Assembly (NCBI RefSeq): GCF_000297775.1
Contig: NZ_JH815514.1
Location: 33,798 to 97,797 of the forward strand
From: Sutterella wadsworthensis 2_1_59BFAA
GTDB taxonomy: Bacteria > Pseudomonadota > Gammaproteobacteria > Burkholderiales > Burkholderiaceae_F
Length of the DNA stretch: 64,000 bases
Direction of reading: 5' to 3'
Part shown: in pieces, positions 1-64,000 of the stretch
Layout: each line of letters opens with the position of its first letter
Position numbering within the stretch: the stretch's first letter is position 1
The notes under the pieces: generated by a model
Told to the model about the DNA's origin: nothing
Database searches by the model: none
The model's input: only the letters and a program-made list of their open reading frames with translations
Position numbers and translations under genes: made by a program

Positions 1-186
1 TTCGGCAAGAACCTCAGGGGCTATGTGCAGGGCATCATTGCAGCCGCGGACTTTAAGATCAACACCTCTGTACTTGAAGGTGTCAACAATAAAATCAAGC
101 AAATTAAGCGACGAGCTTATGGCTTCCGAGACGATCTGTACTTTTTCTTAAAAGTCAAGGCCGCGTTCCACGGACTTCCGAGATGA
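1..186 (+). CDS. ISL3-family transposase, C-terminal fragment (cut by window edge)
   Basis: The reading frame is open from base 1 to a TGA at 184-186 and encodes the last 61 residues of a transposase. The stretch TSVLEGVNNKIKQIKRRAYG followed by FRDDLYFFLKVKAAF is the typical C-terminal end of ISL3-family DDE transposases. The rest lies upstream of the window, so completeness is unknown. The element abuts the 3' side of dnaJ, with only about five bases between its stop and the dnaJ terminator U-tract. No terminal inverted repeat could be assigned. Confidence 0.8.
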   Translation, partial: FGKNLRGYVQGIIAAADFKINTSVLEGVNNKIKQIKRRAYGFRDDLYFFLKVKAAFHGLPR

Positions 187-190
187 ACCT

Positions 191-226
191 AAAAAAAGGC
201 ACCCGTCCGAAGGCGTGTGCCCTTTT
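191..226 (-). terminator. Intrinsic terminator of dnaJ
   Basis: On the minus strand GGCAC and GTGCC arms enclose a loop and are followed by seven T. It lies 35 bases past the dnaJ stop. It could also act as the boundary with the adjacent insertion sequence. Confidence 0.65.
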
Positions 227-260
227 CGGCGATCGCATCAGGGAGGTCCCTGACGGCGCC

Positions 261-1412
261 TTACTTGAAGAAGCTCTTCATGCGGTCGAAGAAACCCTGC
301 GTCTTGGGATTGTGCTTGTCGCCGCCTTCCTTGAGGGAGGCGTCGAACTCGCGGAGCAGGTTCTTCTGCTTGGTGGAGAGGTTGACGGGCGTCTCCACGG
401 AGATGTGCAGGAAGAGATCGCCGGGCTCGCCCGTGCGCAGGTTCTTCACGCCCTTGCCACGCAGGCGGAAGGTCTTGCCGGACTGCGTGCCTTCGGGCAG
501 CGTGATGCGCGATTCGCCCTCAAGGGTCGGAACCGTGAGTTCGCCGCCGAGCGCCGCCGTCACGAAGGAGACGGGAAGCTCGGTGTGAAGGTCGTCGCCG
601 TCGCGCGAGAAGATGTCGTGCGGCTTGACCGAGATCTCGATGTAGAGGTCGCCCGACTCTCCGCCGTTCATGCCCGGCTCGCCACGGCCCGACATGCGGA
701 TGCGCTGGCCGTCGTTGATACCGGCGGGAATCTTGACCTCCACGACCTTGGTCGTGCGGATCTTGCCCACGCCCTGGCAGTTCGGGCACGGATCGGAGAT
801 GATCTGGCCGGAACCATGGCACTTCGGGCAGGTCTGGTGGACCTGGAAGAGACCGTTGGAGACGCGCACGGCGCCATGGCCCTGACAGGTCGGACAGGTC
901 TTCCTAGACGTGCCGGGCTTGCAGCCCGTACCGTGGCAGGACTGGCACTCGTCCCAGGCGGGCACGCGGATCTCCATCGTGCGGCCCATGGCGGCGTCCT
1001 CAAGCGAGATTTCCAGCTCGAAGCGCACGTCGTTGCCGCGGATGCCCTGCTCGCGGGCGGCACGGCCGCCGCGCATGCCGCCACCGCCGAAGATGTCGCT
1101 GAAGATGTCGCCGAAGGCGCTCTGGAAGTCGGCGCCGTTCATGTTGCCAAAGCCACCGAAGCCGCCGGGACCGCCCGCAGCGCTGGGATCCACGCCCGCC
1201 TTGCCGTAGCGGTCGTAGGCGGCGCGCTTCTGGTCGTCGGAAAGCACGGCGTAGGCTTCACCGATTTCCTTGAACTTCTCTTCGGCGACCTTGTCACCCG
1301 GATTGCGGTCCGGATGGTACTTCATGGCCATGCGACGATAGGCCTTCTTGATGTCGTCGGCGGAAGCGTCCTTGCCGACGCCGAGCACCTCGTAATAATC
1401 GCGATCAGACAT
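261..1412 (-). CDS. dnaJ: Chaperone protein DnaJ (Hsp40)
   Basis: Co-chaperone that delivers unfolded clients to DnaK and stimulates its ATPase. The 383-residue product has the full type I layout. The J domain covers residues 1-70 with HPD at 33-35. A Gly/Phe-rich linker rich in GGFGGFG follows. Four zinc-binding CxxCxGxG repeats ([32 protein letters not shown]) lie near residues 155-215, then the C-terminal substrate-binding region. The start has AGGG eight bases upstream. It lies 160 bases downstream of dnaK and is probably co-transcribed with it from the dnaK heat-shock promoter. Length is normal and all key motifs are intact. Confidence 0.97.
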
Positions 1413-1572
1413 TACCCAATCCCTGCGGGGAGCTACCCCGTCTTCTTTTTGATTTTTTCAAAACTCGAAAAGGGCCGGCATCGCGTGAGCGAACCGACCC
1501 TTCGTTTGATGCGCTGACTCAAGACCGAATCAGCCTGGGAGCCGGGGCTCCCGGATTGCCGTCACTCACGGA

Positions 1573-3489
1573 TTACTTCTTGACGTCCGTGAAGTCGGCG
1601 TCGACCACATCATCGTCGGCGGGCTTGCTGCCGGCGGCGTTGTCTTCCGGAGCGGCCTGCTGCTGGGCGGCGGCCTTGTTCATCTTTTCGCCGATCTTCT
1701 GAGCGGCGGCCATCAGGTTTTCGACGGCCTTGTCGATGGCGGCCTTGTCCTCACCCTTGACTTTCTCTTCAACCGTGCGGATGGCGTCTTCGCAGGCGGC
1801 GCGGTCGGCACCGTCCACCTTGTCGCCGAATTCCTTCAGGGTCTTCTGGACCTGGCTGACGGCGGCGTCGGCCTGGTTGCGGGCCTGAGCGAGCTCGGCG
1901 CGGCGGTGGTCCTCTTCCTTGTTGGCTTCGGCGTCCTGCACCATGCGTTCGATCTCGTCTTCGCTCAGCCCGGAGCTGGCCTTGATCGTGATGGTATTTT
2001 CCTTGCCGGTGGCCTTGTCCTTGGCGGCCACGTGAAGAATGCCGTTGGCGTCGATGTCGAACGTGACTTCGATCTGCGGCAAGCCGCGCGGAGACGCCGG
2101 AATGCCTTCAAGGTTGAACTCGCCGAGGAGCTTGTTGGAGGCAGCCATTTCGCGTTCGCCCTGGTAGACCTTGATGGTCACGGCCGGCTGGTTGTCTTCA
2201 GCGGTCGAGAACACCTGGCTGTGCTTCGTCGGAATCGTCGTGTTGCGCTTGATCATCGGGGTCATCACGCCGCCGAGCGTCTCAATGCCGAGCGTAAGCG
2301 GGGTGACGTCGAGCAGGAGCACGTCGCGGCGTTCGCCGGTGAGGACGGAGCCCTGGATGGCGGCGCCGATGGCGACGGCCTCGTCGGGGTTGACGTCCTT
2401 GCGCGGATCCTTGCCGAAGAATTCCTTCACGACGGCCTGAACGCGCGGCATGCGGGTCTGACCGCCGACGAGGATGACGTCGGTGATGTCGGACGTGGAC
2501 GTGCCGGCATCGCGCAGGGCCTTGCGGACCGGCTCGATGGTGCGCTGGACGAGGTCCTCGACGAGGGCTTCGAACTTGGCGCGCGTGACCGTGACGTTGA
2601 GGTGCTTCGGACCCGTGGCGTCAGCCGTGATGTACGGCAGGTTGATTTCGGTTTCCTGACGACTCGAGAGCTCGATCTTGGCCTTTTCAGCGGCGTCCTT
2701 CAGGCGCTGCAGGGCGAGAACGTCCTTGGAGAGGTCGACGCCCGTGTCCTTGCGGAACTCGTTGATCAGGTGGTCGACGAGGCGCTGGTCGAAGTCTTCG
2801 CCGCCGAGGAACGTGTCGCCGTTCGTGGAGAGCACTTCAAACTGCTTGTCGCCGTCAATGTTGGCGAGGTCGATGATCGAGATGTCGAACGTGCCGCCGC
2901 CAAGGTCGTACACGGCGATCTTGCGGTCGCTGCTGCCGCCCTTGTCCATGCCGAAGGCGAGCGCGGCAGCGGTCGGTTCGTTGATGATGCGCTTCACTTC
3001 AAGACCGGCGATGCGGCCGGCGTCCTTCGTGGCCTGACGCTGGGAGTCGTTGAAGTAGGCGGGAACCGTGATGACGGCTTCCGTGACAGCTTCGCCGAGG
3101 TAGTCTTCGGCGGTCTGCTTCATCTTGCGAAGGATTTCGGCGCTGACCTGCTGCGGAGCGAGCTTCTTGCCCTGAGCTTCGACCCAAGCGTCGCCGTTGT
3201 CGGCGCGCATGATCGTGAACGGCATCAGGTTGATGTCCTTCTGGACTTCGGCGTCGTCGAAGCGGCGGCCGATGAGACGCTTCACGGCAAAGAGCGTGTT
3301 CTTCGGATTGGTCACAGCCTGGCGCTTGGCCGGGGCGCCGACGAGCACTTCACCGTTGTCCATGTAGGCAACGATGGACGGGGTCGTGCGGGCGCCTTCG
3401 CTGTTTTCAATAACCTTGATGTTGTCGCCTTCCATCACGGCAACGGCCGAATTGGTGGTGCCAAGGTCAATACCAATGATCTTCGCCAT
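1573..3489 (-). CDS. dnaK: Chaperone protein DnaK (Hsp70)
   Basis: ATP-dependent cytoplasmic Hsp70 that binds exposed hydrophobic segments during folding and heat stress. The 638 residues begin with the nucleotide-binding signature [14 protein letters not shown] and carry the phosphate motif [11 protein letters not shown] near residue 195. The substrate-binding domain and helical lid follow. The acidic tail DADFTDVKK is typical of proteobacterial DnaK. It lies between grpE upstream and dnaJ downstream, all on the minus strand, and has its own sigma-32 promoter about 150 bases upstream. Length matches the family. Confidence 0.98.
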
Positions 3490-3639
3490 AGTGGTTTAAT
3501 CCTCTAAAAGAAAACCTTTCGTCCGAAACGTCGTCATCTTGAGGCGCGGCACATGGCACACGCAGGAGCGTTCGGACCGTTCAAAAACTAACGTGTCCGC
3601 AGGCGGAATCTCCTCAGCCTGCGAACGACCTTAATCCCT

Positions 3640-3667
3640 ATATGGGGATGCCCCCTTTTTTTTCAAG
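3640..3667 (-). promoter_or_regulatory. Sigma-32 heat-shock promoter of dnaK-dnaJ
   Basis: On the minus strand the -35 element CTTGAAA (3661-3667) is separated by 13 bases from the -10 element CCCCATAT (3640-3647). This matches the RpoH consensus CTTGAAA-N11-16-CCCCATNT at every defined position. The same layout precedes grpE. Confidence 0.92.
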
Positions 3668-3766
3668 CCTTCTGCCGAAGGTTTGTCAAAAATAATTACA
3701 TCCACCACCGCAAGGCCTTGCCCCGCAAGGGAAAAACATCACTTTTCCATTCTAAGGCCCATCAAG

Positions 3767-3796
3767 AAAAAAGGCGCCCCCCGACGGGACGCCTTC
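3767..3796 (-). terminator. Intrinsic terminator of grpE
   Basis: AAGGCGTCCC pairs with GGGGCGCCTT on the minus strand, followed by six T. It lies 28 bases past the grpE stop, between grpE and the dnaK promoter. Confidence 0.8.
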
Positions 3797-3823
3797 TGAT
3801 CAGAGCGGCTGTGTTCGGGCTTC

Positions 3824-4441
3824 TCAGCCCTGAGCGACGCTCACCATGGCGGGGCGCAGAACGCGGTCGGCGATCACCCAGCCGCGCTGGAAGACTTCGA
3901 CCACGGTGCCGGAGGCGACGCCTTCGGGAGCGGGCACCATCGCGATGGCCTGATGCTGGTGCGGATCGAACGCCTCGCCCTTCGGATCAACGGGTTTCAT
4001 GCCGGAGACGTCGAGGGCGTGCATGAACTGGCGGTACGTGGCGAGCATGCCTTCACGGACGGGGTTCTCCTCCTCATTCTTCGTGACCTCGAGGGCCTTC
4101 TCAAGGCTGTCGACGACGGGCAGCAGGTTTTCGGCAAACTTCTCGATGCCGAACTTGCGGGCCTTCTGAACCTCCTCGGAGGAACGGCGGCGGGTGTTTT
4201 CAAGCTCCGCCATGGCGCGCACGTAGAGGTCGTAGTGCTCCATCACCTTGGCTTCGGAGAGTTTCAGAGCCGTCTGAAGCGTTTCGATCGTCTGCTCGGG
4301 CGTTTCGGGCTGCTTGGCCTCTTCACCCGTACAGGCTTCCTTGCCCTCGCAGCCGCAGGCCTGGCCCTCTTCGGCGCACTTGCCCTGGCAGCAGCAGCCG
4401 GCTTCTTCCTTCACTTCCTGGTTCTGAGTATTTTCAGTCAT
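3824..4441 (-). CDS. grpE: Nucleotide exchange factor GrpE with Cys-rich N-terminus
   Basis: Releases ADP from DnaK. The 205 residues contain the long dimerising helix (about 50-110) and the C-terminal beta domain with the family signature around PHQHQAIAMVP and GTVVEVFQRGW. GGAG lies six bases before the ATG, and a sigma-32 promoter lies about 90 bases upstream. The unusual part is the first 40 residues, an acidic segment with seven cysteines at 16, 17, 18, 22, 29, 31 and 37. GrpE N-termini are normally disordered and Cys-poor. The catalytic part looks intact, so GrpE function is secure and the Cys-rich tail is unexplained. Confidence 0.96.
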   Translation of the reverse strand: MTENTQNQEVKEEAGCCCQGKCAEEGQACGCEGKEACTGEEAKQPETPEQTIETLQTALKLSEAKVMEHYDLYVRAMAELENTRRRSSEEVQKARKFGIEKFAENLLPVVDSLEKALEVTKNEEENPVREGMLATYRQFMHALDVSGMKPVDPKGEAFDPHQHQAIAMVPAPEGVASGTVVEVFQRGWVIADRVLRPAMVSVAQG

Positions 4442-4526
4442 ATGTCACTCCGTATGAGCGTCGCCAGACGCCTGGAAACTGGGTCGGCCCGGGAGTCCGC
4501 TCCGTGGGCCCAATAGATTGCTTCTT

Positions 4527-4554
4527 ATATGGGGACGGTGCGGCGTTTTTCAAG
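4527..4554 (-). promoter_or_regulatory. Sigma-32 heat-shock promoter of grpE
   Basis: On the minus strand CTTGAAA (4548-4554), a 13-base spacer and CCCCATAT (4527-4534) form a consensus RpoH promoter. Both boxes and the spacing are identical to the dnaK promoter. It sits between hemH and grpE, so grpE can be induced independently of hemH. Confidence 0.92.
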
Positions 4555-4577
4555 TCCGCTCATGCGCCGTCCGTGCG

Positions 4578-5618
4578 TCAGATCCAGCCCGCAGCCTCGC
4601 GCCTCACGATCGAGGCGTAGGCCTTCACCGCCTCGGGCGAGTCGTTGAGTGCGGCAATGTAGTGGAATTCCGCCCCTGCATCGTCCCTGAAGGCGGCCAG
4701 ATACTCGCGGCGAAGCTCGTCATCGATCTCCTCGATCGTCTCCAGACAGTCGGCAGCGAAGCCCGGACACACGACGTCGATGCGCGGCACGCCGGCTTCG
4801 GCCAGCTCCCTGACGCTGTCGATGGTATACGGACGAAGCCACTCGTCGCGGCCGAAGCGGGACTGGAAGCACACGCTCCACGCGCCCTCCTCAAGGCCGA
4901 GCCTTTCGGCGAGAAGCGACGCAGTGCGCAGGCACTGCGCCTCGTAGACGTCGCCGCGGTTGCTGCTTGCCTGTGGGATGCCGTGGAAGCTCATGACGAG
5001 GCGGCCGCCCGTGCTCACGGGAGAGCCGTGCTCGTCCCAATAGGCGCGCACGTGCGCGGCAAGCGCGTCGATGTAGGCGGGATCGTCGTGATAGTCGTGA
5101 ATCGTGCGCACCGCAGGCGCATCGACATGAGAAAGCTGGTATTCGCTCACGCCGTCCAGACAGGCCGCCGTCGTCTGGGAGGCATACTGCGCGAACATGG
5201 GCATGACGAGGACGCGGCCGACGCCGTCGGCCTTCATCCTGTCGAGGACGGACGCCGTCGACGGGCTGCCGTAGCGCATGGACCAGTAGACCGGAATCCC
5301 GAGCTCAGCCTCAAGCGCCCCGGCCGTGCGCCTCGTGTGCACGATGAGCGGCGAGCCTTCGTCGGTCCAGACGCCTCTGTATCGTTCGGCGGACTTCTTC
5401 GGACGCGTGCGCAGAATGATGCCGTGCAGAATCGGCCACCACTTCCATCGGGGAAGCTCGACGATGCGCCTGTCGCCGAGGAATTCGGCCAGATAGCGGC
5501 GGACGGCCTCTTCGGTCGGGGCGTCGGGGCTCCCCGTATTGATCAAAAGAAGCGCGATTTTGTTCGAATTAGCCATGGAACGGTGAGGTCTGGAAACGGA
5601 TTCGTGGTTGTACCCCAT
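4578..5618 (-). CDS. hemH: Ferrochelatase (protohaem synthesis)
   Basis: Inserts Fe2+ into protoporphyrin IX, the last step of haem synthesis. The 346 residues include the N-terminal ALLLINTGSPDAPT motif, the SFHGIPQ segment with the metal-site His, and a C-terminal VCPGFAADCLETIEEI motif, all characteristic of HemH. Two starts are possible. The ATG at 5618 has AAGG nine bases upstream and is preferred. The ATG at 5576 (product MANSNK...) has no visible ribosome binding site. The gene precedes grpE on the same strand, as in many betaproteobacteria. Another haem gene, hemG, lies at 24.5 kb. Confidence 0.95.
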   Translation of the reverse strand: MGYNHESVSRPHRSMANSNKIALLLINTGSPDAPTEEAVRRYLAEFLGDRRIVELPRWKWWPILHGIILRTRPKKSAERYRGVWTDEGSPLIVHTRRTAGALEAELGIPVYWSMRYGSPSTASVLDRMKADGVGRVLVMPMFAQYASQTTAACLDGVSEYQLSHVDAPAVRTIHDYHDDPAYIDALAAHVRAYWDEHGSPVSTGGRLVMSFHGIPQASSNRGDVYEAQCLRTASLLAERLGLEEGAWSVCFQSRFGRDEWLRPYTIDSVRELAEAGVPRIDVVCPGFAADCLETIEEIDDELRREYLAAFRDDAGAEFHYIAALNDSPEAVKAYASIVRREAAGWI

Positions 5619-5702
5619 TCTGGGACACCTTTCTTAAGGAACGCTTTTTCACGCCGCGCCGCAAAGGGCCTCGTCCGCAGTCCGTCCGCAGTCGTCATGA
5701 AC

Positions 5703-5736
5703 GAAAACAGCCGCCTAGGGCGTACCCTGGCGGCTG
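5703..5736 (-). terminator. Intrinsic terminator of the VUT transporter gene
   Basis: A perfect eight-base stem (CAGCCGCC/GGCGGCTG) with an inner four-base AGGG/CCCT extension is followed on the minus strand by TTTTCGTT. It begins 25 bases past the stop of the VUT gene. Confidence 0.75.
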
Positions 5737-5760
5737 CTGGAATCAGGTTGAGGTGCTTCT

Positions 5761-6315
5761 TCAGGCGGCCTGTGCGCGGCGGGTACTGCGCCACATGATG
5801 ATCATGGCGCCCGCAATAAGGCTCATCCAGAACTTGCCGATCACCTGACCCACGATGAAGTCAAGGGAGCCGAAGGCGAGCGAGAGGAAGATCACGGAGT
5901 CGACGATCGAGCCCACGAGGCCGGAGAGCACGATGGCCAGCGTCAGATGACGTTCGCGAAGCGGCGTGTAGACGGCAAAGTCGGCCAGCTCGGAGAAGAG
6001 GAAGGCGCAGGTCGAGCCGAGAATGATCGCGGGCTCGGAGAGAATGCCGGAGAGCGCGGCGCCTGCGGCAATCGCGACCAGCGTCCAGCGCTTGCCGAGC
6101 AGGCTCTGGACCGCGTCGCGCAGAATGAGCGCAAGACCGGCGAAGAGCACGGCGGACGGCGACATGATGCCGGGCCAGACGGGAATGAGGCAGGGGCTGT
6201 CGGGCGGACAGACGGTGCCGACGTTCATCACCACCCAGTTGCCTGCGGGAATGGTGAGGATGAAGAGAATGAGGCTGATGAGGCCGACGGTGCGGCCGGA
6301 CATGCTGAAAGGCAT
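5761..6315 (-). CDS. VUT-family membrane protein (possible queuosine-precursor transporter)
   Basis: A 184-residue, strongly hydrophobic protein with about five to six membrane segments. The stretches IPAGNWVVMNVGTVCPP, GAALSGILSEPAIILGS and SELADFAVYTPLRERH are typical of the VUT/YhhQ (DUF165) family, whose E. coli member imports queuosine precursors. The specific substrate here is not shown by the sequence. GGAG lies nine bases before the ATG. It is separated from the yheT gene by 88 bases and ends in a strong terminator. No preQ1 riboswitch could be recognised upstream. Confidence 0.8.
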   Translation of the reverse strand: MPFSMSGRTVGLISLILFILTIPAGNWVVMNVGTVCPPDSPCLIPVWPGIMSPSAVLFAGLALILRDAVQSLLGKRWTLVAIAAGAALSGILSEPAIILGSTCAFLFSELADFAVYTPLRERHLTLAIVLSGLVGSIVDSVIFLSLAFGSLDFIVGQVIGKFWMSLIAGAMIIMWRSTRRAQAA

Positions 6316-6403
6316 CTTGCGGGTCTCCAGGGGCTACCGGTCGGAAAGCCGGCGCTTGCCCAAAAGAAGGAATTGACGAGAGGCTGACACCCGGTCAGAC
6401 GGT

Positions 6404-7378
6404 TCAGCTGCCGGTGTCGAAGAAGCGCATTATACGTTGCGGCAGATAATTGATGTTGCCCGGAACCCGTCCTTGTGGAAATCCGATGTGTCCTCCCTCT
6501 TCGGGAAAATCTCCCGTGACGAAGGCGCTCATCTCGCCCGCCGTCGGAAGGCACCACGGCGGCAGGAACGGATCGTTCTTTGCATTGAGCAGCAGAAGCG
6601 GCACGCGCACGTCGGGGAGCACCGTCTTGGCCGAGCACTTCTGCCAGTACTCCATCGCCGAGCGGAACCCGTGGATCGGCCCCGTGTACGTGTTGTCGAA
6701 GTCGAACATCGTGCGGCAGGCCTTCACGTCCTCCTCGCGGATCACGTCGGGAAACTGCTTCGCCTTGAGCTCGAGCTTCTGGCGGAGCGTGTGAAGGAAC
6801 ATGTCGGCATAAAAAGTGTTGACTCCCTTGCTGATGCGCTCGCTGCCCGCCACGAGGTCGAGCGGTGCGCCCACCGAAACGGCCGCCGTCAGGAAGCCCG
6901 CGTCGGTTCCGCGGTCCCCGAGGTACTTGGCGAGCTGGTTGCCGCCGAGGCTCACGCCCACGGCCCTGAGCTCCGCGTCGGGGAAGCGTTCGTGCACGGT
7001 CCTGAGCACCCATTCGCAGTCGTCGCTGTCGCCCGCGAAGTAGGCGCGCGGAAGCCTGTTCATCTCGCCGCCGCAGCTTCTGAAGTGTGCGACGACGCCG
7101 CGCCAGCCGCGCTCGGTGCAGGCCGCCATCAGCGCTTCGGCATAGTGGCTGCGGCTCGAGCCCTCGAGCCCGTGGAAGTGCACAAGTACGGGCGCCGACG
7201 GATCGGCGGGCTCGGGCACGGCCCAGTCCCAGAGCATGAAGTCGCCGTCGGGAAGCTCAACCTTCTCGCGCCTGTACTCGATCGCGGGCCTCGGCATGAA
7301 CTTGGCGGGAATGACGGTCTGAAGATGACCGCCGGGACACCAGGACGGGGCTTTGTAATCAGGAACGACAATGGGCAT
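6404..7378 (-). CDS. yheT: YheT-like alpha/beta hydrolase
   Basis: A 324-residue predicted cytoplasmic serine hydrolase. HFHGLEGSS forms the oxyanion region, GVSLGGN carries the nucleophile Ser, an Asp is present in LLNAKNDPFLPP, and the His is in EEGGHIGFP. Together these complete a Ser-Asp-His triad. N-terminal GGHLQTVIP is a hallmark of the YheT/UPF0017 family (related to ABHD1/3 esterases). The natural substrate is unknown. ATG at 7378 is chosen because GGAG lies six bases upstream; an adjacent upstream GTG (7381) is less likely. It lies between glnE and the VUT gene on the same strand. Confidence 0.88.
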   Translation of the reverse strand: MPIVVPDYKAPSWCPGGHLQTVIPAKFMPRPAIEYRREKVELPDGDFMLWDWAVPEPADPSAPVLVHFHGLEGSSRSHYAEALMAACTERGWRGVVAHFRSCGGEMNRLPRAYFAGDSDDCEWVLRTVHERFPDAELRAVGVSLGGNQLAKYLGDRGTDAGFLTAAVSVGAPLDLVAGSERISKGVNTFYADMFLHTLRQKLELKAKQFPDVIREEDVKACRTMFDFDNTYTGPIHGFRSAMEYWQKCSAKTVLPDVRVPLLLLNAKNDPFLPPWCLPTAGEMSAFVTGDFPEEGGHIGFPQGRVPGNINYLPQRIMRFFDTGS

Positions 7379-7417
7379 CACATGCTCCGGTTGATGGAAA
7401 ATCGATCGTCCGACAGT

Positions 7418-10279
7418 CTAGCGCGTTTCGGACCGATCGAACGTATCGCCCTCTCTCAGAGGCGCATCGGTCTCAAACACCGTTCTCCAGAGCTTGAGCA
7501 CGGCCTCGCGTTCGGCCTCGATCATGTCCGCAGGAACGCGCACGGGCACACCTTCGCCCGCATTGAGCCTGATCTCGTGTTGCAGGGCGCGGTAGCGTCG
7601 ATACGCCCTCACGGCGGGCGCCGAAACGGCGGGATCCGTCAGGCCGAGGTCGGCCGCCTTTTCAAGAAGCAGGATGTTGCCGAAGTTGTTAACCAGCTCG
7701 GGATGCTCCGCGGAGTGCGTGAGCACGAGAAGCTGCACGATGAACTCCACGTCGACCATGCCGCCTCGGTCGTGCTTGATGTCGAAGAGCGCCGTGCGGT
7801 TGGGATGCCCGTCGAGCATCTTCCTGCGCATCTCGAGCACGCTCGCGCGGGCCTCGTCCTGCGTTCTCGGCATCATCAGGATCTCGCGCCTCTCGTCCTC
7901 GAAGCGCTTGCCCACGTCCGCATCGCCCGCCACGAAGCGGGCGCGCGTGAGAGCCTGATGCTCCCAGAACCAGGCGCCGTTGCCGTCGGCGTTCCTCTGA
8001 TAGCGGCTGAACATGTCAAAGGACGACACGATGAGGCCGCTGTCGCCGTTCGGACGCAGCCTCAGGTCCACGTCGAAGAGCTTGCCCGACGACGTCTGAA
8101 TCGTCAGCCAGCTCATCATGCGGCGCACGAGGCGGCTGTACGTGAGGTCGGCCTCCAGATCGGGATCGTCATAGATGAAGACCAGATCGAGGTCGCTGTC
8201 GTAGCCGAGTTCCTTGCCGCCCAGCTTGCCGTAGCCGATCACGGCGAACTTCGGACGGTCGCAGTGCTTCTTCGTCATGCTGACCCAGGCCAGATCGAGC
8301 ACCTCCTCGAGCACGGCGTCGGCCAACGCCGAGAGATGGTCCGCCAGGCGCTCGACCGTGAAGCGGCCGTCAAGGTCCGCGATCAGCAGCCTGAAAACGG
8401 CGGAGTGATGGGCGTCGCGAAGCGCGTTCATCTGGCGCTCCTGATCGCCATCGGCCTCGACGAGCGCACGATGCAGCCTGTCCGCCCACTCGCTCCAGTC
8501 GACGGGCGTGAAGTCGTCCATCTCGTGGATGCGTCCGTCGACGAGCTCGTCAAGGATGATCGGATGGCGCACGATGTAGTCGGCCGTCCAGCGGCTCGCC
8601 GCCAGCACGCGTCCGACGCGCTCGGCGGCCTTCGGATACTGCGAGAGGAGCGCCACGTAGGTCGAGCGGCCCGCGATCGCCTCAAGCAGCTTCAGATAGC
8701 GGGAGAACACCTCGACCGCCGGCACCACGCGCGGGCCGTCCTTGGGAAGCCACTCCGGACATCCTTCGGCCACGACGGGAATCAGGCTCTGAAGGCGCTT
8801 CCTCGCCTCGTCGGAGAGGCTTCGGCCCGCACGGGCCGAGGCAAGACGCATGATGCGCGAGACAAGCTCGTCGACGTCATCGCCGTAGCCCAGAGATCTG
8901 AGCTTTCCTGTGAGCGCCTCGCTCGCGCTCGACGTGCCCGTCTCCCAGCCCGTGGGCCAGTCGGCCGTGTCTGCGGCGGGCTCATGGACCTGAAAGACGC
9001 TGTCGAAGGCGGCGGCGACATACTCGCGCACGCCCTCAAGACGGCTCCAGAGTTCGTCGGCGGGCATGCCCAGGAGGCCCGCCACGGCCGTGAGTCCCTC
9101 GCCTTCCTTCGGGAGGCGCTGCGTCTGCTCGTCGTTGACATACTGAATGGCATGCTCGACGTTGCGCAGGAAGACGTAGTGCTCGGAAAGCCTCGCGGCC
9201 ATTTCGGCGGAAATGCCGCCGTCGCCCGAGAGCACCTCGAGCATCGCGAGCGTCTCGCGCCCGCGAAGAAGCGGATCACGTCCGCCGCGGATGACCTGAA
9301 GCGTCTGCGTGAGGAACTCGATCTCGCGGATGCCGCCGCGTCCGAGCTTGACGTTGATGCACGTGCCGCCGCGGGCGAGCTCGCGTCTGGCCGTCTCGGC
9401 GCGGATCATCTCGTGCAGGCGCGTGAGCGACGAAATAGCGTTGAAATCCAGATACTTTCTGAAGACGAACGGACGCACGAGGGACGAGACGTTCCGCTTC
9501 TGCTGCTCGAAGTCCTCAGGCGCCGAGAAGACGGGCTCGTTGATGATGCGGCCCTTGAGCCAGGCGAAGCGCTCCCAGTCGCGGCCCTGCGTGTAGAGAT
9601 ACTCCTCGAGCATGTCCGTCGAGCACACGATCGGACCCGACTCGCCGTTCGGACGCAGGCGCATGTCGACTCGGAAGACGAAGCCGGGCCCCTCGATGTC
9701 GTTCAGGGCGGGAATCACGCGCCTTGCCAGCCTTTCATAGAACTCCTGCACGGTGAGCGTGCGGCGGGCGTTCGGAAATTCGGGCGTCGCCCGCGTCTCG
9801 CCTTCCTCGTCGAAGAGGAAGATGAGGTCGATGTCGGAGGAGACGTTGAGCTCTCGGCCGCCGAGCTTGCCCATGCCCACGACCATCAGGTCCTGGGGAC
9901 GTCCAGACATGCCGTACGGCACGCCGCAACGCTCGGCCAGCTCTCTGGCGTTGACCTTCACCGTCGCCGTGACGGCCGTCTCGGCGAAGTCGCTCATGAG
10001 CCTCACGACTTCGAAGTAGTCGATGCGACCCGTCGCGTTTCTCCCGATGATGTTCACGATGAGGCGGCGCCTCATCTCCCTGAGCTTCATGCGCAGCGTC
10101 TGGCTGTCGGCCGCGGCCGCCGCCTCGGCCTCCATGGCCTCCCGCGGGAACGTCTCCTCGACGATCCTCTCAAAATGCGCGAGGCACGCCCGAGCGTCCT
10201 CTCCGGGATGCATGGCCGACAACGACCGTGCGACAAAGGGCGAGAAGCGGACGACGTCCTCAAGAGTCAGTGAGGGCAT
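7418..10279 (-). CDS. glnE: Bifunctional glutamine synthetase adenylyltransferase/deadenylase
   Basis: Controls glutamine synthetase by adding or removing AMP in response to the PII protein. The 953-residue protein has two nucleotidyltransferase modules: an N-terminal deadenylase with SSDIDLIFLFDEEG near residue 150 and a C-terminal adenylyltransferase with GYDSDLDLVFIYDD near residue 690. The regulatory region lies between them. Length matches E. coli GlnE (946). The ATG at 10279 is preferred because GGAG lies six bases upstream; an upstream ATG (10318) lacks a ribosome binding site. The stop is TAG. Confidence 0.96.
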   Translation of the reverse strand: MPSLTLEDVVRFSPFVARSLSAMHPGEDARACLAHFERIVEETFPREAMEAEAAAAADSQTLRMKLREMRRRLIVNIIGRNATGRIDYFEVVRLMSDFAETAVTATVKVNARELAERCGVPYGMSGRPQDLMVVGMGKLGGRELNVSSDIDLIFLFDEEGETRATPEFPNARRTLTVQEFYERLARRVIPALNDIEGPGFVFRVDMRLRPNGESGPIVCSTDMLEEYLYTQGRDWERFAWLKGRIINEPVFSAPEDFEQQKRNVSSLVRPFVFRKYLDFNAISSLTRLHEMIRAETARRELARGGTCINVKLGRGGIREIEFLTQTLQVIRGGRDPLLRGRETLAMLEVLSGDGGISAEMAARLSEHYVFLRNVEHAIQYVNDEQTQRLPKEGEGLTAVAGLLGMPADELWSRLEGVREYVAAAFDSVFQVHEPAADTADWPTGWETGTSSASEALTGKLRSLGYGDDVDELVSRIMRLASARAGRSLSDEARKRLQSLIPVVAEGCPEWLPKDGPRVVPAVEVFSRYLKLLEAIAGRSTYVALLSQYPKAAERVGRVLAASRWTADYIVRHPIILDELVDGRIHEMDDFTPVDWSEWADRLHRALVEADGDQERQMNALRDAHHSAVFRLLIADLDGRFTVERLADHLSALADAVLEEVLDLAWVSMTKKHCDRPKFAVIGYGKLGGKELGYDSDLDLVFIYDDPDLEADLTYSRLVRRMMSWLTIQTSSGKLFDVDLRLRPNGDSGLIVSSFDMFSRYQRNADGNGAWFWEHQALTRARFVAGDADVGKRFEDERREILMMPRTQDEARASVLEMRRKMLDGHPNRTALFDIKHDRGGMVDVEFIVQLLVLTHSAEHPELVNNFGNILLLEKAADLGLTDPAVSAPAVRAYRRYRALQHEIRLNAGEGVPVRVPADMIEAEREAVLKLWRTVFETDAPLREGDTFDRSETR

Positions 10280-10430
10280 GAAGGACTCCGAAAGCAGGAA
10301 AGTATCTATTGAATTCATGGGGCGACCCCGTCAGCCCATTCTAGCCAAATCGGCACGGTCTCAAGGAGAGTGTCGGGCGCCGCACCGCTGTTGGAGGTCC
10401 TTCGCCCTGCAGTTCAATGCCTTTGAAGCT

Positions 10431-10500
10431 CCCCTGTCTGAAGACAGAGGATTCACTTTGACCGTCAGACAGCTCTTTTAGGGGGCAAAGCCGCCTAAAC
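10431..10500. other. Two-hairpin segment resembling an IS605-type end
   Basis: Hairpin one (10431-10451) pairs CCCCTGTC with GACAGAGG across a short loop, allowing one mismatch. Hairpin two (10478-10500) pairs TTTAGG with CCTAAA around a GGC/GCC core. Short clustered palindromes of this kind occur at right ends of IS200/IS605-family units. No tnpA or tnpB is attached here, so this is at most a relic. Confidence 0.35.
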
Positions 10501-10539
10501 GTCACCGTCCGTACAAAGTGTGCGCGGCAGACCTCTTAA

Positions 10540-10722
10540 TTAGATGGTCAGCTCCCAAGGGGCATCGAACACCGGAGACCATCCATGCAGAACTTGACAA
10601 ACGGGCAAAAAAAGAAGCACTCTCTCTTTTCTCTCGCTAGCGGGCTCGGGGCCCATGCGAGTACACCGGCATCAAAGTGCCATTGAGTCCTGATACTCAT
10701 ACGACAAGAGGAGTGCTTCGAC
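10540..10722 (+). other. Upstream non-coding flank of the IS110 transposase (possible bridge-RNA region)
   Basis: About 180 non-coding bases upstream of the transposase, where IS110-branch elements encode the bridge RNA. It contains a run of seven A, a GC-rich inverted segment around 10639-10655 and a ribosome binding site just before the gene. No bridge-RNA loop can be assigned by eye. The alternative location is the downstream flank from 11788. Confidence 0.3.
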
Positions 10723-11787
10723 ATGAATACTACACAAAATTCGACTAAAAGCAAAATCGTGAAAGTCATCGGCGTTGACCTCGCGAAAGATCACTGCGAT
10801 GTCATCGGCTACGATGAGAACGGAAAAATTTGCTTAAGGCTGGATGGATGCTCCTATGCAAAGCTTCGGGAGATTCTGTCCAATCTGCCTCAGGCTGTTG
10901 TCCTGATGGAGGCATGCAAGGGCAGCATGTTCCATGCTCGGAGTATCGCTGATCTCGGTCATGAGGTGCGCCTTGTTAAAGGGGCCGACGTAAAGGCACT
11001 TCGCAATATCAATCATAAGAATGACCTGCGTGACGCCGCCTATATCGCCAAGCTTTACTTCGTACCAGGTACCACGTACGTCTACATTAAAAGTCAACAG
11101 CAGCAGTCCCTGCAGTTTCTGCAGAACGAGTATAAGAGCCTTCAGGAGTTGCGCATTCAAGCAGGCAATCAGATCCACGCGGGACTCGAAGAGTTCGGAT
11201 GTCCCGTCCGAAAATCTTCGAAGTTCATTAAGACCCGCATGGTGGCACATCTTGAAAAGCATGCCGAGCTTATTCCTGAGGACGTGATGGCTTCGTTTAA
11301 GCGCAGGCGTGAGATTTGGCTCAATCTTCTTCAGCAAGAGGAGGAAGCCAAGAGGCGGCTGGAACAGGTGGCTGCAACGGATGCCAATGCAAAGCGCATC
11401 ATGACGGTTCCCTGCGTTGGACCTCAGACGGCAGTAGGACTGCTGGTTCATATTGGCGTCGACATCGGGCGCTTCAAGAACAGCAGGCAGTTCGCGGCCT
11501 CCCTCGGGCTTGTACCAAAGCAGAACAGCACCGGCGGCAACAACACGCTCAACCACATCACCAAATGTGGGCCCAAGAGGCTTCGCTCCAATCTCGTGCA
11601 GTGCGCCCAACTCGTCCTCATGCACACGGAAAAGTGGAAAGGGAATTTCGGTGACTGGGTGCGAAAAATGCGAGACAGCGGAAAGAAACATGGCGTCATT
11701 GTCTGCGCCATCGCAGCCAAGTTAGCTCGAATCATTTATCGTCTGATGAAAGACAAGGTCGATTACACATCTGTACTAAGCTGTTAA
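10723..11787 (+). CDS. IS110-family transposase (bridge-RNA-guided DEDD recombinase)
   Basis: A 354-residue recombinase. The N-terminal RuvC-like DEDD domain begins with VIGVDLAKD (Asp19) and continues with VLMEACKGS and KNDLRDAA. A central coiled region follows. The C-terminal transposase_20 domain has TVPCVGPQTAVGLL and GLVPKQNSTGGNN, where the catalytic Ser lies. All motif positions look intact and length is normal. A good ribosome binding site, AAGAGGAG, precedes the ATG. The family lacks classical inverted repeats and uses a small RNA from the element's non-coding end. NSTGG resembles the IS1111 branch, in which that RNA lies downstream of the gene. The exact element ends are not resolved. 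Confidence 0.93.
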   Translation: MNTTQNSTKSKIVKVIGVDLAKDHCDVIGYDENGKICLRLDGCSYAKLREILSNLPQAVVLMEACKGSMFHARSIADLGHEVRLVKGADVKALRNINHKNDLRDAAYIAKLYFVPGTTYVYIKSQQQQSLQFLQNEYKSLQELRIQAGNQIHAGLEEFGCPVRKSSKFIKTRMVAHLEKHAELIPEDVMASFKRRREIWLNLLQQEEEAKRRLEQVAATDANAKRIMTVPCVGPQTAVGLLVHIGVDIGRFKNSRQFAASLGLVPKQNSTGGNNTLNHITKCGPKRLRSNLVQCAQLVLMHTEKWKGNFGDWVRKMRDSGKKHGVIVCAIAAKLARIIYRLMKDKVDYTSVLSC

Positions 11788-12278
11788 AGGTGCATATCGC
11801 ACAGAGCGATCATCGGCCAATTCCCGCCAAGGACTACGAAGGCAACTACTAGTGACGAATCGTGCTCAACGCAATAGAGTGATGCTGTGAACGGTAATGT
11901 GATATCGCGTAGTTAGCGTTAATCACACCCTCTTAATAAAGCACCTCTATTGCCCCGAATCTCACTATGTCGGCGGAGGTTTAGGAATGAATACCTCCTG
12001 ACCGCGGATGTATTTCAGTGAAGCCCTTTCTTCAACTTCGAATGAGTTGCAGCAGGTTTCTTCTGGTAGAAGTCTGAATGAGTTACAGGCGCGCAGTGCG
12101 CGCTCAAAAAGGAAGGAAATAGAGTCTGCTGAAAGCTTGTTGTGCGCAAGTCGACGAGGCCTTTCGAGCGACTTACCGGGCGCTGCGCTCACGAAGAGAA
12201 TGGGGAACCAAACCCGGGCAGGCAGCTGCTTGTCATATGAAAGCCTTCTCGATTCCGTAATCTGACTTTACAAATTTA
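11788..12278. other. Non-coding stretch between IS110 transposase and tnpB-unit end
   Basis: Nearly 490 bases, more AT-rich than the housekeeping DNA. The first 100-150 bases presumably belong to the IS110 element. Short open frames exist on both strands (for example 11965-12192 minus), but none resembles a family I know or has a convincing ribosome binding site. No repeat or RNA gene was identified. Confidence 0.4.
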
Positions 12279-12366
12279 GTGGTGTGGCTTCGCCACGTAT
12301 TGGATGGAGGACGCGCATGGGCGCGCCCTCCAGGGGGAGTTGTACCCCAAAAAATGCCCCGAACAC
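12279..12366 (-). mobile_element. Probable right end / omegaRNA 3' part of an IS605-type tnpB unit
   Basis: Three consecutive hairpins on the minus strand: GGGGTACAACTCCCC, then GGAGG-CGCGC arms pairing with GCGCG-CCTCC, then GTGGCGAAGCCAC. Dense palindromes ending in a short GNRA-like loop fit the structured right end that overlaps the omegaRNA of tnpB units. It lies directly beyond the inferred IS1634 left boundary and on the same strand as the tnpB relic, as expected if the two were once contiguous. Confidence 0.45.
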
Positions 12367-12400
12367 TTGCAACCTAAAAGTCGTCTAATGCGGCCACGAT

Positions 12401-14116
12401 TCAACTGACACCAAGCAGCTTGAGGAATAGCTGATCGCGTTTGGTTGTTTCCGTGGCCCATTTGGAAGCACTGTCGTTACCTGTCGTAGCAACGTAGTCG
12501 ACGCAACGGAACCAATCAAGAATTTGAATCAGTGAGTGCTGATCGAGCCAAGCAAGCAGCTTTTCTTCGAGATTCAACTCTTCCTTCGTTTTCTTTTCAG
12601 TGCTCTTTTGGGCAAGCCCCTTTTTCACATCCTGAATTCTCTTCGTCAGGAAGCAGTGATAGCCCAGCCCGACGAATTGTGCGAATTGTCTGCCGTAAAG
12701 GTTTTCCGGATACCACGTTCTGGGCTTGCGTCCGTCGAAGCTGTCCTTGTAGGTCGCGAACAACTCTTCAATCTTTTCGCGGGAGCGGTATGCTTTCAGA
12801 GCTTCAAAGGGATCGCAAATTTCGTTGCTCACGAGGACAAAGTACCCCCAGTATCGCTTGGCTTCTTCGATCTTTTCATTCTTGAAGGAAACCTTGACGC
12901 CTTTGCTTGTGCGCTTCACGATGAGGAAGTTGTCGATCAGCTTCTGGGCGGCAGGTCGGAATTCTTCAACACCATCTTCCAAATCTTTCTTGATTGAAAA
13001 AAGGCTCTCCTTGAGACGTCTTTCTTGAATCGGAGCTGCTTCCGGCTTGTAACAAACATGAACATACAATCGCCGGGTGAATGTTTCAGTCTGTCCTGCT
13101 TCGTAGTTGCCGCGCGTGCGCTGACGAACGATGCTGAAATCGTGCTGGCGACGACGCATGACGGCATTGACACCGACATCAAACGGACAGGAATTTTCGA
13201 AAGCGCCAATCTCTTCGCGAACAGCATCAATTTCTTCACGAACCCATTTGTCGGTGCTGTTGGCGAGCATCAGGAACTTCACGTGCTCCCGCGCGAGGTA
13301 CGTCATGTTGGCCTGACAGTAAAAGCCGTTGTCAGCCACGATAACCGGTGCAGAGAGACCCAGCACCTCAAGCTGCCGTAGAGAATTTGCCAGCGAGATC
13401 TTGTCCGGAATGTTTCCCGGCTGCTTGCTGAAAGCTACCGGTTCTCGATTCTCAACTGAATACAGGACCAGAAGCTTGATCGTATCCAGTCCGTCGCCAT
13501 CCTTGTTGAATCCCTGACGCGCTTCGATTTGATTCTTCGAATATGTAGAAAAGGTCGTTGTGTCCAGAGCCAAATTCAAGCCCGACGAGGAAACTCTTTG
13601 AGCACGGCTTCGAAAATAGGCTTGCACGCCTGACTCATTACGTCCGACAGACGCAAAAAGCTTGCCGTACACATCCTGCGTGATGGGGTACTCGTAAGGC
13701 AACGGATTCATCATCTGCCACGTCTCCATGCGAGGCAGCGTATCACCATCAGTGGCAACCCAATATCGGGCGATTGAACTCAATTTCTGAGCCTCCCCAA
13801 TCTCGAAGCATGTCTTCAGATCCTCATCGATGCCCGATTCCTTTCCGGCCCATTCGAGAATTGTCTGCAGTCCGACATGCGTGCGCACAGCTTCAACCGG
13901 AGGCTCTACAACCTCAGAACGCGATTTTTTGGGGCGAGTCGGGATCATTTCCGTCGTTCCGGCCAGGATTTTTCCAAGAAGTCGGGTAGAGATCGTCTTG
14001 GTTTTCTGCGTCTTGGCGTCATATCCGGTGACGCGTTCATACACGTAAACATCGCCATTCGGGCGGGTGTCACGACGAATTCCAACATGCTTTTTTCCAG
14101 TGAGAGGACGTCCCAT
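12401..14116 (-). CDS. IS1634-family (IS4 superfamily) DDE transposase
   Basis: The 571-residue protein shows LALDTTTFSTYS (first Asp), VIVADNGFYC (second Asp) and YRSREKIEELFATYK. The last fits the Y-(2)-R-(3)-E-(6)-K signature exactly. The frame is uninterrupted, so it may be active. ATG at 14116 is chosen because GGAG lies six bases upstream; a TTG at 14128 would need another site. The ribosome binding site is one arm of a hairpin that forms only on read-through transcripts. Confidence 0.9.
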   Translation of the reverse strand: MGRPLTGKKHVGIRRDTRPNGDVYVYERVTGYDAKTQKTKTISTRLLGKILAGTTEMIPTRPKKSRSEVVEPPVEAVRTHVGLQTILEWAGKESGIDEDLKTCFEIGEAQKLSSIARYWVATDGDTLPRMETWQMMNPLPYEYPITQDVYGKLFASVGRNESGVQAYFRSRAQRVSSSGLNLALDTTTFSTYSKNQIEARQGFNKDGDGLDTIKLLVLYSVENREPVAFSKQPGNIPDKISLANSLRQLEVLGLSAPVIVADNGFYCQANMTYLAREHVKFLMLANSTDKWVREEIDAVREEIGAFENSCPFDVGVNAVMRRRQHDFSIVRQRTRGNYEAGQTETFTRRLYVHVCYKPEAAPIQERRLKESLFSIKKDLEDGVEEFRPAAQKLIDNFLIVKRTSKGVKVSFKNEKIEEAKRYWGYFVLVSNEICDPFEALKAYRSREKIEELFATYKDSFDGRKPRTWYPENLYGRQFAQFVGLGYHCFLTKRIQDVKKGLAQKSTEKKTKEELNLEEKLLAWLDQHSLIQILDWFRCVDYVATTGNDSASKWATETTKRDQLFLKLLGVS

Positions 14117-14122
14117 AATCTG

Positions 14123-14170
14123 CTCCAATGGTGTACCTGTATTATATTATAGGTGCACTATTGGAGTCAA
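14123..14170 (-). promoter_or_regulatory. Transposase promoter overlapped by an RBS-sequestering palindrome
   Basis: On the minus strand TTGACT (14165-14170) and TATAAT (14141-14146) are 18 bases apart. A 16-base inverted repeat with two mismatches (arms 14123-14138 and 14151-14166, loop 12) overlaps them. The downstream arm ends in the GGAG ribosome binding site. A transcript from this promoter should start near 14134 and lack the upstream arm, leaving GGAG free. Transcripts entering from outside would carry both arms and hide it. Confidence 0.75.
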
Positions 14171-14171
14171 T

Positions 14172-14200
14172 AAAAAGTCCGTGTGTTTCACGGACTTTTA
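14172..14200 (-). terminator. Terminator upstream of the transposase promoter
   Basis: AAAAGTCCGTG and CACGGACTTTT form a perfect 11-base stem with a five-base loop, followed by a T-run on the minus strand. It also has T on the plus strand. It lies between the inferred IS end and the transposase promoter, so it should block transcription arriving from the tnpB side. Confidence 0.8.
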
Positions 14201-14262
14201 GTTTAAAAGACCTACTCCCAACAGGGTTTCGTGGGGTCTTTCGACGACTTTTAGGCTTGCAA

Positions 14263-15627
14263 ACGGGGAGCTGACCATGTATTCCCGTTCCGCCTTGCTC
14301 CCGCAATTCGGCTTCGTGAGCCTCGAAGCGTCTTTCGATACTTCAGGGTCGCTACAAGGTTCATGACGACACAGACCGCTGCCGCTCAACAGTGCTTCCG
14401 CAGTCGTCCACTTCTCCAGGAGAAGGGCTCGGTCGTGTCCTTTTTCAGTGGCATGGCACGCCAGAAACGCACTCATGGCGTCTCGCTGCACGAGCGTGCC
14501 GGTGTTTCCCCAGCGGGGCCATCTTTCCTTCAACGGCTTCTTGCGGTACGCATCCGTTTGCGGATCGTACTGCGACATCTTCAGCTTATAGGCATTGTGT
14601 TCGATCACCTCGCAGCCGGCGCTTTCAGCCTTGCGTTTGAGATGCTCCACAAACTCACCCATTCCCCTCCGGTTTGTCGACCGTCCGAAGCAGCGTTGAA
14701 AAGATCGGTAATTGTTTTTCTCAATTTTGATCGTGCCGCCGTCCTGCGTCCGCGATTGCTTGTGTTCCAAGTCGACGAACCCTTTTTCACGGTTCCGTCG
14801 GGATTGTTCGCTCGTCTTGAACGGTCGATCCTTCGCTGCAGAAGACGGATCTTCGGCTCCTTCAGATCCACGTGAGGTGCAACCTCGACTATGGCCGCAT
14901 GACGCTCATGAAAATAAGCAATCCGGCTTGAACCCGGGTCGATGCCGACGACCTCGCATTTGGACGCATAGACCTTGCGAACGGGCGGCAGGCCTTCAAC
15001 CACGAGCTGCACGAACCAGCGCCTGACGCCCTTGAGCGTCCTGCGCACGATTCGGCAGTATTTCACGCGCCGGTCGGAGGCGAGCGCCTCCTTCATGTAG
15101 CCGGTGTCGGGCTTCATGTACGTCATCACGTGCTTGCGCCAGACAATGGCTCCACGCTCGGGCTTGTACATGATTTCCTGATTGTTCGTGCCTTCGATGG
15201 AATTGAGTCCACGCCTGAAGGATTTGAAGCGAGGTCTGCCGGCTTTCCGGAACATGTGACGCTGTAGAGCCCTCCGGACCGCTTTGCCAATACTTTGCGC
15301 TTCATGAGCGCCAATGTCTTTTCGACCGCTCGCCTTGCGATGATTATTCGCAATGATCGTAAGGCCGAACTCGGTTAGTCCAAAGGCTTAGTGAACAGCA
15401 CTGAACGCTTTCGTGCGTGCTTTCCCCTTGGGCATGTCCCGTGCCACCCGCCACTCCTGCGTTTCACGCATGCGCTGCAGACACCCGAGAGCTGTCCCGA
15501 GCGTCGCATTGTAGATGCGTACGTCCTAACTCAAACGCCTTTTCGAGAAAACGATTCTGCTGATCGTTCACACGAAGCGGAAGTTCGACAATGTAGGAAG
15601 GGGTGGTAGTATAAATAGGACAATGTT
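14263..15627 (-). pseudogene. tnpB: Decayed RNA-guided nuclease tnpB (IS605/IS1341 type)
   Basis: Minus-strand remnants in several frames together span a TnpB. The N-terminus reads SYIVELPLRVNDQQNRFLEK without a clear start codon. A frameshift near 15535 leads to IYNATLGTALGCLQRM, an in-frame TAA follows SAVH at about 15388-15390, then MFRKAGRPRFKSFRRG and the RuvC-like GIDPGSSRIAYFHERH. Another frameshift near 14720-14770 precedes MGEFVEHLKRKAESAGCEV and GTLVQRDAMSAFL. The C-terminal tail is cut at the inferred IS1634 boundary. With at least two frameshifts and a stop, it cannot make a working protein. No tnpA is present. Confidence 0.85.
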
Positions 15628-15728
15628 ACTTCACGTTCGAAAACTTTGTGCGCCTTACCTCCCATTGAAATGAGAGGCTTGCGGCGCACGGGTTCTGTCA
15701 AAAGATCTCAGACTCTGCACCGCCGCCG

Positions 15729-18700
15729 ATGAAGAAAAATTTTTTCCGCCGCCGTTCGATCAGCTACAGAGGTCGCGGCAACTTCGCGACGCAGCTCAGC
15801 TTCTCCCAGCCGATCGTGAAGCTCGCCGTCTGGCTCTACTTCATCATCTGCATCCTGGTCATCGGCACCCGCGTTTTCTTCATGACGCAGGCCGACCACT
15901 ACAGGGATGAAATCACAGCACTCGTCTCCGAAGCCGCGGGCGTCGACGTCCATGCGGGCGAATTCTCCGCAGGCTTCGAGCGCTTCTGGCCCGTCATCAC
16001 CGTCAGGCAGCTCGAGCTTGCAAGGCCGGGCGGCCCCGTCTCGCTCACGCTCCCCGAAGTCAAGGCAAGACTCGCCTGGTCCTCGCTCTGGCATCTCGAG
16101 CCACGTTTCCAGCTGTTGCGCATCAGCAGTCCCGACCTGCGCATCACCCGTCTCGACAAAACGACGCTCGACATCGCGGGCTTCGTCGTCAATCTCCCCG
16201 AAGGAAGCGACGAGGAATCCAACTTCGCCGCTTCCGGCGACAGCAGGGTCGCCGCCTGGTTACTCGCGCAGAAGAAGCTCGAGCTCGTCAACGGCACCAT
16301 CACCTATGACGACCGCTACAGCCCCGGCGCCGCCGAAGTCCGCGTCATGAACGCTAACGTCGTTTTCGAGCAGACGCTTCTCGACTGGCGAGTCGCCGTC
16401 GACGGCACCGCTCACATCAGCGCCGAGGAGAGTCCGCACAAGCAGGGCGAATGCTTCACCGCCGTGGCCCGCATCGACCGCCACATCTTCACGGACACGT
16501 CGAACCCGTTGACCTGGAAGGGACAGGCCTACGTGCGCTTCTCGCACGCCGACGTCGCGAAGCTTCTCTCGCGCGCGGGCTTCCCGCAGTTCATGTCCTC
16601 GGGTTCGGGCGCCGCCGAGGTCTGGGCGGGCTTTGCGGACGGCCGCATCACGAGCGCCACGGCCGACGTCGCGCTGCTCGACATCCACACTCAGCTCGCC
16701 GACAATCTCGAGCCCCTGAAGCTTGCCTGGCTCGAATCGCGCCTCTACTACAACGGCTCGTTCGGCGATCGCGCCGAACAGACCTTCGGCGTAAGGAAGC
16801 TGGACTTCATGACGGCCGACCGTCGCCGCCTCAAGCCCACCGACGCCTCGGTCACGATCAGGACCGACAGCGCGGGCCAGATCTCCGACGGTGCCATCAC
16901 CGTCTCGCGCCTCGACATCGGCTCGCTCATCGCCCTCGTTCCCGAGCTTCCGCTTGACGACGCCGTGCGCTCCTTCGTGACCGCACACGCCCCCGAGGGC
17001 TACCTGAAGGACGTCAGCGTCGCCTTCTCGGGCAATCCCTCCGACCCCGGCAACTGGCGTCCCGCCGCCACCTTCAAGGACCTCTCCCTCAAGGCTGCGG
17101 ACGGCATTCCCGGCATCAGGGCCATTTCGGGTTCGATTTCCCCCCTCAAGAACGGCGAGGGCTTCAAGGTGGTCCTCGACAGCCCGAAGTCGACCCTTTC
17201 CTTCCCCGGCATCTTCCGTCACTCCGACATGAAGTTCGACACGCTCAAGGCAACCGCCGAGATCGTGCCCCATCCGACGCTCACCGTCCGTCTTCCGTCC
17301 TTCGAGGCCTCGAATCCGGACGCCGCGCTCAAGGGAAGCGGCAGCTGGCAGGCGACGGGCGGCCCCGGCACGCTTGAGCTCAACGGCACGATCAGCAGGG
17401 CCAGGGCGACGGCCGTGCCCGACTACATTCCGCTCGTCGTGGGCGACGACGTGCTCGACTGGCTAGAGGCCGGCATTCTCGGCGGCAGCGGCTCCAACGG
17501 CACCTTCATCGTGAAGGGACCGCTTGAGCACTTTCCCTGGGACGGCAAGCACAAGAACGACGGACACTTTGCGATCGAGGCCGACATGACGGGCGGCAGG
17601 CTCGACTTCCTCCCCTCGCACGTCAGGAAGGCCGACGGCAGCTGGGAGACCGCCTCGAGTTGGCCCGTTCTCAACAACATCGACGCGCACCTCGCCTTCA
17701 TCGGAAACGGCTTCGAAATCCGCGGCCGGAGCGCAACCTCGCACGACCTCAAGGCAAGCGACGTCGTCGTCAGCATGAAGTCCTACACGGACGCCGATCT
17801 GGAGATCACGGGCCGCGCCCAGGGAGACCTCGGCCGCGTGCTCCGCTATCTCAATCAGGGCAGGATGCTCAACGACATCCTCTCCTCCGCGTTCGCCGAA
17901 AGCAAAGGTTCGGGCGCCGCCGACGTGCGCATGAACCTTCATATTCCCCTTTCCGGCGACATCGTCAGAAACCTGCGCGTCAACATCGATGCGGACATCC
18001 GCAACGCCACCTTCTACTACGGCCTCAACCTGCCGACGGTCTCGGGCGTCAATGGGAGCCTGCACATCACGGAAAAGAGCGTCGTCACGCCCGCGCCCCT
18101 CACGGGCACGAGTCCCGGCGGCAAGCCCGTCAAGGTCACCGCCGAAACGAAGGACGGCGTCATGACGCTCGGCATCGATGCCGAGCCGACGACAGCCGAA
18201 CTCGAGCACTTCCTCGGCATTGATGTCGCCGAGCTCTTCTTCAAAAAGCTCACGGGCACGTCTCCCGTTCATGTCGACGCCGAAATCGGGCTCACGAAGA
18301 GCCGCTTCGCCGTCACCGGCAGGACGGACCTCGACGGCATCGCGAGTACGCTGCCCGAGCCCTATGAAAAGGCGGCGGGCGAGAAGTGGCCCACGACCTT
18401 CAGCGTCACGCTTCCCGAAAAGGCCATGCACGTCGACGTATCGAGCCCCGGACGCGCCGCCGTGGCGCTTCGCTTCACCCGCGACAAGGACGGCCTCTCG
18501 CTCAGGCACGGCTACGCAGGCCTCGGATCCGCACCCATGCGGGCTCCCGCCGAAGGCATCGCAATCCGCGTCGAGACGCCCCGTGCGTCCATCGACGACT
18601 GGCAGCCCTACATTCTTCAGGACGAAAGTCCCGCGAAGCCCGGCAGCGGCAGGACCGCAGCCGGGGAGTCGGCCGTCGACCGCATTTCCATGGTCGAAGC

Positions 18701-19832
18701 CGAGATCGGCGGCGCCCTCTGGTCGGACAAGGAGTTCCGCAACCTCAGCCTCACGGCCAGACGCTTTGCGAAGAACGACTGGCACGTCAGGGTGGCGGGC
18801 GACGACGCCGCAGGACAGATCGAATACAACCAGGCGACGAGCGAGGCCCATGCACGCCTCAAGGTCAACCTCACCCGCTTCGCGCTTCCCGACAGCAAGG
18901 CCGAGAGCTTCGTGCCGAGCGCCAGGCAGGAGGCCGTCACGACCGTCTCCGACCTGCCCGACATCTCACTCGTCATCGACGACCTCAAGGTGGGCAAGCG
19001 TCACCTCGGCAAGGTTGAGTTCGAGGCCAGCCGAAGGGTCGAGGCGGGCAACATCGTCTGGCGCATCACCGAGGCGGCCCTTCGCAATGCGGGCAGCGTC
19101 ATCCGCGCACGAGGTAGCTGGGTGCACACGCCCGGCAAGTCGGGCGAGACCTCCGTCTCGATCGACGGCAACATTCCGGACGCGGGCAAGCTTCTGGCGA
19201 GCCTCGACATTCCGCACGCCGTGAACGGCGCGCCGACGACCCTGCACGCCGACCTCTCCTGGAACAACGCGCCTCACCGCCCCGACCTCTCCACGCTCAG
19301 GGGCTCCTTCTCAAGTGAGATGAAGCGCGGCGAATTCCTGCAGATCGAGCCCGGCGCAGGCCGCCTGCTGAGCCTGCTGTCGATGCAGCACCTTCTGCGC
19401 AGGCTCACGCTCGACTTCAGGGACGTGCTCGGCAAGGGCTTCGCATTCGACTCCGCCCACGTTGCGGGCACGGTGAAGAACGGCGTCCTGAGCATTCCGA
19501 AGGCCTCCGTCCTCGGCTCGTCCGCCACCGTGATGGTGGGCGGCAGCATCAGCCTCGTCAGGGAGACGCTCGACCTCGACGCCATCATTCTCCCCGCCAT
19601 CAACGCGGGCGGGCCGGCGCTTGCGCTCTCGATCATCAACCCCGCCGTCGGCATCGGCACCTTCCTCACGCAGTGGGTTCTCAAGGACCAGCTCTCGAAC
19701 ATGTTCCGCATGGAGTACGAGATCAAGGGCCCGTTCGACGACCCCGTCGTCGAGAAGGCCTCGCGAACAGAACTCGGCGCGGAAATCAAGCCCGCCGCGC
19801 CCGGCGAGCGCATCCGCCCGCTTTTCGACTAG
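15729..19832 (+). CDS. yhdP: YhdP-family AsmA-like protein (intermembrane lipid transport)
   Basis: A 1,367-residue bridge-like protein. One membrane helix (about residues 29-51, IVKLAVWLYFIICILVIG) anchors it in the inner membrane, and the rest is periplasmic beta-repeat of the YhdP/DUF3971 and AsmA type. The C-terminal AsmA2-like segment is at about 1,180-1,340. In E. coli YhdP helps move phospholipids to the outer membrane. Length is close to E. coli YhdP (1,266). No strong ribosome binding site is visible before the ATG. The stop is TAG. The nitrilase-like gene and tldD follow closely on the same strand, a conserved neighbourhood in betaproteobacteria. Confidence 0.9.
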   Translation: MKKNFFRRRSISYRGRGNFATQLSFSQPIVKLAVWLYFIICILVIGTRVFFMTQADHYRDEITALVSEAAGVDVHAGEFSAGFERFWPVITVRQLELARPGGPVSLTLPEVKARLAWSSLWHLEPRFQLLRISSPDLRITRLDKTTLDIAGFVVNLPEGSDEESNFAASGDSRVAAWLLAQKKLELVNGTITYDDRYSPGAAEVRVMNANVVFEQTLLDWRVAVDGTAHISAEESPHKQGECFTAVARIDRHIFTDTSNPLTWKGQAYVRFSHADVAKLLSRAGFPQFMSSGSGAAEVWAGFADGRITSATADVALLDIHTQLADNLEPLKLAWLESRLYYNGSFGDRAEQTFGVRKLDFMTADRRRLKPTDASVTIRTDSAGQISDGAITVSRLDIGSLIALVPELPLDDAVRSFVTAHAPEGYLKDVSVAFSGNPSDPGNWRPAATFKDLSLKAADGIPGIRAISGSISPLKNGEGFKVVLDSPKSTLSFPGIFRHSDMKFDTLKATAEIVPHPTLTVRLPSFEASNPDAALKGSGSWQATGGPGTLELNGTISRARATAVPDYIPLVVGDDVLDWLEAGILGGSGSNGTFIVKGPLEHFPWDGKHKNDGHFAIEADMTGGRLDFLPSHVRKADGSWETASSWPVLNNIDAHLAFIGNGFEIRGRSATSHDLKASDVVVSMKSYTDADLEITGRAQGDLGRVLRYLNQGRMLNDILSSAFAESKGSGAADVRMNLHIPLSGDIVRNLRVNIDADIRNATFYYGLNLPTVSGVNGSLHITEKSVVTPAPLTGTSPGGKPVKVTAETKDGVMTLGIDAEPTTAELEHFLGIDVAELFFKKLTGTSPVHVDAEIGLTKSRFAVTGRTDLDGIASTLPEPYEKAAGEKWPTTFSVTLPEKAMHVDVSSPGRAAVALRFTRDKDGLSLRHGYAGLGSAPMRAPAEGIAIRVETPRASIDDWQPYILQDESPAKPGSGRTAAGESAVDRISMVEAEIGGALWSDKEFRNLSLTARRFAKNDWHVRVAGDDAAGQIEYNQATSEAHARLKVNLTRFALPDSKAESFVPSARQEAVTTVSDLPDISLVIDDLKVGKRHLGKVEFEASRRVEAGNIVWRITEAALRNAGSVIRARGSWVHTPGKSGETSVSIDGNIPDAGKLLASLDIPHAVNGAPTTLHADLSWNNAPHRPDLSTLRGSFSSEMKRGEFLQIEPGAGRLLSLLSMQHLLRRLTLDFRDVLGKGFAFDSAHVAGTVKNGVLSIPKASVLGSSATVMVGGSISLVRETLDLDAIILPAINAGGPALALSIINPAVGIGTFLTQWVLKDQLSNMFRMEYEIKGPFDDPVVEKASRTELGAEIKPAAPGERIRPLFD

Positions 19833-19881
19833 AACGCATCCGCTACAATGTGCGGACACAACATCCCTTTCTTTTGACACC

Positions 19882-20691
19882 ATGCGCATTTCCGCCTGCC
19901 AGATGATTTCGGGCATTGATCCCGAACAGAACGTTCTCGACGCCGTCAACCTCATTTCGGCCTCCGCCGACTCGGGCGCCGATCTCGTCGTGCTCCCCGA
20001 GAACTTCGCCCTGATGGCGGGCGACGCCGCCAACCTCGGCATTGCCGAAGCCGTCGGCGAAGGCCCGATCCAGGATGCCGTGCGCATGGCGGCCATGCGC
20101 TGCGGCCTCTGGGTCGTCGCTGGCTCGATTCCGCTCAAGGGAAAGGACGCCACCCACTACACGCAGTCCTCGCTCGTGTTCGATCCGGAAGGCAACATCG
20201 CGGCCCGCTACGACCGCATCCATCTCTTCCGCTTGCAGAACAAGACCGAGTTCTACGACGAGCGCATCTACATCGAACCCGGCAAGTCCCCCGTCACCTT
20301 CAGGATGACGACCTGGGACGGCGAGTCCTTCTCCGTCGGCCTCTCGCTCGGCTTCGACCTGCGCTTTCCCGAACTCTTCCGCGGCCTTTCCCAGCCCGAC
20401 CTCATCGTGTTGCCCGCGACCTTCACGGAAATGACGGGCCGCGCCCACTGGGCGACGCTGCTCGCTGCACGCGCCATCGAGAACCAGTGCTTCGTCGCAG
20501 CGGCCGCCCAAGGCGGACACCATGCCTGCGGCAGGCGCACCTGGGGCCACTCCAGAATCATCGACGCCTGGGGCGGCATGGTGAGCGAGCTCGCCTCCGG
20601 GACGGGCATCGTGATCGGCAACATCGAGCGCAGCCAGCTCGAGAACGTCCGAAGCACGCTTCCCGCGCTCGCCTCGCGCACGATCTACTGA
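19882..20691 (+). CDS. Nitrilase-superfamily protein lacking catalytic Cys and Lys
   Basis: A 269-residue carbon-nitrogen hydrolase fold protein that aligns over its whole length with Nit1/omega-amidase-type enzymes. The first catalytic residue Glu40 is present in VLPENFALM. The Lys motif normally reading KIHLFD is RIHLFR here (Arg112). The nucleophile motif normally reading GLSVCYDLRFPE is GLSLGFDLRFPE, with Gly157 in place of Cys. Two of three triad residues are therefore missing although the surrounding residues are well conserved, suggesting a maintained non-catalytic role rather than decay. It lies between yhdP and tldD, with only four bases to tldD. Confidence 0.88.
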   Translation: MRISACQMISGIDPEQNVLDAVNLISASADSGADLVVLPENFALMAGDAANLGIAEAVGEGPIQDAVRMAAMRCGLWVVAGSIPLKGKDATHYTQSSLVFDPEGNIAARYDRIHLFRLQNKTEFYDERIYIEPGKSPVTFRMTTWDGESFSVGLSLGFDLRFPELFRGLSQPDLIVLPATFTEMTGRAHWATLLAARAIENQCFVAAAAQGGHHACGRRTWGHSRIIDAWGGMVSELASGTGIVIGNIERSQLENVRSTLPALASRTIY

Positions 20692-20695
20692 ACAC

Positions 20696-22177
20696 ATGAC
20701 GACATTCACATCCTCGCTTGAGCGGCTTTCAGCCGCTCAAGCGCTTTTTTACTCGGGCACGGGACTCGACGACGGCGCGCTTCTCAAGGTGCTCGGCCGC
20801 ATGACGCCGGCAGGCGCGGACTGGGCGGACATCTACCTTCAGCAGACCGTCTCCCGTTCCTGGATTCTCGACGAGGGCGCCGTCAAGACGGGCGGATTCT
20901 CCATCGACAGGGGCGCAGGACTGCGCACCGTCTGCGGCGAGACCTCCACGCTCGCCTACACGGACGTGCTCACGCCCGTCTCGCTTCTCGATGCTGCAGG
21001 CACCGTGGTCGCCTCGGCCGCCTACTCCCCCGAGGGCGCCCCAGGCGTCGTCATCCCCGCCTGCCTCACCCCCGGCTCCTACAGGCCCTGCTGCGGGACG
21101 GAGGACGCATCCTCGAACATGCACACGCCACAGGCGCTTGAGCTCATCCGCGAGGCCGACGCCCTGGCGCGCGAGGCGGATCCCAGGGTCACAGACGTGG
21201 TCGTCACCCTTCAGTGCGAGACGGATGCAACGCTCCTCTGCCGCCTTGACGGCCTGCTTTCGGGCGACATCCGCCCCATGGTCTACCTTTCGATCTCGGT
21301 CATCGCCTCGGAAAACGGCAGGCGCGAGCGAGCCTCGGCCGGAGGCGGCGCACGCGCGGGGCTTGAGTTCTTCACGCGGGAGCGCATCCGTAAGTGGGCT
21401 CGCGACGCCGTCTCGGAGGCAATCCACAATCTCGGCGCCGCACCCGCACCTGCAGGCATCATGCCCGTCGTGCTCGGTCCGGGCTGGCCCGGCATTCTGC
21501 TCCACGAGGCCGTGGGCCACGGACTTGAAGGCGACTTCATCAGAAAGGGCACCTCCGCCTTCACGGGCAGGATCGGCATGCGCGTCGCATCCCCCGGCGT
21601 CACGGTCGTCGACGACGGCACGATCGGACTAGCGCGCGGCTCCATCTGCGCCGACGACGAAGGCACGCCCGCCGCGCGCACGACGCTCATCGAAGACGGC
21701 ATCCTCACGGGCTACATGCACGACCTCACGAGCGCCCGCGTTCTCGGAACCGCCCCGACGGGCAACGGCCGACGCGAGAGCTTCGCCACGCTGCCCCTGC
21801 CGCGCATGACCAACACCTTCATGACGCCCGGGGACTGCGATCCCGCCGACATCGTCAAGTCGGTCAAACGAGGCATCTACGCGAGCAACTTCAGCGGCGG
21901 GCAGGTCGACATCACCAACGGCAAGTTCGTCTTTGCGATGAGCCGCGCCTGGATGATCGAGGACGGCAGGCTCACTCACCCCGTGCGCGGCGCCATGCTA
22001 TCGGGCTCGGGTCCCGAGGCCCTCAAGCACATCCCGCTCATCGGCAACGATCTTGCACTTGACGAGGGCACGGGACAGTGCGGCAAGGACGGCCAGCAGG
22101 TACCCGTGGGCGTAGGCATGCCCACCATCCGCATCGATGCGCTGACCGTTGGCGGCACTGCGGAAAATGCCGTTTAA
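20696..22177 (+). CDS. tldD: Metalloprotease subunit TldD
   Basis: A 493-residue catalytic subunit of the TldD/TldE zinc protease, which degrades peptides and matures some modified peptides. The zinc motif HEAVGHGLEGD is present near residue 275, and GNGRRESFATLPLPRMTNT and GGQVDITNGKFVF are typical C-domain blocks. It is translated four bases after the nitrilase-like gene, probably as one transcript with it. The partner gene tldE/pmbA is not in this window. Confidence 0.95.
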   Translation: MTTFTSSLERLSAAQALFYSGTGLDDGALLKVLGRMTPAGADWADIYLQQTVSRSWILDEGAVKTGGFSIDRGAGLRTVCGETSTLAYTDVLTPVSLLDAAGTVVASAAYSPEGAPGVVIPACLTPGSYRPCCGTEDASSNMHTPQALELIREADALAREADPRVTDVVVTLQCETDATLLCRLDGLLSGDIRPMVYLSISVIASENGRRERASAGGGARAGLEFFTRERIRKWARDAVSEAIHNLGAAPAPAGIMPVVLGPGWPGILLHEAVGHGLEGDFIRKGTSAFTGRIGMRVASPGVTVVDDGTIGLARGSICADDEGTPAARTTLIEDGILTGYMHDLTSARVLGTAPTGNGRRESFATLPLPRMTNTFMTPGDCDPADIVKSVKRGIYASNFSGGQVDITNGKFVFAMSRAWMIEDGRLTHPVRGAMLSGSGPEALKHIPLIGNDLALDEGTGQCGKDGQQVPVGVGMPTIRIDALTVGGTAENAV

Positions 22178-22202
22178 GCGTACCAGCCGTGCGGTTTATA
22201 AT
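22173..22202 (+). promoter_or_regulatory. Candidate sigma-70 promoter for the acyltransferase operon
   Basis: A perfect TATAAT (22197-22202) lies 30 bases upstream of the acyltransferase start, with a weak -35 TTTAAG (22173-22178) 18 bases upstream. It overlaps the tldD stop codon. Confidence 0.5.
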
Positions 22203-22232
22203 GTTTAGATTCCCTTAAAACAGGAACATATC

Positions 22233-22847
22233 GTGTTCAAATCGTTCAAGCTAATGACGCCCATCGTGTGGCTCACGAGGCTGCTCGTCGGCGCCTACCC
22301 CCACTGGCAGGGCTGTGCGCCGTCCTCCAAACAGCGCATCTACTTCGCCAACCACACGAGCCATCTCGACACGATCGTGATCTGGGCCTCGCTGCCCCCG
22401 CAGCTCCGTCCATTCGTTCGCCCCGTCGCCGCCAAGGACTACTGGGAAAAGGGCCTGCTTCGCCGCCGCATCGCGCTTGACGAGCTCAACGTCGTGCTCG
22501 TCGACCGCCGCCGCACGGAACACAGCAATCCGCTCGATCCCCTGCGTCAGGCGCTACAGGAAGGCTCCTCCCTCATCATCTTCCCCGAGGGCACCCGCCG
22601 TCCCCAACCGCTGCCGAGCGAGTTCAAGTCCGGCATCTGGCGCCTGATGAAGGAATTTCCTCAGGTCGAGCTGATTCCCGTCTACATCGAGAACCTGCAC
22701 CGCGCCATGCCCAAGGGCGTGCTGCTTCCCGTTCCCACCGTCTGCTCCATCCGCTTCGGCGCCCCGCTCGAGCATTCTCCCGAAGACCTGAAGGAGGATT
22801 TCCTTGAACGCGCCCGCAACGCCATCATCTCCCTAGCACAGCCATGA
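22233..22847 (+). CDS. PlsC-type lysophospholipid acyltransferase
   Basis: A 204-residue membrane-associated acyltransferase. The NHTSHLD motif (NHx4D catalytic pair) is near residue 40 and FPEGTR near 118. The start is GTG, supported by AGGA seven bases upstream and no better ATG. Its 3' end overlaps the next gene by four bases (ATGA), so the two are translationally coupled. Pairing with a CdsA-like gene recalls the E. coli ynb genes. The acyl acceptor is not shown by sequence. Confidence 0.88.
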
Positions 22848-23815
22848 GACTCGGATTCACCATTCAGGAGGCCTACGGCATCCTTCTCGTCGGCCTCGCG
22901 CTTCTTGCCGCCGCCGGCACCTTCTACGCCAACTGGGCCCTGAACCGCAGCAGCGATCCCGAACATCGCGCCCGCCTGCTTGCGGTCAATGCCCGCGTGC
23001 GCATGTCCTGGTGGCTCATCGTCGTCTTCACGATCGCCTTCGCGCTCGGCCAGGCCACGCTTCTCGTCTTCTTCGCGCTCATCAGCTTCTTCCTGCTGAG
23101 GGAGTTCATCGCGATCACGCCTACGAAGCCCACCGACCACAATGCGCTCGTCGTCGCGTTCTACATCGCGATTCCCGTGCAGTACGCGCTCATCGGCTTC
23201 GACCTCTCGTACTTCACGACGCTCTTCATTCCGACGTACCTGTTCCTCGCGCTGCCCGTCATCATGGCCATGACGAAGGACACGGAGCGCTATCTCGAGC
23301 GCGTCGCCAAGGTGCAGTGGGGCGTCATGCTCTGCGTCTTCTGCGTGAGCCACGCACCCGCCATCGCGACGCTCGACCTGACGCGCTACAACTCGTCCGG
23401 TCCGCTGCTGCTCCTCTTCTTCCTGCTCGTCGTATTCGTGAGCGACCTCGCCTCGAGCATCGCCAGCTCCTTCTTCGGCGGCAAGACCCTGAGCTTCAAC
23501 TCCAACCGCACGATCAAGGGCACGCTCATCGGCTCCTTCTGCGGCGTGCTCGCCGGTGCGGCCATGTTCTGGATCACGCCGTTCCGCGCCTGGCAGGCCG
23601 TCATCATGGCCGTCATCATCGCGGCCTCCTGCGTGATGGGCGACCTGGTCATCAACTCCGTGCGCCACAGCATGGGCGCCACGCGCCTTGCAGGCGAAGG
23701 AGACATCTACATGACGCGCGGCACGCTTGCGCGCCTCGCTCCCCTCACCTTCGCGGCCCCCGTCTTCTACCATCTGACGATCACATTCTTCATCCTCTAC
23801 AAGGACGCGTTCTAA
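22844..23815 (+). CDS. CdsA-like membrane protein with degenerate cytidylyltransferase signature
   Basis: A 323-residue polytopic protein with about eight membrane segments. It aligns with the YnbB branch of phosphatidate cytidylyltransferases through [30 protein letters not shown] and [11 protein letters not shown]. The CTP_transf_1 signature near the C-terminus normally holds K-D ... G-H-G-G-x-L-D-R. Here the aligned segment reads [16 protein letters not shown], so HGG and the metal-binding Asp are not conserved. It may not be a standard CDP-diacylglycerol synthase. It is coupled to the upstream acyltransferase and followed by a strong terminator. Confidence 0.8.
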
Positions 23816-23851
23816 GCAGAAGGACGGACGTCCGGAAGGAACGACCAAAAG

Positions 23852-23885
23852 AAAACCCCCGGGCCATGCGGCTTCGGGGGTTTTT
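23852..23885. terminator. Bidirectional terminator between the cdsA-like gene and infA
   Basis: AAAACCCCCG pairs with CGGGGGTTTTT. T-runs on both strands let it serve the plus-strand acyltransferase operon and the convergent infA. Confidence 0.85.
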
Positions 23886-23917
23886 CATTTTTTCACGCGG
23901 TCTGACGACCGGGCCTC

Positions 23918-24181
23918 TTAGCGACGGCGGTTGCCGTTCTGGGCACCGGCGGGCGGACGGCCTTCGATGTGACGGAAGGTGATGCGGCCCTTGGTCAGAT
24001 CGTACGGCGAGAGCTCGAGGGACACCTTGTCGCCCGCGAGAATGCGGATGTGATGCTTGCGCATCTTGCCGTTGGTGTAGGCCACCAGTTCATGACCGTT
24101 GTCAAGTTTGACGCGATAACGGGCATCGGGCAGCACTTCAAGCACCTGGCCCGACATCTCGATGAGATCTTCCTTTGCCAT
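23918..24181 (-). CDS. infA: Translation initiation factor IF-1 (87-residue form)
   Basis: S1-like OB-fold protein that occupies the ribosomal A site during initiation. [40 protein letters not shown] and [11 protein letters not shown] are diagnostic. The E. coli protein has 72 residues; this one adds a basic, Gly/Asn/Arg-rich tail ending NGNRRR, as in the longer IF-1 copies of Burkholderiales. It stands alone, away from ribosomal-protein genes, so a second copy may exist elsewhere. GGAAG precedes the ATG by about five bases. Confidence 0.95.
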
Positions 24182-24502
24182 ATTCTTCCAAGTTGATCCG
24201 CCGGGTCCTCAAAAACAAAAAAAGGCTGCACGTCGGGCAGCAGGCGGACACGGCGATGGGTGAAACTATCGACGGCGAACGGTCGCCGTCACAAGTGCGT
24301 GATTGTAGCACTGATTGTCCTTGCAACATCGGGTTTTACCCGCAATCTTCGTCGTTTCTCCCCATACGGTTAAGGCTCGGACAATATACACTTGGCTAAA
24401 ATACAGGCGGGAGTAGGGAAGACCTGCGAAAGCCCTGCTCTTGAAACACATTTTTCGGCGTGCGCTCGCCTGCGCGCCGGCGACCCTTTTGGAGAATAGA
24501 AC
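24182..24502. promoter_or_regulatory. Divergent infA/hemG control region, 321 bases
   Basis: The minus-strand infA leader holds two hairpins: a perfect eight-base stem GACGGCGA/TCGCCGTC at 24271-24290, and a five-base stem followed by seven T at 24217-24241. AT-rich sequence around 24380-24405 (ACAATATACAC, TAAAATAC) could hold promoters for either gene. The hemG ribosome binding site TGGAGAA is at the right end. Confidence 0.5.
24217..24241 (-). terminator. Terminator-like hairpin in the infA leader
   Basis: GCTGC and GCAGC arms with a seven-base loop are followed by C and seven T on the minus strand, ending 35 bases before the infA ATG. Its position inside the leader suggests attenuation, but the stem is short. 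Confidence 0.4.
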
Positions 24503-25042
24503 ATGAAGACGGTGCTTGTTGTTTACGACAGCCGCTCCGGCCATACCGCTCGTATCGCCCGCCGCATTTGGGAAACCATCATTGCCGAAGGCCACCAGGC
24601 CGACATGATGCACGTGCTTGAAGCCGACCGCGAAGGCGTCGACTGGAACAAGTACGACCTTGTCATCTGCGGCGCTCCCGTCCTCTACGGCGTGTTCCGC
24701 AAGCAGTTCCTCGCCTTCGTCAACCGTTGGAAGGCCGTCCTCGACGCCAAGCCCAACAGCTTCTTCAACGTGACCGTCATCGCCCGCAACCCGGCCAAGG
24801 CCACGCCCGAAGGCAACGTCTACTGCCGCAAGTTCCTTGAGAACAACCCGTGGCACCCGAAGGACGTCAAGTGCTTCGCCGGCAAAGTCGACTACCCGAA
24901 CTGGAGCTGGATCGACGCCAAGCTCATCCAGATGATCATGAAGATGACCAAGGGCCCGACGGAAATGACGGCCGTCATCGACTACACCGACTGGGAAGCC
25001 GTTGAAGATTACGCCCGCCACTGCCTGACGCTCGAAGCCTAA
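24503..25042 (+). CDS. hemG: Menaquinone-dependent protoporphyrinogen IX dehydrogenase
   Basis: A 179-residue flavodoxin-like enzyme that oxidises protoporphyrinogen IX to protoporphyrin IX by passing electrons to quinone, so it works without oxygen. The FMN phosphate loop YDSRSGHTARIA is at residues 8-19. NVTVIARNPAKATP, LIQMIMKMTKGPTE and IDYTDWEAVEDYAR match E. coli HemG closely. TTTTGGAGAATAG gives a strong ribosome binding site. It is monocistronic with a strong terminator. The product feeds HemH, encoded at 4.6 kb. Confidence 0.92.
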   Translation: MKTVLVVYDSRSGHTARIARRIWETIIAEGHQADMMHVLEADREGVDWNKYDLVICGAPVLYGVFRKQFLAFVNRWKAVLDAKPNSFFNVTVIARNPAKATPEGNVYCRKFLENNPWHPKDVKCFAGKVDYPNWSWIDAKLIQMIMKMTKGPTEMTAVIDYTDWEAVEDYARHCLTLEA

Positions 25043-25067
25043 GCCTTCCGCTCAGTTTCCGCACACG

Positions 25068-25095
25068 AAAAGCCTCCGGAATCCGGAGGCTTTTT
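25068..25095. terminator. Terminator of hemG
   Basis: AAAAGCCTCCGGA pairs with TCCGGAGGCTTTTT: a nine-base stem flanked by A and T runs, 25 bases past the hemG stop. Confidence 0.88.
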
Positions 25096-25294
25096 GCGCA
25101 TATAGGGGTTAAGTCGTGTTTTTTGACCTCGTTTTCGCGTCCTCGTGCCGCTAAACTTAAGCTAGGTGCGCTTGTCCGCCTTTCGCCGATGTTCATCAAC
25201 GGCGCGGGCCATGGGAGCCAAGCCTTCCTTCGGGCGCATCCGCACCGCCGGCTCAGGCCGGCCACCATCGCAAGAATTCGAAGATCACTAAGAC

Positions 25295-26977
25295 ATGACT
25301 CAAAGCTTTCCCTGGTACAAGAGCTACCCCGCAGGCGTCCCGCACGAAATCAATCCGGACCGCTATCCGAGCATTCCGGCCGTCCTCGACGACATCGCCG
25401 CGCGCTACCCCGACAAGGTGGGGTACACCAACATGGACTGCGGCCTGACCTACAGCCGCACGGCTGCGCTCACCAAGGAACTCGCCGCCTACCTCCAGAG
25501 TCTCGGCCTCAAGCCCGGCGACCGCGTCGCCATCATGATGCCGAACCTTCTGCAGTACGTCATCGCCATGTACGCCTGCCTGCGCGCGGGCTACATCGTC
25601 GTCAACATCAACCCGCTCTACACCTCCCGCGAGGTCAACGGCACGCTGCGCGACTCCGAGGCGAAGGCGATCATCATCATCGAGAACTTCGCCAAGACAC
25701 TCCAGAACGCCCTGCCCGGCACGAAGTGCGAGCACATCATCACGACCGCTGTCGGCGACCTCTTCCCGTTCTTCAAGCGCACGCTCGTCAACTTCGTCGT
25801 GCGCAAGGTGAAGAAGATGGTGCCCGAATACTCGCTCCCGAACGCCGTCGGCTTCAACGAAGCGCTTGAGATCGGCCGCCGCCACGGCTTCACCGCCCAT
25901 GAGATCCACAACACCGACATCGCCTTCCTGCAGTACACGGGCGGCACGACCGGCGTTGCCAAGGGCGCCATCCTCACGCACCGCAACCTCCTCGCCAACC
26001 TCCAGCAGGTGGGCTACTGGCTTGCGAGCGCCTGCAAGGAAGGCGAGGAAGTCGCCCTCACGGCGCTGCCGCTCTACCACATCTTCTCCCTCACGGCAAC
26101 GCTCTCCTTCACGCAGTTCGCCGCGAACATGGTGCTCATCACCAACCCGCGCGACATCGACGGGCTGGCCAAGGAATGCGCCAAGTGGGACTTCTCCATC
26201 ATCGTCGGCGTCAACACGCTCTTCACCGCGATGCTCAACAACAAGATCTTCTGCGCCCACAAGTTCACGCGCCTCAAGGTCACCGCGGGCGGCGGCTCCC
26301 AGGTGCAGCGCACCATCGCCGAACGCTGGAAGCAACAGACGGGCTGCAACATCCTCGAGGCCTACGGTCTCACGGAATGCTCGCCCGGCGTCTGCGGCAA
26401 CATCCCCGAGGCTCCGTGGGACGGCTCGGTGGGCGTGCCCATCCCGTCGACCGAAGTATCCATCCGCGGCGAAGGCTTCCGCGACCTCGGCTGTTGCCCG
26501 TCGCCCGACAAGATTCCCGAATACACAGGCGAGATCTGCGTGCGCGGCCCGCAGGTCATGCAGGGCTACTGGAACAAGCCCGAGGAGACGGCCGCCGTTC
26601 TTCGCGACGGCTGGCTGCGCACGGGCGACGTGGGCCACATGGACATGAACGGCAGCATCACGATCACGGACCGCAAGAAGGACATGATTCTGGTCTCCGG
26701 CTTCAACGTCTATCCGAACGAAGTCGAAAACGTGATCGCGAGCATGCCCGGCGTGCTTGAAGTGGGCGTCGTGGGCGTTCCGAGCGCCAAGTCCGGCGAA
26801 ACCGTCAAGGCCGTCATCGTGCGCAAGGATCCCGCCCTCACCGCCGACGACGTCAAGAAGTACTGCCGCACCCAGCTCACGGGCTACAAGATGCCGCGCG
26901 AGATCATCTTCGTCGACTCGCTCCCGAAGACCGCCGTGGGCAAGATCCTGCGCCGCGAGCTCAAGGACATCCAATAA
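25295..26977 (+). CDS. fadD: Long-chain fatty-acid-CoA ligase
   Basis: A 560-residue ANL-superfamily enzyme that activates fatty acids to acyl-AMP and then acyl-CoA. The P-loop YTGGTTGVAKGA is near residue 215, the aromatic/Thr motif YGLTECSPG near 355, the ATP-site Asp in GWLRTGDVGHMD near 445, and the C-domain Lys in TAVGKILRREL near the end. Length equals E. coli FadD (561). A 199-base spacer from the hemG terminator holds no other gene. It could serve fatty-acid degradation or phospholipid recycling. Confidence 0.93.
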   Translation: MTQSFPWYKSYPAGVPHEINPDRYPSIPAVLDDIAARYPDKVGYTNMDCGLTYSRTAALTKELAAYLQSLGLKPGDRVAIMMPNLLQYVIAMYACLRAGYIVVNINPLYTSREVNGTLRDSEAKAIIIIENFAKTLQNALPGTKCEHIITTAVGDLFPFFKRTLVNFVVRKVKKMVPEYSLPNAVGFNEALEIGRRHGFTAHEIHNTDIAFLQYTGGTTGVAKGAILTHRNLLANLQQVGYWLASACKEGEEVALTALPLYHIFSLTATLSFTQFAANMVLITNPRDIDGLAKECAKWDFSIIVGVNTLFTAMLNNKIFCAHKFTRLKVTAGGGSQVQRTIAERWKQQTGCNILEAYGLTECSPGVCGNIPEAPWDGSVGVPIPSTEVSIRGEGFRDLGCCPSPDKIPEYTGEICVRGPQVMQGYWNKPEETAAVLRDGWLRTGDVGHMDMNGSITITDRKKDMILVSGFNVYPNEVENVIASMPGVLEVGVVGVPSAKSGETVKAVIVRKDPALTADDVKKYCRTQLTGYKMPREIIFVDSLPKTAVGKILRRELKDIQ

Positions 26978-26995
26978 TTCTGCTGCAGCCCCATG

Positions 26996-27031
26996 AAAAA
27001 ATGCCAGTTTCCTGCGGAAGCCGGCATTTTT
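26996..27031. terminator. Bidirectional terminator between fadD and the S4 gene
   Basis: AAAAATGCC and GGCATTTTT form the outer stem, with an inner GTTTCC/GGAAGC stem. It serves convergent fadD and the S4-domain gene. Confidence 0.85.
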
Positions 27032-27052
27032 GCATTATCTTGACGTGCGGAC

Positions 27053-27289
27053 TCAGTCCCGTGCGGCAAAGGCCGGATCGGCCTTGAGCACAACGGTCAG
27101 GCCCTCGAGCTCCACGCGCTCGCCGCCGCGGAGCTTCCTCGTCTTGCGAAGCTCGACCTCGCCGTCGACGCGCACGAGGCCCTCGGCGACCATCGCCTTG
27201 GCATGAGCGCCGGAGTCGGCCGCGCCGACAGCCTTGAGAAGGGCGTCGAGCGTGATGAGCTCGCCCTTGATCTGAAATTCCTGCTTCAT
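27053..27289 (-). CDS. Small S4-domain RNA-binding protein (YbcJ-like)
   Basis: A 78-residue protein consisting almost wholly of one S4 domain: ITLDALLKAVGAADSGAHAK, MVAEGLVRVDGEVELRK and GGERVELEG match the fold. YbcJ-type proteins bind RNA, but their role is not established. It is monocistronic and convergent with fadD. Confidence 0.85.
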   Translation of the reverse strand: MKQEFQIKGELITLDALLKAVGAADSGAHAKAMVAEGLVRVDGEVELRKTRKLRGGERVELEGLTVVLKADPAFAARD

Positions 27290-27542
27290 AGAAATTCGGC
27301 GCGCAGTCCCCGGGACGGGAGAGGACGCGCCGTCCTCCTCTTCAAGTTCGGCCAGGCAGCCCGTCGGAGCGGTCCTCTTCCGAAGACAAGAACCGCCGAC
27401 ACTTCAACTTTCCTAACCTAAGTCAAATCCGAATGCCCCCACGACAGGCGCCGTAGTGACACAATCAACACCTTGACACCTTTCATACGTGCAAACCCTA
27501 GCACGCCGAAAGACGGTCAGAACATTTTACGGTACTTCTTTC

Positions 27543-27896
27543 ATGCTTTCCGCCATCGCACTCATTCTGGCCTTTCAGGTCGTCGGCGAAGTCATCAGTC
27601 GCAGCGCGGGCATTCCCGTTCCGGGTCCCGTGATCGGCATGATCCTCATGCTTCTCGCCTTTTTCGTCAAGGACGATCTCATCGGCCGCATCCGCCCAAC
27701 GGGCGGCGTGCTCCTATCGAACCTGTCGCTTCTCTTCGTGCCGGCGGGCGTGGGCGTCATGCGCTACGGCGACCTTTTCCTTCGCGAGGGCCTCGCCATC
27801 GGCGCCGTGCTTGTGATCTCAACCCTCATCGCCATGCTCGTGACCGCCTACACCATCATCTTCGTCGACAAGCTCGTGCACAAGAACAAGGACTGA
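27543..27896 (+). CDS. CidA/LrgA-family membrane protein
   Basis: A 117-residue protein with four membrane segments and the family motif GIPVPGPVIGMILMLLAF. CidA/LrgA proteins pair with CidB/LrgB and affect autolysis and overflow-metabolite transport (pyruvate in several bacteria). The ATG at 27543 fits the usual N-terminus; an in-frame GTG at 27489 would add 18 residues. Neither start has a strong ribosome binding site. The next gene begins two bases after the stop. Confidence 0.88.
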   Translation: MLSAIALILAFQVVGEVISRSAGIPVPGPVIGMILMLLAFFVKDDLIGRIRPTGGVLLSNLSLLFVPAGVGVMRYGDLFLREGLAIGAVLVISTLIAMLVTAYTIIFVDKLVHKNKD

Positions 27897-27898
27897 CC

Positions 27899-28630
27899 AT
27901 GCAGGACATTCTTCAGCAGCTCTCGCCGATCCTCGGCAATCCCGCCCTCTGGCTTGCCGTCACGCTCGTCGCCTTTATCTTCGGCCAGCATCTCTACAAG
28001 CTCACGCAGTTCAATCCGCTCTTCACGCCGATCATCGTGGCCGTCGTGAGCATCATCGTCGTGCTGCTCGTCATGGGCGTGCCCTACGAGCAGTACTTCC
28101 AGGGCGCAGGCGTCATTCACTTCCTGCTCGGGCCCGCGACCGTGGTGCTCGCTGTGCCGCTCTTCGAGCAGCGCCAGAAGCTCGTCGAGCTCTGGCTGCC
28201 CCTCACCTGCGGCCTTCTCGCAGGCAGCGTGGCCGCCATCGTCTCCGTCGTTGCCTTCGGCTGGCTCTTCGGACTCTCGGCCGAAACAATGATCTCCATG
28301 ATTCCGAAGTCCGTCACGACACCGATCGCCATGGGCGTGTCCGAAGCCATGGGCGGGCGCCCCGACCTGACGGCCTGCCTCGTCGTGATCACGGGCATCT
28401 TCGGCTCCATCGTCGGCCGTCCGCTCTTCAACCTCTGCCGCATCACGTCCGACCCAGTGCGCGGCGTGACGCTCGGCCTCGCCGCACACGGCATGGGCAC
28501 GAGCGCCGCATTCCAGATCTCGAACAGGGCGGGCGCCTTCGGCGGTCTGGCCATGGGCCTCTCCGGCATCATCACCGCCTTCCTTGCGCCGCTCATCGCA
28601 GGCCCCCTCATGAAGCTTCTGGGCATCTGA
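27899..28630 (+). CDS. LrgB/CidB-family membrane protein
   Basis: A 243-residue protein with about seven membrane segments. LLGPATVVLAVPLFEQ, PKSVTTPIAMGVSEAMGG and AAHGMGTSAAF are characteristic LrgB blocks. It forms a two-gene operon with the LrgA-like gene. By analogy the pair may move small organic acids; no LytR-type regulator is adjacent. Confidence 0.9.
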   Translation: MQDILQQLSPILGNPALWLAVTLVAFIFGQHLYKLTQFNPLFTPIIVAVVSIIVVLLVMGVPYEQYFQGAGVIHFLLGPATVVLAVPLFEQRQKLVELWLPLTCGLLAGSVAAIVSVVAFGWLFGLSAETMISMIPKSVTTPIAMGVSEAMGGRPDLTACLVVITGIFGSIVGRPLFNLCRITSDPVRGVTLGLAAHGMGTSAAFQISNRAGAFGGLAMGLSGIITAFLAPLIAGPLMKLLGI

Positions 28631-28651
28631 GCCTGCCTGCACCTCAAATGA

Positions 28652-28697
28652 AAGCGCGCGCCTCCTTTCGGGGGTGCGCGCTTGTTCGCTTGTTTTT
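28652..28697 (+). terminator. Terminator of the lrgAB-like operon
   Basis: AAGCGCGCGCC pairs with GGTGCGCGCTT (one mismatch). The T-run is displaced about eight bases. It separates this operon from the convergent DASS transporter gene. Confidence 0.6.
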
Positions 28698-28708
28698 CAG
28701 AGAGGCGG

Positions 28709-30217
28709 TCAGAGGATTACTGCGGCCACGCAGGTGATGATCACGACGCCGAGGATGTTGAGCCAGAAGCCAGCCTTCACCATGTCTCCGATCTTCAGAC
28801 GGCCGGTGCCGAACACGATCGCGTTGGGCGGCGTGGCGACGGGCATCATAAAGGCACAGGAAGCGGCGAGCGCGGTGGTCACGAGGAGGCCGGAGGCATC
28901 GATCTTGAGCGCATCGGCTGAGGCGGAGATGAGCGGCATCATCGTGGCGGCAAGTGCGGTGTTCGAGGTCACTTCGGTAGCGAAGGTCACGAGGGTAGCG
29001 ACGCCGGCCATCATGGAGACTTCACCGAGGCTGCCGAGGGCCGTGGCCTGAGCGCCCACCAGGGCAGCGGCGCCAGTGCTCTGCAGAGCGGCCGCCATCG
29101 TGAGACCGCCGCCGAAGAGGAGCAGCACATCCCAAGCGATCACGTCCTTGGCCGAGGACCAGTCAAGAGCGTGGATGCCGCGCTTGGAGTCGACGGGGAT
29201 CGCGAAGAGCAGGAGGCCTGCAGCCATGGCGATGGTTTCGTCCTTGAGGGCCGCGAAGGGCTTGGCGCCGTCGAATTCAAGGCCGCGGATGACCGGGCCG
29301 AAGATCCAGAGGACGGCCGCGAGGACGAAGACCGCCAGAACGATCTTTTCACCGCGGGACATGGCACCGAGCTTGCGAAGCTCGTTGCGGACCCAGTCCT
29401 TGCCGCCGGGAATGCCTTCCATCTTGCAGGGGAAGAGAACGTTCACTAGCAGGAAATAGGTGGCTGGGAGCAGCAGGAGCGCAACCGGAAGGCCGATCTT
29501 GAGCCAGTCAATGAAGCTCACGGTCTCGCCGTAGGTCTGTTCCATGAAGCGGACGTAGATGCCGTTCGGGGGCGAGCCGATCACGGTGACCATGCCGCCG
29601 ATGGAGGCCGCGTAGGCGATGGAGAGCAGCACGGCGATGCCGAAGTTGCGTTCATCCTTGCCGATGACTTCGCTCTTCTGGGTGGAGCGCACGACGCCGA
29701 GCACGGCGATGGCAATGGGAACCATCATGGCGGCAGTCGCCGTATTGGACACCCAGGCGGAGAGGCCGGCAGTGGCCAGCATCAGGCCGAGCACCATCTG
29801 CTTGGGCTGGGTGCCGAAGAGGCGCAGCGTCAGCAGTGCGATGCGGCGGTCAAGGTGCCAGCGGTGGATGCCGGCCGCGAGCAGGAAGCCGCCCAGGAAG
29901 AGGAAGATCGTCCCGGAGGCGTAGTTGCTCATCGCAGCCTTGGCGGACGTGATCTGCAGAAGCGGATACACGACCAGTGGAATCATTGCGGTCGCCGCAA
30001 TCGGAAGCGCTTCGGTAAACCACCAGATCGCCATCCACACGGTCACGCCCATGCAGGCGCGGCCCGCATACGGGAAGGCGGTTTCAACGCCCTGGGAGTT
30101 GATGTAGCTTTCAGGCAGAAGGAAGTAGGTCAGCAGCCCCAAGATCGGGCCGGCGACGAGCGCCAGAAGCTTGCCCCTGTTGGACATGGCGCCGATTTCA
30201 ATACTGGATTCGGTCAT
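28709..30217 (-). CDS. DASS-family sodium/anion symporter (SLC13-like, probably dicarboxylate)
   Basis: A 502-residue inner-membrane transporter with about eleven to twelve membrane segments. It carries both hallmark repeats of the INDY/SLC13 fold: SNTATAAMMVPIA in the first half and TSNTALAATMMPL in the second, each followed by a Gly/Pro-rich hairpin (GSPPNG and TPPNA). Such proteins import succinate, malate, fumarate, citrate or sulfate with sodium. The motifs favour C4-dicarboxylates but do not prove it. A palindromic operator candidate lies about 150 bases upstream. Confidence 0.9.
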   Translation of the reverse strand: MTESSIEIGAMSNRGKLLALVAGPILGLLTYFLLPESYINSQGVETAFPYAGRACMGVTVWMAIWWFTEALPIAATAMIPLVVYPLLQITSAKAAMSNYASGTIFLFLGGFLLAAGIHRWHLDRRIALLTLRLFGTQPKQMVLGLMLATAGLSAWVSNTATAAMMVPIAIAVLGVVRSTQKSEVIGKDERNFGIAVLLSIAYAASIGGMVTVIGSPPNGIYVRFMEQTYGETVSFIDWLKIGLPVALLLLPATYFLLVNVLFPCKMEGIPGGKDWVRNELRKLGAMSRGEKIVLAVFVLAAVLWIFGPVIRGLEFDGAKPFAALKDETIAMAAGLLLFAIPVDSKRGIHALDWSSAKDVIAWDVLLLFGGGLTMAAALQSTGAAALVGAQATALGSLGEVSMMAGVATLVTFATEVTSNTALAATMMPLISASADALKIDASGLLVTTALAASCAFMMPVATPPNAIVFGTGRLKIGDMVKAGFWLNILGVVIITCVAAVIL

Positions 30218-30362
30218 GGTTGAACCCTCAGTTAATGTTGATCGAATCCCGCCTACCGATCCGTGAAATCGTAAACGAGTTCTGTTCGGTTGATAGTAAT
30301 CAAGCCCGAAACCCTTTTCAACGACACATATTCAAGGGATAACCCGCAAAACTAGGTCACAT

Positions 30363-30399
30363 ATTTCACAATACGAAAGCGCGTTCCGCATTGTGAAAT
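30363..30399. promoter_or_regulatory. Large palindrome upstream of the DASS transporter (operator candidate)
   Basis: ATTTCACAAT and ATTGTGAAAT are perfect ten-base arms, each followed inward by a mismatched base and a further CG/CG pair, with 11 bases between. The arrangement suits a dimeric or tetrameric transcription factor. The regulator is not identifiable. Confidence 0.6.
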
Positions 30400-30447
30400 T
30401 AACCCCCAAGTCCGAGGGGTTTTACCTAAGTCGGACGCCGTACGTCG

Positions 30448-30479
30448 ATTTTCAAGGTGTTGCGACGATTTTGAAAATC
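30448..30479. repeat. Second inverted repeat in the same spacer
   Basis: GATTTTCAA and TTGAAAATC are perfect nine-base arms with a 14-base loop, 17-48 bases past the stop of the nitronate-monooxygenase-like gene. There is no T-run, so it may be an operator or a weak 3' end hairpin. Confidence 0.45.
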
Positions 30480-30495
30480 TATCCGTTTGTTTGAT

Positions 30496-31593
30496 TCAGT
30501 CTGCGCGACGGGGAAAGAGCGCATGCACGCAGTCGGCAGTCCGCCTGTAGGCGCTGCGGCCTGCGGACTGTCCCAGAGGCAGCATGACGAGGTCGTTGCG
30601 TCCGACTTCGGAGGCACACCTGTCAAGGGGGCCCATCAGGGCCTTCTGGGCGGGGTAGCCGGCCGTCATGAGCTCCCAGTCGTCGAGGGCCTCGACGAGC
30701 GCGTTTCTGAGCACGCGGCTGAGCCTGCCGTTGTAGATGCGCGTGAGTACGGTGTCGCAGGCCGTGCCGAACTCCGCGTAGTAGCGGTGCGCGTCGCAGG
30801 CGCTGGACTCGGCCGTCGTCAGCAGGGCCGTGCCGACGGACACGCCTGCAGCGCCCATGGCCAGAAGTGCGTTCACCTGCTCGGCCGAGGCGATGCCGCC
30901 CGCCGCGATGACGGGCAGCCCCGTCGCGCGGACGGCGGCGGGCACGAGGGACATGAGACCGACGAGAGCGTCCTCGGGATCCTCAAACGAGAGGCGCGGG
31001 CCCGCGGCCTCCGCTCCCTGAACGATGACGGCGCCGCAGCCCGCGGCGCGCAGAACCTTGGCCTCACGGAGCGTCGTGGCGGTGCCGATGTTGACGATGC
31101 CGAGTTCGGCGAGCTTCTCCTCCTCGGGCTCGCGGAAGCCGCCGAAGGACGAGATGACGGCTGCGGGCCTCACCTCGAGCGCCGCATCGAACTGCTCGAA
31201 GAAGTCGGGGCGGGTGCAGCCCTCGAGATCGTAGCGTTCGGCATAGGAGGCGCCTTCGCCTGCGGGCAGCTCGAGCTCCTCGAGCAGCATCGAGACGGCG
31301 TCGCCGAAACGCTCGAAGCGTTCCGCCGCATCCGCGGGCGCGTCGACGGGCACAGCAAGGTTCACGGCGAAGGGCTTCTGCGTGAGCTCCTTCACGCGCG
31401 CGGCAAAGGCGCGGATCTCGTCGGGAGCGAGACCGGCGGCGGGAATGACGCCGAGACCGCCCGCCTCGGACACGGCCGCCACGAGCTCAGGCGTGGCAAT
31501 GCCCTCCATCGGAGCATTGAGGAAGGGCACCTCGATGCCAAGAAGTTTCGCAAAGCGGGTGCACGATTCGTTCGTCTGAGACATAATTGCCAC
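30496..31593 (-). CDS. Nitronate monooxygenase-like FMN protein lacking the usual His
   Basis: A 365-residue TIM-barrel flavoprotein of the nitronate monooxygenase/FabK group. LNAPMEGIATPELVAAVSEAG is the N-terminal block, VIAAGGIASAEQVNALLAMGA the FMN phosphate block and VSVGTALLTTAES follows. In active nitronate monooxygenases the segment reads QGxEAGGH; here it is QGAEAAGPR, so the catalytic His is replaced by Pro. Activity may differ. The annotated start is a GTG with AGGAG very close upstream; ATG at 31584 is the alternative. It is convergent with nothing and stands alone. Confidence 0.85.
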   Translation of the reverse strand: MAIMSQTNESCTRFAKLLGIEVPFLNAPMEGIATPELVAAVSEAGGLGVIPAAGLAPDEIRAFAARVKELTQKPFAVNLAVPVDAPADAAERFERFGDAVSMLLEELELPAGEGASYAERYDLEGCTRPDFFEQFDAALEVRPAAVISSFGGFREPEEEKLAELGIVNIGTATTLREAKVLRAAGCGAVIVQGAEAAGPRLSFEDPEDALVGLMSLVPAAVRATGLPVIAAGGIASAEQVNALLAMGAAGVSVGTALLTTAESSACDAHRYYAEFGTACDTVLTRIYNGRLSRVLRNALVEALDDWELMTAGYPAQKALMGPLDRCASEVGRNDLVMLPLGQSAGRSAYRRTADCVHALFPRRAD

Positions 31594-31660
31594 GATCTCC
31601 TAATTAATGAATTCAAGGGTACGTCCCGATTCTATCCCGACTTACCGACCATATATACGT

Positions 31661-32749
31661 ATGTCCAAGAAAACCGTCGTCATCGGCCTTTCGGGCGGCG
31701 TCGACTCCTCTGTCAGCGCCTGGCTCCTCAAGGAGCAAGGCTACAACGTCATCGGCCTCTTCATGAAGAACTGGGAGGACGACGATGACAGCGAATACTG
31801 CTCCTCCCGTCAGGACTTCATCGACGCGAGCGCCGTCGCCGACGTGATCGGCATCGACATCGAGGCCGTCAACTTCGCGAAGGAATACCGCGAGCGCGTC
31901 TTCTCCGACTTTCTACGCGAATACAGCGCAGGCCGCACGCCCAATCCCGACGTTCTCTGCAACGCAGAGATCAAGTTCCGCGCCTTCCTCGACCATGCCA
32001 TGGCCATGGGGGCCGACCTCATCGCCACGGGGCACTACGCCCGCGTCCGTCACACGGACGACGGCGTCCAGCTGCTGCGCGGCGTCGATCCCGGCAAGGA
32101 CCAGAGCTACTTCCTGCACCGCCTCACCCAAGAGCAGATCTCCCGCGTGATCTTCCCCGTGGGCGAAATCTGCAAGACCGAGGTCCGCCGCATCGCCGAC
32201 GACCTCAAGCTTCCCAATGCGAAGAAGAAGGACTCCACGGGCATCTGCTTCATCGGCGAGCGTCCGTTCCGCGAGTTCCTCAACCGCTATCTGCCTACCC
32301 AGCCCGGTCCGATCCGCATTCCCGACGGCACGGTCGTGGGCGAGCACATGGGCCTTTCCTTCTATACGCTCGGCCAGCGCAAGGGCATCGGTGTGGGCGG
32401 CCGCCACGACTCCACGGGCGAGCCGTGGTTCGTCGCGAAGAAGGATCTTGCCACCAATACGCTCTGGATCTGCCAGGGACACGATCACCCGTGGCTTCTC
32501 GCGCACGAGCTCAAGGCCGTCCATCCAAGCTGGATCTCCGGACATGCGCCCGAGCTTGACGCCGAGCTTACGGTGAAGACCCGCTATCGCCAGCCCGACG
32601 ATCCCTGCAGACTCGAGTACGTCTCCGAAAAGAACTTCACGCTTGGCTTCGACAAGCCTCAGTGGGCGGCCACGCCCGGCCAGAGCGCCGTTCTCTATCA
32701 GGGCGACGTCTGCCTCGGCGGCGGCTTCATCGACACCGTGAAGCACTGA
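31661..32749 (+). CDS. mnmA: tRNA-specific 2-thiouridylase MnmA
   Basis: Thiolates U34 in the wobble position of tRNA-Lys, -Glu and -Gln. The 362-residue enzyme has the PP-loop SGGVDSSV near residue 12, catalytic Cys in [13 protein letters not shown] near 100 and in [12 protein letters not shown] near 200, and the C-terminal beta barrel. ATG at 31661 is chosen because conserved sequence ([13 protein letters not shown]) begins there. Both tRNA-Lys genes, including the UUU isoacceptor it should modify, lie about 4.5 kb downstream. Confidence 0.96.
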
Positions 32750-32859
32750 CCCGTCGCCGTCCCGGCCGCCATGAGTCACACGCTCGACAGACATGGCGGC
32801 CGCAGGCAGGGCACGACAGCCGCCCCTCAAACCAATTCCAACCACGACCCAACCATCAC

Positions 32860-33784
32860 ATGCAGACAACCGACCTCAATCCGCTGGCGCAATGGCTGTG
32901 CCACGAAAGGAAGAAACACGGCGGTGTCCGCCAGCACCTCGCCGACAAGCTTGGCATCAACTCCACCACCCTCAGGGAATACGAGATTGGCCGGTACGCC
33001 CCCCATCGCGCACATTCAGAACATCCTCGGTCCCGCGCCTGAAGACGTGATCGAATGGGTGCACGACCGAGCGCTCCACCCCGACACCAACCAGCGCAGG
33101 TCATGCGATATCGACCGTACACCTTTCGAAAAGTGGATTTACGACAACTGCCAAAAGCTCGGCCTCAACCTTGAGAAGTTCGCTGCCAGACATGGCGTGC
33201 ATTCCACCACCCTCGGGGACTACGAGGTTGGAAAGGCAAACATTTCGGACGTCAAGCTCATGGAGCTGGTCCGGATGTACAGCGTACCCGAAGCCTACGA
33301 AGAATGGCGCAAACTGCGCCATCTCTCCGGACAGGATCCTCGAAGCCATTCAGGAGACCTCAATGACGGCCTCTGCCGCTTCGGCATCCTCCTGCGCACA
33401 CTGCGAAAGGAACTGGGAGTGAGTCAAAGAGAATTGTGTCGCGCGCTCGGCAAGGACAGCAAGTACATCTGCAACCTTGAATATGGATACACCCGTGTCA
33501 CCCCGGAGATCATCCTGCGGATCGCCGACTATCTGAACGTGCCCGAGAGAATTCCCGATTTCTTCGCTGCGGTTGACGAAGACGACAACTAGGCGACCGA
33601 GCAGGGCCTCGACGACAGTCATCTGAGCGAACAGGGGCTTCGTGCACGCGAAGAGCGCAGGGCAATGGAACTGTCTCAAAAGGAGCTGGCGGAAATCGAG
33701 GGCGTCACGGCCAAACAGATCTGCAGGCGCGAGACCGAACGCCTGACTTGGAAGGCGAAGATGAAGGAAGAGAAGAACAAATGA
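32860..33784 (+). pseudogene. Tandem four-unit helix-turn-helix protein, frameshifted and with an amber codon
   Basis: Four XRE-like helix-turn-helix units follow each other. Unit 1 (frame from ATG 32860) has GVRQHLADKLGINSTTLREY. Unit 2 has LEKFAARHGVHSTTLGDYEV. Unit 3 has VSQRELCRALGKDSKYICNL. Unit 4 has LSQKELAEIEGVTAKQICRR. Units 1 and 2 are in different frames, joined across a run of six C at 32999-33004; five C would restore one frame. A TAG at 33590-33592 separates unit 3 from unit 4, which runs in frame to TGA at 33782-33784. As read, only fragments are made: unit 1 alone stops at about 33042. It may be a pseudogene, or the C-run may switch. Confidence 0.7.
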
Positions 33785-33816
33785 GGCTTGCCCTCCTTCC
33801 GACGCCCGCCTGAAAC

Positions 33817-33856
33817 AAAAAAAAGCGCAGCCCTTGCGGGCTGCGCTTCTTTTTTG
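33817..33856. terminator. Bidirectional terminator between the HTH gene and terC
   Basis: AAGCGCAGCCC and GGGCTGCGCTT form an 11-base perfect stem with a four-base loop, flanked by eight A and six T. Confidence 0.9.
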
Positions 33857-33880
33857 GGTACTGCATCAGAGGGAGGCAGC

Positions 33881-34618
33881 TCAGCTGCGATCCTTTTCCA
33901 TTTCCTTCGCAAGCAACTTCTTCATCTTCGCCTTGCCGAGGAAGTGACCGATGAGGATCACGAGCGCCGCACAGCCCACGGAGAGCGGGTAGTGCATCAT
34001 GAAGGCCTGTTCGGGCCAGCGCGTCGTGACGAACACGTCGGAGGCGATCATGCCGCCGGCAATCCAGCCGAGAAGGCCTGCGCCGAAGTAGATGATGGCG
34101 GGGAAGCGGTCGATGAGCTTCAGGATGATCTGGGAGCCGAAGACGATGAACGGCACCGAGACGAGCAGCCCGAAGATGATCAGGAGCGTCTGATGGGTCT
34201 CATGAGCCTGCTGGGCGGCGCCCGCAATGGCGATCACGTTGTCGAAGCTCATCACGAAGTCCGCGACGATGATGGTCTTGATGGCGCCGATGAGCTTGCT
34301 GCTGCCCTCGACCTTTTCATGATCGCCGTCCTCGGGAAGCAGGAGCTTGGCGCCGATCCAGACGAGAAGCGCACCGCCCGCCACCTTGAGGAACGGGAGG
34401 TCGAGAAGCATCACTGCGCAGGTGATCAGCACGACGCGCAGGGCGATGGCGCCGGCCGTGCCCCAGAAGATGCCCTTGTTGCGCTGGCTCTCAGGCAGGT
34501 TGCGGCACGCCATGGCGATCACGACGGCATTGTCGCCGCCGAGAAGAATGTCGATCATGATGATCTGGCCGACCGCAGCCCAATGCAGGTTGGCAAGCAG
34601 ATCGAAGAGATATTCCAA
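33881..34618 (-). CDS. TerC-family membrane protein
   Basis: A 245-residue protein with about seven membrane segments. IDILLGGDNAVVIAMACRNL and ADFVMSFDNVIAIAGAA hold the paired Asp-Asn motifs of the TerC/YjbE family, which in several bacteria exports manganese or supports metal loading of exported proteins. The start is TTG at 34618, with GGAGG five bases upstream. No yybP-ykoY manganese riboswitch could be recognised in the leader. Confidence 0.87.
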   Translation of the reverse strand: MEYLFDLLANLHWAAVGQIIMIDILLGGDNAVVIAMACRNLPESQRNKGIFWGTAGAIALRVVLITCAVMLLDLPFLKVAGGALLVWIGAKLLLPEDGDHEKVEGSSKLIGAIKTIIVADFVMSFDNVIAIAGAAQQAHETHQTLLIIFGLLVSVPFIVFGSQIILKLIDRFPAIIYFGAGLLGWIAGGMIASDVFVTTRWPEQAFMMHYPLSVGCAALVILIGHFLGKAKMKKLLAKEMEKDRS

Positions 34619-34763
34619 AATAGCCTCCGTGGGAAAATCTCAAAAACAGGTAGCCGATGATTTTAACAAAAGCAACAGGAAAAAACTTGAAATCCCCCGC
34701 CTCGAATCCGCTTCAGGACAGGGATCGGGAGCCCGTTCGAACAATGAGCCGGCAAACAAATCG

Positions 34764-35582
34764 CTAGGCCATGTCGTCAGGCGGCTCGACGGCGCCCTTG
34801 AGCACCCTGCTGATGGCGCTCATGCCGAATCCGCGGTACATCATGAAGCGGATCTGCCTGTCGCGCTCCTTCCTGTCCGCAGGCAGCTCTCCAAAGCGCC
34901 TTGCCCACAGCCTGTAGGCCCTGACCTCCTCGGGCTCCTCGATCTCGTCCATCGCAGCATCGACATGCTCGCCCGCCACGCCGCACTGGCGCAGCTCCCG
35001 CCTGATGCGGGCGTCTCCCATGACCCTTGACCTTGAGCGGGCGCGGCTTTCGGCAAAGCGCGCGTCGGAAAGATAGCCCGCGCCCTCGAGCCTGTCGAGC
35101 ACGCGCCCAACCTCGTCCGGATCCTCATCCTCCGACAGGGAGCGGCGGAGCTTCGCCTCAAGATCCCGTCTGGAATACTCGCGGCGGGCCAGCGAGCCGA
35201 TCGCCCTGACGAAAAGACTCGGGCGCTCCTTCTTCGGACGGGCGGCCTTCTTCTGCGCCTGCCGGCTCTCGAGCTCCTCGGGATCGTTGCAGAAGTCGTC
35301 GTCACTTTCATAGGTGCTCCGCTGGCGGCGCGGCAGCACCTTGGGCGCCGTGCGAACGATGCCCGAGGCCTCGTCGACGCCCGTGACGATTTCGCCGAGC
35401 CCCGAGCTGCGCCCGACGCGCCTGACGGCGGGCTCTTCGCTGCGGCGCACGGGAGGCGTCTCCAAAGGAAGCGCACGTGCGGGTTCCGCGGCGGACCGCA
35501 CGGCCTTCTCTTGCGAATCAGCGGGCACGAGTCCGTCGTCACCCCAGACGAAGAGCTCGCCTTCCTCCCAGTTTCTTCCCAT
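34764..35582 (-). CDS. recX: Regulatory protein RecX with long N-terminal extension
   Basis: RecX binds RecA filaments and limits their activity. The C-terminal half (about residues 120-272) is a normal RecX: AIGSLARREYSRRDLEAKL, VLDRLEGAGYLSDARFAESR and YRGFGMSAISRVL. The first 120 residues are a low-complexity, charged extension rich in Arg, Glu and Pro and unrelated to standard RecX, which averages 150-170 residues. ATG at 35582 is chosen because GGGAG lies seven bases upstream. It follows recA on the same strand, separated by the recA terminator. The stop is TAG. Confidence 0.88.
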   Translation of the reverse strand: MGRNWEEGELFVWGDDGLVPADSQEKAVRSAAEPARALPLETPPVRRSEEPAVRRVGRSSGLGEIVTGVDEASGIVRTAPKVLPRRQRSTYESDDDFCNDPEELESRQAQKKAARPKKERPSLFVRAIGSLARREYSRRDLEAKLRRSLSEDEDPDEVGRVLDRLEGAGYLSDARFAESRARSRSRVMGDARIRRELRQCGVAGEHVDAAMDEIEEPEEVRAYRLWARRFGELPADRKERDRQIRFMMYRGFGMSAISRVLKGAVEPPDDMA

Positions 35583-35609
35583 TTCCCTTCTCCCACGGAT
35601 CATTCACGG

Positions 35610-35652
35610 AAAAAAAGGGGACGGTCCTCCATGTCCGGACCACCCCCTTTTC
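35610..35652 (-). terminator. Terminator between recA and recX
   Basis: On the minus strand a 13-base stem (AAGGGG...GGTCC with GGACC...CCCCTT, minor mismatches) is followed by seven T. recX is transcribed only by read-through or from its own promoter. Confidence 0.75.
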
Positions 35653-35694
35653 CCTGAAGCCGTTCTTCAATCCGGTCCGAAAACCGGCTCTCCA

Positions 35695-36810
35695 TTACAG
35701 ATCTATGTCGGCGTCGGCCAGCGGCAGATCATCCTCGGGCATGCCCTCGTCATCACCGTCGACGGCGGAGATGCTCTTGAGGTGGATGCCCTTCATCTCG
35801 CGGATCTTCTGCTCGACCTCGCCGCAGACGTCGGGATGCTGCTTGAGGAACTCGCGCACGTTCTCCTTGCCCTGGCCGAGGCGCTGGCCGTTGTAGGAGT
35901 ACCAGGCGCCGGACTTCTCAAGCACGTTGAGCTCGGTGCCAATGTCGATGATCTCGCCGTAGCGGGAAATGCCCTCGCCGTAGAGGATGTCGAACTCTGC
36001 CTGCTTGAACGGAGGCGCAACCTTGTTCTTAACGACCTTGACGCGGGTTTCGTTGCCGATCACCTCGTCGCCCTTCTTGATGGCGCCGATGCGACGGATG
36101 TCGAGACGCACGGAGCTGTAGAACTTGAGCGCGTTGCCGCCCGTCGTGGTTTCCGGGTTGCCGTAGCCGCCGATCTTCATGCGGATCTGGTTGATGAAGA
36201 TCACCATGGACTTCGTCTTGGTGATCGAGCCCGTGAGCTTGCGCAGGGCCTGGGACATCAGGCGGGCCTGAAGGCCGGGCAGCGCGTCGCCCATGTCGCC
36301 CTCAATTTCGCTCTTGGGCGTCAGCGCGGCGACCGAGTCCACGACAATCAGGTCGACGGAGCCCGAGCGCACGAGGGCGTCGGTGATCTCAAGGGCCTGT
36401 TCGCCCGTGTCGGGCTGGGAGATCAGAAGGTCGGAGAGCTGCACGCCGAGACGCTGTGCGTACTGGACGTCGAGCGCGTGTTCCGCGTCGATGAAGGCGC
36501 ACGTACCGCCGATCTTCTGCATTTCGGCGATGACCTGCAGGGAGAGCGTCGTCTTGCCGGAGGATTCGGGACCGAACACCTCGATGATGCGACCGCGGGG
36601 CAGACCGCCCACGCCGAGCGCAAGGTCAAGGCCCAGGGAGCCCGTGGACACCGTCTCGATGTCCTCGACTTCGGCGCCGTCGGCCATGCGCATGATGGCG
36701 CCCTTGCCGAACTGCTTTTCAATATTGGCAAGCGCGACGCTGAGCGCCTTCTTGCGTTCTTCCCCTTCGCAACGACCGGGGCGGGTCGGATTCGCGGACT
36801 TGGCAGCCAT
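35695..36810 (-). CDS. recA: Recombinase RecA
   Basis: DNA strand-exchange protein and SOS co-protease. The 371-residue protein has Walker [10 protein letters not shown] near residue 65, Walker [11 protein letters not shown] near 140, and loop L2 around [10 protein letters not shown] near 200. The acidic C-terminal tail [19 protein letters not shown] is typical. ATG at 36810 is chosen: AGGAG lies six bases upstream and the product starts MAAKSANPT. No obvious LexA box (CTGT-N8-ACAG) was found upstream. Confidence 0.97.
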
Positions 36811-37199
36811 GACGGACTCCTGTCTCAAACAATCACAATACTAAATATTTATGAATACACGACAATCAATTTACATCTCGAATGGCAGGATCATTTCACT
36901 AGCCTCGATGCACAAAGGATCATCCGCTTCACCTGCAAGACGGGAGTTTTGAGCACCCTGCCGCCTTGTTCGTTACCGTCATGATGCCTGAAAAAATCCC
37001 GCTTGCCAAGGTCTACTTTGTTGGTGTTTACCCCAACAAAAGACACCTTTACATTCTATTTACGGGCGCGGAATGATTGCCTTGGGCGACAGGCTCACCA
37101 ACTTTTTTTTCATGCACTATTGACAGGTCCGGAAGGCACGTGCATAATTCGTTTCCTCAGTTAGTTGTTCACGTCGTTTGTGACTCATCTGCGGCAAAC
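36811..37199. promoter_or_regulatory. recA / tRNA-Lys divergent spacer, 389 bases
   Basis: The left half is AT-rich (AAATATTTATGAATACACG) and presumably holds the recA promoter. An imperfect hairpin covers 37009-37049 with core TTGTTGG/CCAACAA. The tRNA promoter is at 37120-37148. No gene is seen. Confidence 0.5.
37120..37148 (+). promoter_or_regulatory. Strong sigma-70 promoter of the tRNA-Lys genes
   Basis: Perfect -35 TTGACA (37120-37125), 17-base spacer, -10 CATAAT (37143-37148). The first tRNA base is 52 bases beyond the -10. Confidence 0.85.
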
Positions 37200-37275
37200 G
37201 GGTCGTTAGCTCAGTTGGTAGAGCAGCGGACTTTTAATCCGTTGGTCGTGGGTTCGAGTCCCGCACGACCCACCA
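37200..37275 (+). tRNA. tRNA-Lys (anticodon TTT)
   Basis: A 76-base cloverleaf with encoded CCA. Acceptor arms GGGTCGT/ACGACCC, D arm GCTC/GAGC, anticodon stem GCGGA/TCCGT with loop CTTTTAA and T loop TTCGAGT. It is a target of MnmA-type wobble modification. Confidence 0.97.
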
Positions 37276-37300
37276 CAACTATCTGCGGACAATCTGGAAT

Positions 37301-37376
37301 GGGAACGTAGCTCAGTTGGTAGAGCAGCGGACTCTTAATCCGTCGGTCCAGGGTTCGAATCCCTGCGTTCCCACCA
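37301..37376 (+). tRNA. tRNA-Lys (anticodon CTT)
   Basis: A 76-base cloverleaf with encoded CCA. Acceptor arms GGGAACG/CGTTCCC, anticodon loop CTCTTAA, T loop TTCGAAT. It is 25 bases after the TTT tRNA and largely identical in the D and anticodon arms, pointing to duplication and co-transcription. Confidence 0.97.
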
Positions 37377-37388
37377 CACCTCCCAATG

Positions 37389-37423
37389 ATCCTGCTGACA
37401 GATGGTCCGCGGGATTTTTTTTT
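37389..37423 (+). terminator. Terminator of the tRNA-Lys operon
   Basis: ATCCTGC pairs with GCGGGAT (one wobble) and is followed by nine T. It lies 12 bases after the second tRNA. Confidence 0.65.
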
Positions 37424-37555
37424 CGTTCCTCTCTTCCCTTCCGGCGGTAATACCTCAAGCATCCGCCCATTTCCCCGCGCTTTCGCTCCCTTTGCGCCGC
37501 ACAACAGGTAAACTGTCCGAACCTTCCCCTTTGCGATTCATACGCACATAGAAAA

Positions 37556-38605
37556 ATGATCAAGCTTGACCACATAACCCAGACCTACAAGACGCCTGAA
37601 GGTCGGGAGTTCAAGGCCCTCGACGACGTGTCGATCGAGATCCGCCCCGGCGAGATCTTCGGCATCATCGGCCGCTCCGGCGCCGGCAAGAGCACGCTCG
37701 TGCGCTGCATCAACCTTCTCAACCGCCCGAGCGAAGGCACCGTCACGGTCGACGGCAAGAATCTCACCGAGCTCTCCGAAGACGAGCTGCGCGAAAGCCG
37801 CCGCAGCATCGGCATGATCTTCCAGCACTTCAACCTGCTGAGCTCCCGCACGGTCTACGACAACGTCGCGCTCCCGCTCGAGCTCGTCGGCACGCCCAAG
37901 AACGTCATCCGCGAAAAGGTCGAGCCGCTTCTCAAGCTCGTCGGCCTCACCGAACACGCCCACAAGTATCCGTCCCAGCTCTCCGGCGGCCAGAAGCAGC
38001 GCGTCGGCATCGCCCGCGCCCTGACCAACGACCCCAAGGTCCTTCTCTCCGACGAGGCCACCTCGGCCCTCGACCCCGAGACGACTGTCGCCACCCTCGC
38101 GCTTCTCAAGCGCATCAACAAGGAGCTCGGCCTCACGATCGTCATGATCACACATGAAATGCAGGTCGTGAAGCAGATCTGCGAGCGCGTCGTCGTGATG
38201 AACTACGGCAAGATCGTCGAGCAGGGCAAGGTCGTCGACATCTTCATGTCGCCGCAGCACGAAACCACGAAGGCCCTGATCGGCAACGTGATGGCCCGCG
38301 ACATGCCGGCCTCCATTCTCGACCGCTTCCGCAAGGCTCGCGAAAACCATCCCAACAGCGACGCAGTCTACCTGCTTCGCCTCGCCTTCTCGGGCAACGA
38401 AGTCACGCGCCCCGTCATTTCCGAATGCTCGCGCCGCTTCAACCTCGACTTCAACATCCTCCGCGGCACTGTCGACGACGTCCAGGGCCAGACCCTCGGC
38501 TCGCTCACCGTACTCATCGAGGCCGAAAGCAGCGTATTCATCGAAGCCGTCAACTTCCTGAGGGAGAACGGCGTGGTCGTTGAGGAGATCAATGATGTCA
38601 AGTAA
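37556..38605 (+). CDS. metN: Methionine ABC transporter ATP-binding protein MetN
   Basis: A 349-residue ATPase of the MetNIQ importer. Walker [10 protein letters not shown] is at about residue 40, signature [15 protein letters not shown] near 140, Walker [13 protein letters not shown] near 165, and a C-terminal NIL domain (about 265-345) that senses intracellular methionine and inhibits transport. It overlaps metI by 11 bases. No SAM riboswitch was recognised in the 132 bases after the tRNA terminator. Confidence 0.95.
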
Positions 38606-39248
38606 TCTCATTCAGATGATCTGGGACTCCTTCCTGGAGACGATCATCATGGTCGCCATCTCCGGCGGCATCGGCGCCCTCGCGGGCATTCCCCTCGGCA
38701 TCCTGCTCTTCGTGACGGACCGCAAGTCCTTCCTTCCGATGCCGGGCTTCAACGCCGTTCTCGGCACGGTGATCAACGCTCTCCGCTCGGTGCCGTTCAT
38801 CATCCTGCTCGTGGCGATCATTCCGTTCACCCGACTCATCGTCGGCTCCTCGATCGGCACGGCCGCCGCCATCGTTCCTCTGACACTCTCGGTGGCGCCC
38901 TTCATCGCCCGAATCGTCGAGACGAGCCTGCGCGAAGTGGATAAGGGCCTCGTCGAGGCCGCCCAGTCGATGGGTGCCACGAATATGCAGATCATCACGA
39001 AGGTCCTGCTTCCCGAAGCCATGCCCGGCATCGTCGCGGGCCTGACGATCTCGATCATCAGCCTGATCGGCTACTCCGCCATGGCCGGCGCCGTGGGCGG
39101 CGGCGGTCTCGGCGACCTCGGCATCCGCTACGGCTACCAGCGCTTCATGCCTGAAGTCATGTGGACCGTCGTGATCGTGCTGATCATCCTCGTTCAGGGC
39201 ATCCAGAGCTTCGGCGACTGGATCGTGCGAAGGATCTCCCACAAGTAA
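38595..39248 (+). CDS. metI: Methionine ABC transporter permease MetI
   Basis: A 217-residue inner-membrane permease with about five membrane segments. The EAA loop [22 protein letters not shown] (coupling to MetN) is near residue 120. AGGAG lies seven bases before the ATG at 38595, inside the 3' end of metN, so translation is coupled. An in-frame ATG three bases earlier is also possible. Confidence 0.94.
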
Positions 39249-39267
39249 GCTCAGCAGGACACTGCAG

Positions 39268-39302
39268 AAGGCGCGCTGCTCGAAAGCGGCGCGCTTTTTT
39301 TT
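39268..39302 (+). terminator. Terminator after metI
   Basis: GGCGCGC/GCGCGCT stem with an inner GCT/AGC stem is followed by eight T. It separates metNI from metQ. Confidence 0.75.
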
Positions 39303-39474
39303 CAATCCCTCGTGTTCCATCTCCCTCAAACCGGGCGGAACATCAGGTGTTTTCCGTATGCCGGTGTGCGGTAATCAACATACCTTCAATCTCCCCGACG
39401 GCCCCCTGCACCCGCGTGCATAATGCCGCCACGCCCCGCCTCGGGGCGGTTCATACCCGAAAAGGACATTCCGA

Positions 39475-40275
39475 ATGAAACGCCGCACCCTTGTCGCCGC
39501 CGCAGGCATTCTTGCCATTGCCGGCAGCATTCCGCTCTCCGCGCTCGCCGCCGAAAAGACCATCGTCGTCGGCGTCACCGCAGGCCCGCACGCCGAAATC
39601 ATGGAAGTCGTCAAGAGGATCGCCGAAAAACAGGGCATGAAGATCCGCATCGTCGAATTCAACGACTTCGTGTAGCCCAACGCGGCGCTCGTCGCGGGCG
39701 ATCTGGACATCAACTCGTTCCAGCACAAGCCCTACATGGACCAGCAGAACGAGGACCGCGGCTACAAGCTCGCCTCCGCCGCCCCCACCATCACGTTCCC
39801 GCTCACCTACTACACCCGCAAGGGCTACAAGACCCTTGCGGACCTTCCCCAGGGCGCCCGCGTCGGCATTCCGAACGATCCGACGAACGCCAACCGCGCC
39901 CTGCACATGCTCGAGGAACAGGGACTCGTGAGACTCAATCCGAAGGCCGGCATTCGCGCCACCGTCCTCGACATCATCGATAACGCCAAGAAGCTCCGCA
40001 TCATCGAGCTCGACTCCGCCCAGCTGCCCCGCAGCCTCGAGGACCTTGACGCCGCCGCCATCAACGCGAGCTACGCCGAGCCCGCAGGACTCACGCCCGC
40101 CAAGGACGGCATCGCCCAAGAACGCCCCGACGGCCCCTACGCCAACATCCTCTGCGTCCGCGCCGAGGACCTCTCCAAGCCCTGGGTCGCCAAGTTCGTC
40201 CAGTGCTACCACTCCCCCGAAGTCAAGGCATTTGTAGAAAAGCGCTTCAACGGGGGCATGCTCTGCGCCTGGTGA
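39475..40275 (+). pseudogene. metQ: Methionine-binding lipoprotein-type MetQ interrupted by an amber codon
   Basis: The frame encodes a 266-residue periplasmic D/L-methionine-binding protein of the NlpA/MetQ family. A signal sequence (about 1-25, ends SALAAEK) is followed by IVVGVTAGPHAEIMEVVK, FQHKPYMDQQNEDRGYKL and IPNDPTNANRALHMLEEQG. Codon 67 (39673-39675) is TAG where the family has Gln before PNAALVAGDLDINSFQ, a single CAG-to-TAG change. Everything else is intact and in frame, so the mutation looks recent, or is suppressed or a sequence error. Genes metN and metI upstream are intact. Confidence 0.9.
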
Positions 40276-40334
40276 TGCTAATATGCAATGAACAAACGCA
40301 CCCTCGTTTTTCATAAGCATTACCTATCGCCACA

Positions 40335-40745
40335 ATGGATCAAAACCACAACTCCGAGACGGCGCCGCTTTCCGATGCCGCCGTCAAGTTCAACTCTGTT
40401 CTGACGTTCGCTCAGGGCTTCGCGCTCGTTGCCATCGCCGTCGCCGCCCTGGTCGGCATCTGCTCCTCGATCTGGAGCATGGTCGAGCTTGAGAAGGCCA
40501 GCCTCGGCGACCTGCTCCTGCTCTTCCTCTACATCGAGATCCTCTCCATGGTGAAGGGCTCCGCGCTCGGCACCCGCGAGATCCCGATCCGCACGCCGGT
40601 GGCTCTTGCCATCGTGGCCGTCGCCCGCTACATCGTGGTCGACGTCGAGCACATGACGCCCGCCTTCATGCTCATGACCGCAGGCGCCATTCTGGTTCTC
40701 GTCTGCGCCCTCTGGGTGCTCAGCCACGTGCGCTTCCGCCACTGA
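40335..40745 (+). CDS. PsiE-family membrane protein
   Basis: A 136-residue protein with four membrane segments. LLLLFLYIEILSMVKGSAL and ARYIVVDVEHMTP match the phosphate-starvation-inducible PsiE family, whose function is unknown. It follows metQ by 59 bases, but has its own terminator and may be independent. Confidence 0.82.
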   Translation: MDQNHNSETAPLSDAAVKFNSVLTFAQGFALVAIAVAALVGICSSIWSMVELEKASLGDLLLLFLYIEILSMVKGSALGTREIPIRTPVALAIVAVARYIVVDVEHMTPAFMLMTAGAILVLVCALWVLSHVRFRH

Positions 40746-40760
40746 GCGGCAACGTCCGGC

Positions 40761-40792
40761 GCATGCCGCCCGAAGAACGGCGGCATGCTTTT
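40761..40792 (+). terminator. Terminator of the psiE-like gene
   Basis: GCATGCCGCC and GGCGGCATGC form a perfect ten-base stem with an eight-base loop, followed by TTTTAT. Confidence 0.8.
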
Positions 40793-40814
40793 ATGGTAGA
40801 ATTCCAGACCTGTT

Positions 40815-40888
40815 GCGGGTGTAGCTCAATGGCAGAGCAATAGCCTCCCATGCTAAAGACGAGGGTTCGATTCCCTTCACCCGCTCCA
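40815..40888 (+). tRNA. tRNA-Gly (anticodon CCC)
   Basis: A 74-base cloverleaf with encoded CCA. Acceptor arms GCGGGTG/CACCCGC, D arm GCTC/GAGC, anticodon loop CTCCCAT, T loop TTCGATT. The outermost anticodon-stem pair is A-A. A TAGAAT -10-like box lies just upstream. Confidence 0.95.
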
Positions 40889-40897
40889 TATTCCAAG

Positions 40898-40930
40898 GAT
40901 CCCGCCTGAGCGTAAGCTGCGGGATCTTTT
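40898..40930 (+). terminator. Terminator of tRNA-Gly
   Basis: GATCCCGC pairs with GCGGGATC, followed by TTTT. It lies ten bases beyond the tRNA CCA. Confidence 0.7.
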
Positions 40931-40973
40931 CGTATCTACCGCCGCCCCGTGCGGCCCGCCCCTGCTCCGCACC

Positions 40974-41732
40974 ATGGAAAAGAACTGCGAAAAGCCCGAG
41001 TTGACGCCTGAAGAACTCGAGGCGCTCAAGAAGCGCCACATCCGCTCCTTCGTCATGCGCCGCGGCCACATCTCGGCCGCCCAGAAGCGCGCCCTTGACG
41101 AGTCGCTCCCGCAATACCAGATCGAGTACGCCCCCGAGCTTCTCGACGCCGACAAGGCCTTCGGCCGCCACGCCCCGCTCGTTCTCGAAATCGGCTGCGG
41201 CATGGGCGAGACGACCGCCGCCATCGCGCAGGCCCACCCCGAGGTCAACTTCCTCGGCTGCGAGGTCTTCGTGGCCGGCGTCGGCGCGCTTGCCAAGCGT
41301 CTCGACGAGATGTCCCTCACCAATGTGCGCATCGTCCGCCACGACGCCGTTGAAATCGTGCGCGACATGATCGCCGAGAACTCCCTCGACGGCGTGCACA
41401 TCTACTTCCCCGATCCCTGGCGCAAGGCCCGCCATCACAAGCGCCGCCTCGTCGCCCAACCCTTCATCGGACTCCTCGCCTCCCGCATTCGTCCGGGCGG
41501 CTACATCCACTGCGCCACGGACTGGGAGAACTACTCCGAGCAGATGCTCGAAGTGCTCGAGGGCGAACCGCTCCTCGAGAACCTCCACGGCGCCGGCAAC
41601 TTCAGCCCCGTGATGGGCAACCCGCTCTGCGAGCGTCCCCGCACGAAGTTCCAGGCCCGCGGCGAACGCCTCGGCTACGGCATCTGGGATCTGGTCTACA
41701 TCCGCAAGCAACCCGCTCCCTCTGCGTCATAA
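40974..41732 (+). CDS. trmB: tRNA (guanine-N7-)-methyltransferase TrmB
   Basis: A 252-residue enzyme that methylates G46 in tRNA variable loops using SAM. Motif I EIGCGMGE is near residue 72, the catalytic region [16 protein letters not shown] near 145, and the tRNA-contact motif [16 protein letters not shown] near the C-terminus. Length is normal. It is monocistronic, between tRNA-Gly and convergent uppP. Confidence 0.95.
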
Positions 41733-41768
41733 AAAAAGCGCGCCTTCCCGGAAAAGGCGCGCTTTTTT
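41731..41768. terminator. Bidirectional terminator between trmB and uppP
   Basis: AAAGCGCGCCTT and AAGGCGCGCTTT form a 12-base stem flanked by long A and T runs. The A-run overlaps the trmB stop. Confidence 0.88.
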
Positions 41769-41791
41769 CTTGAGCCATCGGCAAACGGCGA

Positions 41792-42622
41792 TCACCAGCT
41801 CACCAGCCCCGTCGCCCAGGTAAGGAGGATCACGCCGCCGAAGATGATGCGGTACCATCCGAAGCCGCGGAAGTCGTGCCTCGAAACAAAGCGGATGAGC
41901 CAGTGGACGACGACGAGCGCAGAGAAGAAGGACACCACCGTTCCGACCGCCAGTCCCGGCAGATTGGCGGCGACAAGCTGCTCGCGCGCCTGCCAGAGGT
42001 CCCAGACCGTGGCGCCGAAGATCGTCGGAATCGCGAGGAAGAAGGAGAACTCGGTCGCAGCCTTGCGCGAAAGCCCGAAGATGAGGCCGCCGATGATCGT
42101 GGCGCCCGAGCGGCTCGTGCCGGGAATCATCGCGAGACACTGCGCGACGCCGACCTTGAGCGCGTCCTTCCAGTCCATGTCGTCCATCTCCTTCACGCGC
42201 GGCTCGATGCCGAGCTTCTCATGACGATGCTCGACATAGAGGATGATGAGGCCGCCGATGACCAGCGCCGTCGCCACGGTGAGCGGATTGAAGAGATAGG
42301 TCTTGAGAAGATCCGAGACAAGAACGCCGACGACGGCAGCGGGGAGGAAGGCCACGAGCGTATTGACGACGAGGCGCTGCTGGACGGGCTCCGAAAAGAG
42401 ACCACGGAGGACCCTGATGATCCTCATCCTGTAGTACCAACAGACCGCAAGGATCGCACCCGCCTGAATGGCGACGACGAACGTGTCTGACGTTGCATCC
42501 GTGAATCCCACGAGGTCCGCCGCCACGATCAGATGCCCAGTCGAACTCACCGGAAGGAATTCAGTGAGGCCTTCGACGATGCCGAGGAAGGCGGCCTGCA
42601 GCAGATAAAGCCAGTCGAACAT
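41792..42622 (-). CDS. uppP: Undecaprenyl-diphosphatase UppP (BacA)
   Basis: A 276-residue membrane enzyme that dephosphorylates undecaprenyl pyrophosphate to recycle the cell-wall lipid carrier. [19 protein letters not shown] is at about residues 13-31 and [10 protein letters not shown] near 170; these hold the catalytic Glu, Ser, His and Arg. ATG at 42622 is preferred: AGGA lies six bases upstream and the conserved sequence begins there. Confidence 0.95.
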
Positions 42623-42784
42623 TGAGCGTCCTGTATCGGAATGGTGAAAAGCGCCCATATTGTCGCAGATACGACGCACGGACACACTTGAGGGAAACAA
42701 GCCGTTACGGCTCTCGAGCCCTGCAGGCCAAAGCCCGCTTTGTTAAGATAGCGCCATCATCAATCCTCAACCGGAACTCCAGAA

Positions 42785-43480
42785 ATGGCGAACGAAAAAC
42801 AGATGGACAGCGAGCTTATTGAAGAGCTTCAGCAGCGCCTTGAAGCGCTCAACAACGAAGGCGTGATGGATGCAGGCGTGATCGACGGCTTCCTGACCGC
42901 CTATGCGCTCAACCCCGAGCACCCGAGCAAGCACGACATCTACCCCTACATCTTCAGCGAGGAAGGCGATCCCGCCGCCCTGCCCGAAGACGACCGCATC
43001 CTCGAGCTGCTCGACATTCGCCTCAACGAAATCCAGGCCGCGCTGGCCGCCAAGGGCGGTCTTGATCCGGTCATCTTCCCGCTCGTCGACGACAACGACG
43101 AGATCATCACCGACGAAGAGGGCATCGAAGCCCTCGAACCCTGGGCCTCCGGCTTCTTCTTCGGCATGATGCACTGGCGCGAGGACCTCATCGCCGACGA
43201 CGAGATCAACTCGCTCGCCACGCCGATCATCCGCAACATCTCTCCCGACGACTTCGAAACCCCCGAGGAAGCCGAGCAGTTCGTGCAGGAATACCGCAGC
43301 GGCGAGATGCCGAAGAACCTCGAGGACGCCCTCTACGACCTCGTCAAGGCCGTCTTCGATCTCAAGCAGCTCGTCGATCCGAACAAGCCCGTCGTGCGCG
43401 AAGAACCCCGCGTGGGCCGCAACGACCCCTGCCCCTGCGGCAGCAGCAAGAAGTTCAAGCAGTGCTGCGGTAAAAAGTAA
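42785..43480 (+). CDS. YecA/UPF0149 family protein with C-terminal SEC-C motif
   Basis: A 231-residue acidic protein. The UPF0149 domain (about 20-190) includes [16 protein letters not shown] and [15 protein letters not shown]. The C-terminal zinc-binding SEC-C motif [20 protein letters not shown] is at the end. SEC-C modules occur in SecA and in proteins that bind ribosomes. The exact role is unknown. Monocistronic with its own terminator. Confidence 0.88.
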
Positions 43481-43502
43481 GCCTTACGTCCAGTGACTGA
43501 CG

Positions 43503-43541
43503 AAAGGGACGATCCTGCACGGACCGTCCCTTTGCTTTTTT
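43503..43541 (+). terminator. Terminator of the YecA-family gene
   Basis: AAAGGGACG and CGTCCCTTT pair with an inner TCC/GGA stem, followed by GCTTTTTT. It also faces the convergent MnmC-like gene. Confidence 0.8.
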
Positions 43542-43569
43542 CGGCCAGATCTTTTTCAACCTTCCTCTC

Positions 43570-45246
43570 TCAGCCCGCGAGCAGCTTCGGGAGGAAGCGC
43601 GCGGGATCGAGCTTCGCGGCGAGCGATCCGGGCAGCGCCTGCACGTCGCCCGTCACGTCCGCCGCCACGTGCCTTGCGCACGCAAGCCCCCAGGTGAGCC
43701 CGCGGGAGCCGAAGCCCGCGCAGATCCAGAGACCAGGCGCCCTGGGAATCGATCTCGCTTCGGGCACGCCCCTGAAAGCAAGCCCCTCGAGCTCGGCGAC
43801 CGTCCAGCCGCGGCCCGCAAGCGGCATGCGGTCGGCGGGTACGGCTCGGACGCCTTCGTAAAAGCCCGCGGCCAGCACGTCGGGGCGACGCCCCGTGAGC
43901 TTGTCGAAGGTGGACAGGTTGTGCTCATGCGCCTCCTGCACCGCAACGTCGGGCGCCTCGCCCGGCTCGTACGTGGCGCCCACCGCGCAGAAGCCTTCCG
44001 TTCGGGCTACGTATCCGTCACCCGTGAGCGCACACCTGAGTTCAGGAAGATCCGTCTCCCTGAGGAGCGATATGCGTCCGTAAAGCGGACTGAGTCCCAT
44101 CGTGCCGCGTGCGAGGCCGAGCACGCAGGGTGTGGCAAGCGCGGCGCAGACAACCGCCTTCGGAGCGCGGGCAACGACGACGCCCTGAGCCGACACGGCC
44201 TCCCACAGCCCCTCTCGCCTGCGAAGGCTCACGGGCATGTTCGTGAGCACCTGAGCCTGCGCCGCCTCAAGCATCCTTCTGGCAAAACGTCCCGCATGCA
44301 CGAGACCGGCCTTCGGGTAGAGCCAGCCGCCGCGCGAGAGTGCAAGTCCCGCCCGCTCGGACGCCTCCTCACGCGGGAGGAGCGACGCGAAGTCTCCCGG
44401 AAGATGCACGGGACGGCCATAGGCTGCGGCCTCCCGCCACTTTTCGTACTCCTCCTCGGACGAGGCCGTGTCAACGACGCCCTCGGGAATGAAGGCGTCG
44501 GGGAAGTCTCGAAGCACCTCCGTCATGGCCTCAAAGCCCGCTCGCGTGAGCTGAAAGAGCGGCGAATCCGACGCCTGCCAGTGCGGATGAATGAGTCCCG
44601 CATGAAGGGCCGAGGCGCCGCTGCCGGGCACAGGCCCCGCATCAACGACCACGGCACGACTGCCGCGCTGAGCGAGCTCCCATGCCGTCATGGCGCCGGC
44701 AAGCCCCGCACCCACGATCAGCACGCGCTCCGAAGCGCTGCTTCCGCCCCCCTGTTGTTCCTGCTGCTCTTCAGGAGCCTTCCGTGCGCTCCTCAGGCGC
44801 CACGACTCTCCGTCAGGCTCAAGAAAACCCGGCGCGCGTTCAAGCGGCGCCGTCGTGACGAGACGGGTTCGAGCCCCCATCAGACGTCTGAACCCGCCGT
44901 TGATGTCCTCGGGCATCGAAACGAGCACGTCGGGCACGGTCGTCGTCTCCCTGAGGGCCGCAGCGGCGGTCTCCGCCCTGACGAGGACGAGCCTCGTCCC
45001 GCCGCAGGGCACCACGTGGAGTCCCGGCATTGACGCAAATCCCGAATCTCCGGGAACTAGTCCGAGCGCCTGCGCGACGTCCTCCGCCGTCTCTTGCGCC
45101 ACGGGAACGAGCACGGTGCGGACTTCGCAGGGCTCCAACGGCAAAAGCCTCTGCCGCACGAAGTCGAGCAGAGGCTTTTTCGCAGATGTCAGCAGATGAA
45201 CGGTCATCGCATCGGCCCGGCCTTTCGGCCGGGCGCATTTCCTCAT
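43570..45246 (-). CDS. MnmC-like FAD-dependent tRNA-uridine oxidoreductase with reduced N-domain
   Basis: From about residue 170 the 558-residue protein is a DAAO-family FAD enzyme like the MnmC2 domain: RVLIVGAGLAGAMTAWELAQ, SGASALHAGLIHPHWQ, GFCAVGATYEP and GFGSRGLTWGLACA. MnmC2 converts cmnm5U34 to nm5U34. The N-terminal 170 residues sit where MnmC1, the methyltransferase, should be, but are short and lack a glycine-rich SAM loop and the DGFAPxxNP active-site motif. The ATG at 45246 overlaps the ettA stop (TGATG), implying coupling. An ATG at 45207 is an alternative start, behind a perfect GCCCGGCC/GGCCGGGC hairpin. Confidence 0.82.
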   Translation of the reverse strand: MRKCARPKGRADAMTVHLLTSAKKPLLDFVRQRLLPLEPCEVRTVLVPVAQETAEDVAQALGLVPGDSGFASMPGLHVVPCGGTRLVLVRAETAAAALRETTTVPDVLVSMPEDINGGFRRLMGARTRLVTTAPLERAPGFLEPDGESWRLRSARKAPEEQQEQQGGGSSASERVLIVGAGLAGAMTAWELAQRGSRAVVVDAGPVPGSGASALHAGLIHPHWQASDSPLFQLTRAGFEAMTEVLRDFPDAFIPEGVVDTASSEEEYEKWREAAAYGRPVHLPGDFASLLPREEASERAGLALSRGGWLYPKAGLVHAGRFARRMLEAAQAQVLTNMPVSLRRREGLWEAVSAQGVVVARAPKAVVCAALATPCVLGLARGTMGLSPLYGRISLLRETDLPELRCALTGDGYVARTEGFCAVGATYEPGEAPDVAVQEAHEHNLSTFDKLTGRRPDVLAAGFYEGVRAVPADRMPLAGRGWTVAELEGLAFRGVPEARSIPRAPGLWICAGFGSRGLTWGLACARHVAADVTGDVQALPGSLAAKLDPARFLPKLLAG

Positions 45247-46910
45247 CAGTGCTTGAGCGGCTTGAAGCGAAGGCGCTTGGGCTGGCAGGCCTCTTCGCCG
45301 AGACGGCGGCGCTTGTCGGCTTCGTACTCGTTGTAGTTGCCGTCGAAGAATACGACGCGGGAGTCGCCCTCAAAGGCGAGGATGTGCGTCGCGATTCGGT
45401 CGAGGAACCAGCGGTCATGAGACGTCACGAGGGCGCAGCCCGCAAATTCGAGCAGGGCCTCCTCGAGGGCGCGCAGCGTTTCGACGTCGAGGTCGTTCGA
45501 CGGTTCGTCGAGAAGCAGCACGTTGCCACCGGCGAGAAGCGTCTTGGCAAGGTGCAGACGGCCGCGCTCGCCGCCGGAAAGGCTGCCGACGAGCTTCTGC
45601 TGGTCGCCGCCCTTGAAGTTGAAGCGGCCGAGATAGGCACGGCTCGACATCGAGAACTTTCCCACCTGCAGGATGTCCTGGCCGTCGGCCACGGCGTCGA
45701 ACGCCGTCTTGTCGTTCGGGAGCGAGTCGCGCATCTGGTCGACGGCGGCAAGCTTGACCGTGGTGCCGATCTTGATTTCGCCGCTGTCGGGCTGCTCGCG
45801 GCCCGTGATCATCTTGAAGAGCGTGGACTTGCCGGCGCCGTTCGGACCGATCACGCCGACGATGGCGCCGGCGGGGATGCGGAACGACAGGTCGTCGATG
45901 AGCAGGCGGTCGCCGAAGCCCTTGGAAACGTGGTTGAACTCGATCACGTCGTTGCCGAGACGCTCGGCGACAGGGATGAAGATTTCATTCGTTTCGTTGC
46001 GCTGCTGGTACTCGACGCTGGAGAGCTCCTCGAAGCGCGCAATACGGGCCTTGGACTTGGCCTGACGGCCCTTCGGATTCTGACGGACCCATTCAAGCTC
46101 GTGCTTGATGGCCTTCATGCGGGCGTCTTCCTGACGCTTTTCGATCTCAAGGCGCTTTTCCTTCTGGTCAAGCCAGGAGGAGTAGTTGCCCTTCCAGGGA
46201 ATGCCTTCGCCGCGGTCGAGTTCGAGAATCCATTCGGCCGCGTTGTCGAGGAAGTAGCGGTCATGGGTCACGGCGACGACGGTACCGGGGAAGCGGTGCA
46301 GGAACTGCTCGAGCCATTCGACGGATTCGGCGTCGAGATGGTTCGTCGGTTCGTCGAGCAGCAGCATGTCGGGACGAGAGAGCAACAGGCGGCAGAGCGC
46401 GACGCGGCGCTTTTCACCACCGGAGAGGTTGCCGATCACGGCATCCCAAGGCGGAAGGCGCAGGGCGTCGGCGGCGATCTCCATCTGAGTCTCGACGTTC
46501 GTGCCCGCAGCGGCGATGATGGCCTCAAGACGGGCCTGCTCGGCAGCAAGGGCGTCGAAGTCGGCGTCGGGATCGGCATAGGCGTCGTAGACGGCGTTGA
46601 GCTTCTCCTGAGCCTGCATCACCTCGCCCATGCCCTCCTCGACGGTCTCGCGGACGGTCTTGGCCGGATCAAGAGCGGGTTCCTGCGGCAGGTAGCCGAT
46701 GTTGATGCCGGGCATCGGGATGGCTTCGCCCTCGATGTCCTTGTCGACGCCCGCCATGATCTTGAGGAGCGTGGACTTGCCGGCGCCGTTGAGGCCGAGG
46801 ACGCCGATCTTGGCGCCCGGGAAGAACGAGAGGGAAATGTCCTTAAGAATCTGACGCTTCGGCGGGACGATCTTCCCGACGCGGTTCATCGTAAAAACAT
46901 ACTGGGCCAT
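45246..46910 (-). CDS. ettA: Energy-dependent translational throttle protein EttA (ABC-F)
   Basis: A 554-residue soluble ABC-F ATPase that binds the ribosomal E site and gates elongation by ATP level. Two ABC cassettes: Walker A GLNGAGKST near residue 40 and GPNGAGKST near 360; signatures LSGGEKRRVALCRLL and LSGGERGRLHLAKTLL. The P-site tRNA interaction motif linker is between them (about 245-320). N-terminal MAQYVFTMNRVGK is typical of EttA. Its stop overlaps the start of the MnmC-like gene. Confidence 0.95.
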   Translation of the reverse strand: MAQYVFTMNRVGKIVPPKRQILKDISLSFFPGAKIGVLGLNGAGKSTLLKIMAGVDKDIEGEAIPMPGINIGYLPQEPALDPAKTVRETVEEGMGEVMQAQEKLNAVYDAYADPDADFDALAAEQARLEAIIAAAGTNVETQMEIAADALRLPPWDAVIGNLSGGEKRRVALCRLLLSRPDMLLLDEPTNHLDAESVEWLEQFLHRFPGTVVAVTHDRYFLDNAAEWILELDRGEGIPWKGNYSSWLDQKEKRLEIEKRQEDARMKAIKHELEWVRQNPKGRQAKSKARIARFEELSSVEYQQRNETNEIFIPVAERLGNDVIEFNHVSKGFGDRLLIDDLSFRIPAGAIVGVIGPNGAGKSTLFKMITGREQPDSGEIKIGTTVKLAAVDQMRDSLPNDKTAFDAVADGQDILQVGKFSMSSRAYLGRFNFKGGDQQKLVGSLSGGERGRLHLAKTLLAGGNVLLLDEPSNDLDVETLRALEEALLEFAGCALVTSHDRWFLDRIATHILAFEGDSRVVFFDGNYNEYEADKRRRLGEEACQPKRLRFKPLKH

Positions 46911-47074
46911 GGTTTGATGACTACTCCGGACATGACGAAGGCGGCCGGAGAACGAAGGATTCGTCCGAACGCAACGTGCATGAGCTGATAAGGGAAAAAA
47001 TGAGGCGCGGACCGACGGATGCCGGACGCATGGAATGTGCCGCTATCTTAACGGAAACGGCGGGGCTTGGCGAC

Positions 47075-47102
47075 AAAAAAGCCGCGGACTCTGCCGCGGC
47101 TC
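47075..47102 (-). terminator. Terminator of the kinase-like gene
   Basis: GCCGCGG and CCGCGGC stem followed on the minus strand by six T, 22 bases beyond the gene's stop and before ettA. Confidence 0.82.
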
Positions 47103-47123
47103 TTGTGAGGGTTTGCTTCAGAC

Positions 47124-47774
47124 CTAGTGCTTCTTGAGGCCGAAGTAACCCCTGAAGATCCAGAACTTTCTTAGCCCGTTGATGCGCTCGAGCTCCTTTC
47201 GGCGCTCCTCGCCCATCATTTCAGGCTGGAACTGAAGCCATTTCTTGAGGGCGCCCGACATGTCGAAGTCCTCGAGAAGGCGACGAAGGAAGCCCGGCAT
47301 CCAGCCCGTGTAGAGCGAAGCCTGGAAGTCGATGAGGCCGGGCGAGCCGTTGGGGCGGATCATCACGTTGCCCGTTCCGCGCACGTCGAGATGCACGACG
47401 CCGCGCGCATGCATGGCGCGCAGGAGCTCCTCGAACGCCTCAAGATAGGCGGGCGTGACGCGCTCGGGTTCGCGGCCGATGTTCGAGCCCTCCATGAAGA
47501 GCACGGCCATCGCCTCGCGGTCGATGCGGAAGGACTCCTGGGAAACGCCCTCGACGCCGCGCAGGCGCGCGAGAATCGAAAGCTCTCGCCTCAGCAGGAA
47601 GGGCGCGATGAAGGTGCGGACCCACCAGGGACGCGCGGAGAAGTCCTTCACGGTCCAGGAGCGTCCGTCAATCTCCACGCGCGTGACGACAGCGTTGGCC
47701 ACGCGGCCGTTGCGCAGGAGCTTCGTCGGAGCCTGTGCCAGATCGGCACGGGCAAAAGGCTTGGTCTCGGTCAT
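47124..47774 (-). CDS. Small kinase-fold protein (RIO/LPS-kinase-like)
   Basis: A 216-residue protein with protein-kinase-like motifs. A Lys in SWTVKDFSARP could bind ATP, MHARGVVHLDVRGTGNVMI resembles the catalytic loop (His-x-Asp ... Asn), and GLIDFQAS replaces the usual DFG. The Asp-to-Asn spacing is longer than in canonical kinases. It may phosphorylate lipopolysaccharide core sugar or protein, but the sequence cannot decide. It follows the conserved hypothetical gene by 48 bases, probably in one transcript. Confidence 0.65.
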   Translation of the reverse strand: MTETKPFARADLAQAPTKLLRNGRVANAVVTRVEIDGRSWTVKDFSARPWWVRTFIAPFLLRRELSILARLRGVEGVSQESFRIDREAMAVLFMEGSNIGREPERVTPAYLEAFEELLRAMHARGVVHLDVRGTGNVMIRPNGSPGLIDFQASLYTGWMPGFLRRLLEDFDMSGALKKWLQFQPEMMGEERRKELERINGLRKFWIFRGYFGLKKH

Positions 47775-47822
47775 GAGGTATCCCGGAGAGGCCGCCCGAA
47801 GGCGGCGCGTCCCCTGACGTCA

Positions 47823-48218
47823 TCAGGGCATGGCGATGCCACTGCCGGCGGCAGGCGGCGCCTGGAAGCCCGGCATGCCCGGGGTGACGATCTGGCTGGC
47901 GGCCTCGCGGCGCATGGCCTGAAGCTTTTCGATCGTGTCGCGCACGCCCTGCTTGGCTGCCTCGCCGTAGCCGGCGACGGCTTCGGCAAGCGTTTCGGCC
48001 TTGATCTCAAAGGAAATCGGCAGCGGACCCATCTGGGTCATGATCTGCGTGTCGCCGAGGAAGAGGAGCGGACGGTTCGTGTCGCGCTCGCCGGAGTCGA
48101 GAATCGGCGTCAAGACGTGGATGGTGCCGACCTTGCGGTCCGTCACGACCTCTTCGCGATAGAGGCTGGCCACATCCATCTGGGTGTTCATGGCATCAAT
48201 GCTGTCCTGTGCGGGCAT
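47823..48218 (-). CDS. Conserved hypothetical protein
   Basis: A 131-residue soluble protein that I recognise only as a type widely conserved in Burkholderiales without assigned function. MDVASLYREEVVTDRKVGTI begins the conserved core, followed by LFLGDTQIMTQMGPLPISFE. The predicted helix AEAVAGYGEAAKQGVRDTIE comes next and a Gly/Pro-rich tail ends the protein. No signal peptide or membrane segment. The upstream spacer holds a perfect nine-base hairpin (48290-48309) and a direct repeat of CCAATCAAT. Confidence 0.75.
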   Translation of the reverse strand: MPAQDSIDAMNTQMDVASLYREEVVTDRKVGTIHVLTPILDSGERDTNRPLLFLGDTQIMTQMGPLPISFEIKAETLAEAVAGYGEAAKQGVRDTIEKLQAMRREAASQIVTPGMPGFQAPPAAGSGIAMP

Positions 48219-48375
48219 AAGACTCTCCGAATGGCCGCAGGCGTTGCGCCGGCGGCGTCATGTTCCAATCAATATCCAATCAATGGGAAGCCGGCGGCAG
48301 GCCGCCGGCGTCGCGTCGAAATTGTACAGAAGTTGACGGGACGGTCCGCAGGGCCGTCCCGAAGGCGTCGTCAGA

Positions 48376-48810
48376 TCAGCGGTAGACCATGACGGGAATC
48401 TGGGAGTGCGTGAGCACCTTCTGGGTTTCGGAGCCGAGCAGGACGGCCGCGAAGCCCTGACGGCCGTGGCTCGCCATGAAGACGACGTCGCAGTCGTGCT
48501 TCTTGGACTGTTCGATGATCGCCTCGGCGGGCGAGAAGCTCTTCACCATGAGGGTGGTCGAGGGCACCCCGATTTCATCGCAGCGGCGCTTGGCGTCGGC
48601 AAGACGGTCCTTGGCCTCGGCGGTCACGCGCTCGTCGTACTGCTCGATCGATTCCGGACGGTATTCGGAAAGATTCGTGTAGGAGTACGGCTCGACGACG
48701 GTGATGAGCACGAGCGAAGCGCCGAGAGACTTGGCAAAGCGGGCGGCGCCCTCCACGGCCTTTTCCGACATCGGCGTGCCGTCGGTCGGAACCAGAATGC
48801 GCTTGTACAT
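48376..48810 (-). CDS. Universal stress protein (single UspA domain)
   Basis: A 144-residue UspA-fold protein, MYKRILVPTDGTPMSEKAVE at the N-terminus. The ATP-binding loop motif G-2x-G-9x-G(S/T) is matched by ASHGRQGFAAVLLGSETQKV at the C-terminal side. ATG at 48810 begins the conserved fold; further ATGs upstream at 48843 and 48870 would add non-conserved residues. A second Usp gene lies at 49.9 kb on the other strand. Confidence 0.88.
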   Translation of the reverse strand: MYKRILVPTDGTPMSEKAVEGAARFAKSLGASLVLITVVEPYSYTNLSEYRPESIEQYDERVTAEAKDRLADAKRRCDEIGVPSTTLMVKSFSPAEAIIEQSKKHDCDVVFMASHGRQGFAAVLLGSETQKVLTHSQIPVMVYR

Positions 48811-48891
48811 GATGTTGAGATCCTTTTTACTCTGTTTTTCCATGGCGCCGTCCTGCGCGGGACGACGCATATCCTTTCATTGTAGGCGGAT

Positions 48892-49680
48892 TCAGTCTGC
48901 CGTGTTTTGAGCGCCCGCAATATCGTTGATCACGATTCCCGCCAGCCTGAGGCCTGCGGAACCCGTCACGGAGACGAAGGAGCCGAAGCCGATCCGGCTG
49001 CCGGGCTCGGCGCCGATCGCCTCCAGACTGTCGGCGCCGGGCTGCCTGAGAGGCTCCGTGCTGTAGACCGCGGGAATGCCGAAGAGCGTCGAGCGGCCGT
49101 CGGCCGAACCTGCGGGGAAGCCGTACTCCTTTCTAAGAAAGGTGCGTAGCTTCCCGAGAAGCGGATCACCCTTGACGCGCGCGAGGTCCGAAACCTCGAT
49201 GCGCGAGGGATCGATGCGCGCGCCTGCGCCGCCCGCGCAGACGGTCCTCACGCCCATGCCGCGGGCCGCCGCATGCAACGCGGCCTTTCCCTTGAGGTCG
49301 TCGATGCAGTCGACGAGCCAGTCGCAGTCGGACGGAATGACCTGCGCCGCGTTCTCGGGCGTCACGAAGAGCGTCTTCACCTCGATGCGGCAGTCAGGAT
49401 TGATGAGCAGGCAGCGCTCCCTGAGCACCTCGGCCTTCGCGCGTCCGTAGGCGCCCTCAAAGGCGGGCAGCTGGCGGTTCGTGTTCGAGAGCGCCACATC
49501 GTCGCCGTCGATCAGCGTGATGCGGCCCACCGACGTGCGGACCAGAGCCTCCACGACCCAGCTGCCGACGCCGCCCAGCCCCACCACGGCCACATGCGCG
49601 TCGGCGAGGCGCCTGGCGCCCTCCTCGCCGAAAAGACGGCCCACGCCTCCGAATCGCCTCGGGTCAGTCGTCACGCTCAT
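48892..49680 (-). CDS. tcdA: tRNA threonylcarbamoyladenosine dehydratase TcdA
   Basis: A 262-residue E1-like enzyme that cyclises t6A37 in ANN-decoding tRNAs to ct6A using ATP. ADAHVAVVGLGGVGSWVVEAL is the nucleotide-binding loop, DGDDVALSNTNRQLPA the adenylation motif, and WLVDCIDDLKGKAAL follows. The family-typical C-terminal GSFVSVTGSAGLRLAG is present. Targets include the tRNA-Lys encoded in this window. Monocistronic. Confidence 0.92.
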   Translation of the reverse strand: MSVTTDPRRFGGVGRLFGEEGARRLADAHVAVVGLGGVGSWVVEALVRTSVGRITLIDGDDVALSNTNRQLPAFEGAYGRAKAEVLRERCLLINPDCRIEVKTLFVTPENAAQVIPSDCDWLVDCIDDLKGKAALHAAARGMGVRTVCAGGAGARIDPSRIEVSDLARVKGDPLLGKLRTFLRKEYGFPAGSADGRSTLFGIPAVYSTEPLRQPGADSLEAIGAEPGSRIGFGSFVSVTGSAGLRLAGIVINDIAGAQNTAD

Positions 49681-49931
49681 ATCAGTTCTCCATTTGTCCG
49701 AACAATTAGATTTTTAAAATGTGAGTGAAGTTTTCCGAGAGGCTCAATTTCGTTTTTTATTGCTTTAGAGCAAGAAAACGACGGTGCGAACGTCTTGGCT
49801 TTGATGCCGCCGCAGTCGTTTCAGAGTACATTGTCCTCAAGGACGGAAGTTCTTCGCCACCGCGAGTGTAAAGCACGGCGACGGCAAAGAACAACGTGAC
49901 CACCGTCCTGCAAAGATCCTCAGGAGGTTAT

Positions 49932-50831
49932 ATGCGCATTCTCGTTCCCGTTGACGGCAGTGAAAACAGCATGCACGCCGTGGAATTCATCGCCAGCCGC
50001 ACCACGCTTCTCGGGAGCAATCCGGAAATCGAAGTCCTGAACGTTCAGCTTCCGCTTCCGGCACGCGCCTGCCGACTCGTCGGCCAGGACTCCCTGACCC
50101 GCTACTATGAAGACGAAGCCGCCAAGGTCTTCGAACCCGTGCGCGCCGAGCTCAACAAGGTCGGCTTCCAGGCAGGCGAGGCCTTCCTCGTCGGCGAAGC
50201 CTCCGACAGCATCGCGGCCGAAGCCGAAAAGTTCGGCGCCGACCTGATCGTCATGGGCTCCCGCGGCCAGACCGCTCTTCGCGGCCTCTTCTTCGGCTCC
50301 GTCTCGAACGGCGTCCTCGCCAAGTCCAAGTGCCCCGTCCTGATGCTGCGCGACAAGGCCGCGCCGCAGTCCGACGCTCTCAAGGTCGGCATCGCGGTCG
50401 ACGGCTCCAAGTACGGCCGCGCCGCCGTGCGCTACGCCCTCAAGCACATCTCGCTCTTCGGCACGGGCGCACAGTTCTACCTCATCAACGTGGTGAGCGA
50501 CTACGCCGGCGCCGTGATGCCCGACATGGCCGGCATGGCCCTGCCCGCACTCTCCGAAGAGGAAGTGCTCGAACTGCAGAAGGACGAGTTCAATGAAGCC
50601 GTCGAGCCGCTGCGTCCGCTCTTTGCCAAGGCCGCCGTCGCGACCAAGGAAATCTGCCTCGTCGGCAACGCAGGCGACGAAATCGCCGCCTTCGCGAAGA
50701 AGAAGAAGCTCGACCTCGTGGTCATGGGCTCCCACGGCTACGGCCGCTTCAAGGCCGCCGTCATGGGCTCGACCGCAACCCGCATCGCCGCCACGGGCGA
50801 CGTTCCGCTTTTGATCATCCGTCAGGCCTGA
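49932..50831 (+). CDS. Tandem universal stress protein (two UspA domains)
   Basis: A 299-residue protein of two Usp domains in tandem (about 1-145 and 150-299). Each carries a nucleotide-binding loop: MGSRGQTALRGLFFGSVSNG and MGSHGYGRFKAAVMGSTATR. AGGAGG lies four bases before the ATG at 49932, one of the strongest ribosome binding sites in the window. It ends in a near-perfect terminator. Confidence 0.9.
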   Translation: MRILVPVDGSENSMHAVEFIASRTTLLGSNPEIEVLNVQLPLPARACRLVGQDSLTRYYEDEAAKVFEPVRAELNKVGFQAGEAFLVGEASDSIAAEAEKFGADLIVMGSRGQTALRGLFFGSVSNGVLAKSKCPVLMLRDKAAPQSDALKVGIAVDGSKYGRAAVRYALKHISLFGTGAQFYLINVVSDYAGAVMPDMAGMALPALSEEEVLELQKDEFNEAVEPLRPLFAKAAVATKEICLVGNAGDEIAAFAKKKKLDLVVMGSHGYGRFKAAVMGSTATRIAATGDVPLLIIRQA

Positions 50832-50878
50832 CGGCCTGAGCGCAGCGGGCGGTTCCTGCAGGATGCCACCCGCCGCTG

Positions 50879-50910
50879 AAGATAGCCGGCCTCTGGCCGG
50901 CTATCTTTTT
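50879..50910 (+). terminator. Terminator of the tandem Usp gene
   Basis: AAGATAGCCGGCC and GGCCGGCTATCTT form a 13-base stem with a three-base loop and T-run. Confidence 0.9.
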
Positions 50911-51071
50911 CCACCGGCATACGCCCTGGAGCACCTGCAACACAGGCATTTCGACGAACGGCACGCCTGACCATCCCCGATTTGCGGGATGTCGTAGAAT
51001 ACCTGCATGTTCCGCCGGGCAGCGTCTCAGCCGCCCGGCGCCCCACCTCTGCGACCCTGACAAATCCAAAG

Positions 51072-51935
51072 ATGATTACTCTCACCGAAGAACAGTTGAG
51101 TTCTAGCGGCACGACCGCCGCGGGCAAGGACTCCAAGAAGTCGCCCGCTTCCTCCGGCCGCAGGCTCGACACCTCCGACCTCCAGGAGGGCAGGGGCGGC
51201 CGCCGTTATGTCAACGGCACGTTCCCCCGCGAACAGGACCGCGACTCCAAGTTTTCGAGCTCCGCTCCCTCAAGTCGCATCCGCGTGCTGATCGCCGCGA
51301 ACAGCAAGACGGAAGCCCGCTCCCTGAGCGCCATGCTCTCGGACCGCAACGAGTTCATGGTCGTCGGCACCGCCACGACCTTCAACGAGCTTGACGCCAC
51401 GCTGCACCTGCGCACCGACGTCGACGTGCTCGTCACCGACGTCGAACTCGGCGGCGCCACGGTCTTCCCCATCGTCGAAAAGGCTGTCACGCTCCGCCCG
51501 AACCTCAACGTGCTCTGCTACACGAACCGCAGCGAGCCGAACTTCATCATGAACGCCATCCGTGCGGGTGCGCTCGGCTACGTGCTACGCAACTCCCAGG
51601 AAAGCCTGGACAACTGCGTGCGCCTCATCAACGGCGGCGGATCCCCGATGTCCCCCGCCGTGACCCGCCACGTCCTGCGCGCCATGCAGATGAAGAAGAA
51701 CTCCGAGCCGCTCGTGGCCGCCACGAACGACGCGCCCGACATCTCCACCCGCGAGCGCGAGATTCTCGAGCTTCTGGCCAAGGGCATTCCGTTCGCCGAA
51801 ATCGGCACGATCCTCATGATCTCGCCGCACACCGTGACTGCACACATCAAGAAGATCTACCGCAAGCTTCAGGTCCACTCCCGCGGCGAAGCGGTCTACG
51901 AGGCCAGAGCCCTCAACCTGATCAGCGACAGCTGA
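51072..51935 (+). CDS. NarL/LuxR-type regulator with atypical receiver domain
   Basis: A 287-residue predicted transcription factor. Residues 1-65 are a Ser/Lys/Arg-rich linker, about 70-185 a receiver-like domain and about 220-285 a LuxR helix-turn-helix (DISTREREILELLAKGIPFA and ISPHTVTAHIKKIYRKLQV). The receiver keeps an Asp in VLVTDVELGG, but the acidic Asp-Asp pair expected after the first strand is Ala-Asn in VLIAANSKTEA, and the Lys of the last strand is Arg in YVLRNSQ. No sensor kinase is nearby. It may work without phosphorylation. ATG at 51072 is chosen over a poorly conserved upstream extension. Confidence 0.85.
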   Translation: MITLTEEQLSSSGTTAAGKDSKKSPASSGRRLDTSDLQEGRGGRRYVNGTFPREQDRDSKFSSSAPSSRIRVLIAANSKTEARSLSAMLSDRNEFMVVGTATTFNELDATLHLRTDVDVLVTDVELGGATVFPIVEKAVTLRPNLNVLCYTNRSEPNFIMNAIRAGALGYVLRNSQESLDNCVRLINGGGSPMSPAVTRHVLRAMQMKKNSEPLVAATNDAPDISTREREILELLAKGIPFAEIGTILMISPHTVTAHIKKIYRKLQVHSRGEAVYEARALNLISDS

Positions 51936-51949
51936 CGACGGGCTCCATA

Positions 51950-51995
51950 CGAAAGGAGGCCGGCGTGCCAAATGCACGCCGACCTCCTTTCGTTT
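51950..51995. terminator. Bidirectional terminator between the regulator and moaC
   Basis: CGAAAGGAGG and CCTCCTTTCG, then CGGCGTGC and GCACGCCG, separated by one mismatch, give an 18-base-pair stem with a five-base loop. Confidence 0.8.
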
Positions 51996-52015
51996 CAGTC
52001 AGGGAAAAAGCCGCC

Positions 52016-52498
52016 TCAGGCCCTTTCAGCCGTCCAGCGGCCCGACTTACCGCCGTCCTTCTCGAGAAGGCGTATGTCGGTCATCACCATGCCTCGGTCG
52101 ACGGCCTTGCACATGTCGTAGATCGTGAGCAGGCCGACCTGCACGGCCGTGAGCGACTCCATCTCGACGCCCGTCTTGCCGTAGCATTCGCAGCGGGCCG
52201 TGCACGTCACGGCGTGCGTCTTCTCGTCAAGCTCGAAGTCGACCGCCACGCGGGTGAGTCCGATCGGATGGCAGAGCGGCACGAGATCCGACGTGCGCTT
52301 GCTGGCCATGATGGCCGCCACGCGCGCAATGCCGATCACGTCGCCCTTCTTGGCCGTACCACCCGCGACGAGCTCGAACGTGGCGGGCTGCATGTGGATG
52401 CGGCCGCAGGCCACTGCGATTCGGTGCGTCTCGGACTTCTCGCCGACGTTGACCATATGGGCCTGACCGGCCTCGTCAAAGTGTGTCAGTTCGCTCAT
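52016..52498 (-). CDS. moaC: Cyclic pyranopterin monophosphate synthase MoaC
   Basis: A 160-residue enzyme of molybdenum cofactor synthesis. [32 protein letters not shown]-type block ([18 protein letters not shown]), [15 protein letters not shown] and the C-terminal [12 protein letters not shown] carry the conserved Lys and His residues. ATG at 52498 is chosen: AAGG lies eight bases upstream and upstream codons are not conserved. Other moa genes are not in this window. Confidence 0.95.
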
Positions 52499-52645
52499 TT
52501 TCGTTACCTTTGATCCTGTAAGGCGCCCGAAAGCGGGGCTCCGGGCGCGTCCGCCCATTATGATAGCGGTCGGGACCTCCATTTTGTCTGCACGATGCGC
52601 AGGCGCGGCGCACACTGTCCGCTCCTCCACCCCAAAGGAATTTCG

Positions 52646-54145
52646 ATGAACTTCAAAGCGTGGGTACTTCTCGTCTCGGCCATGACGACCGCATGCCTGC
52701 CCGGCACGGCACTGTCGGCAGGCCAGACGCCGCTCGACCTCAACCTGCCGAGTCTGGGCACCGTCGCAGGCGCCGAGCTCTCACCCGCCGACGAATACGC
52801 TCTCGGCGCGCAGATCATGCGGCAGGTTCGAGCCGACCCCACCTACATGTCGGACCCCGAAACGAGCGAATACCTCAACAGGCTCGGCTACCAGCTCGTC
52901 AGCAACGCGAACACCTACACCTACCAGTTCTTCTTCTTTCCCATCCGGGACGCAACGCTCAACGCCTTCGCGCTTCCGGGCGGCTACATCGCCGTGCACA
53001 CGGGCACCATCATCAACGCTCAGAACGAAAGCGAGCTTGCAGGCGTCATGGGCCATGAAATCGGCCACGTCTCCCAACGCCACATCGCGCGCATGATCGA
53101 GGCCCAGAAGGGGAACATGGCCCTCACAATCGGTTCCATGCTTCTGGCCATTCTCGCCGCACGAGCGGGCGGAAATTCGGGCGGTCACGCCGCCGCGGCC
53201 GTCGCCATGGGCTCCCAGGCCGCCATGATCCAGTCCCAGCTCAACTACTCGAGAGACGCCGAACGAGAGGCCGACCGCGTGGGTCTGCAGACCCTCTACA
53301 ACGCAGGCTTCGACCCCAAGGGCATGGAGAGCTTCTTCGAGCGCCTCCATTCGAGCAACCGCTTCTACGAATCGGCCGCCCCCGCCTACCTCTCCACCCA
53401 TCCGCTCACCGTCGAGCGAATGGCCGACATGGAGAACCGCACCCGCAGCATCCCGCCGCGCCTGCACCGCGACAGCCTCGACTTCAAGCTGATCCAGGCG
53501 CGCCTTGAGGTGCTGCAGGAGACGCGCCACGACGGCTGGTACAAGGTCAGGAAGGAATTCCAGCGCCGCCTCAAGACCTCCTCGGGCGTCAATGAGGCCG
53601 TGCTTCACTACGGCCTCTCGGTGGCGGCCCAGAAGCTGCACGAACCCGACGAGGCCCTCGTCGAGGCGCGCCTCGCCATGAAGGCGGGCAAGAGCGCCAT
53701 TCTCGTGCGCAATCTCACGCGCACCGAGTACGACGCCGCCCGCACCGCCGCCGACAAGAGAAAGGCCGTCGAGGACGCCCGCAGCGCCGTCGATCGCTTT
53801 CCGCTCTCCACGATGATTGCGGAAAACTACGTCGACCTCCTCTACAGCCAGAACGAGCATCAGAAGCTCATCAACTTCCTGCGCAGCAACACCGCGATAA
53901 GCCAGGAGAGCTCCAACTACCATGCACTCCTCGCACGCTCCTACGAAAAGCTCGGCAAGAAGAGCCTCCAGTACCTGCACACGGGCGAGATGTACGCGCT
54001 CTATGGCTCCACCGAGGCGGCCGTCTACCAGATGACGCTCGGGCAGAAGGCCGCCGACGGCGACTTCTACACCATGAGCCAGATCGACGCACGCCTGCGC
54101 GAACTGCGCGAGCAGCTCCTCATCGAGAAGGAGCGCGCCAAGTGA
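52646..54145 (+). CDS. bepA: BepA-like periplasmic M48 metalloprotease with TPR domain
   Basis: A 499-residue protein that by analogy assists LptD/BAM assembly and removes misfolded outer-membrane proteins. A signal peptide covers about residues 1-25. The zinc motif [10 protein letters not shown] is near residue 145 and the third ligand Glu is in AEREADRVG near 215. The C-terminal half is tetratricopeptide-like. AAAGGA lies six bases before the ATG. Length matches E. coli BepA (487). Confidence 0.9.
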
Positions 54146-54251
54146 TAGGCCCCGCAGGCGCCTGCATCAGGGCCCGAAAGCGTGCGAAAATACCGCAACC
54201 GCCTTCCCCGAGGGGAAGGCTCAACCGTTTTTACCCATTCGAAACAGAATC

Positions 54252-55337
54252 ATGGCTATTGAAGACTATATGACCGTTGCCGAGCCCACCGATGAGCTCA
54301 TTGAAACCGATGCCGTCGTCGTGGGCGCCGGTCCCGTCGGCCTCTTCCAGGTGTTCGAGCTCGGCCTGCTCGAAATCAAGTGCCACGTCATCGACTCGCT
54401 TCGCAACGTCGGCGGCCAGTGCATGGAGCTCTATCCGACGAAGCCCATCTACGACATTCCCGCCGTTCCCGTCTGCTCCTCCTACGAGCTCACAGAAAAC
54501 CTCCTCAAGCAGAACCATCACTTCGGCCCCGTCTTCCACCTCGGCCAAGAAGTCACCCGCGTTGAAAAGCAGGAGGACGGCCGCTTCTACGTCGAGACGA
54601 GCACCGGCACCCGCTTCATGACCAAGGTCGTGATCATCGCCGCCGGCGTCGGCTCCTTCCAGCCGCGTCCGCTCCGCGTCAAGGGCATCGAGAAGTTCGA
54701 GGGCACGCAGCTTCACTACAGCTGCAAGGATCCCTCCGTCTTTGAAGGCAAGAACGTCGTCATCTGCGGCGGCGGCGACTCCGCCCTCGACTGGACGCTC
54801 AACCTCGTGGGCCGCGCCGAAAGCGTCGTACTCGTTCACCGCCGCGACGGCTTCCGCGCCCAAGCCGCCTCCGTCGCCAAGATGAAGGAACTGTGCGAGA
54901 ACTGGGAGATGCAGTTCGAAGTGGGCCAGGTCACGGGCTTCAACGAAGCCGACGGCAAGCTCACCGAAGTGCTCGTCGCGGGCGCCGACGGCGTCACGCG
55001 CCGCATCCCGCTCGACCATCTGCTCGTCTTCTTCGGTCTGCAGCCCAAGCTCGGCCCGATCGAGAACTGGGGCCTCGAGCTCGACCGCAAGCAGATCGTC
55101 GTCGACACCGCCCGCTTTGAGACGAACATCCCGGGCATCTTCGCCGTGGGCGACATCAACACCTACCCCGGCAAGAAGAAGCTCATCCTCTCCGGCTTCC
55201 ACGAATGCGCCCTCGCCGCCTTCGCGGCCTGCGACTACGTCTTCCCGGAAAAGCGCGTGTTCCTGCAGTACACGACCACGTCGCCGAAGCTCCACAAGGT
55301 ACTCGGCGTCGAGACGCCGAACTTTGACGAAGACTGA
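54252..55337 (+). CDS. Ferredoxin/flavodoxin-NADP+ reductase, thioredoxin-reductase type
   Basis: A 361-residue FAD/NADPH flavoenzyme of the TrxR-like FNR (FNR2) group. The FAD loop [18 protein letters not shown] is at about 21-38, [19 protein letters not shown] is the group hallmark, and NADPH loop [16 protein letters not shown] lies near 175. The C-terminal [19 protein letters not shown] closes the FAD site. It lacks the CxxC pair of thioredoxin reductase. It probably reduces ferredoxin or flavodoxin. The ribosome binding site is weak. Confidence 0.9.
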
Positions 55338-55367
55338 TCGTCTTTGAGTCCAAGGACTCCATGGACA

Positions 55368-55405
55368 GAGGGGACGGCCCTGCGGCCGTCCCCTCTTGCT
55401 TTTTC
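55368..55405 (+). terminator. Terminator of the FNR gene
   Basis: GAGGGGACGGCC pairs with GGCCGTCCCCTC, loop of four, then TTGCTTTTT. Confidence 0.82.
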
Positions 55406-55456
55406 GCCTGCGAAGACCCGCGCTCAACGTGGGCCTTCGACGCCGTTTTCTTTCGA

Positions 55457-56545
55457 TCAGTCGTTCACGACGCGGATGCCGGGCATCTTGGCCGTGTAGT
55501 CCTTCGTGATGCGGGCGAGAGCGCCGGCGACCTTCATCGCCATCTCGCGGTACATCAGGGCCTCCTTGCCGTCGGGCTCGGCGGCGACCGTGGGCAGGCC
55601 GCTGTCGGCCTGTTCGCGGATCTTGGCCGAAAGCGGAAGCTCGCCGAGAAGCGGCACACCGTACTGCTCGCTCATGCGCTTGGCGCCGCCTTCACCGAAG
55701 ATGTGCTCGACTTCGCCGCAGTGCGGGCAGATGAAGACGGACATGTTCTCGATGATGCCGAGGATGGGCACATTCACCTTCTGGAACATGCGCAGGCCCT
55801 TCTTGGCGTCGATGAGCGCGATGTCCTGCGGGGTCGTCACGACGACGGCGCCCGTGAGCGGCACCTGCTGCGAGAGCGTGAGCTGGATGTCGCCCGTTCC
55901 CGGAGGCATGTCGACGATCAGGTAGTCGAGGTCGTGCCAGTTCGTCTGGGTGATGAGCTGCTGCAGGGCGCCTGCGGCCATCGGGCCGCGCCAGATCATC
56001 GGATCGTCCTCCTCGATCATGAAGCCGATCGAGTTGATCTGCAGGCCGAGGGATTCCATCGGCTCCATCGTCTTGCCGTCGGCGCTCACGGGCTGGCCGG
56101 AGGCGCCGAGCATCTTGGGCTGGGACGGACCGTAAATGTCCGCATCAAGCACGCCGACGCGGGCGCCTTCGTGCGCAAGCGCGAGCGCGAGGTTGGCGGA
56201 GACCGTGGACTTGCCGACGCCGCCCTTACCGGAGCTCACCGCAATGATATTCTTGACGCCGGGCATGACGCGAAGCGTGCCCTGCACCTTGTGCGCGATG
56301 ATGTTCTGCGTGACGCTCACCTCAACGGAGGCGGCACCTGCGGCGCGGACGGCCTCGCCCACGGCCTGACCGACGGCTTCGGCACGGTGCTTGGCGGGAT
56401 AGCCGAGCTCAATGAACACCTTGACGTTGCCGTTCTCGTCGGTTTCGGCGCTCTTGAACATCTTGCCGGACACGTAGTCGGTGCCGGTGACAGGGTCGAT
56501 CAGCGCGGAAAGGGCGCTCTTGATCGCTTCCGTGGAAATGGTCAT
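55457..56545 (-). CDS. mrp: Iron-sulfur cluster carrier protein Mrp/ApbC
   Basis: A 362-residue P-loop ATPase that carries and transfers [4Fe-4S] clusters. The N-terminal MIP18/DUF59 domain covers about 1-90, the deviant Walker A GKGGVGKSTVSANLA is near residue 107, Walker B YLIVDMPPGTGD near 205, and the cluster-binding Cys pair is in VFICPHCGEVEH near 275. Divergent from metG, as in many proteobacteria. Confidence 0.94.
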   Translation of the reverse strand: MTISTEAIKSALSALIDPVTGTDYVSGKMFKSAETDENGNVKVFIELGYPAKHRAEAVGQAVGEAVRAAGAASVEVSVTQNIIAHKVQGTLRVMPGVKNIIAVSSGKGGVGKSTVSANLALALAHEGARVGVLDADIYGPSQPKMLGASGQPVSADGKTMEPMESLGLQINSIGFMIEEDDPMIWRGPMAAGALQQLITQTNWHDLDYLIVDMPPGTGDIQLTLSQQVPLTGAVVVTTPQDIALIDAKKGLRMFQKVNVPILGIIENMSVFICPHCGEVEHIFGEGGAKRMSEQYGVPLLGELPLSAKIREQADSGLPTVAAEPDGKEALMYREMAMKVAGALARITKDYTAKMPGIRVVND

Positions 56546-56743
56546 GGGATTCTTCTCCGTTGATGTCCGCGCGCATCGCGCGTGTGGTTATGCGGATTTT
56601 ACGCGCCGATCCTTTGATTTTCCTGAAAAGGCCCGGATTGGAAAGGCTCTCCAAGCCCCCTCGGGTTTTCGCTACGCTAAAATAACTGATTGCTTCGGTT
56701 TTTCCGAAGCGCCCTTCATTTCAACTTCGGATTTAACACGACG

Positions 56744-58801
56744 ATGAGTCAGCGCAATCTTTTTGTTACGACCGCCTTGCCTTACGCGAACGGCGCCTTC
56801 CACATGGGCCACATCATGGAGTACATCCAGGCTGACATCTGGGTGCGTCACGAGCGCATGTCCGGCAACAAGGTCCACTTCGTCGGCGCCGACGACGTGC
56901 ACGGCGCGCCGATCATGATTGCCGCCCAGAAGCGCGGCATCACGCCGCAGGCCTTCGTCGCCGAAATCGCCGCAGGCCGCAAGCAGTACCTCGACGGCTT
57001 CCACATCAGCTTCGACAACTGGCACAGCACCGATGCCGTTGAAAACCACGAGCTCAGCCAGGACATCTACCGCCGCCTCGTCGCCGCCGGTCTCATCTAC
57101 ACGAAGGAGATCGAGCAGTACTACGACACGGTCAAGGGCATGTTCCTCGCCGACCGCTTCATCAAGGGCACGTGTCCGCGCTGCGGCGCGACCGACCAGT
57201 ACGGCGACAACTGCGAAAAGTGTTCCGCCGTCTACTCCCCGATGGAAGTCGTGAACCCGTACTCCACGCTTTCGGGCTCCCGTCCGGAAATCCGCAAGTC
57301 CACGCACTACTTCTTCAAGCTCTCCGACCCGCAGTGCGTCCAGTTCCTCCGCGACTGGACCAACGGCAAAGGCAAGGACGGCCTGCCGCGCGTGCAGCAG
57401 GAGGTCCTCGCCAAGGACAGCGAATGGCTCGGCAAGGACGGCAACCTCTCAGACTGGGACATCTCCCGCGACGAACCGTACTTCGGCATCGCCATTCCCG
57501 ACGCTCCGGGCAAGTACTTCTACGTCTGGCTTGACGCCCCCGTCGGCTACCTCGCCTCGCTCAAGAACTACTGCGACAAGCAGGGCCTCGACTTCGAAGG
57601 CATCCTCTCCGACGAAAAGACGGAGCAGATCCACTTCATCGGCAAGGACATCATCTACTTCCACACGCTCTTCTGGCCCGCCATGCTGCACTTTGCCGGC
57701 AAGCCCTTCCGCGTGCCCGATCACGTCAACGCCCACGGCTTCATGACCGTCAACGGCGAGAAGATGTCCAAGAGCCGCGGCACCGGCATCTCGCCGCTGC
57801 AGTACCTCGAGCTCGGCATGGACGCCGAATGGCTCCGCTACTACCTTGCCGCCAAGATGAACTCCCGCGTCGAGGACGTCGACTTCACGAAGTCCGACTT
57901 CGCCCAGCGCGTCAACTCCGACCTGATCGGCAAGTACGTCAACATCGCCAGCCGCGCCGCGGGCTTCATCTTCAAGAAGTTCGAGGGCCGCGTCGACGAT
58001 TCCGCCATGCAGGATCCGCTGCTTGAAGCCATCCGCAGCCGCGCCGAGGAAGTCAAGGGCTTCTTCGAAATCCGCGAGTTCGCCCGCGCCACGCGCCTCG
58101 TAATGGAGCTCGCCGACAAGATCAACGAGTTCGTCGATCAGGAAAAGCCGTGGGAGCTCGCCAAGAACCCCGAGGCCAGGGCCGAACTGCACCGCGTCTC
58201 CTCGATCGCCCTCGAAGGCTTCCGCCTGCTCACGCTCTACCTCAAGCCCGTGCTGCCCGCCACGGCCACCCGCGTCGAGGACTTCCTCTCGATCGAACCT
58301 CTCACCTGGGCGAGCGTCTCCGTGCCGCTCTCCTCCGCGAGCCCGATCAAGGCCTTCAAGCACCTGATGCAGCGCGTCGACATGGAAAAGCAGCTTGACG
58401 TCCTCGTCCCCGAAAAGGCTCCCGAGCCCGAACCCGTCCTGCCCGGCGGCGAAGCCATCGCTCCCGAGTGCACGATCGACGACTTCACGAAGATCGACCT
58501 GCGCGTCGCCAAGATCGTCAAGTGCGAGCCCGTCGAAGGCTCCACGAAGCTTCTGCGCCTCACGCTCGATCTGGGCGAAGGCCGCACCCGCAACGTCTTC
58601 TCCGGCATTGCAAGCGCCTACAAGCCCGAGCAGCTCGAAGGCCGCATGACGGTCGTGATCGCCAACCTCGCCCCGCGCAAAATGCGCTTCGGCGTCTCCG
58701 AAGGCATGGTTCTCGCCGCCTCCGACGCCGCCGACAAGTCGCTCGGCCTCTTCGTGCTCGAACCGCACTCCGGCGCTATTCCCGGCATGCGCATCCGATA
58801 A
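56744..58801 (+). CDS. metG: Methionyl-tRNA synthetase
   Basis: A 685-residue class I synthetase. HMGH (HIGH motif) is near residue 24, the zinc knuckle [17 protein letters not shown] near 145-161, and EKMSKSRG near 340. An anticodon-binding helical domain and a C-terminal tRNA-binding (EMAP/Trbp111-like) domain from about 580 follow, so it is the long dimeric form. ATG at 56744 is chosen because conserved sequence begins [17 protein letters not shown]. Confidence 0.97.
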
Positions 58802-58856
58802 GATCGACTTATTTGCGCAATAGGCCTGATTTTTTGGCCATTGCTTGCGATTGAGC

Positions 58857-58893
58857 AAAGGCATCCTCTTCCTAAGGAGGATGCCTTTTCTTA
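58857..58893 (+). terminator. Terminator of metG
   Basis: AAGGCATCCTC and GAGGATGCCTT form an 11-base stem with an eight-base loop and T-rich tail. Confidence 0.85.
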
Positions 58894-58932
58894 CAATTAG
58901 ACGTTTTTCCCTCACCTCATCCGGTTTTCGAC

Positions 58933-60681
58933 ATGAGCTTCAAAGACATGGCCCGCGAATTCATGCACCACGTGCCGCTGGCCAAATTCCATCCGGTGCT
59001 CCTCACCTGCCTGAAGGAATACGACAGCCGCATGCTGTCGCGCGACATCTCCGCCGGCCTCACCGTGGGCATGGTGGCCCTGCCGCTCGCCATGGCCTTC
59101 GGCATCGCCTCCGGCGTGCCGCCCGAATCGGGCCTCTACACCGCCATCATCGCTGGCTTCCTCATCTCGCTTCTCGGCGGCTGCCGCGTCCAGATCGGCG
59201 GTCCCGCCGGCGCCTTCGTCGTCATCATCTACGGCATCATCGCACAGTACGGCTTGAGCAACCTCATGCTCGCCACGCTCGGCTCAGGCGTCATCCTCTT
59301 CCTGATGGGCCTCTTCAAGATCGGCGGCTTCATCAAGTTCATCCCCGTATCGATCGTGATCGGCTTCACGAACGGCATTGCGGTCATGATCGGCCTGCAG
59401 CAGGTCAAGGACTTCCTCGGCCTCACCGTCGCCAAGATGCCCGCCGACTTCTTCGGCCAGGTCAACACGATCATCAACAACATCGGCACGATCAATCCGT
59501 GGGCCTTCGGCCTTGCGCTTGCGAGCTTCCTCATCGTCAAGTTCTGGCCCAAGGGCTATCAGATGAGCGGCCCGCAGTGGAAGCGCTGGCTCGCCCACCT
59601 GCCCGGCACCGTCGTCGTCCTCGTGCTCTCCACGATCATCGTCACGGTCTTCGGCCTTCCCGTCGAAACGATCGGCTCCAAGTTCGGCGGCATTCCGCAG
59701 TCCCTCCCGAGCCTGCAGATCCCCGACCTCGAGTGGGACACCGCCAAGCAGCTTCTCGGCCCGATGATCACGATCGCCGTGCTCGGTTCCATTGAAAGCC
59801 TGCTGTGCGCCCGCGTGGCCGACACGATGACCGACGACCGCCACGACCCCAATCAGGAACTGATGGGCCAGGGCGTCGCCAACATGATCGTTCCGTTCTT
59901 CGGCGGCATCCCCGCCACCGGCACAATCGCCCGTACCGTCACGAACATCAAGTCCGGCGCCTTCTCGCCCGTCGCGGGCATGGTCCACGCCATCACGCTT
60001 CTCGTCGTGATCCTCGCCGCCGCCCCGCTTGCGAGCAACATCCCGCTCTGCGCGCTTGCCGCCATCCTCGTCTTCGTGGCCTGGAACATGGGCAACTGGC
60101 GCGAGTTCCTGCGCCTGCGCTCGATGACGCTCTCCTACAAGGCGACGCTTCTCATCACGTTCTTCCTGACCGTGATCTTCGACCTGACGGTCGCCGTCCA
60201 GTTCGGCCTCGTCGTTGCCTGCGTCTTCTTCCTGATGCGCATGAACAACCTGACGGTCGTCGAACCCGTCACGCTTCCGTTCAACGTGCCCGACACGGTC
60301 GAGGCCTGGCACATCAAGGGCGCCCTCTTCTTCGGCTCCGTCTCCAAGCTCGAGCACGTGACCGATCCGGCCCGCATCACGTCGGCCTCCGCAGCCCGCA
60401 TCGTGATCCTTGACTTCACCGACCTGCTCAACATCGACAACTCCGCGATGGACCAGATCGAAGTCTATGCACGCGCCCTGCACCGCCACAACCACGAGCT
60501 GATCATTGCGGGCGCCTCCGGCCACCCGCTCGCCCAGCTCAAGCGCACCAACATCGCCCAGCGTCTCGGTGCAAACCTCGTGCCGAACATGGAGTTCGCC
60601 TTCGCCCGTGCCGAAATCATCCTCAAGGAGCAGGATGAAAAGGCCGCCGCCAAGCGCGCTCTCCTCGGCGGAGAAGCCTAA
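58933..60681 (+). CDS. SulP-family anion transporter with STAS domain
   Basis: A 582-residue SLC26/SulP transporter. The membrane domain (about 45-435) begins with DISAGLTVGMVALPLAMAFG and includes the conserved VQIGGPAGAFVVIIYGI. The C-terminal cytoplasmic STAS domain (about 455-560) has VILDFTDLLNIDNSAMDQIE. Members carry sulfate, bicarbonate or dicarboxylates; the substrate is not evident. Given the DASS transporter and malic enzyme in this window, a dicarboxylate role is possible but unproven. Confidence 0.9.
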   Translation: MSFKDMAREFMHHVPLAKFHPVLLTCLKEYDSRMLSRDISAGLTVGMVALPLAMAFGIASGVPPESGLYTAIIAGFLISLLGGCRVQIGGPAGAFVVIIYGIIAQYGLSNLMLATLGSGVILFLMGLFKIGGFIKFIPVSIVIGFTNGIAVMIGLQQVKDFLGLTVAKMPADFFGQVNTIINNIGTINPWAFGLALASFLIVKFWPKGYQMSGPQWKRWLAHLPGTVVVLVLSTIIVTVFGLPVETIGSKFGGIPQSLPSLQIPDLEWDTAKQLLGPMITIAVLGSIESLLCARVADTMTDDRHDPNQELMGQGVANMIVPFFGGIPATGTIARTVTNIKSGAFSPVAGMVHAITLLVVILAAAPLASNIPLCALAAILVFVAWNMGNWREFLRLRSMTLSYKATLLITFFLTVIFDLTVAVQFGLVVACVFFLMRMNNLTVVEPVTLPFNVPDTVEAWHIKGALFFGSVSKLEHVTDPARITSASAARIVILDFTDLLNIDNSAMDQIEVYARALHRHNHELIIAGASGHPLAQLKRTNIAQRLGANLVPNMEFAFARAEIILKEQDEKAAAKRALLGGEA

Positions 60682-60705
60682 ACAGCCTCCACGCTCAGGC
60701 AAAGA

Positions 60706-60747
60706 CAAAAACCCCGTCAGGCTCTCCGCCCGGCGGGGTTTTGTTTT
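60706..60747. terminator. Terminator between sulP and scpA
   Basis: AAAACCCCG and CGGGGTTTT stem flanked by A and T runs, followed by GTTTTG. It serves the convergent genes. Confidence 0.8.
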
Positions 60748-60761
60748 GTCCGTTCACCGTC

Positions 60762-61637
60762 TCAGCTCGTCAGCACGAGCGGATCGGGATCGGGGCAGCG
60801 AAGCTCAAGCGTGCCCGCATCCTCGGGCAGCGTGGCGTAGAGCGGCGCGTAGGGCGCTCCCTGAGTGAGGATGATCATTCCCTCCTTGGCAAGCTCGAGG
60901 AGCGCCAGGAACCACACGGTCATCGTCTCGCGGTCTCGGGTGCCGTTCCAGAGCCCCTCCAGCGTCACGAAGGGCTCCGTCTGCAGGCGCTTCAGAAGGG
61001 CCGTCATGTGCTCCCTCACCGAAAGCTCCTGCCTGCTCACCTTGTGCCTGTCCCGAAGCTTGAGACGGGCGGCGACGGCAGCCCAGGCCGATGCGAGCAT
61101 CTCGGGCGTCACATCGGGTTGGAGCGCCACCACGGGCACGCAGCGCTCCGCCTCGGCGACACGGAAGTCCCGGTCTATCCTCGGCATGGCCTGCAGCTTG
61201 AGCGCCGCAGAACGAATCCGCTCGTACTCCTCAAGACGGCGCATGAGTTCCGCCCTCGGATCCTCGGGTTCCGTCCCCTCGGCCGTCCTCACGGAAGGCA
61301 GCAGAAGCCTGCTCTTGATCTGCATGAGCGTCGCGGACATCACGAGATAGGCTGCGGCCAGCTCCAGATCGCTCTCCCTCACCAGATCCACGTAGCGCAT
61401 GTACTGGTCGGTAAGCTCCGCCATCGGGATGTCCATGACGTCGAACTTCTGCTTGCGGATGAGGTAGAGAAGCAGGTCGAGCGGTCCCTCGAAGCTCGCC
61501 AGAAAGACGCGCAGCGCCTCGGGTGGAATGTACAGCCCGTCGGGACACTCCTCCAGCGGCTCGCCGTAGAGGCGTGCGAGGATCTTCTCCTCGGTCTGCG
61601 TGTCGACGCCTCGGTGCGCGGTGAAAAGGTCGGTCAT
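60762..61637 (-). CDS. scpA: Segregation and condensation protein ScpA
   Basis: A 291-residue kleisin that bridges Smc heads in chromosome compaction. FEGPLDLLLYLIRKQKFDVM is the hallmark N-terminal motif, MSATLMQIKSRLLLP the second helix, and the C-terminal winged helix includes VWFLALLELAKEGMIIL. AGGAA lies ten bases before the ATG. scpB is not adjacent in this window. Confidence 0.93.
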   Translation of the reverse strand: MTDLFTAHRGVDTQTEEKILARLYGEPLEECPDGLYIPPEALRVFLASFEGPLDLLLYLIRKQKFDVMDIPMAELTDQYMRYVDLVRESDLELAAAYLVMSATLMQIKSRLLLPSVRTAEGTEPEDPRAELMRRLEEYERIRSAALKLQAMPRIDRDFRVAEAERCVPVVALQPDVTPEMLASAWAAVAARLKLRDRHKVSRQELSVREHMTALLKRLQTEPFVTLEGLWNGTRDRETMTVWFLALLELAKEGMIILTQGAPYAPLYATLPEDAGTLELRCPDPDPLVLTS

Positions 61638-61753
61638 GAAGGGACGGGTTCCTGCAGAAGATGAAGGCCCGCCGCATCAGGGCTGACCTCTCGGGCGTCG
61701 GGGAGAATACCACAACGCACGCCCTCGGGTCCCGCCCTGCGGCTGCCTGCGAC

Positions 61754-61782
61754 TCCTGACTGAATCCTGACGAAATCCTGAC
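61754..61782. repeat. Three phased TCCTGAC direct repeats upstream of scpA
   Basis: TCCTGAC occurs at 61754-61760, 61765-61771 and 61776-61782, an exact 11-base period that puts the copies on one face of the helix. It lies about 117 bases upstream of scpA, next to the malic enzyme terminator. Confidence 0.6.
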
Positions 61783-61816
61783 AAAAAAGCCTCCGCACCG
61801 AAGTGCGGAGGCTTTT
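61783..61816. terminator. Terminator of the malic enzyme gene
   Basis: AAGCCTCCGCAC and GTGCGGAGGCTT form a 12-base stem with a short CGAA loop, followed on the minus strand by six T. Confidence 0.88.
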
Positions 61817-61844
61817 CTCATTCATTCACGGATGAAGCCGGAAC

Positions 61845-63467
61845 TTATTCGGGCTTGTACATGAATTCGCGAACGGCGGCTTCGAGATCGGCCGGGCGTT
61901 CGTTGCCAGCGAGACCGTTGTCGTAGGCGTACTGGGCGACGGCAGCACCGATCTTGACCGAGACTTCACGCACGGTGGAGAGCGGCGGATAGAGCGAGCC
62001 CTGTTCGAGGTCGGCTTCGCTCACGAGCTCGGCGAGCTCGCGGGAGGCGGCGAGGAACATGCCCACGGGCATCGTCTTGGCGCGGGCGAAGACGGCGCCG
62101 AGGCCGAGGCCGGGGAACACGTAGCTGTTGTTGCCCTGACGCGGCACGAAGGTCTTGCCGTTGAAGTCGACCGGAGCGAACGGAGAGCCGGAGGCAAAGA
62201 GCGCGCGGCCGTTCGTTTCACGGTAGGCCGTGGCGGCGTCGCATTCGGCGCGGGACGTCGGGTTGGAAAGCGCGAAGACGATCGGACGCTCGTTGATTTC
62301 GGCCATGGCGCCGAGCACTTCGGCATTGAAGGCGCCCGGCTGGGCGGCCACGCCGATGATGCCGGTCGGACGCAGGGCGCGGACGGCTTCGATGAAGGTC
62401 TTGCAGTTCTCGACGTCGTGGGCGAACGGAACCTTGTTGTGGGCGAGCTTGTCGCCGCGGTTGCAGGTCACGAGCCCCTTGGAGTCGAAGAGGAAGCAGT
62501 GCTTGAGGGCTTCCTCGCGTTCAACGCCTTCGGCGACCATGGCGTCGACGAGGAGTTCGGCGATGCCGGTGGCGGCTTCGCCGGCGCCGAGGAAGAGGAA
62601 GCGCTGATCGGCAAGCTTCTGTTTCGTGACGCGAAGAGCGGAGTAGACGCCCGTGACGGCCACGGCAGCCGTGCCCTGGATGTCGTCATTGAAGCAGAGG
62701 ACCTTGTCCTTGTAGCGTTCGAGAAGGTCGAAGGCGTGGTTGTTGCCGAAGTCCTCGAACTGGATGAGGACGTTGGGCCAGCGGCGGCGGGCTTCGGTGA
62801 CGAATTCCTCGATGAGTTCGTCGTAGGCTTCGCCCGTCACGCGTTCCTGACGCAGGCCGAGGTACATCGGATCGTTCAGGTATTCCGGGTTGTTCGTGCC
62901 GACGTCGATGGTGACGGGAAGCGTCTTTTCCGGGGCGATGCCGGCGCAGGCCGTGTAGAGCGAGAGCTTGCCGCAGGGGATGCCCATGCCGTTGATACCG
63001 AGGTCGCCGAGGCCGAGAATGCGCTGGCCGTCGGTCACGACGATGACGTCGACTTCCTCGTTCGGGCAGTTTTCAATGATTTCGCGGACGCGGCCCTTGT
63101 CGTTGATCGAGATGAAGGCGCCGCGCGGATAGCGGTAGATATGGCTGAACTTCTGGCAGACCTCGCCGACGGTCGGGGTGTAGACCACGGGCATGTAGTC
63201 GTCGATGTAGTCGATCAGGATCTTGAAGTAGAGGTCTTCGTCAGTCGCATGCAGACTGTCGAGCATCAGAAACTTGTCGAGAGCCGTCGGGCAGCGGTCG
63301 AGCAAAGCGAGCGTGCGCTTGACCTGCAGCTCCATGGTGGAAACGGCCGGCGGCAGAAGACCGCGAAGGCCGCGGGCGTCGCGCTCCTCCTGAGTGAAGG
63401 CGTCGGCACGGTTGAGCTGCGGGTTGCGGAGCAGGTCGGCGCCGCAAATTTGCTTGGATTCAGTCAT
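61845..63467 (-). CDS. maeA: NAD-dependent malic enzyme
   Basis: A 540-residue oxidative malate decarboxylase making pyruvate, CO2 and NADH. The malic domain has YTPTVGEVCQKFSHIYR (catalytic Tyr) near residue 95, FEDFGNNHAFDLL and CFNDDIQGTAAVAVTG (metal Asp) near 260, and the NAD loop FLGAGEAATGIAELL near 295. Length and motifs match the long bacterial MaeA/SfcA type. GAAGG lies just before the ATG. It would connect dicarboxylate uptake to pyruvate. Confidence 0.95.
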   Translation of the reverse strand: MTESKQICGADLLRNPQLNRADAFTQEERDARGLRGLLPPAVSTMELQVKRTLALLDRCPTALDKFLMLDSLHATDEDLYFKILIDYIDDYMPVVYTPTVGEVCQKFSHIYRYPRGAFISINDKGRVREIIENCPNEEVDVIVVTDGQRILGLGDLGINGMGIPCGKLSLYTACAGIAPEKTLPVTIDVGTNNPEYLNDPMYLGLRQERVTGEAYDELIEEFVTEARRRWPNVLIQFEDFGNNHAFDLLERYKDKVLCFNDDIQGTAAVAVTGVYSALRVTKQKLADQRFLFLGAGEAATGIAELLVDAMVAEGVEREEALKHCFLFDSKGLVTCNRGDKLAHNKVPFAHDVENCKTFIEAVRALRPTGIIGVAAQPGAFNAEVLGAMAEINERPIVFALSNPTSRAECDAATAYRETNGRALFASGSPFAPVDFNGKTFVPRQGNNSYVFPGLGLGAVFARAKTMPVGMFLAASRELAELVSEADLEQGSLYPPLSTVREVSVKIGAAVAQYAYDNGLAGNERPADLEAAVREFMYKPE

Positions 63468-63530
63468 AAGTCCTTCTTGCTAAAAAACTCCACGGGGTAC
63501 GAAATTGTCCGGGCAGTTATAAGGTACTGA

Positions 63531-63558
63531 AGGTGCCGCCAAATCCATGGCGACACCT
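63531..63558. promoter_or_regulatory. Inverted repeat in the malic enzyme upstream region
   Basis: AGGTG-C-CGCC and GGCG-A-CACCT are nine-base arms with one central mismatch and an eight-base loop, 64-91 bases upstream of the malic enzyme ATG. It may be an operator or leader hairpin. Confidence 0.5.
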
Positions 63559-63684
63559 CCGATGGTGATTCTAGCAACTCTGTGAGGCCAGTAGAAACGG
63601 CTTCGGTAAGTGAAACAACCTAAAAATTCCGCTTCTGCTCATATTTTGCGGCTATCCACGGCATTTTCCCCTCTTCACCCGACA

Positions 63685-63719
63685 AAATAATAGCCTGCCC
63701 CTATGACAGGACAGGCTGC
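63685..63719 (-). terminator. Terminator of cpoB
   Basis: AGCCTGTCC pairs with GGGCAGGCT (one mismatch) on the minus strand, followed by ATTATTTT, about 20 bases past the cpoB stop. Confidence 0.65.
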
Positions 63720-63739
63720 ATTTGAGTGCTCTCGTCGAC

Positions 63740-64000
63740 TTATTTCAAAGTTTTCTGAAGTTGGGCGGCGGTTTTGGCCGCGTCCGAATTCGGATACTGC
63801 TTGATCACCTTGGCGAGCGTCGCAGAGGCTGCCTTGACGTTTCCGAGCGCCGCCTGGGACGACGCCACGGAGATCATGGCATCGGCCACGCGCGGATGCT
63901 TCGGGTAGCTGCGGATGAGCGAATTCTGAACGTTGATCGTGCTCTTGTACTGCTCAAGGGCGAAGAGGCAGGATCCGCGCCAGTAGACGGCGTCGGCCGC
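63740..64000 (-). CDS. cpoB: CpoB/YbgF C-terminal TPR part (cut by window edge)
   Basis: The open frame from the right edge to TAA at 63740-63742 encodes the last 86 residues of a TPR protein. ADAVYWRGSCLFALEQYKS and VIKQYPNSDAAKTAAQLQKT match the C-terminal tetratricopeptide repeats of the Tol-Pal-associated periplasmic protein CpoB (YbgF), which coordinates peptidoglycan synthesis with outer-membrane constriction at division. The upstream part and any tol-pal genes lie outside the window. Confidence 0.75.
   Translation of the reverse strand, partial: AADAVYWRGSCLFALEQYKSTINVQNSLIRSYPKHPRVADAMISVASSQAALGNVKAASATLAKVIKQYPNSDAAKTAAQLQKTLK

Follow-up and report, generated by a model that had tools for sequence, protein, structure and literature searches.

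Why would a gene that encodes a member of the nitrilase (CN_hydrolase) superfamily stay open after two of the three residues of the catalytic triad have been replaced? The question is raised by nit, the gene between yhdP and tldD in Sutterella wadsworthensis 2_1_59BFAA. The window (the whole stretch of DNA that was analysed) comprises 64,000 nucleotides of contig NZ_JH815514.1. A sequence-only reading of it had assigned the Glu-Lys-Cys triad, with Lys and Cys replaced, in an intact frame and had proposed a selected non-catalytic role, perhaps the binding of an amide or the regulation of a partner such as TldD, rather than gene decay.

Results

The nit Product Has a Nitrilase Fold

The nit gene is separated by 49 nt from yhdP and by 4 nt from tldD (Table 1). 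Its frame is intact between the two neighbours, as had been claimed, with no internal stop in the 269 codons. A DDE transposase gene (window:12401-14128, minus strand; PF01609, 39.7 bits) precedes yhdP by about 1.6 kb. The interval separating them contains two overlapping frames (window:14198-15255, minus strand) without any Pfam match, which resemble a frameshifted TnpB-type remnant.

Table 1. Features of the yhdP-nit-tldD locus and codons of the triad positions (window coordinates).
Feature	Position	Strand	Evidence
yhdP (AsmA-like), upstream neighbour	15729..19832	+	PF13116, 705.7 bits; in 12/12 genus genomes
nit, nitrilase-fold pseudo-amidase, 269 aa + stop	19882..20691	+	ORF translation, Pfam PF00795, phmmer, MAFFT
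Glu40 codon GAG, catalytic Glu retained	19999..20001	+	alignment, codon comparison
Arg112 codon CGC at the catalytic Lys position	20215..20217	+	alignment, codon comparison
Gly157 codon GGC at the nucleophile Cys position; GGC/GGG/GGA in the other six species	20350..20352	+	
tldD metallopeptidase, downstream neighbour	20696..22177	+	PF19289, 230.6 bits, HEAVGH in translation; 7/12 genus genomes
plsC-like acyltransferase, next conserved gene of the locus	22233..22847	+	PF01553, 60.5 bits

The nit product matches PF00795 (CN_hydrolase) over residues 2-257 with 138.3 bits (cut-off 23.2). The best phmmer match in the PDB is C. elegans NitFhit (1ems; E 1.9e-37), and mouse Nit2 and yeast Nit2 were also retrieved. 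An AlphaFold2 model built with seven sequences had a pLDDT of 79.5 and a pTM of 0.83. A Foldseek search with this model returned mouse Nit2, NitFhit and yeast Nit2 with TMq values of 0.80-0.86, the top two being mouse Nit2 and NitFhit (0.82-0.86). Residues 114-136 and 182-186 are modelled with pLDDT below 50; the model serves for the fold only, with active-site stretches of low confidence, and the nitrilase fold stands as predicted. By sequence (PF00795) and by fold (Foldseek), the protein belongs to the nitrilase superfamily and is of the Nit1/Nit2 type.

The top NCBIfam match is deaminated glutathione amidase (NF043013; 192.5 bits, residues 6-263). Both curated cut-offs for this activity lie well above the scores of the nit product (500 for NF043013; 355 for NF033621, with a score of 109.8). 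Two orthologues with an intact triad, L010 and L037, are likewise under the NF043013 cut-off (208.6 and 213.1).

Lys and Cys of the Triad Are Replaced in a Single Sutterella Clade

In the phmmer alignment with 1ems, Glu40 falls on Glu of the LPECF motif, Arg112 on Lys of YNKLHLF and Gly157 on Cys of GLSICYD. The same assignment follows from a MAFFT alignment with orthologues, so the triad had been read correctly from the sequence alone. The column of residue 112 contains Lys in 45/45 orthologues outside the Sutterella clade and Arg in all seven Sutterella rows; that of residue 157 contains Cys in 45/45 and Gly in 7/7. Glu40 is present in each of the seven. The nit product has therefore retained the catalytic Glu of the CN_hydrolase superfamily and has neither the catalytic Lys nor the nucleophile Cys. 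An automatic annotation would probably carry over a hydrolase label to Sutterella nit, and such a label is likely wrong.

The 45 outside orthologues were 42 sequences from a search of 61 genomes of relatives, 57 of which yielded some nit match, and three named records (L037-L039). Partial matches (G027, G036, G038), the second copy of G041 (38%), the weakest matches and duplicate loci were kept out of this count, as were seven distant nitrilases (L059-L065; 24-29% identity). The latter, all of which carry Glu, Lys and Cys in the alignment, represent another nitrilase with an intact triad found elsewhere in some Sutterella genomes and in relatives; two that were scanned are YbeM-like, with 300 and 310 bits to NF033621 (cut-off 355).

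Orthologues of nit were found in seven of the 12 Sutterella genomes (G000, G002, G003, G005, G006, G010 and G011); the other five (G001, G004, G007, G008 and G009) have none. The six further Sutterella proteins are 56-73% identical to that of the window. In a tree of 52 rows the seven form one clade (support 100/99); its sister group, genus g9, has the triad intact. Among the aligned orthologues, compared as had been suggested, the loss of both Cys and Lys falls in the Sutterella clade (7/7 versus 0/45). The simplest reading is that the double loss of Lys and Cys arose once, in the ancestor of the nit-carrying Sutterella species. A sequencing error as the source of Arg and Gly was ruled out, since seven genomes agree. 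Among the seven, codons GGC, GGG and GGA are used for Gly157 and CGC and CGT for Arg112, i.e., the residues are fixed while third bases vary. The Arg and Gly pair is beyond chance, being common by descent to seven diverged species, with a Gly codon that drifts silently.

We searched the alignment (7 versus 45 rows) for a nucleophile that had moved. There was no column with Cys in all seven and in fewer than half of the 45 and, accordingly, no newly invariant Cys anywhere in the seven; near residue 157, no Cys, Ser or His is newly invariant. The sole newly invariant Ser, Ser31, is placed by the model where the first helix ends and was rejected as a moved nucleophile. At position 155, the rows used for dN/dS have Ser, Ala or Gly.

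The presence of Glu40 and Glu127 is also compatible with an enzyme of changed chemistry, in which one or both of them would activate water in the space left at Gly157 and Arg112 would stabilise an oxyanion, leading to direct hydrolysis, hydration or lyase activity with no covalent intermediate. Both Glu residues are found in 7/7, Arg retains the charge of Lys, and Asp146 (20317-20319), 11 residues before Gly157, is invariant in the seven and present in only 5/45 elsewhere. Triads of the E-K-S and E-R-S type are reported for the cephalopod vanin/symplectin family (PMC5541922). The lack of a newly invariant Cys, Ser or His around Gly157 argues against such an enzyme. We also know of no nitrilase-superfamily enzyme that works without a Cys or Ser nucleophile, and we consider altered chemistry improbable.

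The Sutterella nit Genes Are under Constraint

Pairwise dN/dS ratios (NG86) were calculated for nit of the Sutterella genomes, with G002 left out of the pairs (the sequence contains an N). The ratio was 0.15-0.35 in ten of 15 pairs, those without G006 and G002, and 0.29-0.57 in the five pairs that include G006; pairwise dS is about 0.7-1.7, high in many pairs, and the ratios are rough. For the pair from genus g9, where the triad is intact, the value was 0.07. The ratio of nit was lower than that of neighbouring yhdP in all seven genus pairs compared, and that of plsC was lower than that of nit in every genus pair compared. Relative to tldD, available in three pairs, nit was higher once (0.210 versus 0.121) and lower twice (0.149 versus 0.306; 0.352 versus 0.410).

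The nit frame is open in 7/7 orthologues. In a neutral simulation (500 runs each), 5 runs remained free of stops at 0.5 substitutions per site and 1 at 1.0.

A second measure came from 35 order-level rows, in which 72 positions reach a conservation of at least 95%. Of these 72, 57 are kept in all rows of the Sutterella clade, 50 in all rows of a control clade (triad-intact, six rows, one of which, L058, is very divergent) and 67 in both g9 rows. Taken row by row, retention is 85-89% in the seven, 93-94% in g9, and 88-92% in five rows of the control clade with 75% in the sixth. Compared with live enzymes, the Sutterella clade is about equally tight and no tighter, and its constraint is somewhat relaxed. 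In the comparison with 45 rows, 61 positions reach 95% or more, and 52 of them are retained in 7/7; positions kept throughout include Glu40, Tyr110, His114, Phe116, Glu127, Arg161, His189, Trp190 and Gln210. Positions conserved at 90% or more that are altered in at least five of the seven are 4, 18, 28, 112, 157, 158, 180 and 195.

One copy stands apart. In G006, where both TldD and TldE are missing, the branch of nit (L107:8826-9632) measures 0.94, versus 0.085-0.31 in the other six; on the YhdP tree the G006 branch is 0.53. When the distribution of nit was read by eye on the YhdP tree, its absence corresponded to three losses, with regain excluded.

Since nit is missing from five of the 12 genus genomes, it is dispensable. 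On our reading, selection maintains a non-catalytic protein that is useful, though dispensable, and this selection is relaxed in G006. The earlier preference for a selected non-catalytic role over decay holds as far as the seven species, the low dN/dS and the fixed Gly with drifting codons are concerned; it is weakened by the five genomes that lack the gene.

Loss of Glutathione Synthesis Does Not Suffice to Explain the Loss of Catalysis

The substrate of deaminated glutathione amidase (for the normal Nit1 reaction, see PMC7041631) has its source in a host that makes glutathione. The gshB profile (TIGR01380) matched in 35/61 relatives and the gshA profile TIGR02049 in 31/61 (29 above cut-off); PF04262, the other gshA type, was found in 4/37 genomes, none of them in the genus. 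All 12 Sutterella genomes were without a match to each of the three profiles, so that glutathione synthesis by the host was not recovered in the genus. A literature search for Sutterella with glutathione and nitrilase retrieved nothing.

It can be imagined that the loss of glutathione synthesis made the amidase useless, that catalysis was lost first and that the gene itself is now on its way out. Such a decaying relic would fit the missing gshA and gshB, the five nit-less genomes, the fast G006 copy with its elevated dN/dS, and a constraint weaker than in the sister pair with the intact triad. It fits poorly with seven open frames at this level of divergence, given how few stop-free runs the neutral simulation leaves, and with a Gly157 that stays fixed despite silent drift of its codon. 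Six other genera (g5, g6, g9, g12, g13 and g15) also lack gshB (g5, g12 and g15 being single genomes, only 80-89% complete), yet their nit retains the triad. Because these six genera have kept Lys and Cys, glutathione loss was rejected as a sufficient cause: it may have allowed catalysis to be lost, yet by itself it leaves that loss unexplained. A relic on its way out is, in our judgement, unlikely.

TldD Is Not an Obligate Partner of nit

The regulation of TldD, put forward as a possible function of nit, would make the protein a regulator or subunit of its operon neighbour. The two genes are adjacent, and yhdP, nit and tldD occur together in 17 of 22 loci (L037-L058); in the remaining five, the contig or the locus ends too early or only some of the three genes are seen. 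By tblastn with TldD and by PF01523, TldD and TldE are both present in seven of the 12 genus genomes and both absent from G004, G006, G007, G008 and G011. In loci L103, L104, L105, L107 and L108, the plsC-like gene follows yhdP or nit with no tldD in between.

Presence and absence across the genus genomes led us to reject TldD as an obligate partner. Genomes G006 (96% complete) and G011 (89%) have nit and no TldD or TldE; conversely, in G001 and G009 yhdP and tldD are present and nit is missing between them. In G006, G011 and the sister genus g9 the plsC-like gene directly follows nit, so in g9, too, a nit gene, there with an intact triad, has no tldD at this locus. An obligate partnership is excluded for G006 and probably for G011, the latter at 89% completeness. 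Three of the five Tld-less genomes are also without nit, and nit is fastest in one of the remaining two, which could hint at a loose link between nit and Tld, although twelve genomes are too few. The regulation of TldD as the sole role of nit was thus not borne out, and we regard TldD partnership as very unlikely. A literature search for tldD together with a nitrilase found nothing relevant.

The partner could, in principle, be another nitrilase-fold enzyme, with nit as the regulatory subunit of a heteromer. Genomes G010 and G006 do carry a second nitrilase with an intact triad, that of G006 scoring 300 bits to NF033621. No second match to the nit query was seen in G002, G003, G005 and G011. 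In the window's genome there is one other CN_hydrolase match, whose translation reads as a membrane protein similar to Lnt, equipped with Glu, Lys and Cys motifs of its own; a heteromer with a second soluble nitrilase was rejected there, none having been found. We give a heteromer hardly any weight.

Cys-to-Gly Replacements in Other Burkholderiales

The genomes of the order (399, of which 13 are from the family of the window) were scanned with a pattern describing the Cys motif in which the Cys codon is replaced by one starting with A, C or G; this pattern is blind to codons starting with T and to motif variants. The pattern matched in 12/399 genomes and its reversed control in five. Judged by translation, three of the 12 matches are nit, namely those of the window, of G216 (family f13) and of G199 (family f39), all with Gly. 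The intact Cys motif, which is common to other nitrilases, was found in 343/399 genomes and is absent from these three.

In G216 (nit at L132:8267-9058), the replacement of Cys157 by Gly is the only change among the 72 conserved positions, and in G199 (L133:5595-6386) three of the 72 are changed. Both have kept Lys112 and adjoin tldD. These are single genomes, G199 being 68% complete, and an error in either is possible; judged from such sequences, Cys-to-Gly replacement does not amount to widespread recurrence. They would nevertheless count as independent repeats if Nit of the yhdP-nit-tldD locus had a second function, ligand sensing or scaffolding, that is independent of catalysis even with an intact triad and if the amidase had been dropped in Sutterella. 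We consider this second function possible, though rather doubtful.

Discussion

We propose, with moderate confidence, that Sutterella nit is a Nit1/Nit2-type amidase in which Cys-based catalysis was lost once in an ancestor and which selection has maintained from then on for binding. In other words, we read nit as a clade-specific, selected pseudo-amidase; most likely it binds, and does not turn over, a small ligand, or else it binds a partner. Binding of a ligand is plausible because active-site motif residues conserved in the family are retained.

The course of events would be as follows. After Cys-based catalysis had been lost in the ancestor of the nit-carrying Sutterella species, the pocket would still have taken a small ligand such as an omega-amide or alpha-keto acid, as in yeast Nit2. 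According to the titles of PDB entries, yeast Nit2 structures contain alpha-ketoglutarate or oxaloacetate and, in a Cys-to-Ser mutant, an endogenous peptide-like ligand. Arg112 may hold the carboxylate or oxyanion formerly contacted by Lys, and Gly157 would make room. The ligand, bound and not cleaved, would set the interaction of nit with a partner. Alternatively, nit may be a scaffold, as human Nit1 can be: the Cys-to-Ala form of human Nit1 is reported to retain tumour-suppressor activity and Fhit binding (PMC9913352).

The closest systems for comparison are the triad-intact orthologues in the same tree, of which L010 and L011 (sister genus) and L037 (Propionivibrio limicola) are 48-51% identical to the window protein. 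In the loci examined (L115, L116 and L037), these orthologues adjoin yhdP, as nit of the window does. They differ by their intact Lys and Cys, and 96% of the 45 carry Arg at position 195; the Sutterella proteins have Arg112, Gly157 and Ala or Ser at 195. With Nit1/deaminated glutathione amidase (NF043013, NF033621; 1ems), Sutterella nit has the fold and family in common. Unlike it, Sutterella nit lacks Lys and Cys, scores below the curated cut-offs and belongs to a genus in which no glutathione synthesis genes were found.

In the Nit1-Fhit paper, all members are said to have the triad (PMC9913352), and a limited literature search brought up no account of a Cys-less protein of the nit family that is natural and under selection. 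In the cephalopod vanin/symplectin family, Ser replaces Cys in some proteins, so that natural Cys loss and Lys-to-Arg exchange occur in the nitrilase superfamily as in Sutterella nit (PMC5541922). These are two-domain animal proteins, and their Ser could still be a nucleophile, which Gly cannot. The Cys-to-Ala form of human Nit1 lacks the nucleophile, like Sutterella nit, and still acts in the cell (PMC9913352); it is a laboratory-made protein that keeps Lys, whereas Sutterella nit is natural and has lost it. What Nit proteins do beyond the amidase reaction is also a question for human Nit1, which remains functional as a catalytic mutant. Sutterella and g9, where a naturally inactive protein can be set beside a live one that is its close relative, offer a clean test of Nit roles beyond deaminated glutathione.

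What the first reader, a model, noticed from the sequence alone, without database searches (positions are those of the whole stretch)
32860..33784. Gene with four tandem helix-turn-helix units broken at a C6 tract and an amber codon
Four successive XRE-like units are visible, but units 1 and 2 are out of frame across a run of six C (32999-33004), where five C would restore one frame, and unit 4 follows an in-frame TAG. A regulator built of four different DNA-binding units is unusual. The homopolymer position suggests either phase switching or recent decay. The units differ from each other, so this is not a simple recent tandem duplication.
Basis: partly seen in the sequence, partly recalled or inferred. 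Interest (0 to 1): 0.68.

Follow-up and report, generated by a model that had tools for sequence, protein, structure and literature searches.

The report
Broken orphan gene of HTH repeats
A betaproteobacterium carries, at a spot where its close relatives have nothing, a gene of its own made of four repeated DNA-binding units, and that gene is now split by a one-base frame break and a stop codon, so it is most likely a recently acquired gene that is already decaying.

Summary
Between mnmA and a bidirectional terminator (then terC) lies a ~1.03-kb stretch with four HTH-like units. Codon bias moves from one frame to the next at 32989-33004, which contains the C6 run (32999-33004). The U1/U2 repeat spacing is 241 nt, not a multiple of three. 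Coding bias continues through the in-frame TAG at 33590 to the TGA at 33782. Units 2 and 3 pass the Pfam HTH_3 cut-off; unit 1 is a paralogue of unit 2 and unit 4 a partial paralogue of unit 3, so the array looks like two old duplications. The stretch is an orphan insertion: in 11 of 11 congeneric genomes mnmA and terC are separated by 92-194 nt (561 nt in one) without it, and no relative of the array was found in 67 family genomes, 399 order genomes, plasmids, phages or viral contigs. No other frame break appears among conserved genes of the window. C6 is short and nothing shows length variation. Best reading: a lineage-specific multi-HTH regulator gene that recently became a pseudogene, perhaps still giving a two-unit fragment. 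Phase switching and +1 recoding at CCC-C are not excluded but have no positive support.

The parts
31607..32749 (+). mnmA (tRNA 2-thiouridylase), intact upstream neighbour
   Evidence: orthologues in 12 of 12 genus genomes, 81-93% identity in the 11 others
32763..32802 (+). Strong hairpin just after the mnmA stop (11-bp perfect arms, 18-nt loop), no T run; single copy in the genome
   Evidence: fold z -3.6
32860..33109 (+). HTH-like unit 1 (U1), start to the break in frame 1 and the rest in frame 2
   Evidence: codon bias and homology to U2; Pfam HTH_3 below cut-off
32999..33004 (+). C6 run, where the coding frame changes from 1 to 2; also a CCC-C context in frame 1
33110..33352 (+). HTH unit 2 (U2), frame 2, Pfam HTH_3 27.1 bits
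33353..33589 (+). HTH unit 3 (U3), frame 2, Pfam HTH_3 44.7 bits; the unit with recognisable relatives elsewhere, all generic Cro/CI-type
33590..33592 (+). In-frame amber codon (TAG)
33593..33784 (+). Unit 4 (U4), partial paralogue of U3, ends at TGA 33782-33784; no ATG/GTG/TTG start ahead of the unit
33817..33854 (.). Bidirectional intrinsic terminator shared with terC; similar terminators lie at the same place in most congeners
33881..34618 (-). terC-type membrane protein gene, intact downstream neighbour
   Evidence: orthologue follows mnmA in 11 of 11 congeners

Best explanation
A lineage-specific (orphan) gene for a Cro/CI-type DNA-binding protein made of two old duplicated pairs of HTH units sits between mnmA and its terminator. 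It recently lost its reading frame: a one-base length change at or next to the C run splits U1 from U2, and a nonsense change cuts off U4. It is most likely an early pseudogene. It has no consensus sigma-70 promoter of its own and would be transcribed, if at all, by readthrough from mnmA. What could still be made is a 60-aa N-terminal fragment and perhaps a U2-U3 fragment started at an internal GTG (33047 or 33059). Shown: the units, the frame break, the amber, the insertion relative to congeners, the absence of relatives. Inferred: that the ancestral product was one protein, that the breaks are recent, that it was a regulator, and the lack of function now.
For: Codon bias changes frame at 32989-33004 and runs through the TAG to about 33780; in-frame bias per codon is U1a 0.52, U1b 0.38, U2 0.29, U3 0.48, U4 0.33, against -0.76 and -1.10 for the other U4 frames. 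U4 reaches its bias in 0 of 2000 shuffles, although an open frame alone occurs in 29%. U1 homology to U2 continues past the break in the other frame. The U1/U2 direct repeat is spaced 241 nt. No standard start codon would let U4 be a gene of its own, and ATG 32860 has no Shine-Dalgarno match. 11 of 11 congeners lack the stretch. No relatives found. Orthologous genes across the window show no other frame break on the coding strand.
Against: Only two lesions are visible and host-like codon bias persists, so selection may have been recent or may still act on the U2-U3 part. The U1/U2 comparison gives dN 0.48 and dS about 1.0, i.e. past constraint. No reads or second strain were available, so the C run length is not verified. 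U1 and U4 do not reach any HTH cut-off by themselves. No intact orthologue was found to prove that the gene was once whole.
Confidence: 0.66

Rival explanations
1. The C run length is an assembly or sequencing error. The gene then encodes an intact U1-U2-U3 protein ending at the TAG, with U4 as a remnant 3' end.
For: The frame break coincides, within error, with one of only four C6/G6 runs in the 64-kb window; U1-U3 otherwise read cleanly.
Against: No other frame break was seen in conserved window genes compared with two congeners, including one gene that itself holds a C6 run (17140). It does not explain the loss of U4 at the amber.
Confidence: 0.15
2. Phase-variable regulator: slipped-strand changes of the C run switch between a short fragment and a long multi-HTH protein.
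For: A one-base change at the run would join the frames; C6/G6 runs are strongly depleted in this window (4 against 29.5 expected), so this one stands out. A 7-nt poly(G) tract in H. pylori pldA is cited as phase-variable (PMC2831843).
Against: Six C is short; frameshift rate rises with tract length (PMC2831843). [quoted passage not shown] No length variants found (weak test). The amber and the lack of a ribosome-binding site at ATG 32860 point to decay.
Confidence: 0.09
3. Programmed +1 frameshift at CCC-C in frame 1, making a U1-U2-U3 protein from the sequence as it stands.
For: The break is at a CCC-C context, a known +1-prone site for tRNA-Pro, up to 1% when placed next to the start codon in E. 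coli (PMC4519876).
Against: That is an error-level rate at its most favourable position; no stimulatory element was identified here, and conservation of the site cannot be tested without homologues.
Confidence: 0.05
4. Two separate small genes, each normal: a 60-aa HTH peptide and a U2-U3 protein.
For: Separate short HTH proteins are common; internal GTG starts exist at 33047 and 33059.
Against: Coding bias and homology continue across the break, so U1's second half would be orphaned; U4 has no start; Shine-Dalgarno matches are poor.
Confidence: 0.05

Closest known systems
Cro/CI (XRE)-type HTH domain, Pfam HTH_3 PF01381
   Same: U2 and U3 pass the family cut-off; U3 aligns over nearly the whole domain
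   Different: several units in a row in one reading path; U1 and U4 are below cut-off; no dimerisation or effector domain recognised
Restriction-modification controller proteins C.AhdI and C.BclI, and HipB
   Same: closest solved structures to U3 by sequence (E 5e-4 to 5e-3)
   Different: these are short single-HTH proteins; no restriction or toxin gene lies next to this gene
Wmk family (NF047948), a two-HTH protein of Wolbachia prophage
   Same: weak local HTH similarity at two profile positions
   Different: 13-21 bits against a cut-off of 300; not a member

Membership tests
HTH_3 / Cro-CI (XRE) domain | profile score over the curated cut-off of 23 bits | tested here: met
   U2 27.1 bits and U3 44.7 bits; U1 12.6 and U4 no hit, so met for two of four units
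Multi-unit HTH protein | one continuous open frame over all units | tested here: not met
   frame change at 32989-33004 and TAG at 33590
Multi-unit HTH protein | homologues with the same array | tested here: not met
   none in 67 family genomes, 399 order genomes or the other collections; hits were to single HTH stretches
Phase-variable (contingency) gene | length variation of the tract between cells or strains | not testable with these tools
   no second strain or reads; a pattern allowing variable length found nothing in viral contigs
Phase-variable (contingency) gene | tract long enough for frequent slippage | tested here: inconclusive
   6 nt only; unusual for this window (4 C6/G6 runs against 29.5 expected) but short
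Pseudogene | disabling lesions in an otherwise coding-like sequence | tested here: met
Pseudogene | intact orthologue in relatives | tested here: not met
   no orthologue found at all, so direction and age of decay are inferred
Programmed +1 frameshift gene | conserved slippery site with stimulatory element | not testable with these tools
   CCC-C context present; no homologues to test conservation

The most novel reading that the evidence does not exclude
A working, species-specific regulator with three or four different HTH units in a row, whose length is set by slippage or +1 shifting at the C run and by readthrough of an amber codon, so that one gene gives proteins with different numbers of DNA-binding units.
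Probability: 0.04. Interest if true: 0.7.

Novelty: new member of a known kind. Interest (0 to 1): 0.2.

Why it matters
If the pseudogene reading is right it is a clean but ordinary example of a gene gained in one species and lost again, at a spot between mnmA and terC. The unusual part is the architecture, two pairs of HTH units in one reading path, for which no intact relative was found; that would be worth revisiting if strains with an unbroken copy turn up.

Tried and rejected
The 273-aa mechanical ORF 32771-33592 was rejected as the real gene: the part ahead of the break has negative coding score in that frame and U1 is read in the other frame. A further frame change in the U2-U3 linker (33300-33360, where frame 0 scores slightly higher) was considered; the linker looks similar to the U1-U2 linker in frame 2 by eye, so it was not counted as a lesion. 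A structure prediction of U2-U4 with TAG read as Q gave mean pLDDT 50 and was not used. No mobile-element origin was found: no second copy in the genome, no plasmid DNA match, no Rfam match. Paper searches for tandem HTH regulators of this kind gave nothing usable.

Full report
Observation. The region was read directly and translated. From ATG 32860 frame 1 encodes MQTTDLNPLAQWLCHERKKHGGVRQHLADKLGINSTTLREYEIGRYAP and then runs to a stop after 60 residues. Frame 2 takes over near the C6 run (32999-33004) and stays open to TAG 33590, and beyond it to TGA 33782. A codon-bias model trained on the other genes of the window puts the best single change of frame at 32989-33004, with a near-flat score over that interval. 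The bias continues after the TAG: U4 scores 0.33 bits per codon in frame against -0.76 and -1.10 in the other two frames, and 0 of 2000 dinucleotide shuffles are both open and as biased, although 29% are open.

Units. U1 and U2 are clear paralogues (z 12.7), U3 and U4 too (z 7.8), U2 and U3 weakly (z 3.3); the other pairs are at or near chance level in pairwise alignment. Used alone as queries, U2 finds U1 only in frame 1 and U3 finds U4 only in the frame of the TAG, the second weakly. The U1/U2 DNA repeat is 77% identical over 52 nt at a spacing of 241 nt, i.e. 80 codons and one base. Pfam HTH_3 is passed by U2 and U3 only; U1 stays below the cut-off even when its two halves are read together, and U4 lacks the C-terminal helices. 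So 'four HTH units' is right as an inference from internal homology and strictly demonstrated for two. U1/U2 dN is 0.48 and dS about 1.0: an old duplication with past constraint.

Surroundings. Upstream is mnmA, downstream a bidirectional terminator and terC, then recX and recA (names by family knowledge from the translations). In all 11 congeneric genomes mnmA is followed by terC after 92-194 nt, or 561 nt in one; no homologue of the units lies in those loci, and a DNA search of those genomes with the whole stretch finds only the window's genome. The 561-nt gap encodes nothing resembling this array in any frame. The stretch is therefore a gain in this lineage, unless lost independently in all others. 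No sigma-70-like promoter was found in 32600-34000, ATG 32860 has no Shine-Dalgarno match, and a strong hairpin follows the mnmA stop.

Relatives. Searches with the U2-U3 protein or a U1+U2 profile found only generic single-HTH stretches: 101 relatives and 67 family genomes, 399 genomes of the order, phages, plasmids; the close-relative scans of 84,980 species genomes and of viral contigs found none. HTH_3 is common in the family (67 of 67 genomes), but the listed hits did not include a comparable array; that list was cut, so a rare array elsewhere is not excluded.

Is the frame break real? Proteins from two congeners aligned to the window show no frame break in coding-strand orthologues; the few multi-frame hits were to open frames on the antisense strand. 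This makes a general indel problem in the assembly unlikely, but the single run at issue cannot be checked without reads. C6/G6 runs are depleted in this window (4 against 29.5 expected), which makes the run unusual for the genome and fits a recent one-base gain, but does not distinguish mutation from error or from a slipping tract.

Mechanism. Preferred (0.66): recent pseudogene of an orphan multi-HTH regulator, possibly leaving a U2-U3 fragment. Sequencing error at the run 0.15, phase variation 0.09, programmed +1 shift at CCC-C 0.05 (the site is shift-prone, up to 1% next to the start codon in E. coli, PMC4519876), separate small genes 0.05. [quoted passage not shown]

Verdict. The interest is low: one orphan, broken gene without relatives or evidence of expression.

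Noticed in passing
32763-32802: Hairpin with 11-bp perfect arms right after the mnmA stop, without a T run, single copy in the genome; the region folds better than shuffles (z -3.6).
   Followed up: partly
window 1-64000: C6/G6 runs are strongly depleted: 4 observed against 29.5 in dinucleotide shuffles (C5/G5 and longer: 40 against 116).
   Followed up: partly
L022:941-1500: One congener has a 561-nt mnmA-terC gap with no sequence related to the HTH array, so this spot may take up other insertions.
   Followed up: partly
33300-33360: In the U2-U3 linker frame 0 scores slightly above the coding frame; probably composition, but a compensated pair of small indels is not excluded.
   Followed up: no
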